NCBI GenBank assembly: GCA_030690415.1
Contig: JAUYGZ010000011.1
Coordinates: 70,269-134,268, forward strand
Direction of reading: 5' to 3'
DNA length: 64,000 nt
DNA from: a bacterium
Lineage (GTDB): Bacteria; Patescibacteriota; Gracilibacteria; JAUYGZ01
In this document: positions 1-64,000 of the stretch, one piece after another
Layout: each line of letters begins with the position of its first letter
Numbering within the stretch: position 1 is the stretch's first letter
The notes under the pieces: generated by a model
The model's input: only the letters and a program-made list of their open reading frames with translations
The model's database searches: none
What the model was told of the DNA's origin: nothing
Made by a program: the position numbers and the translations under genes

Positions 1-3000
1 ACCCAGGGGAATTTTGGTTCAGGTGGTGCCTTTAGGGGGATTACCCGACGCGAGTCAAATAGGAACCTCATCGCCTGGTGCGGGAACACCACCGTCGAAG
101 CCACTGATGTCCCAATCGAAGCGGGCCAATGGTACCACGTGGTCTCGACCTGCAGCGCTACCAATGCCAGAATTTATGTGAATGGTGAGCTTGCGGGGTC
201 GACGACCATCGCTTCTACCCCCATCGTTTCGAATACCTTTCCAGTCGTGGTGGGGCGCAATCGAACCGCTTACAATGAATGGTGGGACGGCCGGATCGAC
301 GAAGTCATGGTACTGCCAAGTATTCTAAGTGCTGATCAGGTCCGTGAAATGTATGCGAATGGTATTGCCGGCAAATCTCCGATGACGAACATTTCCTTTT
401 CTGAGACGACAGCGGGAGACACTTGGCACAAGGACGCGGTTGAAGAAACGGCTGCGGGAGCATTTATTGCACCGGTCAGCGTAGGCACAACGACGATCAT
501 TACAGGCCCCGGTGCAGTCTGCGGTGACGGGACCCTCGAAGAGGGGGAAGTCTGCGACGACGGAGAGGCGACAGACTCGGGTACTTGTAATGCCACCTGT
601 ACAGCACTGACCTTCTGTGGTGACGGAACGATCCAAAGTCCCAATGGCGAAGGAGTTGCGGAAACAGTCTGTGACGATGGAGCCACCAATGGTACCGTAG
701 CAGGAGGATGTAACTATGAGTGTACTGGGACTCTTCCTATCGGCTGCTCCCCAGAGCTCTCAGGAGATGGTTCGGACGGGTCTCTGACCGTGGCTTCTCT
801 CAATACGATTGTCAACAATTATGCACATCTGACAGCCGATGTGGTGTCAGGAGCTTCGAGCATCACCGTCAATGATGCCTTAGCCTTCACCGACAACCAG
901 GAAATCCTGATCCTTCAGATGCAGGACGCCTCAGGTTCGAATGAGGGAACCTATGAATTTGCTCAGATTGATTCGATTGCTGTGAATACGATTACCCTTG
1001 TCAATCCTTTAATCAACGGATATGCATCCACCCCTGCTTCAGCAAACACCACCGCGGCCACGATCACTCAGATCGTACAGGTGCCAAATTACACGGATGT
1101 GACCGTCGATCCGGGTGCTTCCATCACCGCCACTGTCTGGACTGGTCTCGCGGGGGGAGTCATTGCCTTTCGGGCCACGGGGAATACCATTGTTAATGGG
1201 ACCATTACCGCGAGCAATACTGGATTTTTAGGGGGGGCACGAGGAATATGCACGGCCGGATCTCGTGACGGTTTTCAGGGGACTTCCTTTGAAGGAAATG
1301 GAGTAAGAAGCGTATCGGCCAATGAAGGCGGCGGAGGCGGTGGGCACGGAGATACCGGAAGCTGTGGCGGTGCCGGTGGCGCGGGCGGAAGCTATGGGAC
1401 GTTAGGAGAAGAAGGAAACACGGAAACGTACTGTCATGGGGCAACTCGCGCTATACAGGGCAGTGTTTACGGAGTAGCGGACCTCAGCAAGCTTTTCCTG
1501 GGATCAGGCGGAGGAGGTGGTGGAAGCGATAACGATTGTGGCCATGAAGGTGGTCCAGCTGGCCGAGGGGGAGGAATTGTTTGGATTGCCGGTACAGACA
1601 CCCTTACCGTCAATGGCACCATTACGAATAATGGACAACAGGGTACGGCTGCGGAAAACGGCGCGGGGGGAGATGGAGCCGGAGGATCAGGCGGTTCTTT
1701 GTATCTGGCTGCTCATACTATGGATTTGGGTGATAATCTGGTTCAGAGCGTTGGAGGTGCCCGACAGGTTGCTTTCAACGATGGTGGAGCCGGAGGAGTT
1801 GGGCGCATTCGCCTTCACAATGCCCTGAAGAGCGGAGCGACCAGTCCTGTGTCTTTCGAATCGGCTCTGTGTTCTGCCGCTGCCGTATGTGGTAATGGGA
1901 TAATCGAATTTGGGGAAACCTGCGATGACGGGGGGATCATTCCTGGTGATGGATGTGATGCTACGTGTCAAATAGAGCCGCCACCGCTCTGCGGAGATGG
2001 TGTTTTGGATGTTGGCGAAGAGTGTGATGACGGAAATATTCTTCCAGGCGACGGCTGTGACGCGAGTTGCCAGATTGAGCCATTCTGCGGCGACGGAGTG
2101 GTAGACCCGGGTGAACAGTGTGATGATGGGAATATTCTCCCGGGCGACGGTTGTGACGGAAGCTGTCAGGTGGAGGCGGCCTGTGGAGACGGATCGATCG
2201 ATCCGGGCGAAGCCTGTGACGATGGAAACATTATCCCCGGTGATGGATGTGACGCGAGCTGTCAGATTGAGATCGAGTGTGGGAACGGACTGCTCGAAGG
2301 AGGAGAAGAGTGTGATGACAACAACATTGCTCCAGGCGACGGCTGCAACACGAGTTGTGAAATCGAACGTGAGCTTGGAGATGCGCCCGACAGCCGGAAC
2401 CACACAGGGCCTTCCCCTGGAACAACCATGACCGCCTATCCAAAAAATGGGCCTTTCGGAGTTTCCGCCAATTTTCCAGTGGTCTTTGATCCTGGCCTGC
2501 CTCTGGGGACAAGCGGCCGTGGATTCTGTCACAATGCCAGTACTGATTATCTGGGTACGAGCAAGAGCTATGAGGCTGATGCCGATCAGACTTTCGATGA
2601 AGATGTCATTGCCAATATTGACTCGCTCCTCGATCTGCCAGATCGGGACGAAGACGCTCAGGTCAATCTCCGGGACGATGGACTCAGTACCCCAAGCCCT
2701 TTTGCTCTCTGTGCACTGACTCCCATTCAGGTTCAAGGCACGACGAGCAGCGCCAGTCGCTACCTCAATGTCTGGTTCGATTGGAACCATGATGGCGATT
2801 GGAATGATGGCACTGCTTTCACGGGATCCTGTGGAGGGAGTGATGAATGGGCGGTTCGCAATCATCTGATCACGAGCACGGGAGCTTTCAATGAAATCTT
2901 AAACATTGTACCCGGAGGCACATTTGACCCTATATGGGCTCGTGTGACGCTCTCTGAAGGGCCGATCGAAGACCTTGGTGGTGTCGGGGCAAACGCAACC

Positions 3001-4260
3001 TATGGTCCCGTGGGGGGGCAAAATCAAAATATCTGCTTCGGGCTGGGAGAGACAGAAGACTATTACCTGAGTATTCAGGAAGACACCGGAAGACGGCAAC
3101 AAACGGGAGGTTCAGATGGAGGTACTGTTTCTTCTCCCACGCAGCCCGGATCAGCTCTTCAGATAGGCCAGTTCAGCATAGATCAGAGCTCCATTACGGA
3201 GTCCACCGTCGATATCAGCTGGGACAAGGTAACGGGCCCAGTTCACTATTATGGAATTTGCCTTTCACAGGAAAACCCTCAGCCTTGTGATGAGAGTGAT
3301 CAGGATAACATTATTTTCCGGATCTATGATATTGACCGCGTACAGACCCGTATCCAAAACCTCAATCCGGGGACCTTGTATTACATTGGTTTTTTTGTCA
3401 GTGATCTTCTGGGGTTGAATACTTCATCACTGACGCAGTCAGTGAGCACCTTGGTAGCCGAAAATCAAAGTGGCTTTTCCTCTCCATCCGGAGAGATTCC
3501 CTTCGAGATTCCAGGTGGTTCAGGGACCATTGATGATGGTGGGAGTATTACTGGTGATGGAGAGCCTGGTGGCTCTGGAGCAGCCAAAAACTGCTTTGTA
3601 GACGACTGCGGCACCCAGGAGCTGACCACTTACATTAGGGCTCTCCAAACGGAAGTCAATTCAGCAGAAACGCTCGGACTTAGCCCTGAGCAGTACGAGG
3701 TAGCCCAGTTTCTGGAGCAGGAGCTTTCCGGATCAGAGGAGGCACTCTGTAGCTACGAGGGAGAGCTGACCCGCGCAAAAGCGGTATGCATTATCACCCT
3801 CATACTGTTGAGAAACGAAAAGATCAGCGCGCAGGATATCGCCCGACAGGAGCTGAGCCCTTACAGTGACATGGAGATGACCGACCCCTACGCAAAGCTC
3901 ATCGCCATAGCGACCGAGTTAGAAATCGTGAACGGGTACTCAGATGGGAGTTTCAGAGCGGAACAAGCTCCAAACCTCGCGGAGTCCTACAAGCTGATTG
4001 GAGAGCTGGCTAGGTATCTCTCCCCACAGCTGGCAGAAGCTCTCAGAAAAGAAGATCTGATCCTTAATCCCTTTCAGGACTGGATTTACAAATACGAACA
4101 AGTGCTCGAACAGTTTGGCGTCAATGTTTTTAGAGATCACCAGATTCTCCTTCAGAAAATAGAAACAATCCGATTTTTGGAGATGATTCAGGATCTCCTG
4201 GAAAAGTTGAGCATTCCGGACCCCTTTGCGATTGAAAAACAGCGGGTTTCCATAGGTTAA
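1..4260 (+). CDS. Giant Cys-rich multidomain surface protein with SLH-like C-terminus (5' end outside window)
   Basis: The frame is open from base 1, so the N-terminus lies upstream; 1,419 residues are visible. Domain order in the visible part: the end of a LamG/concanavalin-like fold (about 1-115, with WYHVVSTC and DGRIDEV); two Cys-rich DUF4215-type repeats (about 175-240); a Gly-rich stretch (about 440-610) typical of secreted adhesins; five tandem DUF4215 repeats of the form CGDG-x-GE-x-CDDGN-x-PGDGCD (about 627-790); a GEVED domain starting LGDAPDSRNH (about 790-1025); a fibronectin-III-like module (about 1055-1155); and a C-terminal SLH-like segment (about 1250-1335, EIVNGYSDGSFRAEQ). 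The likely role is a cell-surface adhesin or S-layer-associated protein, with Ca2+ or disulfides stabilising the Cys/Asp repeats. The same GEVED module recurs in the gene at 30591, and SLH in the one at 33733, so these belong to one family of exported proteins. Substrate unknown. Confidence 0.85.
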   Translation, partial: TQGNFGSGGAFRGITRRESNRNLIAWCGNTTVEATDVPIEAGQWYHVVSTCSATNARIYVNGELAGSTTIASTPIVSNTFPVVVGRNRTAYNEWWDGRIDEVMVLPSILSADQVREMYANGIAGKSPMTNISFSETTAGDTWHKDAVEETAAGAFIAPVSVGTTTIITGPGAVCGDGTLEEGEVCDDGEATDSGTCNATCTALTFCGDGTIQSPNGEGVAETVCDDGATNGTVAGGCNYECTGTLPIGCSPELSGDGSDGSLTVASLNTIVNNYAHLTADVVSGASSITVNDALAFTDNQEILILQMQDASGSNEGTYEFAQIDSIAVNTITLVNPLINGYASTPASANTTAATITQIVQVPNYTDVTVDPGASITATVWTGLAGGVIAFRATGNTIVNGTITASNTGFLGGARGICTAGSRDGFQGTSFEGNGVRSVSANEGGGGGGHGDTGSCGGAGGAGGSYGTLGEEGNTETYCHGATRAIQGSVYGVADLSKLFLGSGGGGGGSDNDCGHEGGPAGRGGGIVWIAGTDTLTVNGTITNNGQQGTAAENGAGGDGAGGSGGSLYLAAHTMDLGDNLVQSVGGARQVAFNDGGAGGVGRIRLHNALKSGATSPVSFESALCSAAAVCGNGIIEFGETCDDGGIIPGDGCDATCQIEPPPLCGDGVLDVGEECDDGNILPGDGCDASCQIEPFCGDGVVDPGEQCDDGNILPGDGCDGSCQVEAACGDGSIDPGEACDDGNIIPGDGCDASCQIEIECGNGLLEGGEECDDNNIAPGDGCNTSCEIERELGDAPDSRNHTGPSPGTTMTAYPKNGPFGVSANFPVVFDPGLPLGTSGRGFCHNASTDYLGTSKSYEADADQTFDEDVIANIDSLLDLPDRDEDAQVNLRDDGLSTPSPFALCALTPIQVQGTTSSASRYLNVWFDWNHDGDWNDGTAFTGSCGGSDEWAVRNHLITSTGAFNEILNIVPGGTFDPIWARVTLSEGPIEDLGGVGANATYGPVGGQNQNICFGLGETEDYYLSIQEDTGRRQQTGGSDGGTVSSPTQPGSALQIGQFSIDQSSITESTVDISWDKVTGPVHYYGICLSQENPQPCDESDQDNIIFRIYDIDRVQTRIQNLNPGTLYYIGFFVSDLLGLNTSSLTQSVSTLVAENQSGFSSPSGEIPFEIPGGSGTIDDGGSITGDGEPGGSGAAKNCFVDDCGTQELTTYIRALQTEVNSAETLGLSPEQYEVAQFLEQELSGSEEALCSYEGELTRAKAVCIITLILLRNEKISAQDIARQELSPYSDMEMTDPYAKLIAIATELEIVNGYSDGSFRAEQAPNLAESYKLIGELARYLSPQLAEALRKEDLILNPFQDWIYKYEQVLEQFGVNVFRDHQILLQKIETIRFLEMIQDLLEKLSIPDPFAIEKQRVSIG

Positions 4261-4366
4261 ATAATTTGTGCTCCCAAAACACCCAACAATCTCGCCAGAG
4301 GATGTTTTTTTGTATAAGATGCTCTCGGTTCAAGAGCCTCTGAAGACCTCTCGACTCTTAACCCCA

Positions 4367-4394
4367 GTACAGACGTATAGCAATGCGTCTCTAC
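4367..4394. repeat. Degenerate copy of a 28-bp palindrome
   Basis: This 28-bp stretch matches the perfect palindrome at 25772-25799 at 25 of 28 positions; the right arm (GCAATGCGTCTCTAC) is identical. It contains the ATG at 4383, which would otherwise add 11 residues to thrS. That makes the ATG at 4416 the better start. Confidence 0.8.
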
Positions 4395-4415
4395 CCCACC
4401 CTAAACCCCTACCCC

Positions 4416-6206
4416 ATGAAACCCGACAAGGCCACTCATCTCTATAACATCCGTCACTCCCTCGCCCACATGCTTGCCGAGGCCGTGCTCGACATGTTCC
4501 CCGATGCCAAGCTGGGGACAGGGCCCGTGACAGAAAATGGTTTTTATTACGACTTCCATCTCCCCCGCACCCTGATCCCGGAAGATCTTCCGCTTCTGGA
4601 AAAAAGAATGAGGAAATATGTCAACCAAGGCCAGACCTTTCTTCGCCGTGAGGAGCCCATCCCGGAATCTATCGCCTTCCTCAAAAAAATAAAACAACCT
4701 TTCAAGGTGGAACTCGTAGAGAAGTTCGTCGGGCAGCAGGGTGTAAAAACCGTCAGCTTCTACGAAAACTTTGTCCCTCAGCAAGAAAAACCGGTTTTTG
4801 TGGACCTCTGTGAAGGGGGTCATGTGGAAACGATGAAAGAAGTTGATGCCAGATCCTTCAAACTCACTCACATTTCATCAGCCTACTGGCAGGCGGACGA
4901 AAACAATGCCTCCATGCAGCGGATTTACGGCCTCAGTTTCGAAACGGCTAAGGAACTTGAGGATTACGAAAAGATGATGGAAGAAGCTAAGAAACGAGAT
5001 CACCGAAAGCTGGGGCAGGAATTGGAGCTTTTTGCCTTTCACGATTTGGTAGGGGCGGGGCTTCCTCTCTGGATGCCAAATGGATCCATTCTCATTGAAG
5101 AGATCGAAAAACTGGCCAAAGAAAGAGAAGAGGCCGGAGGCTACAGCCGGGTGAAAACTCCTCACATTGCCAAAGAGCAGCTCTATCTCACGTCCGGCCA
5201 CTTACCCTACTATGCTGGTTCGATGTATCCTCCTATGGAGATGGACAATGAAAAATACTATCTGAAAGCCATGAACTGTCCTCACCATCACATTATTTAC
5301 GGTGTTCGGCCACGATCCTACAAAGAGCTACCCCTTCGTCTCGCGGAGTACGGCAACTGCTATCGCTACGAAGACAGCGGAGCTCTGTTTGGCCTCATGA
5401 GAGTCCGTTCTCTCAACATGAATGACGCCCACATCTACTGCACTCCGGAGCAGTTCAGTGAAGAATTCCTGGCTGTGATCGACATGTATAAATACTACTT
5501 TAACGTGTTCGGAATCAAAAAGTATCAGATGCGCCTCAGCCTGCACAGTAAGGAAGGCCTTGGGAAAAAATACGTCGACGAACCGGAGCTCTGGATCCAG
5601 ACTGAAAAACAAGTCCGGGAATGCATGGAGAAATCAGACGTCCCTTTTGTGGAAGTCGAAGACGAAGCAGCTTTTTATGGCCCGAAAATTGACGTCCAGA
5701 TCTGGTCCGTGATCGGGCGGGAGTTCACGCTTGCGACCAATCAACTCGATTTTTCCGTTCCTAAAAAATTTAACCTCACCTACATCGATTCAGATGGCCA
5801 GGAAAAGACACCACTTTGTATTCACCGAGCTCCCCTTTCCACTCATGAACGTCTTATTGGATTCCTCATCGAGCACTTCGGAGGAGCGTTTCCGGCTTGG
5901 TTGGCTCCTTCGCAAGTCCATGTGATTCCTATTGCGGAAGCACATTTGGACTATGCCAAAGAAGTCTTCCAAAAGCTCAAGGAGAAGGGCATCCGCGTTC
6001 AGCTCGCCGAACCCGACGACAGCCTCGGAAAGCGCATCCGCAATGCTGAAAAGCTCAAAATTCCCTACATGCTCATCATGGGTGATCAGGAAAAGGAGGC
6101 CGGAAGCGTCAATGTTCGTGATCACAAAACAGGGAAGCAGAAAGTTCAAAAGATTGATGCTTTTGTGAAAAAACTCGTAAAGGAGATAAAAGAGAGAAAG
6201 CTTTGA
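4416..6206 (+). CDS. thrS: Threonyl-tRNA synthetase lacking the TGS domain
   Basis: Charges tRNA-Thr in the cytoplasm. The 596-residue protein begins directly with the editing domain: the HxxxH motif is at residues 14-18 (HSLAH) and the editing Cys is in DLCEGGH. The usual N-terminal TGS domain of about 60 residues is absent. The class II core follows, with Zn ligands in MNCPHH, MNDAH and IHRAP, motif 2 around NCYRYE and motif 3 around STHERLIGFL. The C-terminal anticodon-binding domain has HVIPIAEAH and GKRIRNAEK. The ATG at 4383 lies inside a mobile palindrome, so 4416 is preferred. An extended -10-like TGTATAAG sits at 4311-4318. The stop codon overlaps the -35 box of the rpmG promoter. 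Confidence 0.95.
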   Translation: MKPDKATHLYNIRHSLAHMLAEAVLDMFPDAKLGTGPVTENGFYYDFHLPRTLIPEDLPLLEKRMRKYVNQGQTFLRREEPIPESIAFLKKIKQPFKVELVEKFVGQQGVKTVSFYENFVPQQEKPVFVDLCEGGHVETMKEVDARSFKLTHISSAYWQADENNASMQRIYGLSFETAKELEDYEKMMEEAKKRDHRKLGQELELFAFHDLVGAGLPLWMPNGSILIEEIEKLAKEREEAGGYSRVKTPHIAKEQLYLTSGHLPYYAGSMYPPMEMDNEKYYLKAMNCPHHHIIYGVRPRSYKELPLRLAEYGNCYRYEDSGALFGLMRVRSLNMNDAHIYCTPEQFSEEFLAVIDMYKYYFNVFGIKKYQMRLSLHSKEGLGKKYVDEPELWIQTEKQVRECMEKSDVPFVEVEDEAAFYGPKIDVQIWSVIGREFTLATNQLDFSVPKKFNLTYIDSDGQEKTPLCIHRAPLSTHERLIGFLIEHFGGAFPAWLAPSQVHVIPIAEAHLDYAKEVFQKLKEKGIRVQLAEPDDSLGKRIRNAEKLKIPYMLIMGDQEKEAGSVNVRDHKTGKQKVQKIDAFVKKLVKEIKERKL

Positions 6207-6230
6207 CAAAAGCCCCCTTTTTTATACAAT
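6203..6230 (+). promoter_or_regulatory. Sigma70-type promoter of rpmG
   Basis: A perfect TTGACA (6203-6208) overlaps the thrS stop codon. A 16-base spacer and TACAAT (6225-6230) follow. The GCTTT-GACA-AAAGC hairpin with a T-run (about 6200-6223) in the same bases could end the thrS transcript, so terminator and promoter are interleaved. Confidence 0.7.
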
Positions 6231-6272
6231 GATCAAGCTATAGTCATCAGAATCCTTCATTCTTCTTTCCCT

Positions 6273-6452
6273 ATGCCCCGAGGAAAACGCACCAATACCG
6301 CTCTCCGCTGCAAGGAATGTGACAATCCTGGAGACAGCTACGTCATTCGTCTGGTGAAAGACACCATTAAGGCCTTTACCCGAAAGAAGTACTGTTCCAG
6401 CTGCCAGCACCACACACTCCACGGCGCAAAGGAAATCAAAGGAGGATATTAA
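6273..6452 (+). CDS. rpmG: 50S ribosomal protein L33
   Basis: This 59-codon gene encodes a small basic zinc-ribbon protein. Two CxxC knuckles are present (CKEC near residue 13 and CSSC near 39), and the family's typical C-terminal KKYC-x-HTLH pattern appears as KKYCSSCQHHTLHGAKE. It is a component of the large ribosomal subunit. The four-Cys form is the zinc-binding variant. The gene has its own promoter at 6203-6230, leaving a leader of about 35 nt, and converges with pgk 11 bp downstream. Its size falls below usual automatic cut-offs. Confidence 0.9.
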   Translation: MPRGKRTNTALRCKECDNPGDSYVIRLVKDTIKAFTRKKYCSSCQHHTLHGAKEIKGGY

Positions 6453-6463
6453 GAGATTTTTTC

Positions 6464-7636
6464 TTACGTTTCAAGCGCCATGATCCCCGGCAGCTTCTTT
6501 CCTCCCAAAAACTCCAGCATCGCTCCCCCACCGGTAGATACGTGGGTGAATTGATGGTGAGAGAGTCCCATCGAATTGATCAAAGCCACGCTTTCCCCGC
6601 CGCCTACAATCGTCGTGGCCCCGCTCTTTACCATGGCCCGGGCGATCGCTTCTGAGCCTTTTCGAAAAGGTTGGTATTCCGTAAGCCCCACTGGCCCATT
6701 CCACAGGATCGTCTCCGAATCCCGAATCAGGTTCACGTAGCCCTGTATGGCTCTTTCTCCGATGTCAAAAATCTTCATATCCCCCATCACATCATCGATG
6801 GGAATATCCATGGTGGTGACATGATCCCCGGCTTCATCCGCGCAGACCACGTCCTTGGGCAAGAAAAGCCGGTGGCTTTCCGCATCCAGCCTCATAGCCA
6901 CGTCTCGGGCCACATCGTATTGGGTTTTTTCCTGAAGGGATTCTCCCACATCATAGCCTTCCGCTGCCAAAAAGGTATTGGCGATACCTCCCCCCAAAAG
7001 AAACCGGGCTCCTTTATCGATAAACTGTTCAATTAGTCCTATTTTCGTGTCGATCTTGGCCCCCCCGATAATGACCGTGAAGGGCTTTTTCATCTTTCCC
7101 TTCAAAAGAGGATCGAGAGCCTCGATTTCTCTCTGGAGAAGTAATCCGGCTCCCTTCTCCTTCATGAGCTTTGGCAAGAAGCTGATACTCGCGTGATCCC
7201 GATGACAGGCCGCAAAGGCATCATTGACGTAAACATCGCCATAGCCCGCTAAAACACGAGCAAAAGCTTCCCGCTTCCCTGAGTCATCAGACGCCTCATC
7301 GTCCAGTCTCACATTCTCGAGCATCACGAGCTGGGCTTTCTCTGGAATTTTCACATCACGACAGCTGTCGAGTTTCAGCACTTCCTTCCCCAATAACTCA
7401 CCCAAATGCTTCGCGTGAAGATCAAGCACGGTGTCAGGCCCCCGCTCCTTGCTCCGACCCTGGTGTGCAAGAAAAATAATCTGCTTCGCTCCACGAGAGA
7501 GGATCCGCTTTACGGTAGGTAAAATGGCCCGAATTCGGTCATCGTCAGCAAGTTTTCCATTCATGATGGAGCTGTTGATATCCACCCGATACAAAACACG
7601 CTTTCCCTTGAGATCAAGATCCTTGAGCAGCTTCAT
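6464..7636 (-). CDS. pgk: Phosphoglycerate kinase
   Basis: Transfers phosphate from 1,3-bisphosphoglycerate to ADP in lower glycolysis. At 390 residues it has normal length for a bacterial monofunctional enzyme. Recognisable motifs are the N-terminal RVDIN substrate loop, the basic-patch AHQGRSK (usually SHLGRP), the hinge region LWNGPVG, and the nucleotide-binding VGGGESVAL plus STGGGAMLEFL near the C-terminus. Asn in RVDIN and Gln in AHQGR are small deviations from RVDFN and SHLGR. It is transcribed alone and converges on rpmG. A strong terminator of the upstream gene lies just before its start region. Confidence 0.96.
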   Translation of the reverse strand: MKLLKDLDLKGKRVLYRVDINSSIMNGKLADDDRIRAILPTVKRILSRGAKQIIFLAHQGRSKERGPDTVLDLHAKHLGELLGKEVLKLDSCRDVKIPEKAQLVMLENVRLDDEASDDSGKREAFARVLAGYGDVYVNDAFAACHRDHASISFLPKLMKEKGAGLLLQREIEALDPLLKGKMKKPFTVIIGGAKIDTKIGLIEQFIDKGARFLLGGGIANTFLAAEGYDVGESLQEKTQYDVARDVAMRLDAESHRLFLPKDVVCADEAGDHVTTMDIPIDDVMGDMKIFDIGERAIQGYVNLIRDSETILWNGPVGLTEYQPFRKGSEAIARAMVKSGATTIVGGGESVALINSMGLSHHQFTHVSTGGGAMLEFLGGKKLPGIMALET

Positions 7637-7664
7637 AAAAAGAGTTAAGTATGATTGACTCTAG

Positions 7665-7694
7665 CAAAAAAAAGCCGGGAGTGAAATCCCGGCT
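7665..7694 (-). terminator. Rho-independent terminator of the Pro-rich gene
   Basis: On the minus strand an 8-bp GC-rich stem AGCCGGGA/TCCCGGCT with a 6-nt loop is followed at once by eight Ts. It lies 11 bp past the stop of the gene ending at 7706. Confidence 0.93.
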
Positions 7695-7705
7695 GAGTCT
7701 TTTCT

Positions 7706-8407
7706 TTATGCAGCTTGAGCTGGTGGTTCTTGTGGAGGAGTGGGTGGAGCAGGAGGAGTGCTTCCCCCCATGAGTTGATCTCTGAGCTTAGCTGCCTCAG
7801 CTTCCGCCTTGGCGGAGCCTTCCGCCTGCTGTTTCTCCATCTCCAGATCCTTCCAGTCTTCCATTTGCTTTTGCTGAAGCTCACGGATCTTGACCTGGTG
7901 TTTTTCGTCCAGTTCCGCAAACTTGCGTCGTTCCTCTTCGAAAATCTTAATCAGCTCATCGATCTGGTATTGAGAAAGCTTCGGCACACTCTCCACGATT
8001 TTCTTCTTCTCATTTTTCGTGAGCGAGATAGATCCGGAAAGCATCTTCAGGAAATACGACTCGTCAAAATTGGTATTAGGGTGAGCAGGGACCAGAATAG
8101 CAGTCGCAAAATCACCTACCGTACCAATCCCCAGTTCAGTATCAGGAGGTCGTGGCCGGAGAAAGCTTTCCTCTTCAACTTCTCCAGAAACCGGCTCCGC
8201 GGTGACAGGCGTTGCTGTTGCTCCCTGATCTCCCATTTGTCCTCCGGTGGGTGGAGTGGGGGGTGAAGGGGGCGCTGGAGGAGTAGGAGGAGAGGGTGGT
8301 GATGGAGGCGTTGGAGGCGTTGGCTGAGCGGGTGCAGGAGCAGCGCCCTGATCACCTCCCTGAGGGGTAGGGGTTCCCTGACCGGATTGTCCTTGGTCGT
8401 TCTGCAT
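7706..8407 (-). CDS. Pro-rich protein with conserved helical domain, function unknown
   Basis: This 233-residue protein is not recognised as a named family. Residues 1-70 are low-complexity Gly/Gln/Pro, with many TPPSPP-type repeats. The middle part (about 110-160) is a compact helical domain with SLTKNEKKKIVES and YQIDELIKIF. A highly charged coiled coil (about 160-205) and another Pro-rich tail ending PPAQAA follow. No signal peptide or membrane segment is seen. The frame stays open upstream through the tRNA-Arg gene on the other strand, which cannot be coding, so the ATG at 8407 is chosen. A scaffolding or protein-contact role is only a guess. A strong terminator follows. Confidence 0.75.
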   Translation of the reverse strand: MQNDQGQSGQGTPTPQGGDQGAAPAPAQPTPPTPPSPPSPPTPPAPPSPPTPPTGGQMGDQGATATPVTAEPVSGEVEEESFLRPRPPDTELGIGTVGDFATAILVPAHPNTNFDESYFLKMLSGSISLTKNEKKKIVESVPKLSQYQIDELIKIFEEERRKFAELDEKHQVKIRELQQKQMEDWKDLEMEKQQAEGSAKAEAEAAKLRDQLMGGSTPPAPPTPPQEPPAQAA

Positions 8408-8554
8408 ATCGGAAAAATGAAGATGTGAAGCCCAAATCAAAAGCAGATTTGCGGATGATATGATACCTAAATTGCCCACTTTCCGCAAGAGATTCAAGAG
8501 AATTGTGTTTTCAACATTTTTCCGTAGAATAATGGGGAATTGAGGAGTATATAT

Positions 8555-8631
8555 GCGCCCGTAGCTCAGCTGGATAGAGCAGTGCCCTTCTAAGGCAAAG
8601 GTCGGAGGTTCGAATCCCCCCGGGCGTACCA
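8555..8631 (+). tRNA. tRNA-Arg (anticodon TCT)
   Basis: A complete cloverleaf can be folded: acceptor GCGCCCG/CGGGCGT, D stem GCTC/GAGC, anticodon loop CTTCTAA, T loop TTCGAAT, encoded CCA. The anticodon TCT reads AGA/AGG. The anticodon stem has a G-A pair at 27-43 and the T stem an A-C pair at 51-63; position 1-72 is G-U. Confidence 0.96.
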
Positions 8632-8723
8632 AATTAATTGAGAATGATCGGGGTCGTGATTGCTTTAGCCATGGGTATTGGGTTAAGCTAGCTGGGCTTT
8701 TGGTAACATTATCCACTACCACC

Positions 8724-9125
8724 ATGAACCTCTATGGAGTCTGGGTCGACTACGCCCACGCCTTTCTTGTGAAAACTAACCCCAGTGGGGAAAACATGAC
8801 TATCCACGAGCTGGTGTCTGAGGTCGAACCTCATCATCACTCGGGACAAAGCGATGGCGAGCACCTTACCCTCACGGACCAGGGTTCAAATATGAGACGC
8901 CGATCCAAGGAAATGGATGACTTTTGCGACAATATCATCAGCTCACTGAGAGACGCGGATGAAATCATCATTTTAGGCCCCGGTATCGCGAAAAGCGAGC
9001 TGGAGGGTGAGATCAGAGAGCACCATGAGCTGGGTCCTAAGCTCAAAGCGGTTGAAACGGCGGACAAACTCTCTGAGGAAGAACTGAAGAAAAGGGTAAG
9101 TAAACTTTTTCATCTGCCCCGGTAA
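8724..9125 (+). CDS. Small eRF1-domain-3/baeRF-like protein
   Basis: This 133-residue soluble protein resembles the single-domain relatives of eRF1/Pelota domain 3 found in bacteria. It starts with the strand VWVDYAHAFLV and has a His cluster (PHHHSG). It ends with the phosphate-loop-like DEIIILGPGIAKSELEGEI and a helix that continues to KLKAVETADKLSEEEL, as in the known 'translational machinery protein' type. A ribosome-associated or rescue role is inferred from the family only. A TTG at 8700 would add eight residues; the ATG at 8724, immediately before the conserved first strand, is preferred. It converges with purN, 8 bp away. Confidence 0.55.
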   Translation: MNLYGVWVDYAHAFLVKTNPSGENMTIHELVSEVEPHHHSGQSDGEHLTLTDQGSNMRRRSKEMDDFCDNIISSLRDADEIIILGPGIAKSELEGEIREHHELGPKLKAVETADKLSEEELKKRVSKLFHLPR

Positions 9126-9133
9126 TCGTCATT

Positions 9134-9733
9134 CTACCCTTCATTTGCCATCTTATTCCTGAGCTGTCGAATGACAGCTGGGTACCATTTTTTTTCCAAC
9201 TCCTGAACCTTCTCTTTCAGGCTCTCTTTGGTTTCCCCAGGGGCAATCTCTACGGTTTTTTGGAGAATAATCTCCCCTGAATCCACCCCTTCATCCACAT
9301 AATGGATGGTCATGCCCGATTCTTTTTCCCCTGCGGCCAGTACAGCCTGATGGACATCCAGGTCCATGCCGGGGTACTTGGGGAGTAATGAAGGATGGAT
9401 GTTGATGATCTTTTTCTTCCACTTACGCACGAACCAGGGCGACAAAATGCGCATCCAGCCGACTAAAACGATCAGATCAATGCCAAATTCCCGACACGCG
9501 TCATCGATCTGCCGACCATAGGTTTCCCGATCAATTTTTTCACCATTTTCACCTCTTTCCGGAAGAAAAATGACCGGAATATGGGCATTTTCAGCCTTTT
9601 TAACCGCTCCACAGTTCGTTTTGTTCACCAAAACAAAGCATAATTCGATATTTTCCATCTCTTCAGCCGCCATTTCATCCAGAATAGCCTGCAAATCGGT
9701 CCCATTCGTGGAGGCAAGTACGCAGATTTTCAT
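9134..9733 (-). CDS. purN: Phosphoribosylglycinamide formyltransferase
   Basis: Transfers the formyl group of N10-formyl-THF to GAR in purine synthesis. The 199 residues match the family length. Motifs seen are the N-terminal Rossmann start KICVLASTNGTDLQAI, the catalytic-site NIHPSLLPKYPG with its Asn and His, and the Asp of VDEGVDSGEIIL. The frame remains open for 47 codons upstream, but that stretch is Cys/Phe-rich and the family begins at the ATG at 9733. Together with purE at 50847 it shows that at least some purine synthesis steps are encoded, though scattered. Confidence 0.93.
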   Translation of the reverse strand: MKICVLASTNGTDLQAILDEMAAEEMENIELCFVLVNKTNCGAVKKAENAHIPVIFLPERGENGEKIDRETYGRQIDDACREFGIDLIVLVGWMRILSPWFVRKWKKKIINIHPSLLPKYPGMDLDVHQAVLAAGEKESGMTIHYVDEGVDSGEIILQKTVEIAPGETKESLKEKVQELEKKWYPAVIRQLRNKMANEG

Positions 9734-9881
9734 ACATTTCAAATAAGGTAAGCACATCCTAAACCCCCATATGCCTACAAATAAAGGCAAAACCCAAAAA
9801 ACAAAACAAACATTAAAATTGACAAAATAGCAACAATACGATACTCTACTTTGCGAACTAACGACACAGTGCATTTTTATT

Positions 9882-9896
9882 GTATAATAAAACCTA
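9882..9896 (+). promoter_or_regulatory. -10 box placed for leaderless transcription
   Basis: TATAAT at 9883-9888, preceded by TG, ends seven bases before the ATG at 9896. Transcription would then begin on or next to the start codon. No Shine-Dalgarno sequence is visible between them. Confidence 0.6.
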
Positions 9897-10552
9897 TGAG
9901 AAAGATCCTTTCCAGCCTCCTTTCCATCCTTTTCCTCTGGACTACCTTTACCTCGGTTTACGTCATCTCAACAGCATTCAGCAAGACTCCTGTCGCTTTC
10001 GCCAGCTTCCACAACGTAGCTCCCGATGTCCACATCGTGGGAGGCAAATGGGAGCTGGAAAAGGGTGACTGGCTTTTGATCGATCTGGAAAAGAACGAGC
10101 TTCGCTTCGTCAGTGAAGGAGGCCACGAAATGTCCACTCCTGTGGAGGTGGGCAGTGGTATCAACACGGGAAAACCGATGAGATACCTCGGGCGAGTCTA
10201 CGATCCCGCCACTCCCGAGCAGGTCTGGGAGATCCGATCCAAAATGCAACAGAACTGGTACGGGGTTTTTGGATCGAAAGAAAGCCAGGAACAGCTTTTC
10301 CTGCGGCTCTACGAAATCAAAGACAATGGGGAAGCTCAGTATACCCCCTACGGGATCCACACGACGCCTGAAATTGACGAGCTTCTCGTCAAAGACGATG
10401 GTTACAACAGCTGGGGCTGTATCCTGACGAGCTACCACCTGCTCAAAATCCTGGAGGAACTGTACGAACTCAATGATCACGTCGTGAAAGTCGTGACGAC
10501 CAGGGAAAGCGATCTCGAAGAGGTCGTGGTGTTGAACGCTCCTGGAGCATAA
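9896..10552 (+). CDS. Secreted L,D-transpeptidase-like (YkuD-fold) protein
   Basis: This 218-residue protein starts with an N-terminal signal sequence (basic MRK, hydrophobic stretch to about residue 36, VAFA). The mature part has the beginning of a YkuD fold (DWLLIDLEKNELRFV, then VEVGSG) and the catalytic arrangement GIH (His155) followed by SWGCI (Cys175). These correspond to the HG...S-x-GC pattern of L,D-transpeptidases, which cross-link peptidoglycan stem peptides. The Arg that normally follows (GCIR) is Leu here, so activity or specificity may differ. The gene diverges from purN. Fold assignment is fairly good; enzymatic role is inferred. Confidence 0.65.
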   Translation: MRKILSSLLSILFLWTTFTSVYVISTAFSKTPVAFASFHNVAPDVHIVGGKWELEKGDWLLIDLEKNELRFVSEGGHEMSTPVEVGSGINTGKPMRYLGRVYDPATPEQVWEIRSKMQQNWYGVFGSKESQEQLFLRLYEIKDNGEAQYTPYGIHTTPEIDELLVKDDGYNSWGCILTSYHLLKILEELYELNDHVVKVVTTRESDLEEVVVLNAPGA

Positions 10553-10586
10553 TGACATCACAATTCTTTCAATTGATCTTAAGTTC

Positions 10587-10617
10587 CTTTTAAGGTATCC
10601 TTAAATTACCTTTAAAG
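10587..10617. promoter_or_regulatory. Inverted repeat upstream of toxin-antitoxin operon 1
   Basis: CTTTTAAGGTA (10587-10597) and TACCTTTAAAG (10607-10617) form an 11-bp inverted repeat with one mismatch and a 9-bp spacer, ending ten bases before the antitoxin ATG. This is the typical place for an operator bound by the antitoxin. Confidence 0.6.
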
Positions 10618-10626
10618 ACATCCTGA

Positions 10627-10917
10627 ATGCTGAAAACCATCACTTCCAAAGAGCTTCGATCCCGATTCCCCTGGGTCCAAGAGCAGCTGGCGAATGGCAT
10701 CCGGTTTATCGTGATCTGCCGTTCACAGCCCGTAGGAGTGCTCAACCCCTTTGATTTTTCGCAGCTAAGAGGGGGGGGGGCACAGGAAGAGGGACTAAGT
10801 CAGGAGGAGTATCAGCACTGGCTCAGCATGAGTGAACAGTCCTTTGATTTTTGGAACGACCCTTCCAACGATGCCTATGACCAACTTACCGAAAAGAATA
10901 CCGATGCAAAAGGGTAA
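10627..10917 (+). CDS. Phd/YefM-like antitoxin
   Basis: This 96-residue protein overlaps the following toxin gene by 14 bp. The N-terminal half has the Phd/YefM pattern: TSKELRSRFPWVQEQLANG, then the strand RFIVICRSQPVGVL. The acidic C-terminal half would wrap the toxin. A G10 homopolymer (10771-10780) encodes GGG between the two halves; a slip of one base would cut the DNA-binding part off from the toxin-neutralising part. The inverted repeat just upstream suggests autoregulation. Confidence 0.75.
   Translation: MLKTITSKELRSRFPWVQEQLANGIRFIVICRSQPVGVLNPFDFSQLRGGGAQEEGLSQEEYQHWLSMSEQSFDFWNDPSNDAYDQLTEKNTDAKG
10771..10780 (+). repeat. G10 homopolymer inside antitoxin gene
   Basis: Ten consecutive Gs lie within the coding sequence. 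Tracts of this length are prone to slipped-strand mispairing. Confidence 0.9.
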
Positions 10918-11227
10918 TATTGTCATAGTCCCTTTTCCATTTACCGATCTTTCCACGACCAAGGTCAGACCAGCGCTGGTAATAGTCGACCAGTTTGGAC
11001 AGGATGTTTTACTGTGCCCTATTTCTTCACAACACACCCTCAAATCCCACGAAAGAGTTTTGCAAAAAATGGACTACATTGGGCCACCCCTTCCTATATC
11101 TTCCGGTGTGAAGTTCCGTCATCTTTTCAGTCTACATGCAGCGCTCATCCTCAAAAAGCACAGTGCCATCACATCACAAACCATGAAGGAGATAACCAAT
11201 CAGATTGTGGCTTTTTTGAGGAAATAG
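10904..11227 (+). CDS. PemK/MazF-type toxin, pair 1
   Basis: This 107-residue protein begins MQKGNIVIVPFPFTD, the canonical MazF/PemK first strand (KxGDIVxVPFPF), followed by KVRPALVI and the CPISS strand. Members are ribosome-independent or -dependent mRNA endonucleases of the PemK/CcdB fold. In-frame ATGs exist further upstream, but the fold starts at 10904, which overlaps the antitoxin end and fits translational coupling. A structured element on the opposite strand (11255-11389) begins just past the stop. Confidence 0.85.
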   Translation: MQKGNIVIVPFPFTDLSTTKVRPALVIVDQFGQDVLLCPISSQHTLKSHERVLQKMDYIGPPLPISSGVKFRHLFSLHAALILKKHSAITSQTMKEITNQIVAFLRK

Positions 11228-11254
11228 CTGATCGCAGTGTTGATGTGTAAATAA

Positions 11255-11389
11255 GTATTGAAAACACCAAAATAACCCAGCACAGAAATGCCGGTGTCAT
11301 TGCTGGAACGTGGAAGAGCCCCGCGCCTACCGACCGAAGTCGGATAGGACACTGCGAACAAGGGGCTCCATTGATCTATCGACCGGCAT
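11255..11389 (-). ncRNA. Structured minus-strand element, copy A (candidate RNA)
   Basis: Read on the minus strand, nested stems can be drawn. P1 is ATGCCGGT/ACCGGCAT (11389-11382 with 11295-11288). P2 is GAGCCCC/GGGGCTC (11368-11362 with 11322-11316). P3 is CCGAC-TTCG-GTCGG (11343-11330) extended by CCTA/TAGG. A short CCGGCA/TGCTGG hairpin followed by T-rich DNA comes next. Copy B after toxin-antitoxin pair 2 keeps the TTCG loop and the flanking TAGGCGCGGG and CTCTTC-ACGTTCC blocks but has different, still paired, stem bases. An RNA gene, an attenuator or a mobile palindrome would all fit; transcription is not shown. Confidence 0.5.
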
Positions 11390-11419
11390 CTGATAACATA
11401 GTCTCACTTTTTATAAGAA

Positions 11420-11629
11420 ATGATGTCTTTTCAGCTCTCTACAAAAACAATGGGAAGGGTTCATTTCCTTGCAGTACGACTCAACATTTCTGAAAAAACC
11501 CTGGTTGAGAAGGCGGTGGAGTTTTATGCTGTGGCTCTCAAGAGAGAGAAACAATTACAGGAGGAAATGACCGCTTGGGATCAGCTCAGTGATGAAGCCT
11601 TGAGAAACTTTGAAAAGAATATCAAGTAA
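11420..11629 (+). CDS. Probable antitoxin, pair 2
   Basis: A 69-residue protein directly upstream (9-bp gap) of a PemK/MazF toxin. The N-terminal part (STKTMGRVHFLAVRLNISEKTLVEKAVEFYAVAL) has the length and pattern of a short ribbon-helix-helix or helical DNA-binding unit, with an acidic helical tail (QEEMTAWDQLSDEALRNFEK). No family can be named with certainty; the call rests on gene order and size. Two adjacent ATGs occur at 11420 and 11423. Confidence 0.6.
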   Translation: MMSFQLSTKTMGRVHFLAVRLNISEKTLVEKAVEFYAVALKREKQLQEEMTAWDQLSDEALRNFEKNIK

Positions 11630-11638
11630 CGAATCAGG

Positions 11639-11971
11639 ATGAAGAAGGGAGAGATCTGGATTGTCGATATCCCGCAGAGTGAAAGCCATGAACAGTCTGG
11701 TAAGAGGCCTGTTGTTCTAGTTGCCCGGCTGGAAGCGAATATGGCGATGGTTATCCCCTGCACTTCCAATCAGAACGCCCTTCGTTTTCCGCACACTGTC
11801 AGTATTGACTCCACGGTTCGAAATGGACTTTCGGAGTTATCAATTGCCCTCGTTTTTCAGCTCAGAGCAATCGATCAAAAGCGTCTCAAGAAAAAGATCG
11901 GAGTGCTTCAAAAATCGCTTCTTGAAAAAGTTGATGGAATGATGAGTGAAATGCTGGGATTGAAAAATTGA
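11639..11971 (+). CDS. PemK/MazF-type toxin, pair 2
   Basis: A 110-residue protein starting MKKGEIWIVDIPQSESHEQSGKRPVVLVA, a clear PemK/MazF N-terminus (GEIW, then GKRPVVL). The second conserved strand follows as MVIPCTSNQNALRFPHTV, as does the C-terminal helix with LRAIDQKRLKKKIG. It is more MazF-like than the toxin of pair 1 and shares little sequence with it, so the two pairs are not a recent duplication. A structured minus-strand element follows immediately. Confidence 0.87.
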   Translation: MKKGEIWIVDIPQSESHEQSGKRPVVLVARLEANMAMVIPCTSNQNALRFPHTVSIDSTVRNGLSELSIALVFQLRAIDQKRLKKKIGVLQKSLLEKVDGMMSEMLGLKN

Positions 11972-11974
11972 AAC

Positions 11975-12200
11975 ACCAAAAACCCCCAGCAAAGAAATGC
12001 CTGGGAAAAATATTTTTGAATCATTCGGATGGAGGATTCGGGTATTCGTCCGTCCTCCGTAGCAGTTATGGGGCAGTCATCGACTGCGCTGCTGCTACTG
12101 CGGAGGATGGATAAGTGGGATGCGTAGTCGGAACGTAGAAGAGCCCGCGCCTACCCTGACGAATCAGGATAGACGCTGGGCGGGGGTTTCGAAAGGAGAA
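11975..12200 (-). ncRNA. Structured minus-strand element, copy B (candidate RNA)
   Basis: Homologous to copy A. On the minus strand it has a stem GCCCAGCG/CGCGGGC (12181-12174 with 12149-12143) and the hairpin CCTGA-TTCG-TCAGG (12168-12155). It has an extra long hairpin (arms 12111-12092 and 12065-12049, with an inner GCAGTC-GACTGC hairpin). It ends with a hairpin CCCAG...CTGGG followed by GGTTTTT (about 12005-11978), which looks like a terminator. Loop bases match copy A while stem bases co-vary. It ends just past the toxin stop at 11971. Confidence 0.5.
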
Positions 12201-12207
12201 AAAACGA

Positions 12208-12807
12208 TCAGCTGTTATAGTTCGCGGGCGTCATCTCGACGCGCACGAACGAGGGGCAGAACTCGCGCACCAGCGTGATGTTGAGGATGCCGTAGCCGAG
12301 TGCGATGGTGGTCTGGATGGCGGCGTAGTACTGGGGGCTGACCCAGGCATCGCCCGCGTTGCGGAGGGTGTCGGCGTGCTGCTGCAGCTCGCTCGAGATG
12401 GCCTCGGCGGCCTTCTTCGAGGCGGCCGAATCCTTCCAGTCCGCATCCTTGACGACGGCCTCGAAGTCCATCGCGATGCTGTTGAGACGGCTGGCGAGGA
12501 CCGGGCTGTTCTGGATCGGGGTCTTGGACTCGACCAGGACGGCGGCGGCGCTGTGGAGGTCTCTCTGGATGAGGGCGCACTCGCGAACCGCTTCGATGGG
12601 AGTGAGCGACTCGATCCGATCCTTGCCGAAGACCTTGAGGGCTCGCTCGCTCGCATCATTCGCGAAGCAGGAGGCCAGAACGAGCACGGTGAAGCCGTGC
12701 TGGTCCTGGCCGAGCTTGCTGAGGTTCTCGGCCGTCTTCTGGGTGAAGGGACGGGCAGAGGTGCGGGTGCGATCGGCGACTGCGGGCGAGTTGGTCTGGG
12801 ACTTCAT
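12208..12807 (-). CDS. GC-rich orphan protein, function unknown
   Basis: This 199-residue protein matches no family I recognise. It is predicted soluble and mostly helical (LNSIAMDFEAVVKDADW, KKAAEAISSELQQHADTL), with a more hydrophobic C-terminal part (AAIQTTIALGYGILNITLV). Base composition is clearly richer in G+C than all neighbours, with third positions strongly G/C, which suggests recent acquisition. A good Shine-Dalgarno GGAG lies nine bases before the ATG at 12807, unusual in this window, and can be sequestered in a hairpin. A competing plus-strand frame exists but lacks such a signal. Confidence 0.6.
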   Translation of the reverse strand: MKSQTNSPAVADRTRTSARPFTQKTAENLSKLGQDQHGFTVLVLASCFANDASERALKVFGKDRIESLTPIEAVRECALIQRDLHSAAAVLVESKTPIQNSPVLASRLNSIAMDFEAVVKDADWKDSAASKKAAEAISSELQQHADTLRNAGDAWVSPQYYAAIQTTIALGYGILNITLVREFCPSFVRVEMTPANYNS

Positions 12808-12816
12808 TTGTGGAAA

Positions 12817-12841
12817 CTCCTAGTTGGTTGCAACCAAGGAG
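12817..12841 (-). promoter_or_regulatory. Hairpin covering the Shine-Dalgarno of the GC-rich gene
   Basis: On the minus strand CTCCT-TGGT, loop TGCA, ACCA-ACT-AGGAG folds into a stem in which the Shine-Dalgarno AGGAG is paired. The core TTGGTTGCAACCAA (12824-12837) is also a perfect 14-bp DNA palindrome, so it could be a protein operator instead. Confidence 0.5.
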
Positions 12842-13150
12842 GAACAACACACTGTGTGTCGATCCTCCAGAGAAACGAGGCAATGCCTCATCTCTCTAGA
12901 AGACCGAATCGTGGTCGCTCAACTCCATGGATACAACACCAACTAAATTAACTGATCTATTCTTTCAAGGTTCGAAACCTGAGGCAGCCTATCAGAGCTC
13001 ATAGTGTTGTCAACAGCCGACAACAATTTTCTGGTGAGGAGAGGGAGACAGGAATGGGGAAATATGGTGAAGATATATAATGAGTAACGGAGAACGCTTG
13101 GAAGATAAATTCTAACATGTTAAAATCTATTCAAATAGTTAACATAATAC
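12842..13150. other. Gene-free stretch between GC-rich gene and fic
   Basis: No open frame of interest. It holds GTTGTC/GACAAC (13006-13024, 7-bp spacer), the 10-bp palindrome TAACATGTTA (13113-13122) and GTTAACAT (13138-13145) immediately before the fic start. TAACAT-type sequences recur after fic at 14237-14246 and 14291-14298. These may be operators of fic. Confidence 0.5.
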
Positions 13151-14224
13151 ATGTTCGACCCTGGCAAACCCTACAATGCCTTACCCCTGCTTCCGAACAA
13201 ACCTGATTGTGACACGATAGAGCTCTGGAAGGCTGTGAACAAAGCGAACATCGCGCTTGCAAAGCTCAACATCCGTGCCGAGAAGCTACCCAATAGCATG
13301 CTTCTCATAAGCCCTCTCCTGGTCCGTGAATCCGTGGCCAGTTCGGGTATCGAAAACATCAACACAACGGTTCAAGAAGTCTTCGAGGCCGAAATATTGC
13401 CCGAAGAGCAACGGACAGGGCCAGCAAAAGAAGTCCTTCATTATCGGGATGCCATGATCTTTGGTATGGAAAGAGTGAAGAAAAGGAGCCAATTGACGCT
13501 CAAGGACTTTTCAGACCTTCAGGCGCTGGTAGAGCCAGAAAAGACAGGCATTCGCAAGGAACAGGTGAGGATCATCAACCACAGTACAAACGAGATTCTC
13601 TACACTCCACCCGCACCCAATAAGCTGGAGAGGCTGCTCGAAAACCTCGAAGACTTTGCCAATACACCATCATCTGATATGGACCCTCTGATGAAGGCGG
13701 CCGTCTTTCATTATCAATTCGAAGCCATTCACCCCTTCCTCGATGGCAATGGCCGTGTTGGGCGCATTCTGATAGTGCTTTATCTGGTGATGATGGGACG
13801 CTTGAGTCTGCCGATCCTCTTCATCAGCGGTTACATCGAAAAAAATCGGAGCAGCTACTATCGTATCCTACGGGATACCACTCTATCGGGAGATATGCAT
13901 GAGCTGGTTCTCTTCTTCGTCAAAGGCTTCGAGGTACAGGCGATGCAAACGGAACAGACGATAATGGATATCGAAGAGCTCATGGGATCTTTCAAAGAAG
14001 TGGTGAATAAAAAGATGAAAATCTACACGGCCGATCTGCTGGAATGTCTGTTTACACGGGCATTTTTGACGATCGACTATGTCCAGACTTATCTCAAGCT
14101 TTCATCACGTCAGACAGCCTCAAAATACCTTTCAACGCTGGTTCATCACGGACTGCTGAAGGAAAAAAAAATAGGGAAAGGAAAGCTTTTCTATTCAGAA
14201 AGATTTTGCAAGTTGTTGTCCTGA
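13151..14224 (+). CDS. Fic-family adenylyltransferase with N-terminal inhibitory motif and C-terminal winged helix
   Basis: Fic proteins transfer AMP from ATP to hydroxyl side chains of target proteins. The 357-residue protein has a Fic_N-type region, with the inhibitory (S/T)xxxE(G/N) motif as SSGIEN near residues 63-70. The Fic core has HPFLDGNGRVGR beginning at His194 (consensus HxFx[D/E]GNGRxxR). A C-terminal winged-helix part (about 295-357) has SSRQTASKYLSTLVHHGLL. Catalytic and inhibitory residues are intact, so it should be a regulated class II enzyme. Length and architecture are typical of mobile Fic proteins. TAACAT-type palindromes flank the gene and may be bound by its own helix-turn-helix. 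Confidence 0.92.
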   Translation: MFDPGKPYNALPLLPNKPDCDTIELWKAVNKANIALAKLNIRAEKLPNSMLLISPLLVRESVASSGIENINTTVQEVFEAEILPEEQRTGPAKEVLHYRDAMIFGMERVKKRSQLTLKDFSDLQALVEPEKTGIRKEQVRIINHSTNEILYTPPAPNKLERLLENLEDFANTPSSDMDPLMKAAVFHYQFEAIHPFLDGNGRVGRILIVLYLVMMGRLSLPILFISGYIEKNRSSYYRILRDTTLSGDMHELVLFFVKGFEVQAMQTEQTIMDIEELMGSFKEVVNKKMKIYTADLLECLFTRAFLTIDYVQTYLKLSSRQTASKYLSTLVHHGLLKEKKIGKGKLFYSERFCKLLS

Positions 14225-14322
14225 CCATCATTTTTTCATGTTAACAATTTCTGACAAAACGAACACATATCATGTAATAGGTTAATCACCATTAACATAT
14301 CATCTCTTCATTCTTCTTTCCT

Positions 14323-14730
14323 ATGCCCACCCCTTCTCCCGACGACCTCCGATCCCGCCTCACCCCTGAGCAATACCAGATCACCCAAAAAAAGGGAACC
14401 GAACGCCCTTTCACGGGTGAGTACTGGGATACGTTTAAAGACGGCATGTACCACTGCGTAGTCTGTGGGGCTCCCCTCTTCCAGTCCGAGACCAAGTACG
14501 ATGCCGGCTGCGGATGGCCCAGCTTTTATCAGGCCGCGGAAGAAGGTTCCATCGCCGAACACGAGGACATCACTCACGGTATGAGCCGTACAGAAGTCGT
14601 GTGTTCAGCGTGTGGAGCGCATCTGGGTCACGTTTTTCCGGACGGCCCTCCCGACAAGACCGGTCTGCGATACTGTATCAATTCAGCATCCCTGAAGCTG
14701 AAATCCATCGGCTCTGAGGAGTCTAAATAA
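14323..14730 (+). CDS. msrB: Peptide-methionine (R)-S-oxide reductase
   Basis: Reduces methionine-R-sulfoxide in proteins. The 135 residues show the complete MsrB fold: [24 protein letters not shown], zinc Cys pairs CVVCG and [24 protein letters not shown] and the catalytic Cys in RYCINSASL. No signal peptide is seen, so it is cytoplasmic. It lacks a fused MsrA, and none is seen in the window. Confidence 0.96.
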
Positions 14731-14883
14731 GTTTAATCAAATATCGTCTGCTTAAAATGCTCAGGCTCGAACGAGAGAAGGAAAAATAAGTTTGCGCAAT
14801 CCCAACCCATTTACTTTTGTGAAAAAAGAACAAAGAATGGAAGAAATAGTGATTCGAATCTTACTCCTTTATTTTTCTCCATC

Positions 14884-15381
14884 ATGCCTCCAAAGAAACC
14901 CACTCATGCTTCCAGGTCCAGTAAATCAGCGGTGAGCTCTGTGATCAAAAAAGATCTCCAAAAAATGCAAAAGACGGACAAGCTGCTTCTGCTTCTGGCC
15001 CTGGTCACCCTCGTCGCCGTTTTCCTACCCTGGTATTCCTTTGGGTTCGGCGGAGTGATGAAAGAGTTGGCACCTTATATGGCCGGCTATCAAAGCAGTA
15101 TGAACGGACTGAGCTCATTTGGATGGCTCACCTTCCTGGGATCACTGGCCTATCTGCTCTGGAAAGTCCTGCCTGTGATGAAGGTAAAACTTCCTCAAAT
15201 GCCCACCAGTGACAGTAATCTGCACAAAATTTTGGCTGTGGCCATGCTGGCCGGCCCGGTCATTTGGATGCTTCAGTCAGGATTTGCGTTTGGTGTCTTT
15301 GGATTTGGTTTCTGGATTGCCCTGGTTGCCTCAGCCATCTTTAGCTACCTCACCTTCACGGGGAAGAAGGTCGGCAAATAA
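14884..15381 (+). CDS. Small integral membrane protein, function unknown
   Basis: A 165-residue protein with a Ser/Lys-rich cytoplasmic start (about 1-30) and four hydrophobic segments (near 33-53, 78-98, 115-132 and 136-158), rich in Trp, Phe and Gly. No enzymatic motif is visible. It is followed after 9 bp by the small zincin and then by the large secreted nuclease, so the three may be co-transcribed. The role is unknown. Confidence 0.75.
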   Translation: MPPKKPTHASRSSKSAVSSVIKKDLQKMQKTDKLLLLLALVTLVAVFLPWYSFGFGGVMKELAPYMAGYQSSMNGLSSFGWLTFLGSLAYLLWKVLPVMKVKLPQMPTSDSNLHKILAVAMLAGPVIWMLQSGFAFGVFGFGFWIALVASAIFSYLTFTGKKVGK

Positions 15382-15390
15382 GTTAACGTC

Positions 15391-15756
15391 ATGGATCTTC
15401 AGGCTTTCCACCAAAAAGTGCAGCACTTCGCCCGGGAGGAGAGGGAAGAGTTTTTGAAAAACGCGCCGGAGCACCTGCGAGAAACCCTCGAAAACATCCC
15501 CATGAAGGTCCTCATGGGAGATGAAAATACCGGTCTCTACGGAGATTATTCGGGAACCCCATATCCCAAAGAAAATCCCTTTTCGGCGTACTCATTCCCC
15601 TCGGATATTACGCTGTATACCTGTGGGTTCATCCCCTACTTCGAGCACCACGACGAGCCAGGCCTCCGCAAAAAAATCAGCAAGGTCATCGCTCATGAAT
15701 ACGGTCATTACCTGGGCTTTTCGGAGGAGGAATTGAGGAGAAGGGGGGTATTTTGA
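15391..15756 (+). CDS. Small metallopeptidase-like protein (zincin, PF06262 type)
   Basis: A 121-residue cytoplasmic protein of the short bacterial zincin family. The C-terminal helix carries HEYGHYLG (HExxH at residues 102-106) followed by the family's FSEEELRRRGVF tail. The N-terminal part has ENIPMKVLMGDENTGLYGDY and the strand DITLYTCGFIPYF. Members are probably proteases, but substrates are unknown. Its stop overlaps a TTG that could start the next gene, indicating close coupling. Confidence 0.88.
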   Translation: MDLQAFHQKVQHFAREEREEFLKNAPEHLRETLENIPMKVLMGDENTGLYGDYSGTPYPKENPFSAYSFPSDITLYTCGFIPYFEHHDEPGLRKKISKVIAHEYGHYLGFSEEELRRRGVF

Positions 15757-15767
15757 GAAGAACAACC

Positions 15768-18700
15768 ATGAAAAAAGGAGCCCTCATCCTGATCATCATC
15801 GTCATCAGTGGCTTGCAGATAAGCCTCCAGATGAAGGCTCACCCGACCCTCCTCCCCCACACCTTCGGATATACCGGCATCCCACCCTCCCCTTCAGCTC
15901 CCGACGAAGTGCTCATCAACGAGCTCGAGACCATGCCCCCTTCAGGACAAGGCGAATGGCTTGAATTGTTCAATCCCGGATCCCTCAGTCTCGACCTCAG
16001 CCCTTGTTCGGTCCACGATGCCAATGCCCAAATCCACCAGTTCAGCTCCGGTGACACGGTCAGCCCGGGAGGACACTTCGTTGTGAATCTGTCTTCGCAA
16101 AAATTGAACAACAGCGGTGACACGGTTCAGCTCATCTGCTCAGGCCTGCTCATCGACGAAGTCCGCTATGGTAGCCACTCTCCCGCGCATTCGTACTACA
16201 GCGAAGAAGGCTTTGAAGAAAGCCTGGGCTACCTGCCTGATCCCAGCGGTCTCAATACGCTTGGTCGCTCTCCAGACGGGAATAGCCTTTGGTTTCTCTT
16301 CTCCCACGAGCTTTATCCCACCAAAGGCTCAGCTAATTCTGACCTGCGAGTGGTCCAAGGTGTCATCAACCCCAGCTTCGGGGTCAGCGGAACTTCCGTT
16401 CGCATCAGCTGGGAGTATCCCGAAGGGGAGGACATGGCTGGCACTAAAATCTTTGTGAATCATTCGGGGACGGGATACAGCGATCAGCTTGTTCAAACCG
16501 TGGCCTATCCCGAGCAAACAGCCCTGATTGAAAATCTGCCTCAAGAGCTCATCACCATTCGACTCATCAGTTTCGACCACTCCGGAAAGGAAGCTGAAGG
16601 CGTCAGAGTAGCTGAGCTGGCTATCAGCTTAATCGGCCTGGAAGTCAGCGAAGTACTGCCCTACCCAAAGGTCGGTCTGGAGTTCATCGAGCTGCATAAT
16701 AGCTCCCCTGTTCCTCTCGACCTCACCGACTACGAGCTGAATGTGACGAACGCCTCAGCCGATCTGAATGACCCCAGTGGGAGCTTCATCTTCTCAGCCT
16801 TCATCTTGGCACCGGACGAGTACTTCGCCATTTCAATTGACCCTGAAAGCTATGGTTTTAGGCTGAGTGATATTGGCAGTCTGATCGAGATCTTCGATGA
16901 GAATGGTATTCCCATAGCTTCGATCGACTACCTCACTCCATTCAAAGGGGTCTCCGTCACCTATGACGATCAGATTTTGACCACGCTCCAGCACCCCACT
17001 CCAAATCGCCCCAACATCTTTGCCAACCTTTCCCCCACCGCACTCATCTCTCTCCAAGGGAGTCCCCGCATCACAGGATGTACCTCACTTAGCTTCAATC
17101 CCACAGGAGCCCAGTCCTTCGATCCCGACGAAGATGACATCAGCTATGCCTGGACCTATACCAATGAGTCGGGAGATATCCTCTTCACGTCCGCCGAAAA
17201 GAATCCCCTCAGTTTCCCCTTCACCACCGACCTGGGTGAATACTTTACGGTGGAGTTGGAGGCTACCGATCCCTTTGGCGAAATGGGAACTGACATCCTC
17301 AAGCTGGAGCTGCTTATCTGTGATGGACGAAAGCAAACGTTGAAAGAGATCCAGTCAGAAGGAGTGGGAGGAGTGGTTCAGTATTCATCTGACATACTGA
17401 TCAATGAGCTTTTGCCAAACCCTTACGGGAAAGACACAGGTGTCGAGTTCATCGAGCTTTACAACCGCGGACCGGAATCGGTTCAGCTCAACGGCTGGAA
17501 ACTCGGAGAGAAGACGAAGAAAAAACTGGATGGCCTCAGTATTGCTTCCAAAGGCTTTCTCATCTTTGAAAAAGCTTCCCTCCTTAATTCCAAGGCAACG
17601 GTCGAGTTGCTGGATCCCCACGATGATGTGATCAGCTCGGTCACTTACACAGATGCCGAAGAAGGCAGAAGCTACAGCCGCGACGAGTACGACAATTTTC
17701 GCTGGACCGCTCCCACTCCGGGCAGCCTAAATGACTTCCCCTTCGAAAAGGAAAGCGTTTATCTCCAGGCCTCAGCCCCCGTCATCATCACCCGTTTCCT
17801 GGCCAATCCAAAAGGCCCTGACGAGGGCCAGGAGTGGATTGAGATTCAAAATCGCACCGAATCTCCGGTTGACCTCACCGGCTGGCAGCTTGACGACCGT
17901 GAGGGAGCCTCGGTTCCTTACACCTTCCCATCACTCATTCTTCGCCCCAAACAAACGCTCAAACTCAGTTCGGACACGAGCGGGATCACCCTCCGTAATA
18001 CCGCCGATCAGATCCGTCTTTTTAACGACATGCGCCAGCTCATAGACCAGGTCGAATGGTTCACGCCTGTCGCCGATGGCCTGATCCTGACGCGATCAGA
18101 CCTGGTCCAGGGTGAAAATATCGAGCCCGACTTGGCAAAAGTGATCCGCGTGGTCGATGGAGACACCATTGATGTAGAGATGACCGTTGACGGTATCCTA
18201 AAAGTGGAAAGGGTTCGCCTCATCGGGGTCGACACTCCGGAGACCGTCCATCCATTCAAACCCCTCGAATTCTTTGGAAAAGAAGCCTCTAATTACACCA
18301 AATCTCAGCTTGAAGGCCAAACCGTTCGCCTCGAATACGACCTCAGCAAGAGGGACAAATACGGCCGTCTTCTTGCTTATATCTACCTAGGCGATCGGCA
18401 TTTCAATGCCGAACTGATCTCAAAAGGCTATGCATTCGCCTACCTCAGGTTCCCATTCCGGTACCGTGAGGAGTTTCGGCGGCTGGAGATCCAGGCGAAA
18501 GAAGCCGGAGTTGGGATCTGGGCAAGCGACGACATTGTGCAAATTAAAAGTGAACAGCAAAAAGGCATTGACGAGGAGCTGGAAGGAATGGAGATATTTG
18601 AGGAAATGCTGAAGGAGCTGGAAGAGGAGAAGGAAGAGGATCAAGATAAAGATGATAAGGACGATAAGGAAGAAGAAATGCAGGGAGAGAAGAATCCGGA

Positions 18701-20030
18701 GGATTACGACCAAATGGGTTGGGATCAGATTCGCCTCAACGAAATTTTGCCCAATCCAGCAGGGAAAGACAACGAGGGTGGCGAGTTTATCGAGCTGATC
18801 AATCTCGGTACGGTACAGGTCGATCTGAGTGACTGGGAAATTCTCAATAATAAGAAAAAAGCAATATATGGATTCAATAACACAGTCGTAGCCGAGGATG
18901 GCGATGTTAGCACCGTAGTCGAGGATCGACATCTTCGGCTATGGAAGGGTTCGATCTTTCTCCTCCAGCCACTTCTCACCGCCCTCAAAAACACCAGCGA
19001 AACGATTCAGCTGATCGACCCTTTTGGCACAGTTCGAGACGAGTTCAGCTACGACCAGGCCATGAAAGATGATCAGGTCTGGGCGCGAAATCCTCTCACG
19101 GGCGCCTGGCAGCTCTCGAAGGTCGCGACTCCGGACGCAGCCAATCCTTTTACCCTCATCAGCTCCGGTCCGGACTCCGATCACGACGGCATCAGCGACG
19201 AAGACGAGCTCAGCCTGGGTTTCAATCCCCTGTCCTGGGACGGTGACGCCAACGGCTTCCCCGACGACTTCGAACTCATGATGATGCGCAAGGAAGTGGA
19301 GTTTACCAGATGGCAGGATCTCTACCACTACTATCTGGATACCGCTTTTTCCGTTCAGCTCAAACAAACGGCCAGGACACTGACCTTCTCCGGCACGAGT
19401 CGGCCGTATACCACCATTCAGCTCACGATTTATTCTACGCCTCAGACCGTGTTCATCCCCGTCGAGCCGGACGGCAACTGGAAGTACAAGGTTGATGTCG
19501 GCCTGGAAAAGGGTTCGCATCACGCGGAAGTCTATTCGTTGGACCCAAATGGAGTCATGACCAGCTCCCGCGATCCCCTACTGTTCACTCTCGAGACCCG
19601 TATGAACGTCGCGAAGCTGGCAAAAATCAGCCATAAGAAAACAAAAAAACCAAAAAATCCAAAGGGTCCCAAAGTAAAACCGCTCTACCAGATCATGGAG
19701 CCGACACCCCGGTTCACCGAGTCCCAAGTGCTCGCCTGGAATCCTCAGATCGAGCTTCTCAGCCTCTCCAACGGCCAGAATATCCAGCTGGCTTATTCCA
19801 AACAACTCCTCGCGGATCAGTTGCTCACGCCCGGCCAAACCGTTCGTTACTCGCTGAAGGAGGGTGGGATAGTGGTCAAAGACTTTGAGCTGGTGCCTCG
19901 GGCCTACGCGAAAGAGTCATCGGGTTCAGCTCGCGATGATGAGCCATTGGTGGTTCTTTTTTGTCTTGGGGCGATTTTACTCGTGGGCATTATTGTCTCA
20001 AAAAGGATTCGTCGCGGAAAAGTATTGTAA
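15768..20030 (+). CDS. Large secreted nuclease: five lamin-tail domains, PKD, SNase domain, C-terminal membrane anchor
   Basis: This 1,420-residue protein has an N-terminal signal anchor (MKKGALILIIIVISGLQ). Lamin-tail domains lie at about 45-145, 290-400, 545-640, 665-770 and 985-1115, with the pattern INE-x-LPNP...EFIELYN. A PKD-like module lies at about 430-520. A staphylococcal-nuclease domain (about 785-925) has all catalytic residues: VVDGDT (Asp797, Asp799), VRLIGVDTPE and KYGR. An Asp/Glu/Lys linker and a TSP3-like Ca2+ motif (DSDHDGISDEDE) come before a C-terminal hydrophobic segment plus KRIRRGK. It probably degrades extracellular nucleic acid at the cell surface, useful for an organism needing nucleotides. 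The ATG at 15768 is chosen; a TTG at 15753 overlaps the previous stop. Confidence 0.9.
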   Translation: MKKGALILIIIVISGLQISLQMKAHPTLLPHTFGYTGIPPSPSAPDEVLINELETMPPSGQGEWLELFNPGSLSLDLSPCSVHDANAQIHQFSSGDTVSPGGHFVVNLSSQKLNNSGDTVQLICSGLLIDEVRYGSHSPAHSYYSEEGFEESLGYLPDPSGLNTLGRSPDGNSLWFLFSHELYPTKGSANSDLRVVQGVINPSFGVSGTSVRISWEYPEGEDMAGTKIFVNHSGTGYSDQLVQTVAYPEQTALIENLPQELITIRLISFDHSGKEAEGVRVAELAISLIGLEVSEVLPYPKVGLEFIELHNSSPVPLDLTDYELNVTNASADLNDPSGSFIFSAFILAPDEYFAISIDPESYGFRLSDIGSLIEIFDENGIPIASIDYLTPFKGVSVTYDDQILTTLQHPTPNRPNIFANLSPTALISLQGSPRITGCTSLSFNPTGAQSFDPDEDDISYAWTYTNESGDILFTSAEKNPLSFPFTTDLGEYFTVELEATDPFGEMGTDILKLELLICDGRKQTLKEIQSEGVGGVVQYSSDILINELLPNPYGKDTGVEFIELYNRGPESVQLNGWKLGEKTKKKLDGLSIASKGFLIFEKASLLNSKATVELLDPHDDVISSVTYTDAEEGRSYSRDEYDNFRWTAPTPGSLNDFPFEKESVYLQASAPVIITRFLANPKGPDEGQEWIEIQNRTESPVDLTGWQLDDREGASVPYTFPSLILRPKQTLKLSSDTSGITLRNTADQIRLFNDMRQLIDQVEWFTPVADGLILTRSDLVQGENIEPDLAKVIRVVDGDTIDVEMTVDGILKVERVRLIGVDTPETVHPFKPLEFFGKEASNYTKSQLEGQTVRLEYDLSKRDKYGRLLAYIYLGDRHFNAELISKGYAFAYLRFPFRYREEFRRLEIQAKEAGVGIWASDDIVQIKSEQQKGIDEELEGMEIFEEMLKELEEEKEEDQDKDDKDDKEEEMQGEKNPEDYDQMGWDQIRLNEILPNPAGKDNEGGEFIELINLGTVQVDLSDWEILNNKKKAIYGFNNTVVAEDGDVSTVVEDRHLRLWKGSIFLLQPLLTALKNTSETIQLIDPFGTVRDEFSYDQAMKDDQVWARNPLTGAWQLSKVATPDAANPFTLISSGPDSDHDGISDEDELSLGFNPLSWDGDANGFPDDFELMMMRKEVEFTRWQDLYHYYLDTAFSVQLKQTARTLTFSGTSRPYTTIQLTIYSTPQTVFIPVEPDGNWKYKVDVGLEKGSHHAEVYSLDPNGVMTSSRDPLLFTLETRMNVAKLAKISHKKTKKPKNPKGPKVKPLYQIMEPTPRFTESQVLAWNPQIELLSLSNGQNIQLAYSKQLLADQLLTPGQTVRYSLKEGGIVVKDFELVPRAYAKESSGSARDDEPLVVLFCLGAILLVGIIVSKRIRRGKVL

Positions 20031-20036
20031 TTCATT

Positions 20037-20084
20037 AAATTTGTGATAATATTATGAGTAGAGTCATGTAATTATCACAAATTT
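20037..20084. promoter_or_regulatory. Perfect 14-bp inverted repeat abutting the ATPase start codon
   Basis: AAATTTGTGATAAT (20037-20050) and ATTATCACAAATTT (20071-20084) are exact inverted copies 20 bp apart. The right arm ends at the base before the ATG at 20085. The spacer holds A/T-rich -10-like sequence. An operator for autoregulation, or a hairpin blocking the start, is plausible. Confidence 0.75.
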
Positions 20085-21248
20085 ATGATAATTCCCCGTG
20101 TTATTTTATCGGCTATAGAAAAGCAGTTGTTTATAGGCACGGATAAAAAACCAGTCGTGGTGATATATGGTCCGCGGCAGGTGGGAAAAACGACTTTAGC
20201 TCAGCTCATCCTAAAAAAATATCCTGAACAAAAGGCATATTTCAATTGTGATTTTCTCGATGTTCAAGAGGTATTTTCCTATGCCAACAGTCATCGCCTG
20301 GGAGGAGTGGTAAAAGATCTCAAGCTTATCGTTCTGGATGAAGCCCAACGGATTGAGAATATCGGGCTTGTGCTGAAAATTCTTGTTGATCAGCATCCTC
20401 ATGTCCAGGTCATTGCCACGGGTTCATCCAGTTTCGATCTTTCCAATAAAATTAAGGAACCTTTAACGGGAAGAAAATCCGAATTTCATCTTTTCCCCAT
20501 GTCTTTTGAAGAACTGTACTCCAAGAGCAATCTGCTCGAACAAACGAGAGCGATTGATACCCTTCTTCGTTTCGGCTCATATCCTGCCGTAGTTGGACTT
20601 GGTGAAGAAGAAGCACAAAAAAGGCTCAAAGAAATTACAGGAAGCTATCTCTTTAAAGATATTTTTACTTTTCAGGATCTGAAAAAGCCTGAGCTTCTCA
20701 CCAAACTATTGCGTCTTCTTGCCTTTCAGATAGGATCCGAAGTTTCTTTTCACGAGCTGGCTCAGCAGTTGGGAGTCGATCAAACAGTCATTCAACGATA
20801 TGTCCATTTGCTTGAGGAAGCTTTCGTCATTTTTCGACTCGGAGCTTTTAAGCGCAATCTGCGTGGCGAGATTTGTAAAAGCAGAAAAATATTTTTTTGG
20901 GATTTGGGGATACGCAATACCCTGATCCAAAATTTCAACCCCTTGGAGCTGAGAAATGATCTTGGCCCTTTATGGGAAAATTTTTGTATTCTTGAACGCT
21001 TGAAATACCTTCAGAATCATCAGCTTTCAGCAAACTATTACTTTTGGAGAACGTATACGCAAAAGGAAATCGATTATATCGAAGAAAGCGGGGGGCAACT
21101 CTCAGCTTATGAGATGAAATGGAATATCGGGAAAAAAACAAAAAAACCGAAGGCTTTCTTATCAGCGTATAAGAACAGCGCCTTTACCGTAATCAATCGG
21201 AAGAACGTTGCTTCTTTTATTATGCCGGAGACGTTGCACAAGAAATGA
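20085..21248 (+). CDS. AAA+ ATPase of the DUF4143/COG1373 type
   Basis: A 387-residue protein with Walker A GPRQVGKTT (about 29-37), Walker B LIVLDEAQ (about 82-89) and sensor ATGSSSFDL. A winged-helix segment (SFHELAQQLGVDQTVIQRYVHLLEEAF) and the C-terminal DUF4143 domain follow, with a restriction-endonuclease-like core (FWRTYTQKEIDYIEE). Such ATPases are common accessory genes in prokaryotes and have been linked to toxin-antitoxin-like or mobile-element functions, but the biochemical role is not settled. A paralogue lies at 25877-27118 on the other strand. The start-adjacent inverted repeat suggests autoregulation. Confidence 0.9.
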   Translation: MIIPRVILSAIEKQLFIGTDKKPVVVIYGPRQVGKTTLAQLILKKYPEQKAYFNCDFLDVQEVFSYANSHRLGGVVKDLKLIVLDEAQRIENIGLVLKILVDQHPHVQVIATGSSSFDLSNKIKEPLTGRKSEFHLFPMSFEELYSKSNLLEQTRAIDTLLRFGSYPAVVGLGEEEAQKRLKEITGSYLFKDIFTFQDLKKPELLTKLLRLLAFQIGSEVSFHELAQQLGVDQTVIQRYVHLLEEAFVIFRLGAFKRNLRGEICKSRKIFFWDLGIRNTLIQNFNPLELRNDLGPLWENFCILERLKYLQNHQLSANYYFWRTYTQKEIDYIEESGGQLSAYEMKWNIGKKTKKPKAFLSAYKNSAFTVINRKNVASFIMPETLHKK

Positions 21249-21406
21249 TTTTCTTGAAATAACAGTTAGGCGATGTTTTGTAAGAAATTGATGGAGTTTC
21301 TAAGGCTCAATTATTGTACTTTTATTGCAGCTGAGAAACTCAGGAGAGGCAAGTGAAATGGGTTCTTTACCCACTATGCCGCCTTGGCAAATAACCCTTT
21401 TCTGCT

Positions 21407-21742
21407 CTACAATTTGGTCACCAGGACGTCGTTAAGCGAATTATAAATTTTGAAGAGTTCCTGGTATTTTGCTTGCAGAGCAGGCGGCGCCGATGCCAAT
21501 CGGTCAGGATGGAAGCGGAGGGAGGCCTTTTTCCACGCGGCTTTCCTCGCAGCGGCGTTCAACTCTCCCTCGATCCCGAATCCTTTAGTAAGATCTGAAA
21601 GAGATGGAGGTATCTCCTTCGAGTTGAAACCTTTGATGATTTTTGCGCTTATCTTGTGAAGTTCATCGAGAGATAAAGTTTCCAGATAACGGTTGAGCTG
21701 CTCAGGCGTGCTCGCGAGAAGTTCTGATAAATGCTCTGCCAC
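21407..21742 (-). CDS. J-domain protein
   Basis: A 111-residue protein. A short helical N-terminal part (LSELLASTPEQLNRYLETLSL) is followed by a C-terminal J-domain-like helix pair with the diagnostic HPD at residues 78-80 (LRFHPDRL) and a long last helix ending YNSLNDVL. It has no Gly/Phe or zinc-finger region, so it is not a full DnaJ. It lies 54 bp downstream of the 1,110-residue coiled-coil gene on the same strand and is probably co-transcribed; it may recruit DnaK to that protein. Confidence 0.75.
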   Translation of the reverse strand: MAEHLSELLASTPEQLNRYLETLSLDELHKISAKIIKGFNSKEIPPSLSDLTKGFGIEGELNAAARKAAWKKASLRFHPDRLASAPPALQAKYQELFKIYNSLNDVLVTKL

Positions 21743-21796
21743 TGATTCGGCAAGCTTAAGATCCGGAGGTTTTATCCTCGGTGGCGGTGGTGGCTC

Positions 21797-24700
21797 TTAT
21801 GGCATTGCCTTTGGCGGTTTATTTGGTGTCTTCGGTGGAGGTGGTGATTCGTCAAAGTCCATAAAACCCGACCCCTTTGCTTGCGACATGTCATCTGGCC
21901 CTGCTCCTGGTCGTGCCTTTGATGTTTTCACAGGTATTTCCGGCCCCTCAAATGACATGATAAACTCATCTGGCGCATTGTACCTTGCCTTATGGTATAC
22001 ATTATACTTTTTACCGGGAGTAAGTTTTCCTTCGTTTCTTAATTTCTGGAACGCCTCCCAGTCTATTTTTTCCCCACCTCGGATTGGTCTGTCCCATTCG
22101 GCCAATGCTCTCGCACTTTCAAGTCTCGCTCCTAATCCCTCCACTCCCTTCAGCGCCTCCTTATACTTCGAAAACGCCTGCATTGCCTTCGCATCATTGA
22201 GTCCCAAGGCAGCCAGTTCAGCTTCGGAAAGGTTTTGGATGTCTTTGAATGACTTTCCGACCAAGCCTTTTATTTCCGATACCTTTTTTCCTCCAATGGT
22301 TATGTCATCAAGTTTCGCCGAAGCCCTTGCCAGGTCATCACTCATGTTCAGTATTGCTTGCTGCAGTCGGAATCCTTTCCCTTTGACGATCCCTACTCCT
22401 TTATTGAGCAACCATTTACTTACCCGCAGTGGAGAGCCAATGACATTTTTTGCGAATTTTCCGACACCCTTTGGAAGAGACTTAAGCGATGAGCCTATCT
22501 CTCCGGCAAAGACTTTCCCCCCCCTCCAGGATGCTTTGAGAGTCGCCTTTGCTAGTCCCGCGCCACCTGTTCTGGCCATATTGAAGGCTATGGCCCCCTC
22601 TTTGGCTCCTTTTGCGGCGGCGCCAGCGCCCGTTAGAGTCAGAAAAACATTCAACGCCACTTTTCCAATTCCCTTTCCAACATCCCCCTCTGAAAAATCT
22701 TTATAAGCGATAAGAGCCTTGCCCATTTCTTTCCAGGAATGCCCTGCGGTTTCAAACGACCATTCCCCCGTTTGAGGATTCCTTCCGATGAGAGAACCCA
22801 TACCATTCAGGGTATCCAGGGGATGAGAAATCATCATGTTGACGCCAGTGACCAGCTCTCCGGCCCCATCCACGATCCCCGCTGGTATATCTAGAGTTAC
22901 ACCCGCCACAAGCTCTGTCGCAGTGCCAATGACGGGAATATCTTTTGTGGTTTCCTTCATCCAATCGCTCACATAGGTGCCCAATCCAGAAATATTGGTC
23001 AGGCCCTCTCCGACTTTCCCCAGGAAAAGACCTCCTGTAGCGTCCCACAAATTTGGCTGTTTTATCTCAAGATGATCGAGGTGGTGTTTTTGCTCATTGA
23101 AGACGGTGAAAAGCTGTTCGTTCCGTTCCAGGGAATACTTGATGTTGTCATTGATGGTGAGTTCAAACACCTCCATTCCCTCCTGTTGCCGGTCATAATG
23201 AAAGTTAATTTGTTCTTTAAGCGGGGCAAACTGCATTTTCTGAGCTTCCAGAAGCTCGATGGAGGCGCTGATCGAGCTCAGGGATGGATCAAGGGTGCTC
23301 GAGAGATAGTCATCAATACTCATATCGCTGTGGTCAGCCTCCAGGACTTTTTTTCCAAGCTCTTCAGCTGTAGTCTCTGTTATCGTATCCATCACCACTA
23401 TCTGTCGCAGACCCACCTCAGCATTGCCTTTATGCTTCATGATTTCATCACGGTTTCTCTCAAGCTCCACTCTTTGATCATTCGTCAGGTCTTCCTGAAG
23501 GAGCGTATCAGCAATGACGGACAAAACACTCTCAAGCGACTGATCAAAATTTTGGAGATCCTTTGCTTTGACCTTGGCTTCTGCTCTCATGGCTGTAGCA
23601 CCCGATAGTTCCCGGGATAAACCCTCGCGGTAGACAAATAATGAGGACTGTTGCTCGCGGAGAGTATTTTCCTGCCCCTCATAGAGCGCATATTTCTCCC
23701 TGTTAGCCTGAAGAGCTTCTTCATTTTCCTTCTCCTGGCTTTCAGCCTCTTTAAGGGCCTTATCTTTTTCGATGGGTATCTGCTCTTTTTGTTTTTGCGC
23801 TGCCTCTTGTATTTTTTGGGCATAGGCTTCGAGTTTCTCGCGACGAGCTTTCATCTCGACTTCCTTTTTTGCCATGACGACTCTGATGCCCTTCAAATAG
23901 GTCATGAGCTCTACCGACTCCGGATCATCACCGAAGAGGCCGCCTCTCAAAAACACTCCCCAGCCACCTTTGTCTTCTTCGAACTTTTGGAAGCGCTCAT
24001 CAAACTTCATCACCATGATCTGAAGATGGGTCATGTTTTCCCCCAGTTTGTTTTCCTGGTATTGGAGCTTTTGGAGCTCGAGATAGGTTCCTTCTGGATT
24101 CTCTAAATTGGCTTCAGAAAACGGAGATTTTTCGGTCTCGATCGATTTTACTTTTTCCAGCGTTTCCACCGCCTGTTCTCTTATGCTTTCCGCATTTTCT
24201 CTAGTTGTTTCTCTCGCTTCTTCTGCCGGCACCTCTGCCACTGGGGGTAGCGTAAAATCTTTTAGTCTCTGCAAAACAGCTCCAGGATTCTCAATAAAGA
24301 CTGCACTGAGGGTCTTTTCCCCATACTCATTCGGCTCTTTCGCCTTCTCCTGTGTGAGCCACTCCTCTCCTTTTTCCTTCATGATTGTTACCACATCCAC
24401 TGGCACGACCTGGGTGTTTTCGGCTTGTTGAAGTGTGAGGATATTCGATAAAAACTCAGCCTTGGTGTTCGTATCAGGAACTGCGGCAACAATCCTTAAA
24501 GCACTCTCCAAATAAGCCTTCGTCTCCACATCAAAACCATCCGGTACAGTAAGTTCATTTTCTCCCACCGTCACGTCAAGCTTTTTCCCATTTACCGTCA
24601 CCGTAAGCTTATTGTTGTCCACGGCCACATCGCTAAAGTTCATGAAGTTTGGCATCGCGGAAGATGCCTCCACAGTCGGCTCTCCCACGGGCCGTTCCGT

Positions 24701-25129
24701 AGCTGGAGGGGCTTGTGGAGGTGGAGCGGAGGAAGGCCCCGGCTTGAGCGAATCAAGCCATCCGGCTTCTCCGGCATATTTTATCCCAAAATAACCTGCG
24801 GCTACCCCGGCCGCGCCGCCCCAGAAACCTTTTTTCCAGAGACCTATGATGCCCAGGAGGGCCGCTCCGATCAGTTCCTTGTTTTCGTAGAGCAACTCTC
24901 CCCAGTCCAGATCCTTCGATTGTTTCTCAAACTTTTTTTGCCCTTCCTCTCGGGCAGCTTCTTGAGAGGCTGGAGTTGGTTCAGGAGCTGCTTCAGGAAC
25001 AGGAGGAGTCGCTGTTGCCGTTGCCTCAAAGTCACCTTCACTATTCTGGAAGATCAATCGCTTGGGAGCCCATCTCCCCTCTCCGAACTCCGAACTCCGA
25101 ACTGTTCTGTTGCAGGAGAAGCGCTTCAT
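21797..25129 (-). CDS. Giant coiled-coil protein with hydrophobic, polymorphic-toxin-like middle region
   Basis: A 1,110-residue protein of unknown function. An N-terminal Pro/Ala region is followed by a Gly-rich hydrophobic segment (about 83-125, ELIGAALLGIIGLW...GVAAGYFGI). Extended charged coiled coils (about 300-640) come next. A hydrophobic region (about 700-880) with IPVIGTATELVAGVTLDIP and VFLTLTGAGAAAKGAKEG recalls pre-toxin or membrane-active segments of polymorphic toxins. The C-terminal part (about 950-1110) has KIDWEAFQKLRNEG and ends in Pro/Lys. The start ATG overlaps the upstream stop by 4 bp. Codons near 10-20 (VRSSEFGE) are made by 7-bp tandem repeats. No catalytic motif is recognised. 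Confidence 0.75.
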   Translation of the reverse strand: MKRFSCNRTVRSSEFGEGRWAPKRLIFQNSEGDFEATATATPPVPEAAPEPTPASQEAAREEGQKKFEKQSKDLDWGELLYENKELIGAALLGIIGLWKKGFWGGAAGVAAGYFGIKYAGEAGWLDSLKPGPSSAPPPQAPPATERPVGEPTVEASSAMPNFMNFSDVAVDNNKLTVTVNGKKLDVTVGENELTVPDGFDVETKAYLESALRIVAAVPDTNTKAEFLSNILTLQQAENTQVVPVDVVTIMKEKGEEWLTQEKAKEPNEYGEKTLSAVFIENPGAVLQRLKDFTLPPVAEVPAEEARETTRENAESIREQAVETLEKVKSIETEKSPFSEANLENPEGTYLELQKLQYQENKLGENMTHLQIMVMKFDERFQKFEEDKGGWGVFLRGGLFGDDPESVELMTYLKGIRVVMAKKEVEMKARREKLEAYAQKIQEAAQKQKEQIPIEKDKALKEAESQEKENEEALQANREKYALYEGQENTLREQQSSLFVYREGLSRELSGATAMRAEAKVKAKDLQNFDQSLESVLSVIADTLLQEDLTNDQRVELERNRDEIMKHKGNAEVGLRQIVVMDTITETTAEELGKKVLEADHSDMSIDDYLSSTLDPSLSSISASIELLEAQKMQFAPLKEQINFHYDRQQEGMEVFELTINDNIKYSLERNEQLFTVFNEQKHHLDHLEIKQPNLWDATGGLFLGKVGEGLTNISGLGTYVSDWMKETTKDIPVIGTATELVAGVTLDIPAGIVDGAGELVTGVNMMISHPLDTLNGMGSLIGRNPQTGEWSFETAGHSWKEMGKALIAYKDFSEGDVGKGIGKVALNVFLTLTGAGAAAKGAKEGAIAFNMARTGGAGLAKATLKASWRGGKVFAGEIGSSLKSLPKGVGKFAKNVIGSPLRVSKWLLNKGVGIVKGKGFRLQQAILNMSDDLARASAKLDDITIGGKKVSEIKGLVGKSFKDIQNLSEAELAALGLNDAKAMQAFSKYKEALKGVEGLGARLESARALAEWDRPIRGGEKIDWEAFQKLRNEGKLTPGKKYNVYHKARYNAPDEFIMSFEGPEIPVKTSKARPGAGPDDMSQAKGSGFMDFDESPPPPKTPNKPPKAMP

Positions 25130-25695
25130 GAACCGGGTAATTGATATTTGTTTTTCATCTGCTTCCCAATCGTGTTGGCAATGCGGTTGAGCTCAGCGGA
25201 AAGCTCACGGAGCCTGGCCACGGTCCGGTCAATTTTTTCCGGATCGAACTGCTGCCGGGGGTCGTCTTTGAGGGCCTTAACACTTTTCTCAACCTGTTTC
25301 ATGCCCTGAGGGCCAATGCTGATCAGGAAGTCTCTCAGGTGATCTTCGCTCTCAAGAATTTTCGCGATGTTTTCGGGCGTCATGGGGATCTGCTCTTCAT
25401 GGCTCATGCTTTCCACCTCCTCACGCCTGGTCCCCATCGCCTCATACATCCGCTGGAGTTTCTGACTGGCCTCCGTTTCTCTTTCCATCTGTTCTTCAAG
25501 GTTCTGGTGAAAGGCTTCTTCGTATTCCTTCCTGAGCTTCACAAGGTCATCATGCAGCGCTTCAAGGGCCCCCTCGCTCATCTCCCGCAGCTCGTCAAGA
25601 AAGCGCTGCTTTGTTTTATCGTCCAGAAAGCTGTCCTGAATCATTTGGGCTGTCTGAGCCAGCAGATCGGGTGGGAAAGTGTTGTCCTTTCGCAT
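25126..25695 (-). CDS. Coiled-coil protein, function unknown
   Basis: A 189-residue, almost wholly helical charged protein (LREMSEGALEALHDDLVKLRKEYEEAF and RTVARLRELSAELNRIANTI), without signal peptide or membrane segment. Its stop overlaps the start of the 1,110-residue gene, so the two are translationally coupled and probably act together. No family is recognised. Confidence 0.75.
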   Translation of the reverse strand: MRKDNTFPPDLLAQTAQMIQDSFLDDKTKQRFLDELREMSEGALEALHDDLVKLRKEYEEAFHQNLEEQMERETEASQKLQRMYEAMGTRREEVESMSHEEQIPMTPENIAKILESEDHLRDFLISIGPQGMKQVEKSVKALKDDPRQQFDPEKIDRTVARLRELSAELNRIANTIGKQMKNKYQLPGS

Positions 25696-25771
25696 GGGCT
25701 AAAAAAGAGAGAAATATCCTTTCATTATAGCACTAAAAAGCCATTTTTCAAAGGTCGGAACCGCATCCCCC

Positions 25772-25799
25772 GTAGAGACGCATTGCAATGCGTCTCTAC
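25772..25799. repeat. Perfect 28-bp palindrome (intergenic repeat)
   Basis: The left arm GTAGAGACGCATTG and its exact inverse complement make a 28-bp perfect palindrome. A degenerate copy lies at 4367-4394 and a half-copy (CGTCTCTACG) at about 25808-25817. Very similar palindromes ending GCGTCTCTAC are known as dispersed repeats in many bacterial genomes, from general knowledge. Confidence 0.9.
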
Positions 25800-25876
25800 A
25801 AAAAACACAAAACGTCTCTACGCACACACACCGCGGCCCTACCTGTCCGACACCGCTTTTGAAATACCGAACACGC

Positions 25877-27118
25877 TCAGTCACGCAGTGACGGAAAATA
25901 TCGGCAGAATAACAGTTTCCCCCCATCGAGATCGATGGTGGTTTCAAGCTCACGATTGACCAGGAGACCTATCTTTGGCGAGTATTCAGCGAAAAATTTT
26001 TTCATAGAATGAGGGATTTCCGGCTGTTTGAGAGTCAGATATTTTACTTCGCATGGGATAATTCGATCACCGACTTCCATTACAAAATCGATTTCATCAG
26101 CTTGTTTGGTACGCCAATAGGCTATCCTCCCCTCCGGTGATTTTTGATCATAAAGGGCGAGAAAAACAAAGTTCTGAAACAAATACCCTTTTTCTGATGC
26201 CTTAAGCTCTCTGGAAAACACTCCTGTAGCAAAATTTCGGAGTCCGAGATCCGTGAAATAGTACACTGGTGATTTCGTGATTTCTTTACGAACATTCCTG
26301 AAATAGGGGGTGACCCGATGAATCATGCAGGTCTTCTCAAGCAACCACAGATACTCTTGAATGGTTGGCAAACTGATCCCCAACGTACGCGAAAGCTCAG
26401 CCGCATGCAGCATCTGGCCCACCTGAGCGGCGAGCAACCTGAACAACTGAGAAAAATGATGGGTCTTCCGGACCTGTAACAGAAAAGCGATATCTCTCTC
26501 GAGATAGCTCTGGTAAATTTCCTGGATGATGGCTAGCTTTTCTTCCAGTGTCGGAGCCAGAATGACTCGCGGGTAGCCGCCAAACTGAAGATATTCTTCG
26601 ACAAAGAGCTCCATTTTTTGTGGATCCACCGAAAGAAACTCACGATGACGATGCTGATAGCGATACTCCGTCCGATAATCCACGAATTCTTCAAATGAGA
26701 CAGTCGAGAGCTCAAATACGCGCTTTCTTCCGGCGAGAGACTCATGCACACGCTCTTTGAGCTCCATGCTGCCAGAGCCGGAGACAATGAACTTATAGGG
26801 AAGTCCCATATCGTAGAGCCCTTTTAAAAACACTCCTGAGTCCTCTTTCCGCTGAATTTCATCAATAAAAACAAAGCCTTTTTGTTTTCCCAATTCGAGC
26901 TCTATTTTCCTGATCAATTTGCTTTGGGAGGAAAGGTGCTGAGCATCATCTTCAATATCAAGATTGAGCCAGAGAGCCTTGTGTTGCTTCTCCCGCAGTT
27001 CCTGGAAAATTTCCCGCATCACGGTCGTCTTTCCCGCTTGGCGCGGTCCGATAATGACCGTGATTTCCGGCTGTTCCAGGTGTTTTCTCAGCTCCAAAAT
27101 AATCTTTCTCTTAATCAT
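25877..27118 (-). CDS. AAA+ ATPase of the DUF4143/COG1373 type, second copy
   Basis: A 413-residue paralogue of the ATPase at 20085. Walker A GPRQAGKTT (about 24-32), Walker B FVFIDEIQ, sensor VSGSGSMEL, a winged-helix segment (LSRTLGISLPTIQEYLWLLEKT) and a C-terminal DUF4143 domain with YWRTKQADEIDFVMEV and CEVKYL. The Asp/Glu/Lys pattern of a restriction-endonuclease-like core is better preserved here than in the first copy. A/T-rich inverted repeats sit directly upstream. The function is unproven; it may be a selfish or defence-related gene. Confidence 0.9.
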   Translation of the reverse strand: MIKRKIILELRKHLEQPEITVIIGPRQAGKTTVMREIFQELREKQHKALWLNLDIEDDAQHLSSQSKLIRKIELELGKQKGFVFIDEIQRKEDSGVFLKGLYDMGLPYKFIVSGSGSMELKERVHESLAGRKRVFELSTVSFEEFVDYRTEYRYQHRHREFLSVDPQKMELFVEEYLQFGGYPRVILAPTLEEKLAIIQEIYQSYLERDIAFLLQVRKTHHFSQLFRLLAAQVGQMLHAAELSRTLGISLPTIQEYLWLLEKTCMIHRVTPYFRNVRKEITKSPVYYFTDLGLRNFATGVFSRELKASEKGYLFQNFVFLALYDQKSPEGRIAYWRTKQADEIDFVMEVGDRIIPCEVKYLTLKQPEIPHSMKKFFAEYSPKIGLLVNRELETTIDLDGGKLLFCRYFPSLRD

Positions 27119-27130
27119 AGTTTGTGAATA

Positions 27131-27163
27131 GTTATACTATTCTATAAGTATAGTTTAACTATA
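27131..27163. promoter_or_regulatory. Operator-like palindromes upstream of the second DUF4143 ATPase
   Basis: TATAGTT-T-AACTATA (27149-27163) is a perfect 7+1+7 palindrome. Further half-sites (GTTATACTAT at 27131-27140, AAGTATAG at 27146-27153) lie between it and the start at 27118. The region also contains -10-like TATACT and TATAAC on the minus strand. Confidence 0.6.
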
Positions 27164-27195
27164 GTACGCTTGACGCCATTTCGCAAGCAGATTCT

Positions 27196-27423
27196 CTACG
27201 GCAAATCCATCCCCCCTTTCCCCCAGGGGTGACATCGCAGCAGCCTTTTTAGAGTTCTCCAGACACCTTTCACCACACCATACTTCTCCACCGCCTGTCG
27301 GCTATAGTGGCTGCAGCTGGGAGTGAAGAGACATTGGTTCGCGCCAAGAACCCTCAGCAATCCTTTGTCCGGAGCAAGAAAGCGCTGATAAAAGGAAATG
27401 AACTGCAAATACAGGGCTTTCAT
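27196..27423 (-). CDS. yidD: Membrane protein insertion efficiency factor YidD
   Basis: A 75-residue protein with the complete YidD signature: FYQRFLAP, CLFTPSCSHYSRQAVEKYG, then RLLRCHPWGKGGMDLP. Members are amphipathic membrane-associated proteins that help YidC-dependent insertion. The gene begins 3 bp after lepB, so the two export-related genes form an operon. No rnpA or yidC is nearby, unlike the usual rpmH-rnpA-yidD-yidC order. Confidence 0.96.
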   Translation of the reverse strand: MKALYLQFISFYQRFLAPDKGLLRVLGANQCLFTPSCSHYSRQAVEKYGVVKGVWRTLKRLLRCHPWGKGGMDLP

Positions 27424-27426
27424 TTC

Positions 27427-28059
27427 TTATTCCAAAGCATTAAACACAGTGGTTCCCGGCATCAGCCTAATCTCCGGTAGGGGGTACACGACCACTCTAG
27501 TCTTCCCCTGGATCTGATTCAGCGTGACAAAAGGATCTGGTTTATTATCCTGGTCATACCAGGACCTTGAGTCAGAGCTTCCCTTTCGATTATCCCCCAG
27601 GACGAAGTATTTCCCCTTGGGGACGGTGTATGTCTTGTCATCATTTGGACACACCTGCATATGAGGAACGATACAGGATTTCAATTCGTCATCAAGATAG
27701 GTTTCATCCAGCTTTTGCCCATTCACGTACACATCGCCTTCATGAAGGCGGACCGTGTCGCCGGGAGTCCCGATAATGCGCTTGATGTAGTACTCATCCT
27801 GATGACTCGGGGGATGAAAGACAATAACATCGCCTCTCTGAGGTTCACCGAAAAGGTATTCCAGCTTCGTGACGATGATATACTCCCCATTCGCGAGTGT
27901 ATGCACCATGGAGTTTCCGATCACCTGAAAAGGAGCCGCGACAACTTTTTGCACGAAAAAAAACAGAACGATGATGACCACACTATTGATCAGCACATCA
28001 ATAATGAAGCGCAGAAATCCTTCTTGAGGGATCGACCTGTGGGGATGCCTAGAGGCCAT
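27427..28059 (-). CDS. lepB: Signal peptidase I
   Basis: Cleaves signal peptides from exported proteins at the outer face of the membrane. The 210-residue protein has one N-terminal membrane segment (about 17-37), catalytic Ser50 in GNSMVHTL, catalytic Lys93 in YYIKRIIGTPGD, and box E GDNRKGSSDSR. The frame is open upstream, but the ATG at 28059 gives a normal short cytoplasmic start. Many large exported proteins in this window would depend on it. Co-transcribed with yidD. Confidence 0.96.
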   Translation of the reverse strand: MASRHPHRSIPQEGFLRFIIDVLINSVVIIVLFFFVQKVVAAPFQVIGNSMVHTLANGEYIIVTKLEYLFGEPQRGDVIVFHPPSHQDEYYIKRIIGTPGDTVRLHEGDVYVNGQKLDETYLDDELKSCIVPHMQVCPNDDKTYTVPKGKYFVLGDNRKGSSDSRSWYDQDNKPDPFVTLNQIQGKTRVVVYPLPEIRLMPGTTVFNALE

Positions 28060-28192
28060 AAAGTGGAAAACAACTGATTTAGTATACCAGGATAAGACAC
28101 AGAAACAACGAAGGAACAGGATTTTCGGATTCTCTTGAAGAAAAGCGGTTTCTGAGTACAATAACGGTACTGTCCTGAAGGATAGTTTTCAT

Positions 28193-28270
28193 GGCGGATG
28201 TAGCTCAGTTGGTTAGAGCATCGGGTTGTGGTTCCGAGGGTCGTGGGTTCGAGCCCCATCATCCGCCCCA
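28193..28270 (+). tRNA. tRNA-His (anticodon GTG)
   Basis: Cloverleaf with acceptor GCGGATG/CATCCGC and an extra 5' G (position -1, base 28193) opposite C73, the hallmark of tRNA-His. Anticodon GTG is at 28228-28230; T loop TTCGAGC; CCA encoded. Confidence 0.97.
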
Positions 28271-28280
28271 TCGTCGTTCT

Positions 28281-28367
28281 GAATCCGAATCGTTTCAGAT
28301 CCTCTTGCAGAGGCTCTTTCACTTTTCGGATTCAAACTCCTCTTCCAAAAAACGTTCCCACGTTTTT
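28281..28367 (+). terminator. Nested hairpins after tRNA-His, possible terminator
   Basis: GAATCCGA (28281-28288) pairs with TCGGATTC (28326-28333) around an inner hairpin CCTCT-TGC-AGAGG. A second hairpin AAAAACGT-TCCC-ACGTTTTT (28348-28367) ends in Ts. Likely transcript end of the tRNA. Confidence 0.5.
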
Positions 28368-28463
28368 CGGGACTCCTCCTACTCCCCTCTCGCTCCACTC
28401 GCCATCTCCCCTTTTTACTCCGTGCCCCTTATCTTTCTCTCCAGCTTCGAATGGCGCTGTCCA

Positions 28464-28505
28464 CAACTCTCAACTCTTAACTCCAAACTCCGAACTCCGA
28501 ACTCT
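28464..28505. repeat. Six degenerate 7-bp tandem repeats at the end of the methyltransferase gene
   Basis: Units CAACTCT, CAACTCT, TAACTCC, AAACTCC, GAACTCC, GAACTCT. The repeat runs across the stop codon of the rlmD-like gene and encodes its last residues. Confidence 0.9.
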
Positions 28506-30026
28506 CTCTAAAGTGACCACCGTCTCCACGTGGTGTGTCTGGGGAAAAAGATCGAGTGGCTGGATTTTGCCAACCTCGTATCCTTTCTTCCGAAATTCCA
28601 AAAGATCTCTGGCCAGGGTCGCGGGATTACAGGAGACATAGATGACCCTCTGGGGCATGAGACTGATGATCTTATGCAAGGTTTTATCTGGAATACCTGC
28701 TCTGGGGGGATCGAGGATGAGGAGATCAGGGTGTAGGTATTTGTTTCGCTGAGCGAAGAGGAGCACCTTCACATCTCCACAGAAATAATCACAGTTGGCG
28801 AGCTTGTTGATCCGGGCATTTTCACGGGCATCATCGATAGCTTCCTTCAGAATCTCCATCCCGACCACTGCCCGAGCCTTTCTGGCGAGGTACTGGCCAA
28901 TGGTTCCGGTACCGCAGTAGAGGTCGAGGATCTTTTCATGGCCTTTCAGATCCGCCAGGTCTCTCACGACGTCATAGAGCTTCTCGGCCGCGAGTGTATT
29001 CGTCTGAAAAAAAGAAAAGGGTGAGATCTTAAACTGTAAACCGCCGAGTTCTTCAAGGATGTAGTCACGGCCGAAGAGGACCCTGATCTTCTTATTGGAG
29101 TGTCCGGCATAGCTGATGGCTTTTCCAAAGTTCACGGTGTGGATCACACTCTGGAGTTTTTCTCCCAGCACTTCGCGGAGCTCTTCAGCTAGATGCTGAT
29201 GGATCTCCTGCCCCGGCCGGGTGACAAAATTAATCATCCACTCCCCCGTCTTCACCCCTCTTCTGACGATCAAAAACTGCCAGAATCCATCGGGGTTTTT
29301 ATCAAAGTCAAAGGGCTCCCATTCGGTCATACGGACATAGCGTCTTATGACATCCAGCACAGCGGGAAACTGCGGGTCAAAAATCACACAGGATTCCACT
29401 GGAATGATAGAGTGAAACTTACCTCGCTCTCGAAATCCAAAGTCAACATGCCCAGCAGCATTGTGGCCGAAGGACATCTCCACTTTGTTCCGATAAAACC
29501 ATGGATCGGGTGAAGGGATGATAGGCAATACCTTCACATCAGGCATTTTCCCGATTCGCTCCAGGGTTTCTTTCACCTGTTCTTCTTTCACTTTCAGCTG
29601 CTCTTCATAGCTCAGGTTTTGCCAGAGGCAACCGCCGCAAGAAGGGGTCTTTTCATTGATGACTTTCGAGGTGGCAAAGTAGGGGCATTTGGCTTCCACC
29701 ACATTCGGAGACTCCTGGAGCACCGCCTCGACCCGGGCCACCACATACTGAGGTTTTTTCTTCACCACCATCACCTGAAGTCTTTGTCCGGGAATGCCTC
29801 TCTCAACAAAAACCCGGAGTCGTCCTGTTTCGCCTGACTCTTGTCCACTGGTGTCCTTCAAGGGGACCTGATAAATCCCCAAACCAAGTCCTCCCAGGAC
29901 GAGCTTTTCGATGAGCACCTCGATGACTTCACCTTTGCGAATACTCTTCACCGCAGGTGAGCGCTCTTCTCTCCTACCTGAAGTCGCTCGCGGCCTCGAG
30001 GCAAAACGTTTCTGAAGTTTATGCAT
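28470..30026 (-). CDS. rlmD: 23S rRNA (uracil-C5)-methyltransferase, RlmD/TrmA family
   Basis: SAM-dependent RNA m5U methyltransferase. Order in 518 residues: basic start (1-25); TRAM domain (about 28-105); Fe-S cluster Cys set (CPYF, SCGGC, ESCVIF); central domain; Rossmann methyltransferase with KILDLYCGTGTIG, LDPPRAG, catalytic Cys in YVSCNPATLARDL and general base Glu in HHVETVV. The four Cys ligands suggest the RlmD/RlmC side rather than TrmA; the exact uridine modified cannot be read from sequence. The final residues VRSSEFGVKS come from 7-bp repeats that overrun the native C-terminus. Confidence 0.88.
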   Translation of the reverse strand: MHKLQKRFASRPRATSGRREERSPAVKSIRKGEVIEVLIEKLVLGGLGLGIYQVPLKDTSGQESGETGRLRVFVERGIPGQRLQVMVVKKKPQYVVARVEAVLQESPNVVEAKCPYFATSKVINEKTPSCGGCLWQNLSYEEQLKVKEEQVKETLERIGKMPDVKVLPIIPSPDPWFYRNKVEMSFGHNAAGHVDFGFRERGKFHSIIPVESCVIFDPQFPAVLDVIRRYVRMTEWEPFDFDKNPDGFWQFLIVRRGVKTGEWMINFVTRPGQEIHQHLAEELREVLGEKLQSVIHTVNFGKAISYAGHSNKKIRVLFGRDYILEELGGLQFKISPFSFFQTNTLAAEKLYDVVRDLADLKGHEKILDLYCGTGTIGQYLARKARAVVGMEILKEAIDDARENARINKLANCDYFCGDVKVLLFAQRNKYLHPDLLILDPPRAGIPDKTLHKIISLMPQRVIYVSCNPATLARDLLEFRKKGYEVGKIQPLDLFPQTHHVETVVTLERVRSSEFGVKS

Positions 30027-30192
30027 AAAGAAAGCGATCGGATAGATAACGATCGTGAGTCTTTATACCAAAGGAAGCAAAAATCCGCAAGCGCAATAAT
30101 GATCAACATATCTCAGGACGAAGTCAATCAGAAGCAGCTGAGATTAGGAGTCGTGACCGCTACAATGCCCCTAAAGATCAAAAAAGATATCT

Positions 30193-30492
30193 ATGGTGTA
30201 TTCCAATAAAGGTCCGAAAGTGATACTCCTCACAGCTATTGTCGTGGTGATTTTACTCGTGGCCAGCTTCGCTCTTTTCGGGAATCAACTCGGAACCATT
30301 TTTCAGCTACGAAGCCTGACCAGCCAGGTCACCAAACCCGGAAGCCTGCCTCTGGCTACCCTTCCTGATCTGGCGGTCTTGTCCAGTGAATTACAAAACC
30401 TTTTTGATTCGCATCAGTTGGGAGATAAGACCATTCCCGAGCGGCGTCAGGCTACCCAAGATGCTCTTGATCTTCTCTTCCCTGAATTATAG
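30193..30492 (+). CDS. Small membrane-anchored or secreted protein, function unknown
   Basis: A 99-residue protein with one N-terminal hydrophobic segment (about 8-29, VILLTAIVVVILLVASFALF) and a short soluble tail ending DALDLLFPEL. The tail resembles the C-terminal ends of neighbouring exported proteins (LQELQSLF...). First gene of a run of four exported proteins on the plus strand. No family is recognised. Confidence 0.65.
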   Translation: MVYSNKGPKVILLTAIVVVILLVASFALFGNQLGTIFQLRSLTSQVTKPGSLPLATLPDLAVLSSELQNLFDSHQLGDKTIPERRQATQDALDLLFPEL

Positions 30493-30499
30493 GAAATGA

Positions 30500-30588
30500 G
30501 GTTGTAGGGAGTAGGTTGTAGGGAGTAGAGCCAGCTCCAATCTCCACAACCAACAACCAACAACCAACAACCAACAACCAACAACCCC
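30500..30588. repeat. Two sets of 7-bp tandem repeats before the propeller gene
   Basis: GGTTGTA and GGGAGTA alternate twice (30500-30527). Five exact CAACCAA units and one CAACCCC follow at 30547-30588, ending two bases before the ATG at 30591. They occupy the place of a ribosome binding site. Confidence 0.92.
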
Positions 30589-30590
30589 CG

Positions 30591-33056
30591 ATGAAAAAAA
30601 TCCTCCACATTCTCGTCTTCACGCTCATCCTGGGTTCGCTGCTCGCTCTGTACCCGGCATCAGGACAGCTGGCGCGACAGTTTCTGACGGCTCAAACAGG
30701 CGGCTTCCTCGAGCTGGGCGAATTGGGGGATGCTCCTGACAGCAGAAACCACTCCGGAGTAACAATGATGGCTTATCCCGGGGTGACGGCAAATTTCCCA
30801 ACGGTTGGAGATCCCATCCTACCTGTTGGTCCGAACGGACATGGGTTCTGCCATGGCATTGGTTCACGACTAGGGAGCCTGGTCAGCAATGATGGATATG
30901 ATGCCGATGGATCCAATGTCCCTCCTGATACGGATGGGATCAAAAACATCGACCCTGTAACAAACAACTTTGACCAAGACGAATCAGGCAGATCAAGCGG
31001 CGGCGACGATAGCCTGACCTTGACGGACAGCTGGACCATGTGTCAGCCGGCAACGATTACAATCACCGGAGTAGCATTCCCACCTGCGCAGGTCGTCAAT
31101 GTCTGGTTCGATTGGAATAGAGATGGTGATTGGAGTGACGACGCAGTCCCAGGTTCAGCAGGATGCTCAAGCGACGAGTGGGCGGTGCGAAACCTGACGG
31201 TAGGTCCCGGACCATTCACGATTTCACCCACGGTTCTCCCCGTGGGAGGGGTGGGAGAGATTTGGGCGAGGGTGACCTTATCTGATCAGCCGGTTGATAT
31301 CTTTGATCCGGTCTACGGACCCCTCGGAGGCCAAAGCGTGGGTTGTTTCGCCGACGGAGAAACCGAGGATTTTTTGATGACTCCTCAGGCAGGCACTGGT
31401 GGAGATACAGGAGGAGGTACCACTGGCGGTGGTGGTGCTGGCGGAGGAGCTCAGACCTGTCCTCCCGTTCAGCAGGCATCCGGGACGGTGGCAAAAAGCG
31501 GATCAGAATTCATGGTTAATACCGAAGCGGCTCAAATGCAGCTGAATACGTCGATCACTATGAATGCAAGTCATCAGTCAGTAATGGTGTGGGAAAGTAG
31601 TGGCTTGGACTCCTTATATGACATCATGGCCCAGCGCTATGATAGCTCCGGAAATCCCCTAGGGGCTGAGTTAGTTGTCAATTCAATCACTTCCAATGCG
31701 CAAAGCAACCCCGACATCGGAATAGCCAACAACGGCAATTTCGTCGTTACTTGGGAAAGCATCGAATTCAACGGAGACCGTCCCGACATCAAGGCCCGTC
31801 GTTTTGACAGCGCAGGAAATCCTTTTGGAGATGAGTTTTTAGTCAATACCAATGTCGCTTCCTTCAATAAGGAACGGCCTGAGATCACCGTTGCTTCAGA
31901 CGGACGATTTGTGATTACCTGGCAGAGCAATGGCCAGGATGGAGACGTGACCGGAGTGTATGCTCGACGCTTCGACAGTAGCGGAAATCCGGTCGGTAAC
32001 GAATTTCAGGTTAACACCGTGACGACGAACGCTCAGCAGTATCCTGACGTGGCGATCGGCGACAATGGCGACTTTATCATCGTCTGGGAAAGCTATGATC
32101 AGGAAACCGGTTCAATACCCAAGACAGATGCCAGTGCCGGGATTTTTGCCCGCCGTTACAGTCCTGCTGGGGCAGCAATCGACCCCACAGAATTTCAGGT
32201 GAACACAACCATTTTTGGAGCTCAGCAAAGGCCCGTTGTCGCTGGAGATACGGATCTTTTCGTAGTTGCTTGGGAGAGTCTTAGCCAGGATGGTGACAAT
32301 TTTGGTATCTTTGCCCGCCGCTTCGACAGCCAGGGGGGTCCTCTGAGTGCCGAATTTCAGGTCAATTCTTATTCCACCAATGCCCAGGCCAATGCTACGA
32401 TCGACATAAATAGCTCTGGTGACTTCGTGATCGCTTGGGACAGCTTTGACCAGATCGGACAGAGCTTCGAAATCTACGCCAAAGCCTACGCCTCCGATGG
32501 ATCACCTATTGGCAGCATTCAGCAGGTCAATACTTTCACCACTGATGTTCAGCGCTTTCCGAGTATCTCCTTCGGCCAGACTCAATTTGTCGTCGCCTGG
32601 GAAAGCAAAGACAGTGTCCCAGCATACTATGACGTATTTGCCCAGCGCTTCGACTTCACCCTCACGACCCCTCCTCAAGGGCCTACGGAGTGTTCCGATG
32701 GTGTCGACAATGCTGATCCGGAAGACACTCTGATTGATGCCGCTGATCCAGCTTGTCTCGTTTCCGGAAGCTATTGTCCTACCCTTGATGACGAGACGGA
32801 CCAGGCATCAGGAGCTCCAGAATGTTCTGATGGGGTAGATAATGCAGATCCTGAGGATACCCTTATTGATCTTGCTGACCCCGGTTGTTCTAATGCAAAT
32901 GATAATGACGAAACAGACTCCATTGTAACTCCTCCTTCGGGCACCCTGCTTCAGGAGCTGCAAAGCCTTTTTACCAGCTATATCGGGAATACCCCTGAAG
33001 GGCGACTCAAGATCATTTATTTTTTCCTTCTCAATACAGCTTTCCCTAGACTCTGA
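30591..33056 (+). CDS. Secreted GEVED and seven-bladed beta-propeller-like protein
   Basis: An 821-residue exported protein. Signal peptide (MKKILHILVFTLILGSLLALYPASG). GEVED domain beginning LGDAPDSRNH (about 45-265), closely similar to that at the start of the window. A Gly/Thr linker is followed by seven repeats of about 50 residues (about 300-695) with the pattern DFVVVWES...DIYARRFDSSGNPVGNEFQVNT, which suggests a seven-bladed propeller. Two CSDGVDNADPEDTLID repeats follow, then a C-terminal tail. No catalytic motif; likely adhesion or surface structure. The ATG follows a block of CAACCAA repeats, so no normal ribosome binding site is seen. Confidence 0.85.
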   Translation: MKKILHILVFTLILGSLLALYPASGQLARQFLTAQTGGFLELGELGDAPDSRNHSGVTMMAYPGVTANFPTVGDPILPVGPNGHGFCHGIGSRLGSLVSNDGYDADGSNVPPDTDGIKNIDPVTNNFDQDESGRSSGGDDSLTLTDSWTMCQPATITITGVAFPPAQVVNVWFDWNRDGDWSDDAVPGSAGCSSDEWAVRNLTVGPGPFTISPTVLPVGGVGEIWARVTLSDQPVDIFDPVYGPLGGQSVGCFADGETEDFLMTPQAGTGGDTGGGTTGGGGAGGGAQTCPPVQQASGTVAKSGSEFMVNTEAAQMQLNTSITMNASHQSVMVWESSGLDSLYDIMAQRYDSSGNPLGAELVVNSITSNAQSNPDIGIANNGNFVVTWESIEFNGDRPDIKARRFDSAGNPFGDEFLVNTNVASFNKERPEITVASDGRFVITWQSNGQDGDVTGVYARRFDSSGNPVGNEFQVNTVTTNAQQYPDVAIGDNGDFIIVWESYDQETGSIPKTDASAGIFARRYSPAGAAIDPTEFQVNTTIFGAQQRPVVAGDTDLFVVAWESLSQDGDNFGIFARRFDSQGGPLSAEFQVNSYSTNAQANATIDINSSGDFVIAWDSFDQIGQSFEIYAKAYASDGSPIGSIQQVNTFTTDVQRFPSISFGQTQFVVAWESKDSVPAYYDVFAQRFDFTLTTPPQGPTECSDGVDNADPEDTLIDAADPACLVSGSYCPTLDDETDQASGAPECSDGVDNADPEDTLIDLADPGCSNANDNDETDSIVTPPSGTLLQELQSLFTSYIGNTPEGRLKIIYFFLLNTAFPRL

Positions 33057-33074
33057 AGATAATTTCTCTCATTC

Positions 33075-33728
33075 ATGAAAAAACTGCTCGCCATCATCAC
33101 CGCACTCTCACTGTTTGCGTGGATTATTCCGATTCATGGGGATACCGTGTTGGCGCAGCAGACGCCAAAAATAACCTGCACTCCCATCAGTCAGAGCTCT
33201 CAGACCTTGACTCGTCTCAGCTGTATTTTTCAGGAGCTGACCACTCCATTCGTTAAACTTGCTGAGGTCCCTTTTCCTTTCACCGTCAACAACCTGATAA
33301 GCGTTTCTTCTCCCTACACAGGGACCCTCCAGTCGCTCTATCCCAGCACGGTTACGAACAATACCGTGTTGGTCGGGTTCGTCTTGTGGGGAAATGCACC
33401 CGCTCTGCCGGTCTTTCCAGATTCTGTCCCCTTCGATTCACTCAGGATTGTCCTCGAGACCAGCCAGCCCGTTTCCGTTCTCAAGGACATTGCCGACCAA
33501 CAGCAAATCCTGGTGAGTTACCTGTATGCCGACCCTGCCACACCTCAAAATCCAGTGGTGCAGTCTCAGGTTTTTGACCTCGAATTGGCGTTTGACGGCT
33601 CTCTTGTTCTCGAATCATTTACCCAGTACGCCACTGAAATCGGAGTCCTTCAGTTCCTTCGTCTTGCGCTGGCCTGTTACCAGAGCTCTCCCCAGGCTTG
33701 TGTAGCCGGAATGATCAGCAATCTCTAG
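33075..33728 (+). CDS. Secreted protein, function unknown
   Basis: A 217-residue protein with a clear signal peptide (MKKLLAIITALSLFAWIIPIHG, cleavage likely near GDTVLAQ). The mature part is predicted beta-rich with few motifs (PFTVNNLISVSSPYTGTLQSL) and two Cys near the C-terminus. It lies 18 bp after the propeller gene and 4 bp before the SLH gene, so the cluster is probably one operon. It may be a partner or carrier domain for its neighbours; not recognised. Confidence 0.7.
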   Translation: MKKLLAIITALSLFAWIIPIHGDTVLAQQTPKITCTPISQSSQTLTRLSCIFQELTTPFVKLAEVPFPFTVNNLISVSSPYTGTLQSLYPSTVTNNTVLVGFVLWGNAPALPVFPDSVPFDSLRIVLETSQPVSVLKDIADQQQILVSYLYADPATPQNPVVQSQVFDLELAFDGSLVLESFTQYATEIGVLQFLRLALACYQSSPQACVAGMISNL

Positions 33729-33732
33729 TTCC

Positions 33733-35067
33733 ATGCGAAACACATTTCTATTCTCGACCACTTCGACTCTGCTCAGTGCGGGCCTCAGTGTTTTTGTCGT
33801 CATCCTAGGAGCATGGGGGTATTCAAAAGTTCTCGTGCAGGCCCAGCAGTTGCTCCCTGCTGGCGTTACCATTCCTTGTACTCCTGTTATCGTCTCAGCG
33901 AAGCTCAGCAACTGTAGTCTTCAGGTCCCGGGAGACACGATTGGACTGGATCACTTTCAGCTGTCCATTCCCAGGACACAGCTCACGTCTCTGGGTGCCT
34001 TGGATCGGAGCTCTTCCGTGCCACTTTCAGGAGTTTTTTTCAAGCTGGATCAGGCACAGACGACACAAGACTTTTCTCTGAATATCGCCTACGCTGATCT
34101 CCAGACAACGGCTTTGGGCACGTCACCATTCCCTCTCCTCACCTTTGATCTTGGAGTTGTTTCGGTTGATCCCAGCCTCTATCCCCTGACTATTCCCGCA
34201 GTGCTCAGGCAGGGGGCTGAGTTTCATACCCCAGACTCACTGGCTCAAGGAACAGCTGCCTTCACCGCGACATCTGACCTGAGGATAAATATCATCTTAA
34301 CTCTCTCATCGACCGGCACTCCTGGAGCGGCCCCACCGACAGGTGGTGGAGACATTTCGTCCAGCTTTACCTATCGGGGGGGAGGTGGAGGAGGTGTTGG
34401 AGGATATACTGCCCCTTCTCGTTTCTGCTTCGCGGACGATCCGGAATCCATGAGCTTCGACGAATGGGACATCATCTGTGATGCGAAGCGGAGAGGCATC
34501 ATCAGCGGTAATCCTCAATCCGATGGCACCTTTCTCTTTCTCCCCAATCAGCCCATAAATCGTGCGGAAGCGACCAAGATCGTTACCTTAGGAGAGCTGA
34601 GAAGTCTCGGATTGATCACTGATCAGGACTTTACTGCTCTCGAGAGCAGTATTGGAGCGGTCGCGTTCAGCGGACAGTCTATCAAGTATCCCAATATTCT
34701 TTCCTACAAGGACATCACCTACGATCCCGACGGAACGGTCCCCTGGTACGCGCCCTTTGTCCTGATGGCGACAAGGTACCAGATTGTTCACGGTTATCTG
34801 GGAGACAATACCTTCCGCCCGGTGAATAAGATCATCAACGCGGAGTCCTATAGGATTATCGGAGAGTCTGCCGCGAGAGCTTCCTCCCCGATTCAGACCG
34901 TCCTGGATCAGACCACTCAGCAGACCAAAAATCAAGACTGGTTTATGAAATACATTCGCCAGCTGGAGAGTTACCAGCTCGAGTTTTCGCGGGACTACGA
35001 AAAATATACGACTCGCAAGGAGTTTGTCGTCCTGATGATGGCCCTTTTGAACAAGGTGGGCCTCTAA
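33733..35067 (+). CDS. Secreted protein with C-terminal SLH domains
   Basis: A 444-residue protein. An N-terminal hydrophobic export signal (STLLSAGLSVFVVILGAWGYSKVLVQAQ) and a beta-rich, cohesin/cadherin-like domain (about 35-200, PGDTIGLDHFQLSIPRTQL) are followed by a Gly-rich linker. The C-terminal half has SLH-type repeats: ISGNPQSDGTFLFLPNQPINRAEATKI and IVHGYLGDNTFRPVNKIINAESY. SLH domains bind secondary wall polymers and hold proteins in the surface layer. It shares the C-terminal architecture with the protein at 1-4260. Confidence 0.82.
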   Translation: MRNTFLFSTTSTLLSAGLSVFVVILGAWGYSKVLVQAQQLLPAGVTIPCTPVIVSAKLSNCSLQVPGDTIGLDHFQLSIPRTQLTSLGALDRSSSVPLSGVFFKLDQAQTTQDFSLNIAYADLQTTALGTSPFPLLTFDLGVVSVDPSLYPLTIPAVLRQGAEFHTPDSLAQGTAAFTATSDLRINIILTLSSTGTPGAAPPTGGGDISSSFTYRGGGGGGVGGYTAPSRFCFADDPESMSFDEWDIICDAKRRGIISGNPQSDGTFLFLPNQPINRAEATKIVTLGELRSLGLITDQDFTALESSIGAVAFSGQSIKYPNILSYKDITYDPDGTVPWYAPFVLMATRYQIVHGYLGDNTFRPVNKIINAESYRIIGESAARASSPIQTVLDQTTQQTKNQDWFMKYIRQLESYQLEFSRDYEKYTTRKEFVVLMMALLNKVGL

Positions 35068-35127
35068 GCCAGTGTTGAACCCAGGATCTATCTCATCTAC
35101 ACTGAGTCTACGAATAAGCTTTTTGAG

Positions 35128-38100
35128 ATGTTCCAAAAACCAGACCCCCGGCAATCCTTTCCCGAGCTCGAAGCAAGCATTCTCGAGTACTGGCGGAAAG
35201 ACAAAACCTTCGAAAAATCTCTTCAGAAGAATCAAGGGCAAAAAGAATATGTTTTTTACGATGGGCCGCCATTTGCCACGGGGCTTCCGCACTATGGTCA
35301 TATCTTAGCGGGGACCCTCAAAGACGTCATTCCCCGCTATCAGACGATGCGCGGGTACCACGTTCCACGCCGCTGGGGCTGGGACTGTCACGGGCTTCCC
35401 GTCGAAAACCTGGTTGAAAAAGAATTAGGATTAGAGGACAAACAAGCACTGCTGGACTTTGGCATTGGTGAGTTCAACGAAGCCTGTCGATCCTCTGTCC
35501 TCCGCTATACCCGCGAATGGGGCAAGGTCGTCGAGCGTATGGGTCGATGGGTGGACTTCGAAGACAGCTACAAGACCATGAGCCCCGATTTTATGGAGTC
35601 TATCTGGTGGGTTTTCAAGACCCTCTGGGAAAAAAAACTGATTTACAAAGGCAAAAAGCCCATGCATATCTGTCCGCGCTGCGTGACCCCCTTATCGAAT
35701 TTCGAAGTAGGTTTGGGCTACAAAGACGTCACTGATTTTTCGACGACAGCCCAATTCCGGCTCAAAGAAACCGAGCAGAAGAAAAAACTCTTCGGCGATA
35801 CTCCCACCTTTGTTCTCGCCTGGACCACGACCACTTGGACTCTCCCGGGCAACCTCATGTTGGCGGTGGGGAAGGATATAGATTATGTGGTCATTAAGAA
35901 GGGATCAGATCAGTTTGTATTGGCCAAAGACTGCTTCGAGAGCTATCGGGAACACTTTTCGGGGCTCGAAGAGCTCCCAAAAGAATCCATCAAAGGCAAA
36001 AAACTCGTCGGCCTCGACTACGAGCCCCTCTTCGATGTCTTCGTTGGCGCTGATTTACCAAATCTGGACAAGGCTTGGAAAATTTACGCTGCTGACTTCG
36101 TTACGACCGATTCGGGGACAGGTGTAGTTCACATCGCCTCCGGATACGGAGAAGACGACATGATGATGGCCCAGGACATGAAAATGCCCATTCTTCAACA
36201 CCTGCTGATGGATGGTCACTTCATTGAGGCCATGGGGCCGGAGTTCAAAAAACAGACCGTGATCGGTGAGGACAACAAGCGACGAACAGACGAATTTGTG
36301 GCGGAGAAACTTAAAGAGAAGGGGTATTTCTTTGCGTCCCATAAGTACCGTCACAGCTATCCTCACTGCTGGCGCTGCGAAAACCCCCTGCTCAACTTCG
36401 CAACGGATTCATGGTATGTGGATATCGACAAGGTGAAAAAGAAAATGCTGGCGTCCAATCAGAAAATCAACTGGGTTCCCGATCATCTCAAGCATGGCCG
36501 TTTCGGCAAATGGCTGGAAGGGGCCAGGGATTGGGCTATCTCAAGAAACCGATACTGGGGGACGCCTCTTCCCATCTGGGAAGGCGACAAGGGCTCCGTC
36601 GAATGCCTGGGATCTATCGCTGATCTCAGAGCCCGCCTCCCCAAACGGATCACAAAAATCACTCTGGTTCGTCACGGAGAAAGTGAAGGAAATACAGTTG
36701 GCCTGCGTCAGGCAGAGCTTCCCGGGACAGGCTTGACCGAAAAAGGGAAGAGACAGGCCAAAGAAGCCGGAAAAAAGTGTGCCAAGCTCCATCAGGAGGA
36801 GCCATTTGACCGGCTCTACTACTCTCCTCTTCGCCGTACAGAAGAAACCGCCAATATCATTGCTGAAGCAATGGGGACAAACCTCTTCATGAGCGCTGAG
36901 GATGAAATCCGTGAAATCAATTTCGGGGAAAGCGAAGGAAAAAGAGACATCGAAATGAAAGAGGCTATGGAAGCGAGAGGAGCTCTTTTGCCCGAAGAAC
37001 ACTACAAATCCAAATGCGGAAAGACGGGCGAGTCTCATCACGATGTGACGGAGAGAGCGCTCCAGTTTATCCGACGCATGGCAAAAGAGCATCCGGGAGA
37101 GTCTCTCCTCATCGTGACCCATAGCGACATTATCCGGCTGCTCTTGAGAGAGTTCAATGGAGACTCCCTGGAGCTGCTGTATGCGAAAGGTCACTACGCC
37201 ATGGCTGAACCCAAAGAGCTCTATATCGATACTCAGACAGGACGACTAGTGGACCTTCACAAGCACTTTGTCGATGAGATGGAGTATCAGCATCCTGAGA
37301 CGGGAGAAACCATGCGGCGTATCCCGGAAGTCCTCGACTGCTGGTTCGAATCCGGATCCATGCCCTACGCCCAGGCGCATTATCCATTCGAAAACAAAGA
37401 ACAATTCGAAGCGAGCTTCCCCGCCCAGTTTATCGCCGAGGGGCTCGATCAGACTCGAGGATGGTTTTATACCCTGGTCGTACTCTCGTCAGCTTTGTTC
37501 GAAAAACCAGCCTTTCAAAACGTCATCGTCAACGGGATCGTCCTCGCTGAAGACGGCCAGAAGATGAGCAAGAGCAAGAAAAACTATCCTGATCCTCAGA
37601 TCATCTTTGACAAATACGGTGCCGACGCTATGCGCTTGTATCTGATGAATTCCCCGGTCGTCAAGGCCGACGATCTTCGCTTTTCTGAGAAAGGGGTCCA
37701 AGAAATGGTTCGCTCAACTCTCCTTCCCCTCTGGAACGCCTATTCATTTCTCCTCACCTACGCGGAGATCGACGGCTGGAAACCACAAGGCCAGATCACC
37801 TTCGTCCGCCACGGTGAAACGGAGCTGAATAAGGAACATCGATGGCAAGGCTCCATGGACGAGCCCCTCAATCATGAAGGGGTGGAAGGTATTGAACGAT
37901 TGAGGGAACAGACCAGGAATCTTCCCATTGATCACATCGTGAGTTCCGACTTTCTAAGGGCCAGGCATACGGCAGACATCTTGAATACGGACTTCGAATT
38001 CGAAGTGGAAACTCTTGCCGGTCTTCGAGAGCAATCCTTCGGAGAGCATGAAGGAAAATCATTCGAAGACGACCTCAAAAAACATGGCTCGCAAGCCCAG

Positions 38101-39462
38101 GCGGTTTTTCAGGTGCGGAAGGATCCAAAAAAGGGAGAAAGTCTCAAGGATTTTGAAAAACGAGTAATCTCTACTGTCGAAGATCTCATCGCCAAACATC
38201 AAGGCCGGAATATTCTTCTGGTCGGGCATGGAGGGGTGTATTTGGTGCTCAAAAAATATTTTTACGGTATCAAAACCTGGGAGGATCTCTTCGAAAACCA
38301 CTTCAGATACGTTCAAAATGGCGAACTGGCCATCTTCGAGACGGCCGTCCGCCGCGGCGGACAAGCCAAAAACAAACTCGACCGCTGGATCGTCTCTGAG
38401 CTCTCTACCTTGATCCGAGGCATGACAGAGGGCTTGGACGAGTACGATCTTATGCGAGGCCTCGATCCCCTTGTCCGCTTTATCGATTCCCTGACGAACT
38501 GGTACATTCGGCGGTCTCGGAGAAGATTTTGGAAGGGTGAAAGCGACGCTGACAAAAGCGAAGCGTACCAGACGCTTTACACCGTCTTGGTTGAAGTCTG
38601 TAAACTCCTTGCGCCTTTCGCGCCCTTCATTACCGAGGAGATGTACCGCAATTTGACGGGATTGAAGTCCGTTCACCTGTCCGATTGGCCGGAGACGGAA
38701 GAAAGCCGGATCGATGAATCCCTCAATCGGGAAATGGAGATTGCCCGTCAAATCGTCACGCTTGGCCACGCGGCAAGGGCTAAGGCCAACATGAAGGTTC
38801 GTCAACCATTGGGTACCATCGAAATCGCGTTGTCACCGGATCTGATCGATCGGAAAGACCTGGAAGATCAGCTCGAGGTCATCCGTGAAGAGCTGAATAT
38901 CAAAGAAATTCGATTCCTCTCCTCTGTCGAGGGCAAGGTCAGGATTCTCGTTAAACCCAACGCCAAACTCCTCGGTCCCAAATACGGTGCTGCCGTTCAA
39001 CACATCATCACCGAAGCCAAAGCGGGTCATTACAAAGAGCTGGAAAATGGTAATTATCGGGTACTCGACTTCGAGCTCAGCCTCAACGAGATTGAGATCG
39101 CCTACGAGGCCCTCGAAGAAGGGAAAGGCCATCTGGTCGTAGAAGCAGGCCAGGGTATCGTTGTCATCCTGGATACCGAAATTACTCCAGAGCTTCGGAG
39201 GGAAGGCTTTGCACGAGATATCGTGCGATCTATTCAGGATTTACGAAAACAGGCTGACCTTAAGGTGGACGATCGCATTATCATCGGACTGACGACCGAA
39301 TCAGAAGACGTTCAGACCACCATTGCGGAGCATCAGGATTATATCCGTAAGGAGACCCTGGCCAATGAGATCACTGCCGAAAAGCGCTCCACTGAGTGGG
39401 AGTCAGTCCTTGACCTGGGAGGGCAGGGATGTGTGGTGACGGTAGAGAGGGGAAAAATGTGA
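35128..39462 (+). CDS. ileS: Isoleucyl-tRNA synthetase with two inserted histidine-phosphatase domains
   Basis: At 1,444 residues this is about 400 longer than usual. The synthetase core has HYGH (55-58), the editing-domain WTTTTWTLPGN (about 232), CWFESGSMP (738-746) and KMSKS (812-816), in the archaeal/eukaryotic-like IleRS style. Between GSIADL (495-500) and VDLHKHF (708) sits a complete histidine phosphatase: RHGE (His516), SPLRRTEET, EINFGESEG, and THSD (His665). Between the end of the catalytic domain (YAEIDGW, about 885) and the anticodon-binding domain (NKLDRW, 1082) sits a second: RHGE (His895), FLRARHTA, REQSFGEHEG and VGHGG (His1034). Both have all catalytic residues. The insertions fall between, not inside, synthetase motifs. 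Confidence applies to the fused architecture; the phosphatase substrates are unknown. Confidence 0.95.
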   Translation: MFQKPDPRQSFPELEASILEYWRKDKTFEKSLQKNQGQKEYVFYDGPPFATGLPHYGHILAGTLKDVIPRYQTMRGYHVPRRWGWDCHGLPVENLVEKELGLEDKQALLDFGIGEFNEACRSSVLRYTREWGKVVERMGRWVDFEDSYKTMSPDFMESIWWVFKTLWEKKLIYKGKKPMHICPRCVTPLSNFEVGLGYKDVTDFSTTAQFRLKETEQKKKLFGDTPTFVLAWTTTTWTLPGNLMLAVGKDIDYVVIKKGSDQFVLAKDCFESYREHFSGLEELPKESIKGKKLVGLDYEPLFDVFVGADLPNLDKAWKIYAADFVTTDSGTGVVHIASGYGEDDMMMAQDMKMPILQHLLMDGHFIEAMGPEFKKQTVIGEDNKRRTDEFVAEKLKEKGYFFASHKYRHSYPHCWRCENPLLNFATDSWYVDIDKVKKKMLASNQKINWVPDHLKHGRFGKWLEGARDWAISRNRYWGTPLPIWEGDKGSVECLGSIADLRARLPKRITKITLVRHGESEGNTVGLRQAELPGTGLTEKGKRQAKEAGKKCAKLHQEEPFDRLYYSPLRRTEETANIIAEAMGTNLFMSAEDEIREINFGESEGKRDIEMKEAMEARGALLPEEHYKSKCGKTGESHHDVTERALQFIRRMAKEHPGESLLIVTHSDIIRLLLREFNGDSLELLYAKGHYAMAEPKELYIDTQTGRLVDLHKHFVDEMEYQHPETGETMRRIPEVLDCWFESGSMPYAQAHYPFENKEQFEASFPAQFIAEGLDQTRGWFYTLVVLSSALFEKPAFQNVIVNGIVLAEDGQKMSKSKKNYPDPQIIFDKYGADAMRLYLMNSPVVKADDLRFSEKGVQEMVRSTLLPLWNAYSFLLTYAEIDGWKPQGQITFVRHGETELNKEHRWQGSMDEPLNHEGVEGIERLREQTRNLPIDHIVSSDFLRARHTADILNTDFEFEVETLAGLREQSFGEHEGKSFEDDLKKHGSQAQAVFQVRKDPKKGESLKDFEKRVISTVEDLIAKHQGRNILLVGHGGVYLVLKKYFYGIKTWEDLFENHFRYVQNGELAIFETAVRRGGQAKNKLDRWIVSELSTLIRGMTEGLDEYDLMRGLDPLVRFIDSLTNWYIRRSRRRFWKGESDADKSEAYQTLYTVLVEVCKLLAPFAPFITEEMYRNLTGLKSVHLSDWPETEESRIDESLNREMEIARQIVTLGHAARAKANMKVRQPLGTIEIALSPDLIDRKDLEDQLEVIREELNIKEIRFLSSVEGKVRILVKPNAKLLGPKYGAAVQHIITEAKAGHYKELENGNYRVLDFELSLNEIEIAYEALEEGKGHLVVEAGQGIVVILDTEITPELRREGFARDIVRSIQDLRKQADLKVDDRIIIGLTTESEDVQTTIAEHQDYIRKETLANEITAEKRSTEWESVLDLGGQGCVVTVERGKM

Positions 39463-39470
39463 TATGAGCT

Positions 39471-40820
39471 CTAGTCTCCCATGATAAAAGTAAACATTCC
39501 TTCTAGAGCTTTTTTGATATGAGGGGGAAGGGAAGAGGATTCGTACGGTTGGCAGCGGAGTGCCGCATGAAGACGCTCACTCGCGCTCTTGAGATCTCTT
39601 TGCTCGGGAGTTTTTCTACTGGAGACCCGGAAGGTTTTGATCCCTAATTTTTCGAAAATGGTATCCCGGTACTGGTTGAGGTGTTCACGACCATTATGTG
39701 AGGCCCCATCCACCTCAACAGCAAAGCATAATGGAGAACCATCTCGAAGAGTTATTGTTACGAAATTATCACATTCGAATCCAAAGGTTTCCCGATTTGA
39801 AAGTATCTCAGATTCCCGTATTTTCTGTCGAAACGCTTTATTACTACGGCTCAGCCATAAGAAATATGCTTTGAGAATCCGTGTCATGTGGGCCTCACTC
39901 GGAGGATGACCATTTTTTTTGATTTTTTTAGGAGATTTTGAGATTCTCTGAAATCTTTTTAACCAATACTCCCGGTCAATATCTTGTGATATGGCCGCAT
40001 GAAAACACTGTTTGAGCTGGATCTGATTCAGAGGAACATCATGGAGAGAAGTCAGAAGTCTTTCGATGAGTGAAAAGTGTTGAGAAAAAACGGAACAGGA
40101 ATGAATGAGAGAAACTTTTTGGGCAATAAGCTTCGGAGAAGACTGCTGAGGATGTTCTAATATTTTCCCACCCGCCTCCTTGGCAATATAAGAATGATGA
40201 GTGGCTCCCACTCCGCGTTTTTTCAGTGCCCAGCATGTCCTGACCATGAGTCCATGTGGTGCTGAGTCGAGTGTCCTGACGAATGATGCACCCAGAAGGG
40301 AGAGCTCACGATCTCCTGTTTGTGTATTGGCTAAAGAGACAATGGAGAAACACAGATCCTGAGCTTTTTGGGAGTGAGAGTGCAGCTTGAGGCAAAGTTC
40401 TGGTAAAGAAGCCTGGAGTTGCTGAAGAAATCTTCTTTCCGCTATTGATACGTGATTTTTTTTATTGATATCCCTGGCCCATTTGCCGATTTCCTGAATA
40501 GTTCGACTCAGATCACGACACTGTTGTGGAGAGAGCGATGAATGATTGAGAAGACTTTGAGAACGCTCAAAGCGTTCTGGAAGAGAGAGAGGATGGATGT
40601 TCTCTTGAATGTTGTCACGGATGTGACTGAGTCTTCCGTTAAGATTTCTCTGTTGAATATTTGATTGTTCTTCGGGAATCTCGTGAGCATTCTGAAACAA
40701 TCGTTCACTGGTCCGTTCAATGTGTCGGCTGATACGACGACCTCGTTGACCCACGCAAAATAAATAAGCATATAGAGTTTTTTTTGCGCAGAGTATAAGA
40801 CCATTATTGGGAATAAGCAA
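39471..40820 (-). CDS. Helical protein with C-terminal RAP/PDDEXK-like domain
   Basis: Up to 449 residues from a TTG at 40820; the true start is uncertain (a GTG 22 codons later is possible). The C-terminal part (about 345-440) has CFAVEVDGASH, then YRDTIFEKLGIKTFRVSSRK. This is the EVDG-x-H ... R-D ... LG pattern shared by RAP domains and Vsr/DUF559-type nuclease folds. The region before it (about 200-290) contains two helix-pair units of about 38-40 residues (PHGLMVRTCWALKKRG; SPKLIAQKVSLIHSC) resembling octotricopeptide-type repeats. An RNA-binding or RNA-processing role is inferred. The gene ends 8 bp from ileS, convergent. Confidence 0.6.
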   Translation of the reverse strand: MLIPNNGLILCAKKTLYAYLFCVGQRGRRISRHIERTSERLFQNAHEIPEEQSNIQQRNLNGRLSHIRDNIQENIHPLSLPERFERSQSLLNHSSLSPQQCRDLSRTIQEIGKWARDINKKNHVSIAERRFLQQLQASLPELCLKLHSHSQKAQDLCFSIVSLANTQTGDRELSLLGASFVRTLDSAPHGLMVRTCWALKKRGVGATHHSYIAKEAGGKILEHPQQSSPKLIAQKVSLIHSCSVFSQHFSLIERLLTSLHDVPLNQIQLKQCFHAAISQDIDREYWLKRFQRISKSPKKIKKNGHPPSEAHMTRILKAYFLWLSRSNKAFRQKIRESEILSNRETFGFECDNFVTITLRDGSPLCFAVEVDGASHNGREHLNQYRDTIFEKLGIKTFRVSSRKTPEQRDLKSASERLHAALRCQPYESSSLPPHIKKALEGMFTFIMGD

Positions 40821-41004
40821 ATAAAAACATGAGCAGAATTAGTCAAGCAGCCGCATAGCTGAAGAAGTTCTTTGGAAGATTTTTTGAAGAAAAATGGTAC
40901 CTAAACTCTACTTCAGCGAGTTTGACAACCCCAACTCCACCCCTCGGAATTGCGAGCTTCTTTCCTCTGCGATAAGTTGGAGATACGTTAATGATAGAAA
41001 TAGT

Positions 41005-42231
41005 ATGTCCTTGAAAAAATCTCAAAAAGCGTCGAAAAAAATTCCACCTCGAGCCGTCAAAAAGGCTTCAGTTCACCCTGCCTCAAAAAAACCGTCACAC
41101 GACAACATTCGAAAGTCGTCTAAGAACAGCAAAACCAGTTCCGCAAAACGGAGTAGCTCCAAATCAGTCTCAACAAAGCGGGCGTCCGGAATACAACATC
41201 GCACTACTCGCATGGAGCCCAAAAAAGTCCTTTTCATCACCCGAAGTCGATGGTACGTGGTTTCTTCGCTGGTGATTCTGATGACCCTCATGGTCACAAG
41301 TCTGTCATTGGCTTTCTATCCACTTCTTTCAGGAGAGTCGCAGGCCAGCATCCTGGCTCAGATGGGCGGGCAGGATGTGGTATCGGGGCAAGCGAAGAGT
41401 CAGGGAGGGGTTCTCCTGACCGTCGAGGATCAGGGACAAAATGAAAACAAGCTCAGAGATATTTTTCAGACTATCTTCCCCGAGATGAGCGTTCGGGAAA
41501 TTCCCTACGACTCTCCTCAGGGACAGGACCTGATACAGCAGCTCGGGATCACAGAGGTTCCCAATATTCTTTTTCAGGAAGGAGTTTTTGAGGAGCAGCA
41601 GCTTTCAGCGGTTGTACAGGACCTCTTTAGCCTTCAGCAAGGCTACTACGTGCTCAATGTTTCGTTTGTAAACCCCTCTGACCAGCTTTGGATAGGTGGA
41701 GCTCCCTACGCAGAGGGTGGGATAGCGATCGGGCAGAGTACTGCTCCGGTGACCATCCTCTGGTACTCCGATCTGCGATGTCAGCAGTGCAGGGCAAATG
41801 AACGCAACAACCTTCCCTCTCTCCTCCCACTGGTCAACGAAGGCGTGGTTCAGATCATCTTTTTAGACCTGCCTTCCGGCGAAGAAAGTCAATTTCACTC
41901 GGCGGCTCTCGCCTGTTTCGCTCGGGTCAAACAGGATCAACAGCAGTATGTCCAGCTCAGACAGAATCTTTTCAACCGAACAAACCTAAGCCAGGCCTAC
42001 ACCAGTCGTCAGCTCGAAGATGCTGGTATAAGTTGGGAAAATGATTGTGACCAGGCTGCTCTCGGAGATGTCTTCCGACAGCGGTCCGAGATGGCGGAGA
42101 AAGAAGGAGTCAGCTCACTTCCCACCCTGTATGTAGGGAGATCAGGCAGTGGGCAGTACCACCGTTTGACTGGTGTTCAAAAGTTTAGCGTCATTCAAAA
42201 AATGATGGATGAGCTGATGGGATCCCTTTGA
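41005..42231 (+). CDS. Membrane-anchored thioredoxin-fold (DsbA-like) protein
   Basis: A 408-residue protein. A Lys/Ser-rich cytoplasmic region (1-75) is followed by one membrane segment (about 82-108). The extracytoplasmic part has a first thioredoxin-like domain without CxxC (about 125-200) and a second DsbA-like domain (about 230-408) with the redox motif CQQC (in YSDLRCQQCRANE) and the cis-Pro loop SSLPTLYVG. It probably makes or isomerises disulfides in exported Cys-rich proteins such as the one at the start of the window. The ATG at 41005 is preferred to one 37 codons upstream. Confidence 0.83.
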   Translation: MSLKKSQKASKKIPPRAVKKASVHPASKKPSHDNIRKSSKNSKTSSAKRSSSKSVSTKRASGIQHRTTRMEPKKVLFITRSRWYVVSSLVILMTLMVTSLSLAFYPLLSGESQASILAQMGGQDVVSGQAKSQGGVLLTVEDQGQNENKLRDIFQTIFPEMSVREIPYDSPQGQDLIQQLGITEVPNILFQEGVFEEQQLSAVVQDLFSLQQGYYVLNVSFVNPSDQLWIGGAPYAEGGIAIGQSTAPVTILWYSDLRCQQCRANERNNLPSLLPLVNEGVVQIIFLDLPSGEESQFHSAALACFARVKQDQQQYVQLRQNLFNRTNLSQAYTSRQLEDAGISWENDCDQAALGDVFRQRSEMAEKEGVSSLPTLYVGRSGSGQYHRLTGVQKFSVIQKMMDELMGSL

Positions 42232-42283
42232 TTCGGTTCCTAAAAGCAGTATGCTCTCAGCATACTTCGATTAATGATACTCA

Positions 42284-45200
42284 ATGGCTGAACATACTCC
42301 TTCTCCTCAGGAAAAAGAAGCCTCTTCAGGAATCAGAATCACCCGACTCCACTCCCTTTTTATCGGAATAGGCGTATTGGCTCTCGTCGGATTATTTCTG
42401 ATGATCTCCGCTTCGCCCGGAAAAAAAACCATTCCGATATCCGAGATCCAGATTCAAAAAGTTTCCGCCAGCTCCGAGCTGCTCTTCCATTTCGACGAAG
42501 CGGTTAATCAGAAAAGCGTGGAAGAAGAGCTCGTCATCCCCGACGGGGTATCGGGTGATATCAGTTGGAAAGACGGCGTCATGATCTACGATCCTTCAGA
42601 GCCACTTGTGGAGGGGGCGAAATACCGCTTCGCCGTGACAAAAAAAGCGCTGAAGGCGGATAATACCGCCTTCGGGAAGCAGAAGGATTTCGCCTTCCAG
42701 GTCGCGGGCACTCCCCATCTCATCAGCCGCATTCCAGAAATTGACGCCGTCGAAGTGCCCACGGATGGCAGCATCACCATGGTCTTCGACATGCCCATGA
42801 TCCCCCTCACCCAGATCCAGGGCGCGGCAGCCGACCGCCGTTTCCAGGACTGGACAGCCACGATCAGCCCTCCCCTCCCGGGCCACTGGCGATGGCTGGG
42901 GACCACCACCATTGCTTACGTCCCTGACGAAGGCCTGAAAGCCGCCACGAAATATACGATCAGTGTTCCGGCAGGTATTTCCACGCCCCTGGGGGATCAG
43001 ACTCAGGAAGACTATTCCTGGAGTTTTGAGACCCAGCGTCCGGAGGCGCAAGCCATCAATCCGGTGCCGATCGAAGGTGAAACGATTCAGCAGTATGGCC
43101 CTAAAAGTCAGGTTCTTCTCAGCTTCAACCTGCCCATGAGCCTGGGATCGGCAAAGGATCACATTCGATTTTACAGGGAGGAGATAAACGCGTACAAAGA
43201 TCCGGATCCCCTGGCCAACACCACTGAAATGAGCCTGAAAGCTCATCGTTATCACCGGTTCGAAACAGAAAATGGCGCCGAAACAGACGAAACCACGCTT
43301 GTCCTCGAGCCTGTGGAGACTTTAGAGTTCAACGGTACTTACATGATCCAGATCAGCGCCGGTATCACCTCCACGGAGGGAGATCTCGGGAGTCCGGAAG
43401 ATCAGTTTTTCCATTTTTCAACCGTGGGAGACCTCACTGTAATGCGCGGCTACTACGAGTACTTCGGGATCCAGCTTGATTTTTCCAATTCCATTGTTGA
43501 GGAGACACTCAGGCCCAACCTCAGCATCGATCCTCTTCCGGAAGACTGGGAAAACACCGATGTTCAGGTCTACAGCTGGGATAAGAGTTACCTCCGCTTT
43601 TACCCACAGCTGAGACCCAGCACCCTCTACACGGTTCGAATCAATACCGGCTTGAGGGACCAGTTCGGTCAATCACTCAAAGAACCCTACCAGTTCGAAT
43701 TCACCACGGAGCCGGTTCCCTCCAGAGTCTTTATCCACTCTGATGGTGAGTTTGGCATCTTCGAGAGAGAAAGACCTCCCGTCTACTACCTCAACGCCGT
43801 CAACGTCTCTGAGCTCACCCTCAAGTTTACACCCCTCAGCCTGACGGACTTCCTGGACCTTCGTGAAAAACAGGAATCCTCCTATGACTTCCGACCCGAT
43901 TTCTCAGGCTATAAAGACAGCAAGAGCCTGACACTCCAGCCACCGAAAAAGGTTCACGATCAGTGGGAGGCGATTCCATTTGATCTCGAAGAACAGTGGG
44001 GAGAGCTGGGGAGCGGCATTTACGGATTCTCCATGCAGGCGCCCGAGTACACCGACTACAATGGCAACTCCATCATTGAGGTCCAGTATTTCGCGCTGAC
44101 CGATATGGCGCTCACCCTCAAGAATTCCGGCAGCAAAGCCCTGGTCTGGTTGACGAATACCCAGACGGGAGAGCCCATCTCCGATGCCGTGATCCAGTTT
44201 TACAGCCTCAGCGGAGAGCTGCCTGTGTCCGGCAAAACTGACAGGTCTGGATTTTTCGAAGCGGATCTCCCTCTCGAAAAATTTGTCACTGGAGGCAACA
44301 CCTATAGTCCCGAGTTTTATGTCATCGCCAGGAAAGATGACGACTTCACTTTCACAAGTAACAACTGGAATAACGGACTCGAACCCTACCAGTTCGGTCT
44401 TCCGACCAATTTCCAGGGAGTTGACGCCGCCGAGTACACGTCAGACAGCTATGTCTATACGGACAGGCCTATCTACAGGGCAGGCGATACGGTTCACTTC
44501 AAGGGTATTGTAAGGTTACGGGAGAACGCAAGCGGACAATTTTACATGCCCAAGAACACCCGAAAAGCCGTCGTGACGATCTCAGACGCTATGGGCCAAG
44601 AGGTGTACAATAAAACACTTGGGATCAATCCCTTTGGGAGCTTCGATGACCAGTTTAGCATCGATGAAGCAGGCTCTCTCGGCGATTACCGCCTGAACCT
44701 GCAGGTGACGCCGGACGGTGATCTGGAGGGGAATTATGGCGGTGCCAGTTTCTCTGTCCTTGCCTACCGCAAGCCGGAGTACCGGGTCGAGCTGATGCCT
44801 CAGCAGGAGGATTATTTTGACGATGACACGATCAGCGTTGATATCGATGGATCCTACTACTTTGGAGCGCCTCTCAGCGGCGCGAAGCTCAACTGGCGGG
44901 CGCAGAGTACGGACTACTTCTTCAATCAGTATACCGACGGCTACTATTCCTTCGCCCTGGAAGACGCCTGGTGCTGGTGGGACTGCGAGAGATCCACCTC
45001 CGAGATCACTTCCGGTGAAGGAGTTCTCGACGACGAAGGGCATTTCCAGGTACAATTTCCTTTTGACCTCAATGACAAAAGCTTGAGTCAGGTCGCGACG
45101 ATTGAAGCCGACGTCTTTGATCCCAATAATCAGGTCGTCAGCAATAGAGTCTCTGTTCCGGTCCACAAGGCTAATATCTACGTGGGGATTCGACCACGGG

Positions 45201-48200
45201 ACTATGCCGTCGCGCCAGGTGAAAAGGCTGGCGTGGAGCTCGTGACGGTCAATCCCGACGGCAGTCCAAAGCCGAACCAAAGTGTGACGATCAAGCTATT
45301 TACGAGGGAGTGGAATTCCATCCGAAAGAAAGGCGTAGATGGGAAATACTATTACGATAATGAACCGGAAGACACCTTCCTCCGCGAAACCTCGGTTCAC
45401 ACGGACGAAGAAGGTAAGGCTGTGGCCGATCTGCTCATCGAAAAAGGAGGACAGCACCGATTCGTGGCTTCGGTCAAGGATGAAGAAGGGCGTGAAACGA
45501 TTGCAGACACCAGCATTTATGCCTACTCCAGCACCTACATCAACTGGCCCCGGGCCAACAATGACCGCGTGGACATCATCGCCGACAAGCCCGAGTATCG
45601 GGTTGGTGACACCGCCAAATTACTCGTCAAATCCCCTTTTCAGGGCGATAAGGTGAAAGCTCTGGTCACCGTCGAGCGGGAACAAATCATCAGCAAGAAA
45701 GTCATCACCGTCGAGAGCAACGCCCAGGCCATCGAAATTCCCATCACCGAAGATCTGATCCCCAATGCCTTCGTATCCGTCGTCATCATCAAGCCCCGCG
45801 ACGGCGAAACCTTCAACGAAAACGGACTTGATACGGGCACTCCTGCATTTCGCATCGGCTATACCCGTCTACGGGTTGAAACCAGCCGAAAAGAGCTCAG
45901 CCTGGGCATCACCACCGACAAGCCCAAGTACGGCCCAGGTGAAACGGTTCAGGTCAGCCTTTCCGCCAAAGACTGGGAAGGTAATCCCGTACAAGCAGAG
46001 CTTTCACTCGGTGTTGTGGATCTGAGCGTGCTTGCCCTTACCGGATTCCAGCTGCCAGACCTTGTCGATGTCTTCTACAGCCAGCGCGGCCTTGGCATCA
46101 ATACCACTCAGACTCTTTTGTATCTGATCGAGAGATTCAAGCCCGGATCCAAAGGGGGTGGGGGAGCTGATCCCGAGATGAAGCAGCGTGGAAATTTCAA
46201 AGACACCGCCTACTGGGATCCCTCCATTTTCACGAATGAGAAAGGAGAGGCTTCTGTCACCTTTGAGCTTCCTGATAATCTCACCACCTGGCAGCTCCTT
46301 GCCGTCGCGAACACAAAGGAGCACAGCTTCGGCGCCAAAGTCATGACCATTATCGAAACCAAGAAGGTCATCCTCCGCCCCGTCCGACCCCGATTCGCTG
46401 TCGCGGAAGATGAAATCAAAATCGGCGCCATTGTCCACAACTTCCTCCCGGGGAAGAAGACCTTCAGCGTCACCTTGCAGGGCTCCGGCTTCACTCCACA
46501 GGGGGAAATGACCCAGAGCATCAGCCTCGAAGAAGACGCCCAGGGTAAGCTGCTCTTTCCGGTTCGGGCTGACTTTGTCGATGAGATGACACTCACGTTC
46601 GCCGCGAAGACCGAAGGAGGCCAGGATGAAATTGTGGAAAAAATTCCCGTCTACGTCTTCGGCACGCCACAGTCTGTCGCTACCTCCGGAGTTACGGAAG
46701 ATAAAATGGTTGAATCAGTCCTGGTTCCAACCCTTGAAGACGCCCGTGAAGGTGAGCTCAGCATCACCGTCGCGCCAACCCTGGGCACTTACCTGACCAA
46801 TGGGCTCCAGTACCTCGCCACCTACCCCTACGGCTGCGCGGAGCAGGTCATGTCCAGCTTTCTGCCAAACGTGGTGCTCAAGAGCCTTCAGGGTTTTGAA
46901 GCCTTCAAAATTGTCGATGATGTAACCCTGGAAAAAAATGTTTCAGAAGGCCTGCAGATGTTGTACAGCTACCAGCATGGTGATGGAGGATTCGGATACT
47001 GGCAAAGCAGTCCGCGGAGCTACGCCTACCTCTCGGCCTACATTCTCTTCGGTCTCCAAAAATCCCAACAGGCGGGTTACAGCGTTGACCAGGGAGTCAT
47101 TGACCGCACGAGAGATTATCTGGACGGAGTGCTTCGAACCCAAAATTTGGAGGAATACCTCGATCTCGCGACCCGTGCCTTTATTCTCTACGTTCTCGCG
47201 GAAGGCGGCGGCGTGGACGCCAGTCTTGTCGACAATCTCTACCAGTCTCACGAGCAGTTACCGGTCTTCGGGCAGGCCATGTTGGCCATGACCCTGCACC
47301 ATGGGGGTACCTCGTCAGCACTTGAAAAAGCCAACAGTCTTATCGAAGTCATCCTTCAGCGTGCGAAAGTGGATGCACGTGGGACACATTTCGAAGAAAA
47401 GATGAGTCAAAATTATCGTTCACTGATGAACACCAATACACGGACGACAGCGCTGGTTTTGCAGGCTCTCGTCCGCCTGCAGCCGGAGCATCCCCTCATC
47501 CCCCGCGTCGTCCGCTATCTTCTTGCGGTTCGTGAACAAGGGCATTGGGACACCACCCAGTCGACGACCATGAGTCTGCTGGCCTTCATCGAGTTTCTCC
47601 GGAACACGGGTGAGTTGAGCGGAGACTTCACAGCGGATGTGACGGTGGGAGAAAAAGATCTCCTGGATAAACCATTCAACAGTGAGAATATCTTGACCCG
47701 TGAAAAAGTCAGTCTGGCTCTGGATGAAATGACTCGCGGCGAAGAAAATCTGATTGGCATCGCGAAAGAAGGAAGCGGCCGTCTCTATTACGATCTGCTT
47801 CTGAGCTATTTCTACACGGCCGACATCATTCCTCCGGCGGATGAAGGAATCGGAATTGCGCGGGAAATGGAAACCGTGGGAGAGGACAAAGACGGTGTGG
47901 TGAATACTGGCGACACTTACCGCGTCACCCTGACGATTACCGTACCACGGGACCGTCATTTCGTGGCGGTCGAGAGCCCCATCCCTGCCGGAATGGAGCT
48001 CATTGATCTCCGCTTACAAACCACGCAACAAAGCCTGCTGGAAGACGAAGCAAATGACACTGATGGATGGATGGGCTATTGGGATAGTCAGCTCTGGCGT
48101 TTCAATCACATCGAGTACCGGGATGACCAGGTCTTTCTCTTTGCGGACGAACTACCGATGGGAGTGTACCAGTACGAGTACCTGGTCCGGGCCACGACTC

Positions 48201-48298
48201 CCGGGAAGTACCACTACCGGCCCGCCAGAGTTTACGAGATGTACTTTCCCGAGACCTTTGGTCAGACGGGTGGGGATTGGTTTGATGTGGCAGAGTGA
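42284..48298 (+). CDS. Bacterial alpha-2-macroglobulin with thioester motif
   Basis: A 2,004-residue protein. N-terminal single membrane anchor (about 26-46, LFIGIGVLALVGLFLM) and a chain of Ig-like/MG domains (Big_5-type early on). The macroglobulin core has SDSYVYTDRPIYRAGDTVHFKG and IITDKPEY-type strands. The thioester site YPYGCAEQ has Cys1518 and Gln1521 (consensus CxEQ), and a C-terminal alpha-toroid and receptor-like domain follow. Bacterial homologues trap proteases near the cell envelope. The stop overlaps the start of pbpC, the classic a2m-pbpC pairing, which supports a role in protecting or repairing the wall. Confidence 0.94.
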   Translation: MAEHTPSPQEKEASSGIRITRLHSLFIGIGVLALVGLFLMISASPGKKTIPISEIQIQKVSASSELLFHFDEAVNQKSVEEELVIPDGVSGDISWKDGVMIYDPSEPLVEGAKYRFAVTKKALKADNTAFGKQKDFAFQVAGTPHLISRIPEIDAVEVPTDGSITMVFDMPMIPLTQIQGAAADRRFQDWTATISPPLPGHWRWLGTTTIAYVPDEGLKAATKYTISVPAGISTPLGDQTQEDYSWSFETQRPEAQAINPVPIEGETIQQYGPKSQVLLSFNLPMSLGSAKDHIRFYREEINAYKDPDPLANTTEMSLKAHRYHRFETENGAETDETTLVLEPVETLEFNGTYMIQISAGITSTEGDLGSPEDQFFHFSTVGDLTVMRGYYEYFGIQLDFSNSIVEETLRPNLSIDPLPEDWENTDVQVYSWDKSYLRFYPQLRPSTLYTVRINTGLRDQFGQSLKEPYQFEFTTEPVPSRVFIHSDGEFGIFERERPPVYYLNAVNVSELTLKFTPLSLTDFLDLREKQESSYDFRPDFSGYKDSKSLTLQPPKKVHDQWEAIPFDLEEQWGELGSGIYGFSMQAPEYTDYNGNSIIEVQYFALTDMALTLKNSGSKALVWLTNTQTGEPISDAVIQFYSLSGELPVSGKTDRSGFFEADLPLEKFVTGGNTYSPEFYVIARKDDDFTFTSNNWNNGLEPYQFGLPTNFQGVDAAEYTSDSYVYTDRPIYRAGDTVHFKGIVRLRENASGQFYMPKNTRKAVVTISDAMGQEVYNKTLGINPFGSFDDQFSIDEAGSLGDYRLNLQVTPDGDLEGNYGGASFSVLAYRKPEYRVELMPQQEDYFDDDTISVDIDGSYYFGAPLSGAKLNWRAQSTDYFFNQYTDGYYSFALEDAWCWWDCERSTSEITSGEGVLDDEGHFQVQFPFDLNDKSLSQVATIEADVFDPNNQVVSNRVSVPVHKANIYVGIRPRDYAVAPGEKAGVELVTVNPDGSPKPNQSVTIKLFTREWNSIRKKGVDGKYYYDNEPEDTFLRETSVHTDEEGKAVADLLIEKGGQHRFVASVKDEEGRETIADTSIYAYSSTYINWPRANNDRVDIIADKPEYRVGDTAKLLVKSPFQGDKVKALVTVEREQIISKKVITVESNAQAIEIPITEDLIPNAFVSVVIIKPRDGETFNENGLDTGTPAFRIGYTRLRVETSRKELSLGITTDKPKYGPGETVQVSLSAKDWEGNPVQAELSLGVVDLSVLALTGFQLPDLVDVFYSQRGLGINTTQTLLYLIERFKPGSKGGGGADPEMKQRGNFKDTAYWDPSIFTNEKGEASVTFELPDNLTTWQLLAVANTKEHSFGAKVMTIIETKKVILRPVRPRFAVAEDEIKIGAIVHNFLPGKKTFSVTLQGSGFTPQGEMTQSISLEEDAQGKLLFPVRADFVDEMTLTFAAKTEGGQDEIVEKIPVYVFGTPQSVATSGVTEDKMVESVLVPTLEDAREGELSITVAPTLGTYLTNGLQYLATYPYGCAEQVMSSFLPNVVLKSLQGFEAFKIVDDVTLEKNVSEGLQMLYSYQHGDGGFGYWQSSPRSYAYLSAYILFGLQKSQQAGYSVDQGVIDRTRDYLDGVLRTQNLEEYLDLATRAFILYVLAEGGGVDASLVDNLYQSHEQLPVFGQAMLAMTLHHGGTSSALEKANSLIEVILQRAKVDARGTHFEEKMSQNYRSLMNTNTRTTALVLQALVRLQPEHPLIPRVVRYLLAVREQGHWDTTQSTTMSLLAFIEFLRNTGELSGDFTADVTVGEKDLLDKPFNSENILTREKVSLALDEMTRGEENLIGIAKEGSGRLYYDLLLSYFYTADIIPPADEGIGIAREMETVGEDKDGVVNTGDTYRVTLTITVPRDRHFVAVESPIPAGMELIDLRLQTTQQSLLEDEANDTDGWMGYWDSQLWRFNHIEYRDDQVFLFADELPMGVYQYEYLVRATTPGKYHYRPARVYEMYFPETFGQTGGDWFDVAE

Positions 48299-50805
48299 GC
48301 TTTTTGAACCTCATGAAACAATCAATCCCCCTTAAACTGCTCTTGGCAGGACTCGCTGGAGTCCTCCTCCTTCTGCTCTGGCCCCTCCCTCCCCAGCTCC
48401 TTATCCCCTCAGGCCACCCTCCTGTTCGAATAGAGGACCGGAATGGAAAGCTGCTCTATGAGCTCCGACATCCGGATTACGGCAGTCAGGAGTTTTTGGG
48501 CTTCGAGTCCATTCCTCAGAATATCCTCCTGGCTCTTCTGGCGACCGAGGATCGAAGTTTTTTCTCTCACTGGGGGGTAAGGCCATTCAGCATCTTTCGG
48601 GCACTCTGGCAGAATTATACAGCCGGAAAAGTTATCTCGGGCGGGAGTACCATCACCCAACAACTGGTTCGAAATCGTCTTCAGCCAAAAAGCCGGGGTT
48701 ACGCCTACAAAATCTACGAGATGTTCCTTGCGCTTAAGCTCGAGACACGACTGAGCAAAGTGGAAATCCTGGAGGCTTATCTAAACTCCGCCTACTTTGG
48801 CCAGCAGGCCTACGGTATTGCCGCAGCCAGCAAGACCTACTTCGGCAAGTCAGTCGCGGAGCTCTCTCGGGCCGAGTCTGCTCTCTTGGTCGGCCTCCTC
48901 CAGTCCCCCAGCGGATACAATCCTTTCCAGGATTTCGAAGCCGCCAAGAAACGTCAGGAGTTGGTTCTCAAGTCCCTCAAGGACACTCAGTTCATCAGTA
49001 CTGCCGAGTATGAAGAAGCTCTGGAAGAGCCTATCAAACTCGTGAGCACTCGCGTTGATATCAGAGCCCCCCACTTTGTCTTTTGGGTGCTGAGTAACTC
49101 ACCCCCTTGGTCCCCCTCTCTTCCGCCTGTCTCTCCGAAGCCAGCCAGGAATGAGGAAGGAGGCGAAGGAGGAAAGAGAGGGGGAAACCGAGCGTTAAGC
49201 GAGGAGGGGGTGAGTTTTATTACCACCACACTCGACCTCGATCTGCAAACCGAGACAGAGCTTATTGTTCGCAACAAACTGGCGGAGTTGAAAGACAAAA
49301 ACGTCACGTCCGCTGCTGTCGTCATACTCGACGCGCATACGGGAGAGATCCTTGCGATGGTGGGGTCCGCGGATTATTTTGATTCAAGCCATGATGGGCA
49401 GGTCAACGTTGCCATTTCTCCACGCCAGCCAGGTTCAGCCCTCAAACCTTTCACCTACGCGCTCGCGCTCACCCGGGGAGATACCGCCGCTAGCACAGTT
49501 GCCGATATCGAAACTCAGTTCTTCACTCAGGAGGGCAATCCTTACATCCCAAGAAATTACGATTACGGCTACCACGGCCTGGTGCGCTACCGCGAAGCTC
49601 TGGCAAACTCTTACAACATTCCGGCCGTCAAAGTTCTGGAAAAAGTCGGGGTGGGCAGGCTCCTCAGCTTCCTCTCAGGAGCCGGTATCAGCACTTTGAC
49701 CCAATCACCGGAATTCTACGGCATCGCCCTCACGCTGGGCAGCGGAGAGGTGACCTTGCTCGAGCTCACACAGGCCTTCGGGATCTTTCCCAGGGAAGGA
49801 AAGACTCTGCCGATTACCGCTACCTCTGCTGGGGTTGGAGTTCCCCCTTTCAAGGGGGTTAGGGGGTTAGGAGGAGACGCAGAGGGATCTCAAATCCTCG
49901 ACCCTAAAGTTGCCTGGCTGATTTCCAGTATCCTCAGCGACGAAGAAGCCCGCATCCCGGAATTCGGAGAAAGCGGACCCCTCAGCTTTGACTTCCCCGT
50001 GGCCGCGAAGACCGGCACGACCAGAAACTCTCGTGACAACTGGACCGTCGGATTCACACCCGACCGCATCGTGGGTGTCTGGGTTGGCAATGTCGACAAT
50101 TCCCCGATGCGGAATACCAGCGGTATCAGCGGAGCCGGGCCCATCTTTCATGACGTCATGCAGGCCGCGACAAAAAATCTCCAGCCCAAATCATTCCCGC
50201 GCCCACAGGGCATGGTACAAAAAGAAATCTGTCGGCTTTCCGGAAAACTCCCAACGGAATTTTGCTCTCATACCATGAAGGAATGGTTCATCGCGGGGAC
50301 GGAGCCACGGGAAGAAGATGATCTGTTTCAAAGCGTCCCGATTGATACCCGAAACGGGTTGAAAGCGACAGGGGGCTGTGACCAACACTTCGTTCACTCT
50401 GAAGTCTTTGTCTTTTTCCCGGCGGAGCTGCAGCGATGGGCCAGGGAAAACGGCTGGAAGCAGCCGCCGACTCAGAGTTCAGAGCTTTGTGGAGGGGCTA
50501 TTTCTAGCTCACCTCCTGTCACGGCTGATCGCGTGACATCCCCCTCTCTTCGTATCACCAAACCCCATCAGGGAGATAGCTTCCAGCTGGATCCCCTCAT
50601 TCCCGATGAGAACGAGAAAATAATCCTTGAAGCCAGAACAGGATCAGAGGTTCAAGCGCTCCAGTGGTACGTCAATGGAGAGCTGGTCGGTTCAGCTGAG
50701 GCACCGGACTTTCGGCTTGAATGGCAGCCGGAGGCAGGATTGGCTGAAATTTTAGCCAAAAATGGGGATGAATCAGTTCGTATCGAGATAGAGGTACTCG
50801 ACTAA
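48295..50805 (+). CDS. pbpC: Penicillin-binding protein 1C (glycosyltransferase/transpeptidase)
   Basis: 836 residues from a GTG overlapping the upstream stop (an ATG at 48313 is an alternative). Membrane anchor (about 12-30). GT51 glycosyltransferase with EDRSFFSHWGV and GGSTITQQLVRN. Transpeptidase with active-site Ser in PGSALKPF, then SYN and AAKTGTTRNSRDNW. C-terminal PBP1C-specific domain (about 745-836). Peptidoglycan polymerase coupled to the macroglobulin. Oddities: two Pro/Gly/Glu-rich loops (about 268-306 and 515-527) are encoded by inverted-repeat DNA unlike the rest of the gene, apparently inserted in frame without disturbing motifs. Confidence 0.95.
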   Translation: MSFLNLMKQSIPLKLLLAGLAGVLLLLLWPLPPQLLIPSGHPPVRIEDRNGKLLYELRHPDYGSQEFLGFESIPQNILLALLATEDRSFFSHWGVRPFSIFRALWQNYTAGKVISGGSTITQQLVRNRLQPKSRGYAYKIYEMFLALKLETRLSKVEILEAYLNSAYFGQQAYGIAAASKTYFGKSVAELSRAESALLVGLLQSPSGYNPFQDFEAAKKRQELVLKSLKDTQFISTAEYEEALEEPIKLVSTRVDIRAPHFVFWVLSNSPPWSPSLPPVSPKPARNEEGGEGGKRGGNRALSEEGVSFITTTLDLDLQTETELIVRNKLAELKDKNVTSAAVVILDAHTGEILAMVGSADYFDSSHDGQVNVAISPRQPGSALKPFTYALALTRGDTAASTVADIETQFFTQEGNPYIPRNYDYGYHGLVRYREALANSYNIPAVKVLEKVGVGRLLSFLSGAGISTLTQSPEFYGIALTLGSGEVTLLELTQAFGIFPREGKTLPITATSAGVGVPPFKGVRGLGGDAEGSQILDPKVAWLISSILSDEEARIPEFGESGPLSFDFPVAAKTGTTRNSRDNWTVGFTPDRIVGVWVGNVDNSPMRNTSGISGAGPIFHDVMQAATKNLQPKSFPRPQGMVQKEICRLSGKLPTEFCSHTMKEWFIAGTEPREEDDLFQSVPIDTRNGLKATGGCDQHFVHSEVFVFFPAELQRWARENGWKQPPTQSSELCGGAISSSPPVTADRVTSPSLRITKPHQGDSFQLDPLIPDENEKIILEARTGSEVQALQWYVNGELVGSAEAPDFRLEWQPEAGLAEILAKNGDESVRIEIEVLD
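49097..49215. repeat. In-frame palindromic element in pbpC, first
   Basis: Nested inverted repeats: ACTCACCCCC (49097-49106) with GGGGGTGAGT (49206-49215), and TCCCCCTCTCTTCC (49111-49124) with GGAAAGAGAGGGGGA (49171-49185, one extra base). The encoded loop is low-complexity Pro/Gly/Glu. Confidence 0.85.
49843..49875. repeat. In-frame palindromic element in pbpC, second
   Basis: CCCCCTT-TC-AAGGGGG (49843-49858) is a perfect hairpin. It runs into the direct repeat GGGGGTTA twice. It encodes VPPFKGVRGLGG in the transpeptidase domain. Confidence 0.75.
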
Positions 50806-50846
50806 AAAAGGGTTGGATAGGAAAATAAAGTATTTATCCAACCAAT

Positions 50847-51347
50847 CTACTCATTCTTCCCCCTTCCCTCCTCCGCCATCTGAGATTTGTAGTTCACCAG
50901 TTTTTTCGCCAGTTCCGCGTCACCCAGCGCCAGGATTTGCACCGCCAAAATGCCGGCATTCATCGCGCCATCGATCGCGACGGTAGCGACAGGGACTCCT
51001 TTTGGCATTTGCACCATCGAGAGCAGGCTATCCAGTCCTCCGGTTGACTTGCTCAGGCAGGGTACGCCGATCACCGGCAAGGTCGTCTTCGCCGCCACCA
51101 CGCCCCCCAGATGCGCCGCCATACCGGCCCCGCAAATAAAGACCTTCACTCCCCTCCTAGGGGCCTCAGCCACATATTTCTCCAGATCATCCGGATTCCG
51201 ATGCGCTGACATTACTTTGATTTCCGCCGGAACAGCAAAGTCACTCAAAATGGCATGGGCTTTCGCCATCGTTTCGAGATCCGAGTCACTGCCCATGAGG
51301 ATGGCGACATAAGGGTGTTCGACGGCCGTGAAATCGGAGATTTTCAT
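50847..51347 (-). CDS. purE: 5-(carboxyamino)imidazole ribonucleotide mutase
   Basis: Class I PurE, converts N5-CAIR to CAIR in purine synthesis. The 166 residues carry the family motifs GSDSDLETM, SAHRNPD (catalytic His), GAGMAAHLGGVVAA and PVIGVP, then GLDSLLSMVQMP. It stands alone here, with a good promoter; no purK is adjacent. With purN it indicates partial or dispersed purine synthesis. Confidence 0.96.
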   Translation of the reverse strand: MKISDFTAVEHPYVAILMGSDSDLETMAKAHAILSDFAVPAEIKVMSAHRNPDDLEKYVAEAPRRGVKVFICGAGMAAHLGGVVAAKTTLPVIGVPCLSKSTGGLDSLLSMVQMPKGVPVATVAIDGAMNAGILAVQILALGDAELAKKLVNYKSQMAEEGRGKNE

Positions 51348-51374
51348 TATTTTTAGATGTCATTAACTGATATG

Positions 51375-51403
51375 AGTATAACAAAAAAATGTCCCTTTGT
51401 CAG
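51375..51403 (-). promoter_or_regulatory. Promoter of purE
   Basis: On the minus strand CTGACA (51403-51398), a 17-base spacer and TATACT (51380-51375), about 28 bases before the purE ATG. Confidence 0.7.
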
Positions 51404-51420
51404 TGTGATCAGGTCCATTA

Positions 51421-51804
51421 TTATTTACCTTGTGATAGTGGTAACTGAGTGAAAACCATCTCGGAGAGAATCTCATCAACAAGTGGCGTCTGACTTGAGT
51501 GTATCTCAGTCCTGAGTTGTACGATTTGACCTCTGTCTTCATGAGGAAACAAGCTTACGTCAAAGCCTAAAACATCGTGAGCACTGAGCTGATCTTCTAC
51601 TCCGTTCATTTGGATAATAAGTAGAATTTGTGCAGCCTTTTCGCGAATCTTTTCTCGTTGCGTTTCGAGGGGGTCGGGAGGAATCGAAGGAATGCGATCA
51701 CTGTATTTTTTAATCGCCTGAAGAGACTGCTCTTCAAGCCGTATCAATTCATCTTCCGTCGGTTCTTCACTATCAAATTGAGGGAGTCGATCTGAGTGGG
51801 ACAT
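51421..51804 (-). CDS. Small acidic protein, function unknown
   Basis: A 127-residue cytoplasmic protein, acidic and largely helical (EEPTEDELIRLEEQSLQAIKKY and LETQREKIREKAAQILLIIQM). No known motif and no signal peptide. The ATG at 51804 is chosen because a well-formed promoter lies just upstream and inside the longer frame. It is a stand-alone gene downstream of the DHH phosphoesterase. Confidence 0.65.
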   Translation of the reverse strand: MSHSDRLPQFDSEEPTEDELIRLEEQSLQAIKKYSDRIPSIPPDPLETQREKIREKAAQILLIIQMNGVEDQLSAHDVLGFDVSLFPHEDRGQIVQLRTEIHSSQTPLVDEILSEMVFTQLPLSQGK

Positions 51805-51834
51805 AATAAAAAAACTAACGGATAAAACAGCGGC

Positions 51835-51864
51835 AGTGTACCGAGCATTGTGCAGTTCTGTCAA
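51835..51864 (-). promoter_or_regulatory. Promoter of the small acidic protein gene
   Basis: On the minus strand TTGACA (51864-51859), an 18-base spacer and TACACT (51840-51835). The -35 box overlaps the end of the DHH gene region. Confidence 0.65.
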
Positions 51865-51867
51865 TCA

Positions 51868-53985
51868 CTACAATCCCCCCAGTGCCCTCTCAATATCCGT
51901 CAAGCCATCATCTCCCATGGCAAAGGGGTCTTTTGGCGGCTGTGGTGGCTTGGAATCATCACTTGTTGAAGAGCCCCCTCCAGACTGAGCCTGGTCATCA
52001 TCATCAAAAGGGTTTGAGCCCGTTTGCTGACCAGGTCCCATAGGATCGACATTCTTCACGATCGGTTCTGAAGAATCAGCAGGGATCGCAGGGATCTCGG
52101 TTGGCTGGTTGACATAGCTCACCTTCACTCCACTATCGTTCGTTTGGGTCGAGGGTCGAGAGTCGATAGTTGAAGGATCATCGGACTTCTTCGATTCGGC
52201 CCTAGACTCTAGACTCTCAACTCTTGTCTCTTGACTCTTGACTTCTGGCACTCCCTTCAAAAACTCCGGTACTTCATTCGTAAAGCGCTTTTCGGTTTGA
52301 GGCTTCACACGTGGTTTCGCAGCAGCGGCTTGCGAAGGCAAAGCCTCTTCCTCTGAACCCTGACTTTGCTCTGCCACAATAGCTGCCTTGGTGCGATCGT
52401 GGATGTCAGCCCCTTCCTTATCATCCTTATCGTCCTTATCGTCCTTCCCCAATTCCCTCCCATCAGCCGGTAGAGGCTGATGCTTCTGCGAAGGGGTTTC
52501 AGGAGCGGGTTGAACGGGAGGAGACGAGGTTGTCGACGGAATCGATGCTGGAGGAGCCGGAACCGGAGCCTGAGGAGTTGGAGAAGTTGGAATGGCAGTT
52601 GGAGGGGGTGGAACCGGCGGAGTCGGAGCTTGCAGAGGCGGTATAGGAGTTGGCGCTGGTGGTAACGGAGGTGCCTCCATGGTTTGCGGGGCTTCAGGCC
52701 TGATTTCTACTGGTTGAGACGGTTGAACACGCTGTTCAATACTGGGGCCGGCGGAAGTCTTTGGTTCTGGCGTGTACCCGGCCATGACCTGAGTGACAGG
52801 CTTTTGTTCTAGAGTTGTTTGGCCAGCTTCACTGAGGCCCAGACGTTCCCGTTGGGTGCTTTGCAATGTTGAAATGATCAGGTTGACTACCTCGGGAAGG
52901 GTTCGGCCAGGGAGCTTCAATCCAGCCGCTTGCACATGTCCCCCACCGCCAAACTTCTGCGCCACTTCCATGACATTGGCCTGAGGGGTTTTTGATCGTA
53001 ATGAAACTGATATCAGATCAGGACCTTCCTTAAAAAGAGCTACAATCTCAGCTTCCGGAGCATGGACCAGGAGCTCATCAATGATGTCTCCGGCATCGTC
53101 CATGACGGCTCCGGTGACCTTCAGATCCTGCTGAGTGACCGAAGACCAGACCAGACGATGCTTCGGATCAACCTCAATCTTCGTCAAAATCTTTCCCCAA
53201 AGCTTGAGGGTCGAGAGCTTTTTGGTTCGAAATAAGTACTTGATGATATCCTGTTGATTGGCCCCTTCATCCATGAGCTCTGCGGCGATTTCCATGGATC
53301 GGGGCGTCGTATTGGCATTCTGAAAGGATCCCGTGTCGGTCGTCACGCCACTGAGCAGGAAGGTCGCGGTATCGGGAACAATCAGCTTCTTCTGAAAGTG
53401 CTGTTCCATGTCACGGATCAGCCGAAAGAGGATTTCAGCGGTAGATGAGGCGGTTACATCAATCACATTTATATTCCCAAACTCCGGATTCGAAACGTGG
53501 TGATCGATGTTGATGACGGGCAAAGAAGTAAAGAGATCGGTATTCTCTTCATAGAGCTTGCCCAGTTGAGAGATATCGGCCACATCCACCGTGATGATGA
53601 GATCAAAGTGATCAGAGCGCTCTTGACAGCTCACATTTTTTTCAAAAAACCGACCGTTTTTAGGGGTGATAATGATATGAATCTTGTTGTCTTCGAGTTG
53701 ATACTTCAGGCGATCCACCTCGGTCTTGTCACAATCCAGAGTCACCACGAAATCCCGTCCTCCTGGGACGTCTTGACTCAGCTGCGCTATTTCGGGCATA
53801 AACTGAAAGCTTTCCGGTACCAAGTCCGCACACGCGGCAGTGACCTCCTTCCCCAGGAGGGTCAAAGCTTTGTGTAGAGCCATAATGCTCCCAATCGCGT
53901 CGCCGTCAGGCTTGCGGTGGGTGCAGAGAAGGATTTTTTCACTGCGCTCGATGTGCGCAATGATCTCTTGGAAAGAAACATTCAT
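51868..53985 (-). CDS. DHH/DHHA1 phosphoesterase with long Pro-rich disordered tail
   Basis: Residues 1-330 form an NrnA/RecJ-like DHH phosphoesterase: THRKPDGDAIGS, TLDCDKTEV, NIDHHVSN and TTDTGSF, then DHHA1 with FGGGGHVQAAGL. This suggests degradation of nano-RNA, pAp or cyclic dinucleotides. The remaining 375 residues are unusual. A stretch with about 40% Pro (about 400-490) is followed by an acidic GKDDKDDKDDKEG block, a Ser/Glu/Arg segment encoded by 7-bp repeats (VESLESRAESKK), and an Asp/Gly/Ser tail ending in ERALGGL. The tail has no counterpart in ordinary NrnA and may bind partners. It has its own consensus promoter. Confidence 0.87.
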   Translation of the reverse strand: MNVSFQEIIAHIERSEKILLCTHRKPDGDAIGSIMALHKALTLLGKEVTAACADLVPESFQFMPEIAQLSQDVPGGRDFVVTLDCDKTEVDRLKYQLEDNKIHIIITPKNGRFFEKNVSCQERSDHFDLIITVDVADISQLGKLYEENTDLFTSLPVINIDHHVSNPEFGNINVIDVTASSTAEILFRLIRDMEQHFQKKLIVPDTATFLLSGVTTDTGSFQNANTTPRSMEIAAELMDEGANQQDIIKYLFRTKKLSTLKLWGKILTKIEVDPKHRLVWSSVTQQDLKVTGAVMDDAGDIIDELLVHAPEAEIVALFKEGPDLISVSLRSKTPQANVMEVAQKFGGGGHVQAAGLKLPGRTLPEVVNLIISTLQSTQRERLGLSEAGQTTLEQKPVTQVMAGYTPEPKTSAGPSIEQRVQPSQPVEIRPEAPQTMEAPPLPPAPTPIPPLQAPTPPVPPPPTAIPTSPTPQAPVPAPPASIPSTTSSPPVQPAPETPSQKHQPLPADGRELGKDDKDDKDDKEGADIHDRTKAAIVAEQSQGSEEEALPSQAAAAKPRVKPQTEKRFTNEVPEFLKGVPEVKSQETRVESLESRAESKKSDDPSTIDSRPSTQTNDSGVKVSYVNQPTEIPAIPADSSEPIVKNVDPMGPGQQTGSNPFDDDDQAQSGGGSSTSDDSKPPQPPKDPFAMGDDGLTDIERALGGL
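52147..52244. repeat. 7-bp tandem repeats inside the DHH gene tail
   Basis: GGTCGAG twice, AGTCGAT and AGTTGAA (52147-52174). After a gap come TAGACTC twice, TCAACTC, TTGTCTC, TTGACTC and TTGACTT (52203-52244). The reading frame stays open across both blocks. Confidence 0.85.
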
Positions 53986-54030
53986 TAGCTGGCGGCTAGA
54001 TGGGAGTTCTACAACTTTCGTTGTTAAACT

Positions 54031-54059
54031 ATAATAACATACTAATATAGTGCTGTCAA
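54031..54059 (-). promoter_or_regulatory. Consensus promoter of the DHH phosphoesterase gene
   Basis: On the minus strand TTGACA (54059-54054), exactly 17 bases, TATTAT (54036-54031). Predicted leader of about 40 nt before the ATG at 53985. No gene is seen in the rest of 53986-54210. Confidence 0.8.
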
Positions 54060-54210
54060 ATAGAAGATGTCTATTTATTGCCTTTCACAAGCCAAATAAT
54101 CAAATTCGGGGTTTGCAGGCCAAAACAGCAAGAATGAACACTAGCACCCAAAAGTAAGGAGTACAAACAAAAAAACCCGTTTGAATGAGTTCATATCTTC
54201 TCCTCCACCT

Positions 54211-55140
54211 CTATAACACAGCCTCAGGAGGGAGATACTCCTGAACGAATCGTTCCGCATACTCGATGATCTTGCCCGCCACGCTGATTTTACTCACTTC
54301 TTCGAGTTCCTCAAAGCCGGGATTGGCATTGACCTCCATAATAGCAGGGCCATGTTTGGTCTGGATGATATCCACTCCAGCTACCTCCAGCCCTACAGCT
54401 TTTGTGGCCCGGATTGCCAGGTGGATTTCCTTTTGGGAAGGTGTATAGGGTCTTCCGCTCCCTCCCTGCCCAACATTCGATCGGAACTCTCCTTCCTGGG
54501 CCACTCGTTCCATGGAGGCGATGACTTCCCCTCCTACGACAAAGAGGCGGAGGTCTTTCCCATTGGATTCAGCGATGTATTCCTGGAGGAGGATCTCATT
54601 TTTCCCACCAAGGCTTCCTGAAAGAATCCCATAGGTTGACTTCACCGACCGGTCGCTTTCCACGATGGCAACACCTTCCCCATACGATCCATAGACCGTT
54701 TTCATAATGATTGGAAACTGACCGATATATTTCACTGCCTGGTCCAGGTACTGAGCACTGCTGAGCACTGCCGTCTTGACGACCGGAATATTGTAATGGC
54801 TCAGGACCTGGAGGGTCTGGAGCTTGCTTTTGGCCCTCAAAATATTGTTGTACTCGTTCAGCATAGGGACTCCCATAAGCTGTAGATGTTCGATCACCGC
54901 TATCTTTAGCTGGGTATTGGTCAAAACAGAAACCCGGGGAATGATGAGATCCACTTCAGGAAACTTCCGTCGACCATTCCGGATGTCGAGCTTTCCATTT
55001 CCGTCAAAAAACATCGTGCACCGTTGAAAACGAATCATACTCACTTCGTGTCCTCTTTTTTGAGCCTCTTCCGAGAGTCTTCTCTGTTCATACATAAAAC
55101 GCCTATTGAGAGCGCGAAAAGACAAAATACCGATGTGCAT
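54211..55140 (-). CDS. RimK-like ATP-grasp ligase
   Basis: A 309-residue ATP-grasp enzyme of the RimK/LysX type, which forms amide bonds, typically adding glutamate or another amino acid to a protein or peptide. It starts with MHIGILSFRALNRRFMYEQ. It shows VDLIIPRV, the ATP-binding IIMKTVYGSYGEGVAIVES, KDLRLFVVGGEVIASMER, and the Mg-binding end EVNANPGFEELEEVS. The frame is open for 88 codons upstream, overlapping the neighbour's end, but the fold begins at the ATG at 55140. It is third in an operon with the fused protein and the membrane-anchored regulator. Confidence 0.88.
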   Translation of the reverse strand: MHIGILSFRALNRRFMYEQRRLSEEAQKRGHEVSMIRFQRCTMFFDGNGKLDIRNGRRKFPEVDLIIPRVSVLTNTQLKIAVIEHLQLMGVPMLNEYNNILRAKSKLQTLQVLSHYNIPVVKTAVLSSAQYLDQAVKYIGQFPIIMKTVYGSYGEGVAIVESDRSVKSTYGILSGSLGGKNEILLQEYIAESNGKDLRLFVVGGEVIASMERVAQEGEFRSNVGQGGSGRPYTPSQKEIHLAIRATKAVGLEVAGVDIIQTKHGPAIMEVNANPGFEELEEVSKISVAGKIIEYAERFVQEYLPPEAVL

Positions 55141-55204
55141 GAATTCGGGGATTACAAAAAATTGGCTCAAGAACAGGGTGAGTGTATCGCTCGTCTTTGA
55201 GAAA

Positions 55205-57589
55205 TCAAGAAAAAGCTCCGCCTCCTGGTAAGTACTGTGGATCTCTGATCCCTTTGATCTGGCGAACGAGATCCACCTGACTGAGAGCAAACTTTCCGAG
55301 GAAGAGATCTTTCCACTCTCCACCTCCTCTGATGTAATCCCCAACTTCGAGATAGCCCCAGTAGTACAAAGCGTTTTTGGGGAAGGCCCCGGGCTGGCCG
55401 GCATCGAGCAACCCTCTCTTCACCTTCACGGCGCCCTTCCAGGCTTCATCAGGGGTTTGATAGGTGCAGAGTCGATCAAAGACCGCTCGAAAACCCTCTT
55501 CTCTCGCCCACTGGGCTGCGTGGAAGCTGAGCAGAGCGCCTCGGTATCCCTCTGAGACGACCCTGCTTTGATGAAAGACGGCTAGACCCTCCTGGGTTTT
55601 GAGGTAGTGGGCAGTCCCTCGTCGAAAGACCTGAAATGGCTGTATTTTACCATTTTCTGTACAGTACACATGGACCTCGATCTCATGAGCAATGAGCTTT
55701 TTGACGTCTTCCTCAGAAAACATTTCATCGGCTTTGACGAGGAGACGGTTTTTCTTTCCGACGACGCATCGGGACACAATCCCCTCTTTCGTCTTCACCT
55801 GCCAGTTGTGCAGCCCCTTCTCTTTCAAAAAGCTCTGCATCAGTGTGACCACCGCGTCCGAAGGGAGAGTGCGGTCTTCATGAGCTTCGGATCTTTTCAA
55901 TCCTTTCAGGGCTTTTTCAGCCTGAGCCAGGATATGGCTGGGGGGAAGTCCCATGAGGAGTTCAGCCTGTCGGGGGAAATGATCATCATCCCCAATAACC
56001 GCAATAAGATCGGCCTTTTGCAGGAGCTCGCGGCGTTTCTCGTCAAAAAGACGACCGATGGGCTTGTTCAGATCTATCCTGAGGGCCTGGAGCTCGGATC
56101 TGATTTGAATAAGGTTTTCGGGAAGCGGTTTATAAACAAACCGGGGCTCATAGTGCTCCTCTTCGAAAAAGCGCTTTTTTTCTTCTGCCAAGTTCAGAGG
56201 GCGGAGCTGACTTACCAGACTGAGCTGACGGTCAAAGTTGGCGAGTCGATTATCATTTTGGTGCCAATACGATTCATCCGATTCAGTATGGAGTCTGAGA
56301 GATCTGGCTTTTCCAGATGAAGAGTCTTCCTTCGGTATCAGCTTATTTTCAGTCCCTCGAGTCACATCCAGAAAAAAATTCGAAAGGACTTTCTTTCCCA
56401 GGATGACCTGGTGCGTTTCATCCGCCATTTCCAGAGGATAAAAAACCGTTTTACCCCGATCCCCCTGGAGGGTGTATCCCAGGGTCAGCTTCTCAGCATT
56501 TTTCTTATGAGCAATCTTTTGAAACAGCTTTTCCTCCAGATAATTCTTGTTCATCGTGGGATTCATTCGGGCTTTCCCGGTGGTGGTCCCATGCTTTAGA
56601 TTCAGCGTGATTTCCTCAGACATCCCGATCACCTTCTTTCCACTCAGAGCCTGGATACCCCTCTCGATCTTATTTCCAAATAAATCTTGAGCCAATCGTA
56701 CACCTTTCTCGGGGGTTTGTACCTTCACTCCCGCCACGCGATCGAGCCGATCTCGTAAAGGAGCCAGATTCGCGATCTGCACCGCCAGGCCGGCACGGGC
56801 ATTGATCTCCAGAAGGGCTGGGCCCATATCTTCATCGATCACGACATCCACGGCGAGGTAGCCGAGGGTGACGAGCTGCTGGATTTGAGTCGCCAAAAGG
56901 AGAATTTCTTCCCAAAACGGAATCTTAGTCCCTTTCAAATTTCCAAAATCAGGATGTTCTTTGATGATTCGGCCATAGTGAGCCATATGGGTGATCTCGC
57001 CCTTTGACAGGTCAACCCCAAGGCCAAGCCCTCCCATATGGATATTTGCTTTTCCATGGCTTTCAGAAGTCGGGACTCTCACCATGGCCATGACCGGGAC
57101 CATGTTGTAGACGATGACCCGAATATCAGGGAGACCAAAGGTTCCGAGTGTTTTCATTTCCGGATGACAAATCAAGCGTTGTTCGAAGAATACGGTGTCA
57201 GGACTTCCTGTGATAGAGTAACGGCCTTCCAGGGTATCCGTCACATGCTCTATCATTTCCTCCTGGGAAAAAAAATCACCTTTCGCCGTAATCCAACCAT
57301 CATGCTCACGATTGGTAATCACCACAATCCCCTCTCCTCCGAAGCCTGCATTCGGTTTCAGCACAAAGTCATTCGGCAGAGAGTCCCAAGGGAATTTCTG
57401 CAATTCCGCTTCGGAAGTGATTTTCCCTAACAATCGAGCGGAGCTGACTCCCCTTGCGGCGAGGTACTGCTTCGTCCGCATCTTGTCATCCGCAAACTGA
57501 ATCTGAGCCTTTTTATTCAAAGGCTTGATATAGAGCAGATTACGGGCGTTGATGCCCAGTATCCCATGGTGGTTCCAAAATTTCAGCAT
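55205..57589 (-). CDS. Fusion: ATP-grasp glutamate-ligase-like, retropepsin-like and DUF1704 (QEGLA) zincin
   Basis: A 794-residue fusion of three units that other bacteria usually encode as separate neighbouring genes. Residues about 1-300: alpha-L-glutamate-ligase-like ATP-grasp (NDFVLKPNAGFGGEGIVVI, LPDIRVIVYN, ALLEINARAGLAVQIAN). About 310-420: a retropepsin-like segment (KVIGMSEEITLNLKHG ... VILGKKVLSNFFLDVT) in which the catalytic DTGA cannot be found. About 445-790: DUF1704/MATCAP-type zincin with HEIEVH (His635, Glu636, His640) and TQEGLAVFH (666-670 QEGLA). It could add and remove amino-acid tags on a peptide or protein. It starts 3 bp after the membrane-anchored DNA-binding protein gene, so the genes are coupled. 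Confidence 0.85.
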   Translation of the reverse strand: MLKFWNHHGILGINARNLLYIKPLNKKAQIQFADDKMRTKQYLAARGVSSARLLGKITSEAELQKFPWDSLPNDFVLKPNAGFGGEGIVVITNREHDGWITAKGDFFSQEEMIEHVTDTLEGRYSITGSPDTVFFEQRLICHPEMKTLGTFGLPDIRVIVYNMVPVMAMVRVPTSESHGKANIHMGGLGLGVDLSKGEITHMAHYGRIIKEHPDFGNLKGTKIPFWEEILLLATQIQQLVTLGYLAVDVVIDEDMGPALLEINARAGLAVQIANLAPLRDRLDRVAGVKVQTPEKGVRLAQDLFGNKIERGIQALSGKKVIGMSEEITLNLKHGTTTGKARMNPTMNKNYLEEKLFQKIAHKKNAEKLTLGYTLQGDRGKTVFYPLEMADETHQVILGKKVLSNFFLDVTRGTENKLIPKEDSSSGKARSLRLHTESDESYWHQNDNRLANFDRQLSLVSQLRPLNLAEEKKRFFEEEHYEPRFVYKPLPENLIQIRSELQALRIDLNKPIGRLFDEKRRELLQKADLIAVIGDDDHFPRQAELLMGLPPSHILAQAEKALKGLKRSEAHEDRTLPSDAVVTLMQSFLKEKGLHNWQVKTKEGIVSRCVVGKKNRLLVKADEMFSEEDVKKLIAHEIEVHVYCTENGKIQPFQVFRRGTAHYLKTQEGLAVFHQSRVVSEGYRGALLSFHAAQWAREEGFRAVFDRLCTYQTPDEAWKGAVKVKRGLLDAGQPGAFPKNALYYWGYLEVGDYIRGGGEWKDLFLGKFALSQVDLVRQIKGIRDPQYLPGGGAFS

Positions 57590-57592
57590 GGA

Positions 57593-58258
57593 CTAGGCAA
57601 AAAGTCTCAAAATCATCAGTAAAGGCAACAAGCCCATCATCACAAACAAAAACACAGCGTAAAGTTTTTTCACAAACTGTTCCATCCGAACCTGTTTTTC
57701 GAGCTGAGCAATGTCATCCTGCTTCAATCGGTTTTCCTCCGAAAGCTGGAGGAGCTCCTGTTTTTGCTTTTTGAATGCTATCAAAGGAACCATAGACTTC
57801 ACCTGAGCTTCGAGCTTTCCGACCTGGTAATTGGCCATTTCCAGTTTTTGACGCGCTTCTTTCAGCTCCCCTTCCCCCTTCTCGTAGAGCCCTTTGTAGA
57901 TGGCGACTTCCGGATCTCGTTTAAGGAGTGAGTTTCGAATACCGGCAAATTCGGCATCGTCGCCATCTCCATCCTGCTCCATCACCTGAGCTTCATGAAT
58001 ATCGTGAAACTCACGATGAGAAGACCTGGGCCGGATTTCCTCCCGTAGTTCTCGTTTTGCCTTCACCTGCTCAAGTTGTTGCTCGGCCAGGAGCTGAGCT
58101 TTGAAGTTGAGAAGTTCTTCTTCAGAAAAATAGAGCTGTCGACCTCGGCGTACAGAAGAGATAGTATCTTTCTTCGCATAGCGATCCAGGGTTCGGAGCG
58201 AGACATTCAAAATCTCTGCCGCAAAGGGTCGTGAAACGGTGTGCTGGTCAGTGCTCAT
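57593..58258 (-). CDS. MerR-type DNA-binding protein with coiled coil and C-terminal membrane anchor
   Basis: A 221-residue protein. N-terminal helix-turn-helix of the MerR/excisionase type (about 6-52: SRPFAAEILNVSLRTLDRY ... RRGRQLYFSEEELLNF). Charged middle part and coiled coil (about 125-195, LEMANYQVGKLEAQVKSM, KQKQELLQLSEENRLKQDDI). One C-terminal transmembrane segment (about 202-221, LYAVFLFVMMGLLPLLMILRLF). The protein should sit at the inner membrane and reach DNA with its N-terminus. First gene of the operon with the two ATP-grasp proteins. The 22-bp-phased palindrome array upstream is the obvious candidate binding site. No close named family is recognised. Confidence 0.8.
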   Translation of the reverse strand: MSTDQHTVSRPFAAEILNVSLRTLDRYAKKDTISSVRRGRQLYFSEEELLNFKAQLLAEQQLEQVKAKRELREEIRPRSSHREFHDIHEAQVMEQDGDGDDAEFAGIRNSLLKRDPEVAIYKGLYEKGEGELKEARQKLEMANYQVGKLEAQVKSMVPLIAFKKQKQELLQLSEENRLKQDDIAQLEKQVRMEQFVKKLYAVFLFVMMGLLPLLMILRLFA

Positions 58259-58446
58259 ACTCCTTCACTTTAGGAATAACATAATGTGTTTGAGGATACC
58301 TCAGGAATAATCAATAGAGCTTCGTAGTATTTGAAGATCAAGGTGATAGAGATCGTGCATATCGTATTAAGAAATCGTGTCATAGAAAGGTACGATGACT
58401 TCCCTATTATACTCACAGCTTACGCACTGACAACGCAAAGTAGACA

Positions 58447-58744
58447 TGTCGAGTCGACAGTTGGCACTGTCCAGTCGACACATAATATCTGGCGAGTCGA
58501 CATGACAGCCGTGGCGAGTCGCCAGGGTGGGGGAGTATCTCAAGGGTCTCTGAGATTTTATGTAGACAACATGACAGTGGCGACTAGACATGTAGACAGT
58601 GACGACTGGACACGCTAAAGATGGCGAGTCGACAGTGGAGTACTGTCTACATGAAATGGCTTATATGAATGAATGAGAATGTCGACATGGCGAGTCGACA
58701 TGGAGATAGTGTCGAGTAGACACGCTAAGGATGTCGAGTCGACA
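58447..58744. repeat. Array of ten 13-bp palindromes on a 22-bp lattice
   Basis: Sites with consensus TGTCGAGTCGACA start at 58447, 58468, 58490, 58512, 58578, 58600, 58622, 58688, 58710 and 58732. The first and last are perfect; the others differ at one to three positions. The site at 58512 (TGGCGAGTCGCCA) has changed symmetrically in both arms. From 58468 on, all starts are multiples of 22 bp apart; a half-site TGTCTACA lies on the lattice at 58644. Extra TGTAGACA (58561, 58591) and TGTCGACA (58680) occur. The 22-bp step is two DNA turns, so all sites face the same side. No coding frame is seen. Confidence 0.93.
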
Positions 58745-58749
58745 GGGAA

Positions 58750-58824
58750 GCCCCGAGGTCACTCGGGTCTCCGACCCGCCTGAGCGGACGGGCAGGTAAG
58801 GGGCCAGGGGACTCAGGGCCCTGG
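58750..58824. repeat. GC-rich hairpin cluster between array and ssb
   Basis: Several short inverted repeats in a row: CCGAG-GTCA-CTCGG, GGGTC-TCC-GACCC, and CCAGGG...CCCTGG. The block is much richer in G+C than its surroundings. It may end the ssb transcript or be a mobile palindromic element. Confidence 0.6.
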
Positions 58825-58893
58825 CGCGGAGTATTCTGAAAACCTTCATGGTTCATGCTCTTCAGCTCCGTAGAATCTTCTTTTTTGACAAAT

Positions 58894-59349
58894 CTAAAAC
58901 GGCAAATCCTCCACAGCAATTTTCTCCTCAGGCATTGAGGACATGTTTGGGGAATAATCTGATGATTCGTTCTGGTTGATGCCTCCAGAGAAGCCCTGGT
59001 CTCCCCCAACACCTCCCTTGGGAGTCAGGATGATCATGTTTTCAGCGACGATCTCGGTACGGTATTGCTTTACGCCCTGATCATTGTCCCAGCTGCGGGT
59101 CTGTAGTCGTCCTTCAAAGTAGGTTTTCGTGCCCTTTTTCAGATACTGTCCGGCGATTTCAGCAAGTCGGCCCCAACAGACGATATTGTGAAACTCGACA
59201 GCCTCCTGTTTTTGATTGGTATTTTTATCGTTCCAAACTCGATTTGTCGCGACACCAACGGTGCAGACCATCTGACCACTGGGGATCTGTCGTACTTCCG
59301 GGTCGCGAGTCAGATTTCCAATAATTTGTACCTTGTTGAGGCTGTACAT
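58894..59349 (-). CDS. ssb: Single-stranded DNA-binding protein
   Basis: A 151-residue protein with a complete OB fold (LNKVQIIGNLTRDPEVR, VEFHNIVCWGRLAEIAGQYLKKG, YFEGRLQTRSW), a short Gly-rich linker and the conserved acidic tip ending VEDLPF, which binds partner proteins in replication and repair. It is not next to rpsF/rpsR as in many bacteria. The leader consists of 7-bp repeats, and the DNA downstream is the palindrome array. Confidence 0.97.
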   Translation of the reverse strand: MYSLNKVQIIGNLTRDPEVRQIPSGQMVCTVGVATNRVWNDKNTNQKQEAVEFHNIVCWGRLAEIAGQYLKKGTKTYFEGRLQTRSWDNDQGVKQYRTEIVAENMIILTPKGGVGGDQGFSGGINQNESSDYSPNMSSMPEEKIAVEDLPF

Positions 59350-59354
59350 AGTGA

Positions 59355-59403
59355 GGAGTTAGGAGATAGGAGATAGGAGATAGGAGATAGGAAGGAGGAG
59401 TGG
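59355..59403. repeat. 7-bp tandem repeats directly upstream of ssb
   Basis: GGAGTTA, four GGAGATA, GGAAGGA, GGAGTGG, ending six bases from the ssb start. Together with 59404-59611, which holds no gene, it forms the ssb upstream region. Confidence 0.92.
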
Positions 59404-59611
59404 GGAGATCAGCGGCCGCTCGTCGAGGGTATTTGAGCTGCGGCAACCGTTCAGAGTAATAAGTAGTGGAACGCTATCATGGGAGAGAAAAGAGGTAAAG
59501 GTGAGTGGCAGCTCATTGAGAGAATACATAAAAAAATATATATACCAAGAAGGGTGACTTGTGTCATTTCCAGAATGCTGCTCCTGTCGTATTCAGAGTA
59601 AGGCAAGCCTT

Positions 59612-61702
59612 TCATGGGTTTTTGCCGGCGACAATACCAATGGTCAGATCTCGACTCAGACTAATGATCGGCTCCTCAGGGATTTGTTGGAAAATGGTGA
59701 AATCCGCCGGAAGCTTGAGCTCAAATTTCATTCCAACGCTGACCGAGCCCGGTTGATGAAGGAGCTTGAGCTGATAGTGGTCCACGCTGCTCGTATCAAA
59801 GGTCCAGGGCAGAGTATAAAAAAGCTGGGCTACTTGAGTCTCTCCGGGATTCAATTCACTCATGAAGGACCAGACGGTGTAGCCATCCTGATGACTCGTT
59901 CGAATATCCAGCAGGTCTATGCCCTCCGCACTGGTCAGGAAGCTTCCATGAGGGACCATGACGCTCATCAGACTTCGATTGGGAGCTGCGCTTATGCTCT
60001 TGAGGGTTTGTCGATCCACGTTAAATCCGATTTTTTCCACAAGTGTATCGCGATACGAGTCGTCCCAGGTCTGTTTTCGGGTTATCTGAAGCCAGTGATG
60101 GATGCTGCCGTCAGACTTAATGGCGGTATGGAGCTCATGGTCTTCAGTGATCCAACGGTCGTTTGCCAGGTCTTCCGTATTGGTGCTGGAGACGAGGAGG
60201 ACATCCTCGTGATCAGAGGGGTAGGGGAGGTCGCCGCTAAAACCCCATCTACTCAGTTTCTCTTGCAGCTTCAGGTCGCTGCTGACGATTAGAATCTGTT
60301 TCTCCCGAATCAGTTCCTCCCAGATGGGCCAGACCTTGAGCAAGAGGTCTGGAGACGAAAAGAGGTCCAGGGTGAGATCCCAGGCAGCCTGAGTTATGGA
60401 ATTGAGCCCATTCGTATCCCCAAGCGCTCTGAAAGCAGACCACCTGAGGCTTATATTTTCCATCTGAGCGATTTTTTCGGCGTTCATGGCCTGGTGGAGG
60501 TTCTCAGACTCAAAAAGCTTCTCAAAGACGCTTGTATTCACGAGAACAATCGTATCTACCGAGCTCCGCGCCTCGCGTTGCCAAAACCAGCGAATTTGCT
60601 CGGCGGACTGAGTCGCATCAACAAAGGCATTGGCGGTAGCCAGGTTCCATTCCGGAGCCATCTTACTGAGTCCGGATGTTTCCGGAGGAGCGAGCTTTAC
60701 CCTGAGCAGTTCATCATATTCTCCCACCTCAAAAATCTTTTGAGACAGAATCTGTCCATCATCGAGCAGCAGCTCAATTCCAACCGAAAGGGCTCCACCG
60801 GTCGCCCTCTTGCTGTGAGAGTCCTGAAGGAAGACCAGAATGCGTTGGGGTTCACGATGCCCGAGGATCTCGAGAAAAGGGGAGACTCCGGATTCGAAAC
60901 TCTTCAGGAAGTTCGTCAGGCTTGCTACCAGTCCAAAGGACTGATCCAGGAGCTCTTGCTGAGCTTCCGGAAGCCCCTGTGAAAGGTTATTACCCGTCAG
61001 GAGGGCCTCATCCCAAGCCTCGAGTGCCTGTTGTCCTGAACGACTCATCCACTGAAGACGATCGGTGATCGGAGCCGCGGAGGTCCAGCTTTCCAAAAAC
61101 CTCTGAAAGTCCTGATAACCCTGGCTCAGTCGTAGTCCTGACTCCACGAGGGCCACTTGGTCGAGACCGATAGTCTTGACCTTTCCCAGAACGGTGACAG
61201 GAGAAAAGGGGTCGGGATTCAGCATGAGGCTTTGGTCTCTGAGCATAGAAAAGGGTAACACCTGATGTCCGCCATCTGCTCCCTGGTACTGCTCGAGAGC
61301 GAGTCTCAGATTTCCAAAATTCTGCAGGATCTGCTCTTGCAGCGAGTCTCGTCTTGCCTCAGCGAGTGAGTGGGCACTTATGGCATTGAGACTGAGTGCT
61401 GAAACGATCAATATGGAGGCAAAGAAGGCTAAGCCCGTCCGATATGATGGCGGAACTGCCCAGCTTTCACGCTGCCGTAAATACAGAAGCGAGGGGGGGG
61501 GGGAAAGCCCCGGAAGGTCCATATAGAGCTTCTCCAAAGACCCTTCTCTGTTGAGAAGATCCAATTGGTGAAGAGGGGACCGAAGCATTTTGCGATCGAT
61601 CAACTTCATGCCAAAACGGTGTTTCCAGGAATTCAGCCGATGTGTGAGAGGGGATGGCATGCCAGCAAAAAGAATCAATCCTGAGAATATCACAGGTTTC
61701 AC
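59612..61702 (-). CDS. DUF4012-family membrane protein
   Basis: Up to 696 residues from a GTG at 61702; an ATG at 61660 is possible. One membrane segment (about 88-110, TGLAFFASILIVSALSLNAI) anchors a large extracytoplasmic part. It holds the DUF4012 core: RILVFLQDSHSKRATGGALSVGIELLLDDGQIL (the family's LLLFQN-x-ERPTGGF region), followed by helical and beta-rich parts. The family occurs in Actinobacteria and CPR genomes next to envelope polysaccharide genes; its function is not established. A C11 tract (61493-61503) encodes Ser-Pro-Pro-Pro before the membrane segment. It follows a DUF3048 gene by 8 bp, so they are probably coupled. Confidence 0.8.
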   Translation of the reverse strand: MKPVIFSGLILFAGMPSPLTHRLNSWKHRFGMKLIDRKMLRSPLHQLDLLNREGSLEKLYMDLPGLSPPPSLLYLRQRESWAVPPSYRTGLAFFASILIVSALSLNAISAHSLAEARRDSLQEQILQNFGNLRLALEQYQGADGGHQVLPFSMLRDQSLMLNPDPFSPVTVLGKVKTIGLDQVALVESGLRLSQGYQDFQRFLESWTSAAPITDRLQWMSRSGQQALEAWDEALLTGNNLSQGLPEAQQELLDQSFGLVASLTNFLKSFESGVSPFLEILGHREPQRILVFLQDSHSKRATGGALSVGIELLLDDGQILSQKIFEVGEYDELLRVKLAPPETSGLSKMAPEWNLATANAFVDATQSAEQIRWFWQREARSSVDTIVLVNTSVFEKLFESENLHQAMNAEKIAQMENISLRWSAFRALGDTNGLNSITQAAWDLTLDLFSSPDLLLKVWPIWEELIREKQILIVSSDLKLQEKLSRWGFSGDLPYPSDHEDVLLVSSTNTEDLANDRWITEDHELHTAIKSDGSIHHWLQITRKQTWDDSYRDTLVEKIGFNVDRQTLKSISAAPNRSLMSVMVPHGSFLTSAEGIDLLDIRTSHQDGYTVWSFMSELNPGETQVAQLFYTLPWTFDTSSVDHYQLKLLHQPGSVSVGMKFELKLPADFTIFQQIPEEPIISLSRDLTIGIVAGKNP
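61493..61503 (-). repeat. C11 homopolymer inside DUF4012 gene
   Basis: Eleven Gs on the plus strand (Cs in the coding strand) at about codon 70, before the membrane segment. One-base slippage would truncate the protein. Confidence 0.9.
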
Positions 61703-61710
61703 GACAAGCT

Positions 61711-62910
61711 CTATTCTTCGATCATCAACCCCTCATCATCCACGATGGCTATCCAGGTTTGTCCCGGAGCGAGACAGAGGGCTTGTCCCGCTTCATTTCG
61801 AAACTGAGTTGCTTGGCTTTCTGATGTCTTCTTCCAGGTGCCGGACCACTTCCGGCCATCTCGATAGTACTGCATGGTGCCACTTCCGATATCAGACATG
61901 CTCAGGCGTTCCTTTTCATCACCTGGAATCAATGTGCTGGGCGCTATTTTGACAATGATGTTTCGAGGCGCGATCTGCAGACCTGCTCCCTGGTCAATAT
62001 GTGGAGATGGGGAAGTTTTGCCATAATAGCGCTTATAGGTGCGTGATTCCTCATCGTATCGAAACTGCGCATAGTAGCTGGAGTTCACATCATTCGAAAA
62101 ATTCAGATCCAGTTGAGACACCGGCAGACCTCCCTCTGGGGTCTTTTCCTCGAAACACCAGTCATCTCCATTGGCATGGTGAGGCCATTTGAGACTATCA
62201 GCATACTCACGGACCATGAGGAGATCAAAGAAGAGGTTATGAGGCGCATCGTACTTCAGGTCACGGAAGCTATACGAATGACCGGAGATCTGAATATCAG
62301 CGTCCGCTTCATCCAGATTAAGGAGACGATCTGATCCCCAGAGCTTCTCCAGCGAGGAAGGAGATCCTCCGGCGTGGACATAGACACCTCCATGAGCTTC
62401 CGCGAAGTCGACAAAATAATCTCTTGCCGAGCGGACAGGGCCGACACGGTCCAGTTCCTGATACGGAAAGACGAGCATGAGCCGGGTGATACCTCCTTCC
62501 ACAAGAGCCTCATAGACCACCGAAGCAGCACGAATCCCGGTATGTTGAGGCCTCGCCGTGACAAAATTATCGATCATCACCGAGACGACCGATTCACTGT
62601 ACTCCGGGTCGATAGGGAGACCATCGAAGTGTGATGTGAGTAGGGGAGGCATATCGTTTTCCTCACCTCTGAGGAGCTTTTGCCAGAATGAGAGCCGGTC
62701 AAAAGCCGCCTTATCGGCCTCAACTCTCTGTCGAAGGCTTCCGGAAGGATCCGTTTCAGCACCCAGGGACGAAGAGATGACGAGAACAAGATTTCCCACG
62801 AATAATATCGCCACGAAAGCCCAAATGATCGAAACCCATCGAATACGATTTTTTGGAGTTTGTGGGGAGGGGGACTCATCGAGATGTTCCTGGATCGGAA
62901 TGTCTTCCAT
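61711..62910 (-). CDS. DUF3048-family (YerB-like) membrane-anchored protein
   Basis: A 399-residue protein with a cytoplasmic start, one membrane segment (about 24-47, WVSIIWAFVAILFVGNLVLVI) and an extracytoplasmic DUF3048 domain: DGLPIDPEYSESVVSVMIDN, ARPQHTGIRAASVVYEALVEGGITRLMLVF, VGPVRSARDYFVDFA, and a C-terminal part with MQYYRDGRKWSGTWKK and GQTWIAIV. Homologues such as YerB are lipoproteins of unknown function; here a membrane segment replaces the lipobox. Paired with the DUF4012 gene. Confidence 0.88.
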   Translation of the reverse strand: MEDIPIQEHLDESPSPQTPKNRIRWVSIIWAFVAILFVGNLVLVISSSLGAETDPSGSLRQRVEADKAAFDRLSFWQKLLRGEENDMPPLLTSHFDGLPIDPEYSESVVSVMIDNFVTARPQHTGIRAASVVYEALVEGGITRLMLVFPYQELDRVGPVRSARDYFVDFAEAHGGVYVHAGGSPSSLEKLWGSDRLLNLDEADADIQISGHSYSFRDLKYDAPHNLFFDLLMVREYADSLKWPHHANGDDWCFEEKTPEGGLPVSQLDLNFSNDVNSSYYAQFRYDEESRTYKRYYGKTSPSPHIDQGAGLQIAPRNIIVKIAPSTLIPGDEKERLSMSDIGSGTMQYYRDGRKWSGTWKKTSESQATQFRNEAGQALCLAPGQTWIAIVDDEGLMIEE

Positions 62911-62996
62911 AGCGCGAGTCACAAAAAAACCATGCTGATCAATCGAAACGGATCAGCATATTCCAAAATACGATACCCAAATCATATGTTCAACTA

Positions 62997-63647
62997 TTAC
63001 TCCTCGCCTTTTTTCTCAGCACCCTTCTCTTCACCTTCAGGAGTTTCAGTAGCCGCGACACCGGCAGCAGGAGTCTCTTCGAAGACCTCCTCAACGACCT
63101 TCAGTTCCATTGCTGAGACAACAGGTTCATCTGCGTGGTCAAGAATTTCAATTCCCTTTGGAACGACAATATCTTCAATACGGATGATGTCTCCCACCTC
63201 CACAAGGGGGCTAATATCCACCTCGATACTGTGAACCAGGTCTCCGGGGAGACAGGTGACTTCCACTTCGTGCTTGTTGATATTCAGAAGAGCACCCTGT
63301 TTGACGGCTTCCGAAGCTCCAACAAACTCGAGGGCAATATGAGTCGTGACCTTTTTGTCCATGCGAACAGCGTAAAAATCAACGTGGACAATGTCATCCG
63401 TCACGGGATGGTACTGGACATCGTGGACCAGGACGGGGACGGCTTTGGCTCCTTTCACATCCAGGGAGACGATAGTGCTGTAGGTGGCCTTTTCAAAAGC
63501 TCGTCGAAAGGTCTGATAGTCCATCTGGAGATGCAGGTTTTCAAAACCCTGTCCGTAGACGACGGCTGGAATAAGCTTTTTTCGACGCAGGTCTCTGGCT
63601 CTCAAATCTGTTGGGCGAGACTGTGCGGTAAGGGCAATGTTATCCAT
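62997..63647 (-). CDS. rplY: 50S ribosomal protein L25/Ctc
   Basis: A 216-residue, Ctc-type (long) L25 that binds 5S rRNA. The N-terminal L25 domain has RARDLRRKKLIPAVVYGQG and HDVQYHPVTDDIVHVDFYAV. A TL5-type C-terminal beta domain follows (LPGDLVHSIEVDISPLVEVGDIIRIEDIVVP). The end is a Glu/Lys-rich tail (about 185-216). The frame is open further upstream, but the family begins at the ATG at 63647. About 165 bp separate it from the next gene; this stretch carries G/A-rich 7-bp-like repeats (about 63654-63677 and 63780-63810). Confidence 0.95.
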   Translation of the reverse strand: MDNIALTAQSRPTDLRARDLRRKKLIPAVVYGQGFENLHLQMDYQTFRRAFEKATYSTIVSLDVKGAKAVPVLVHDVQYHPVTDDIVHVDFYAVRMDKKVTTHIALEFVGASEAVKQGALLNINKHEVEVTCLPGDLVHSIEVDISPLVEVGDIIRIEDIVVPKGIEILDHADEPVVSAMELKVVEEVFEETPAAGVAATETPEGEEKGAEKKGEE

Positions 63648-63812
63648 GATCTTGAGGAATGAGGAAGGTAGGAAATAGCTTGTAGTGAGAAAAATATCTT
63701 TTTCTTCTTTACAAGAGCAAACGGTAATGTAATGCACTCCGAATCACTGGTCAACCCCCACTTCGCAATCTGCACACTATCTCCTACTTTCCTATCTTCC
63801 TACCTTCCTTCT

Positions 63813-64000
63813 TCAAGCCAGCTCCTTCAGGTCTCTCAAAACTTCTCCCAGCATAGTCTTGGCCTGCTGGTTGTAGGGCTCATAATCCAGGATTTTGTGG
63901 AGGTATTCTCGGGCTGTGATGGGATTAGTATTGTGCAGACAAACTTCCACGATAATAAACATGAGCTGAATATCCCTCACGTTCAGCCGATGTGCCTGCA
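63813..64000 (-). CDS. C-terminal end of a TPR-like protein (5' end outside window)
   Basis: The last 62 codons of a gene entering from the right. The helical pattern TNPITAREYLHKILDYEPYNQQAKTMLGEVL, ending DLKELA, fits tetratricopeptide-type helix pairs (A-x-x-YL-x-x-x-L-x-x-EP-x-N). Not enough is visible to say more. Confidence 0.6.
   Translation of the reverse strand, partial: QAHRLNVRDIQLMFIIVEVCLHNTNPITAREYLHKILDYEPYNQQAKTMLGEVLRDLKELA

Follow-up and report, generated by a model that had tools for sequence, protein, structure and literature searches.

A tail-anchored MerR-type protein and its phased palindrome array: a strong candidate for the chromosome anchor or centromere of a class of Patescibacteriota

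A 221-aa protein with a MerR-type winged helix, a coiled coil and a membrane tail, and a cluster of short palindromic sites, recur together across a bacterial class. That the two are partners, as the first-pass annotation had supposed, is strongly supported by this co-recurrence and by a family in which the single cluster lies ~20 kb from the gene. Because these ultra-small bacteria mostly lack the usual segregation proteins, protein and sites together make a strong candidate for the chromosome anchor or centromere of the class.

The array and the protein encoded beside it

The window is the whole stretch of 64,000 nucleotides analysed, from a genome of 1.45 Mb in 30 contigs (G000); its relevant features are collected in Table 1. 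The array lies between ssb and the gene of the 221-aa protein, with its nearer end ~190 bp upstream of the gene. The first-pass annotation counted ten 13-bp palindromes in an exact 22-bp register. The register holds for ten sites across 58468–58732. Nine of them are unambiguous 13-bp palindromes scoring at least 8 of the 10 core positions of TGTCNANTNGACA (58468, 58490, 58512, 58578, 58600, 58622, 58688, 58710 and 58732), but the tenth, at slot 58644 (TGTCTACATGAAA), is a half-site rather than a palindrome. Slots 58534, 58556 and 58666 are vacant or degenerate. A perfect palindrome at 58447, an eleventh site that had been overlooked, sits 21 bp ahead of 58468 and so 1 bp off register; together with the nine it completes the list of full sites. 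The symmetric change described earlier in both arms of site 58512 is present (TGGCGAGTCGCCA). Near-palindromic 13-mers (at least 5 of 6 pairs) number 10 in the region 58437–58756, against 1.6 ± 1.3 (maximum 6) in 500 dinucleotide-preserving shuffles. The 22-bp-phased array is confirmed as genuine.

Table 1 Features of the window that are discussed in the text
Feature	Position	Strand	Remarks
Gene of the 221-aa tail-anchored MerR-type winged-HTH/coiled-coil protein (P0001)	57593..58258	-	
C-terminal transmembrane tail, residues 199–217	57608..57664	-	Hydrophobic tail in 19/19 aligned members
Long coiled-coil helix, ~residues 116–197	57668..57913	-	Class-wide motif EAANYRVGQLE; alignment consensus; helix 116–220
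Winged HTH domain, residues 13–54	58097..58222	-	HTH_17 E = 6.6e-8; alignment of 19 relatives; nearest folds
Array, 13-bp palindromes in 22-bp register	58447..58744	.	Full sites listed in the text
Half-site TGTCTA and non-palindromic element ATGAAATGGCTTATA	58644..58677	.	Common to G002, in inverted orientation
ssb	58894..59349	-	Far side of the array from the 221-aa gene; upstream neighbour in 3/3 f1 genomes

The genome-wide count of the 13-mer, proposed with the original annotation as a check, gave a single cluster: allowing one mismatch or none to TGTCGAGTCGACA, every place in G000 falls in the array except one stray at C27:44407. A dispersed regulon, which we also considered, is rejected for this genome, which has no scattered sites. 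Two further genomes were sampled. In G158, 22 half-sites lie at the gene and every separate 750-bp window in 313 kb holds 6 or fewer; in G103, the gene has 20, and none of the 19 remaining 20-kb stretches (400 kb sampled) exceeds 6 per 600 bp. The sites are thus clustered at one chromosomal place genome-wide in G000 and within the sampled regions of G103 and G158, where binding by the cognate protein is predicted.

All three parts of the protein named by the first-pass annotation, a MerR-type HTH, a coiled coil and a C-terminal membrane helix, are borne out. HTH_17 is the sole Pfam family found at E ≤ 0.001 and occurs in 19 of 19 aligned members, with Pfam MerR in 14 of 19 (E up to 1). The AlphaFold model (19 relatives) consists of a winged helix (strand–helix–helix–hairpin), a disordered linker and a long helix over residues 116–220. 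Residues L17, S20, R22 and R26 of the winged HTH are invariant across the 19 relatives, and conservation is highest in the recognition-helix region (S-x-R-T-x-D-R-Y) and in the coiled-coil motif. The hydrophobic stretch 199–217 has a Kyte–Doolittle mean of 2.59 and its last residue is 4 from the C-terminus; all 19 members carry a strongly hydrophobic stretch 7 or fewer residues from their C-termini. In a fold search with the winged-helix domain, BldC, RacA–DNA and, lower down, pSK1 Par–centromere were returned, none with an E below 0.001, which is unsurprising for a 70-residue domain. The matches to BldC, RacA and SoxR had probabilities of 0.99–1.00 with E above 0.001, and ordinary MerR regulators were also matched. 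The full-length search, dominated by the HTH and helices, gave the same answer. The top profile match in the PDB was RacA (E = 0.027, below significance). The protein belongs to the MerR-type winged-helix proteins.

On the other side of this gene, a single protein encoded at 55205–57589 (minus strand) joins two domains, one a glutamate-ligase-like ATP-grasp and the other MATCAP/QEGLA peptidase-like. It adjoins a RimK-like gene, which was not found beside it in G002.

Recurrence of sites and gene across the class

By profile search, relatives of the 221-aa protein are present in 219 of the 290 genomes of the class, and at E ≤ 1e-10 the matches among 287 genomes of the phylum are confined to this class. 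Families f6, f7 and f14 gave no clear relative in the same search. TGA is a sense codon in some families of the class, which points to Gracilibacteria as defined by GTDB.

Within the window's own family (f1), the order ssb–intergenic region–HTH gene is kept in all three genomes (G000, G001 and G002). The intergenic region of G002 contains seven perfect palindromes; that of G001 contains degenerate sites and half-sites, with a second small cluster ~9 kb downstream. Stretches resembling the ATGAAATGGCTTATA element (TAAGCCAT) are also present in G001. The adjacency of ssb to the array noted in the original annotation stands for the window, but the linkage is local to f1: in most other families ssb is not adjacent to the HTH gene and the neighbours differ across the rest of the class; the ssb neighbourhood is probably incidental. 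A constant neighbour gene as partner was looked for and rejected; some neighbours recur in some families, among them a GMP-synthase-like and a YbeY-like gene (as read from sequence), and none recurs in all.

The half-site TNGACA was fixed from f1 before it was used elsewhere. Outside f1 it is 7.9 times denser within −400 to +350 of the gene start, an interval picked after some loci had been viewed, than over the remainder of the loci. Nineteen GTDB families (17 if f1 and f8 are set aside) include one or more loci where the gene window outranks every other window. A de novo count of hexamers in 30 non-f1 loci, with f8, f11, f16 and f22 left out as exceptions known when the loci were picked, put TAGACA at the top of the list in two places: upstream of the gene (97 observed, 3.1 expected) and over the initial 350 bp of coding sequence (53 observed, 3.1 expected). 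The spacing between sites on the same strand has its main maximum at 11 bp and a further one at 22 bp, the period of the window array. Upstream of 8867 in locus L100 (family f12), five direct copies of GACA follow one another at 10-bp intervals, and the units of this variant array thus run head to tail.

The first-pass annotation had held that absence of the array beside orthologues of the gene would count against a partnership. The array is present in most families, but in f11, f16 and f22 the protein is found with no TNGACA cluster at its gene. These three families favour the reading that some other factor, such as a nucleoid-associated protein or a recombinase, binds the array and that its closeness to the gene is incidental. 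That reading has to contend with the coupling of motif to gene in many families despite different gene neighbourhoods, and with an HTH_17 domain in every aligned member; we regard it as the least probable of those considered here. The partnership of protein and array is, from the pattern of co-occurrence, strongly supported.

Members of the class mostly lack the usual segregation machinery in our searches. ParB_N has no match in the three f1 genomes, and ParABS is rejected for f1; it scores above cut-off in 44 of the 290 class genomes, many of these being partial matches in long frames. ParB is uncommon throughout the class, and no inverse relation was found between its presence and that of the 221-aa relatives. 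SMC_prok_B is above cut-off in 0 of 16 class genomes as against 10 of 14 controls, a comparison in which a diverged SMC could score below cut-off.

Moved and inverted sites, and the replication origin

In most families the sites occupy the 5' end of the gene itself, within −400 to +350 of its start, which is where an operator would sit. A membrane-bound transcription factor might repress or sense by way of sites in its own promoter and at the beginning of its coding region, the array being a large operator, and MerR-like BldC does regulate promoters by means of direct repeats in phase with the helix (PMC5859096). The number of half-sites, up to 22, is however far beyond what such autoregulation needs, and two families depart from the arrangement.

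The first is f8, where two of three gene starts have 0–1 half-sites (the third, in L107, has four). Here the 13-bp palindromes are clustered about 18–22 kb from the gene, at C12:126.8–130.1 kb in G030 (gene at 148.9 kb) and at C9:60.5–63.2 kb in G009 (gene at 42 kb). The cluster extends over NlpC/P60-like, MurD-like and PLP-enzyme-like genes, named from sequence and identical in order in both genera, and the sites persist inside these unrelated coding sequences over several kb, many of them in protein loops of variable length, for example VDTSRQNNLSSGQPNLSSGHRVDKK (row L129 was left out of the PLP-enzyme-like alignment). The second is f1 itself. Between the window and G002, which represent two genera, the array core aligns better inverted (107) than direct (89), with a shuffle maximum of 39, and the inverted match takes in a non-palindromic element around TATAAGCCA.

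The relocation in f8 and the inversion in f1 are compatible with a cis-acting DNA element that tolerates being moved and turned. A cluster placed in the variable loops of other genes, and a core that has been inverted, argue for a pairing of protein and sites at the level of DNA and not for a simple operator; the distance of the window array from its gene also tells against the latter. Autoregulation as the whole explanation is therefore unlikely in our estimation, but as a side function it is likely.

The array might instead be an element of the replication origin, with iteron-like sites for a membrane-anchored initiator or regulator beside ssb. Helically phased repeats do look like iterons and ssb does adjoin the array in f1, but ssb is not adjacent in most other families, dnaA lies 550 kb from the array in G001, and in none of G000, G001 and G158 does GC skew switch sharply at the array. 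Because of this lack of a skew switch, the origin linkage suggested in the first-pass annotation is unsupported rather than excluded, and the origin element is a very improbable reading. The missing switch also counts against a centromere, since those that are known mostly lie close to the origin.

Skew is strongly one-signed in parts of these genomes. In G000 (C18:1–55000) and G001 (C3:780001–1020000) it is mostly 0.13–0.25 in absolute value, and these tracts begin ~70 kb downstream of the HTH gene in each. In the complete 998-kb genome G103 (C1, L169–L188) it ranges from −0.24 to −0.39 in 20 of 20 sampled stretches, with no switch of sign, so that skew cannot place the origin of G103. One-signed skew of this kind has been reported for Microgenomates, and ordinary curves with two extremes for Gracilibacteria and Peregrinibacteria (PMC7143001).

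A proposed tether and its relation to known systems

The centromere or tether is thus the best of the readings originally offered; the origin is unsupported and a pure operator disfavoured. From evidence that is comparative throughout we infer direct binding, tethering and a role in segregation, as follows. The MerR-type winged helix would bind TNGACA half-sites, two of which, facing each other, would form one 13-bp palindrome. With repeats spaced by one or two turns of the helix, bound copies would share a face of the DNA; the coiled coil would multimerise the protein, and the C-terminal tail would keep it in the membrane. Taken together, half-site binding, phasing, multimerisation and the membrane tail would make the array a centromere-like anchorage at which a single chromosomal locus is secured to the membrane, and which assists chromosome positioning or segregation much as RacA, RocS and pSK1 Par do. 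Weighing against this reading are the families that lack a TNGACA cluster at the gene (f11, f16 and f22) or a clear relative (f6, f7 and f14), the operator-like placement of most clusters, and the fold matches, which are individually below significance and extend to ordinary MerR regulators. On balance we consider the tether probable. The wider proposal, that a class from which ParB and SMC have for the most part disappeared relies on this pair as its main anchoring and segregation system, is one that we advance more tentatively, giving it somewhat less than an even chance. The pair would then be a centromere served by a single protein and held directly in the membrane, with sites able to move elsewhere and to extend into coding sequence.

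To our knowledge, how the smallest bacteria segregate their chromosomes without ParABS and SMC is an unanswered question. Text searches of the literature on segregation in CPR/Patescibacteria and on HTH membrane proteins in Peregrinibacteria returned nothing on such a system. The present analysis yields three things that can each be put to experiment, namely a protein, its putative DNA motif and the place of the array, and f8 offers a candidate case in which selection at the level of DNA has visibly marked protein loops.

By anatomy the window protein resembles RocS, RacA and pSK1 Par, which share a plan of MerR-type winged HTH and multimerising coiled coil and have roles in DNA positioning; a C-terminal membrane anchor is found in RocS and possibly in Par, and the authors of the RocS study propose that DNA is tethered to the membrane (PMC11500499). 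We do not claim membership of these families. DUF536 is absent from the families matched by P0001 and from the 25 most-matched families of 19 members (E up to 1), so that membership of the RocS/Par DUF536 family, for which Pfam gives no support, is rejected.

Each of the known systems is alike in some respects and unlike in others. The BldC family has the best-matching domain, a MerR-like winged HTH, and sites one helical turn apart, but BldC is a transcription regulator without coiled coil or membrane tail and binds AT-rich direct repeats (PMC5859096). The single-protein plasmid partition factor pSK1 Par (PDB 8csh), which is among the fold matches, has the MerR-type winged HTH and coiled coil and binds centromere DNA, but is plasmid-borne and carries DUF536, whereas the window system is chromosomal and class-wide. 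RocS of Streptococcus pneumoniae has all three of MerR-type winged HTH, coiled coil and C-terminal membrane anchor, and acts in segregation where ParA is missing (PMC11500499), a role that we would assign here by analogy; it differs in having DUF536 and an amphipathic helix in place of the transmembrane-type hydrophobic tail. RacA, the chromosome-anchoring protein of Bacillus subtilis, is like the window protein in its MerR-type winged HTH, its central coiled coil and its repeated centromere-like chromosomal sites, and is also among the top fold matches; unlike RacA, the window protein has a hydrophobic membrane tail, a compact and helically phased array, the motif TNGACA and a place in another lineage. 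If our reading is correct, the design of RacA, RocS and Par would extend to a distant lineage, in which it is combined with a tail in the membrane and an array in helical phase.
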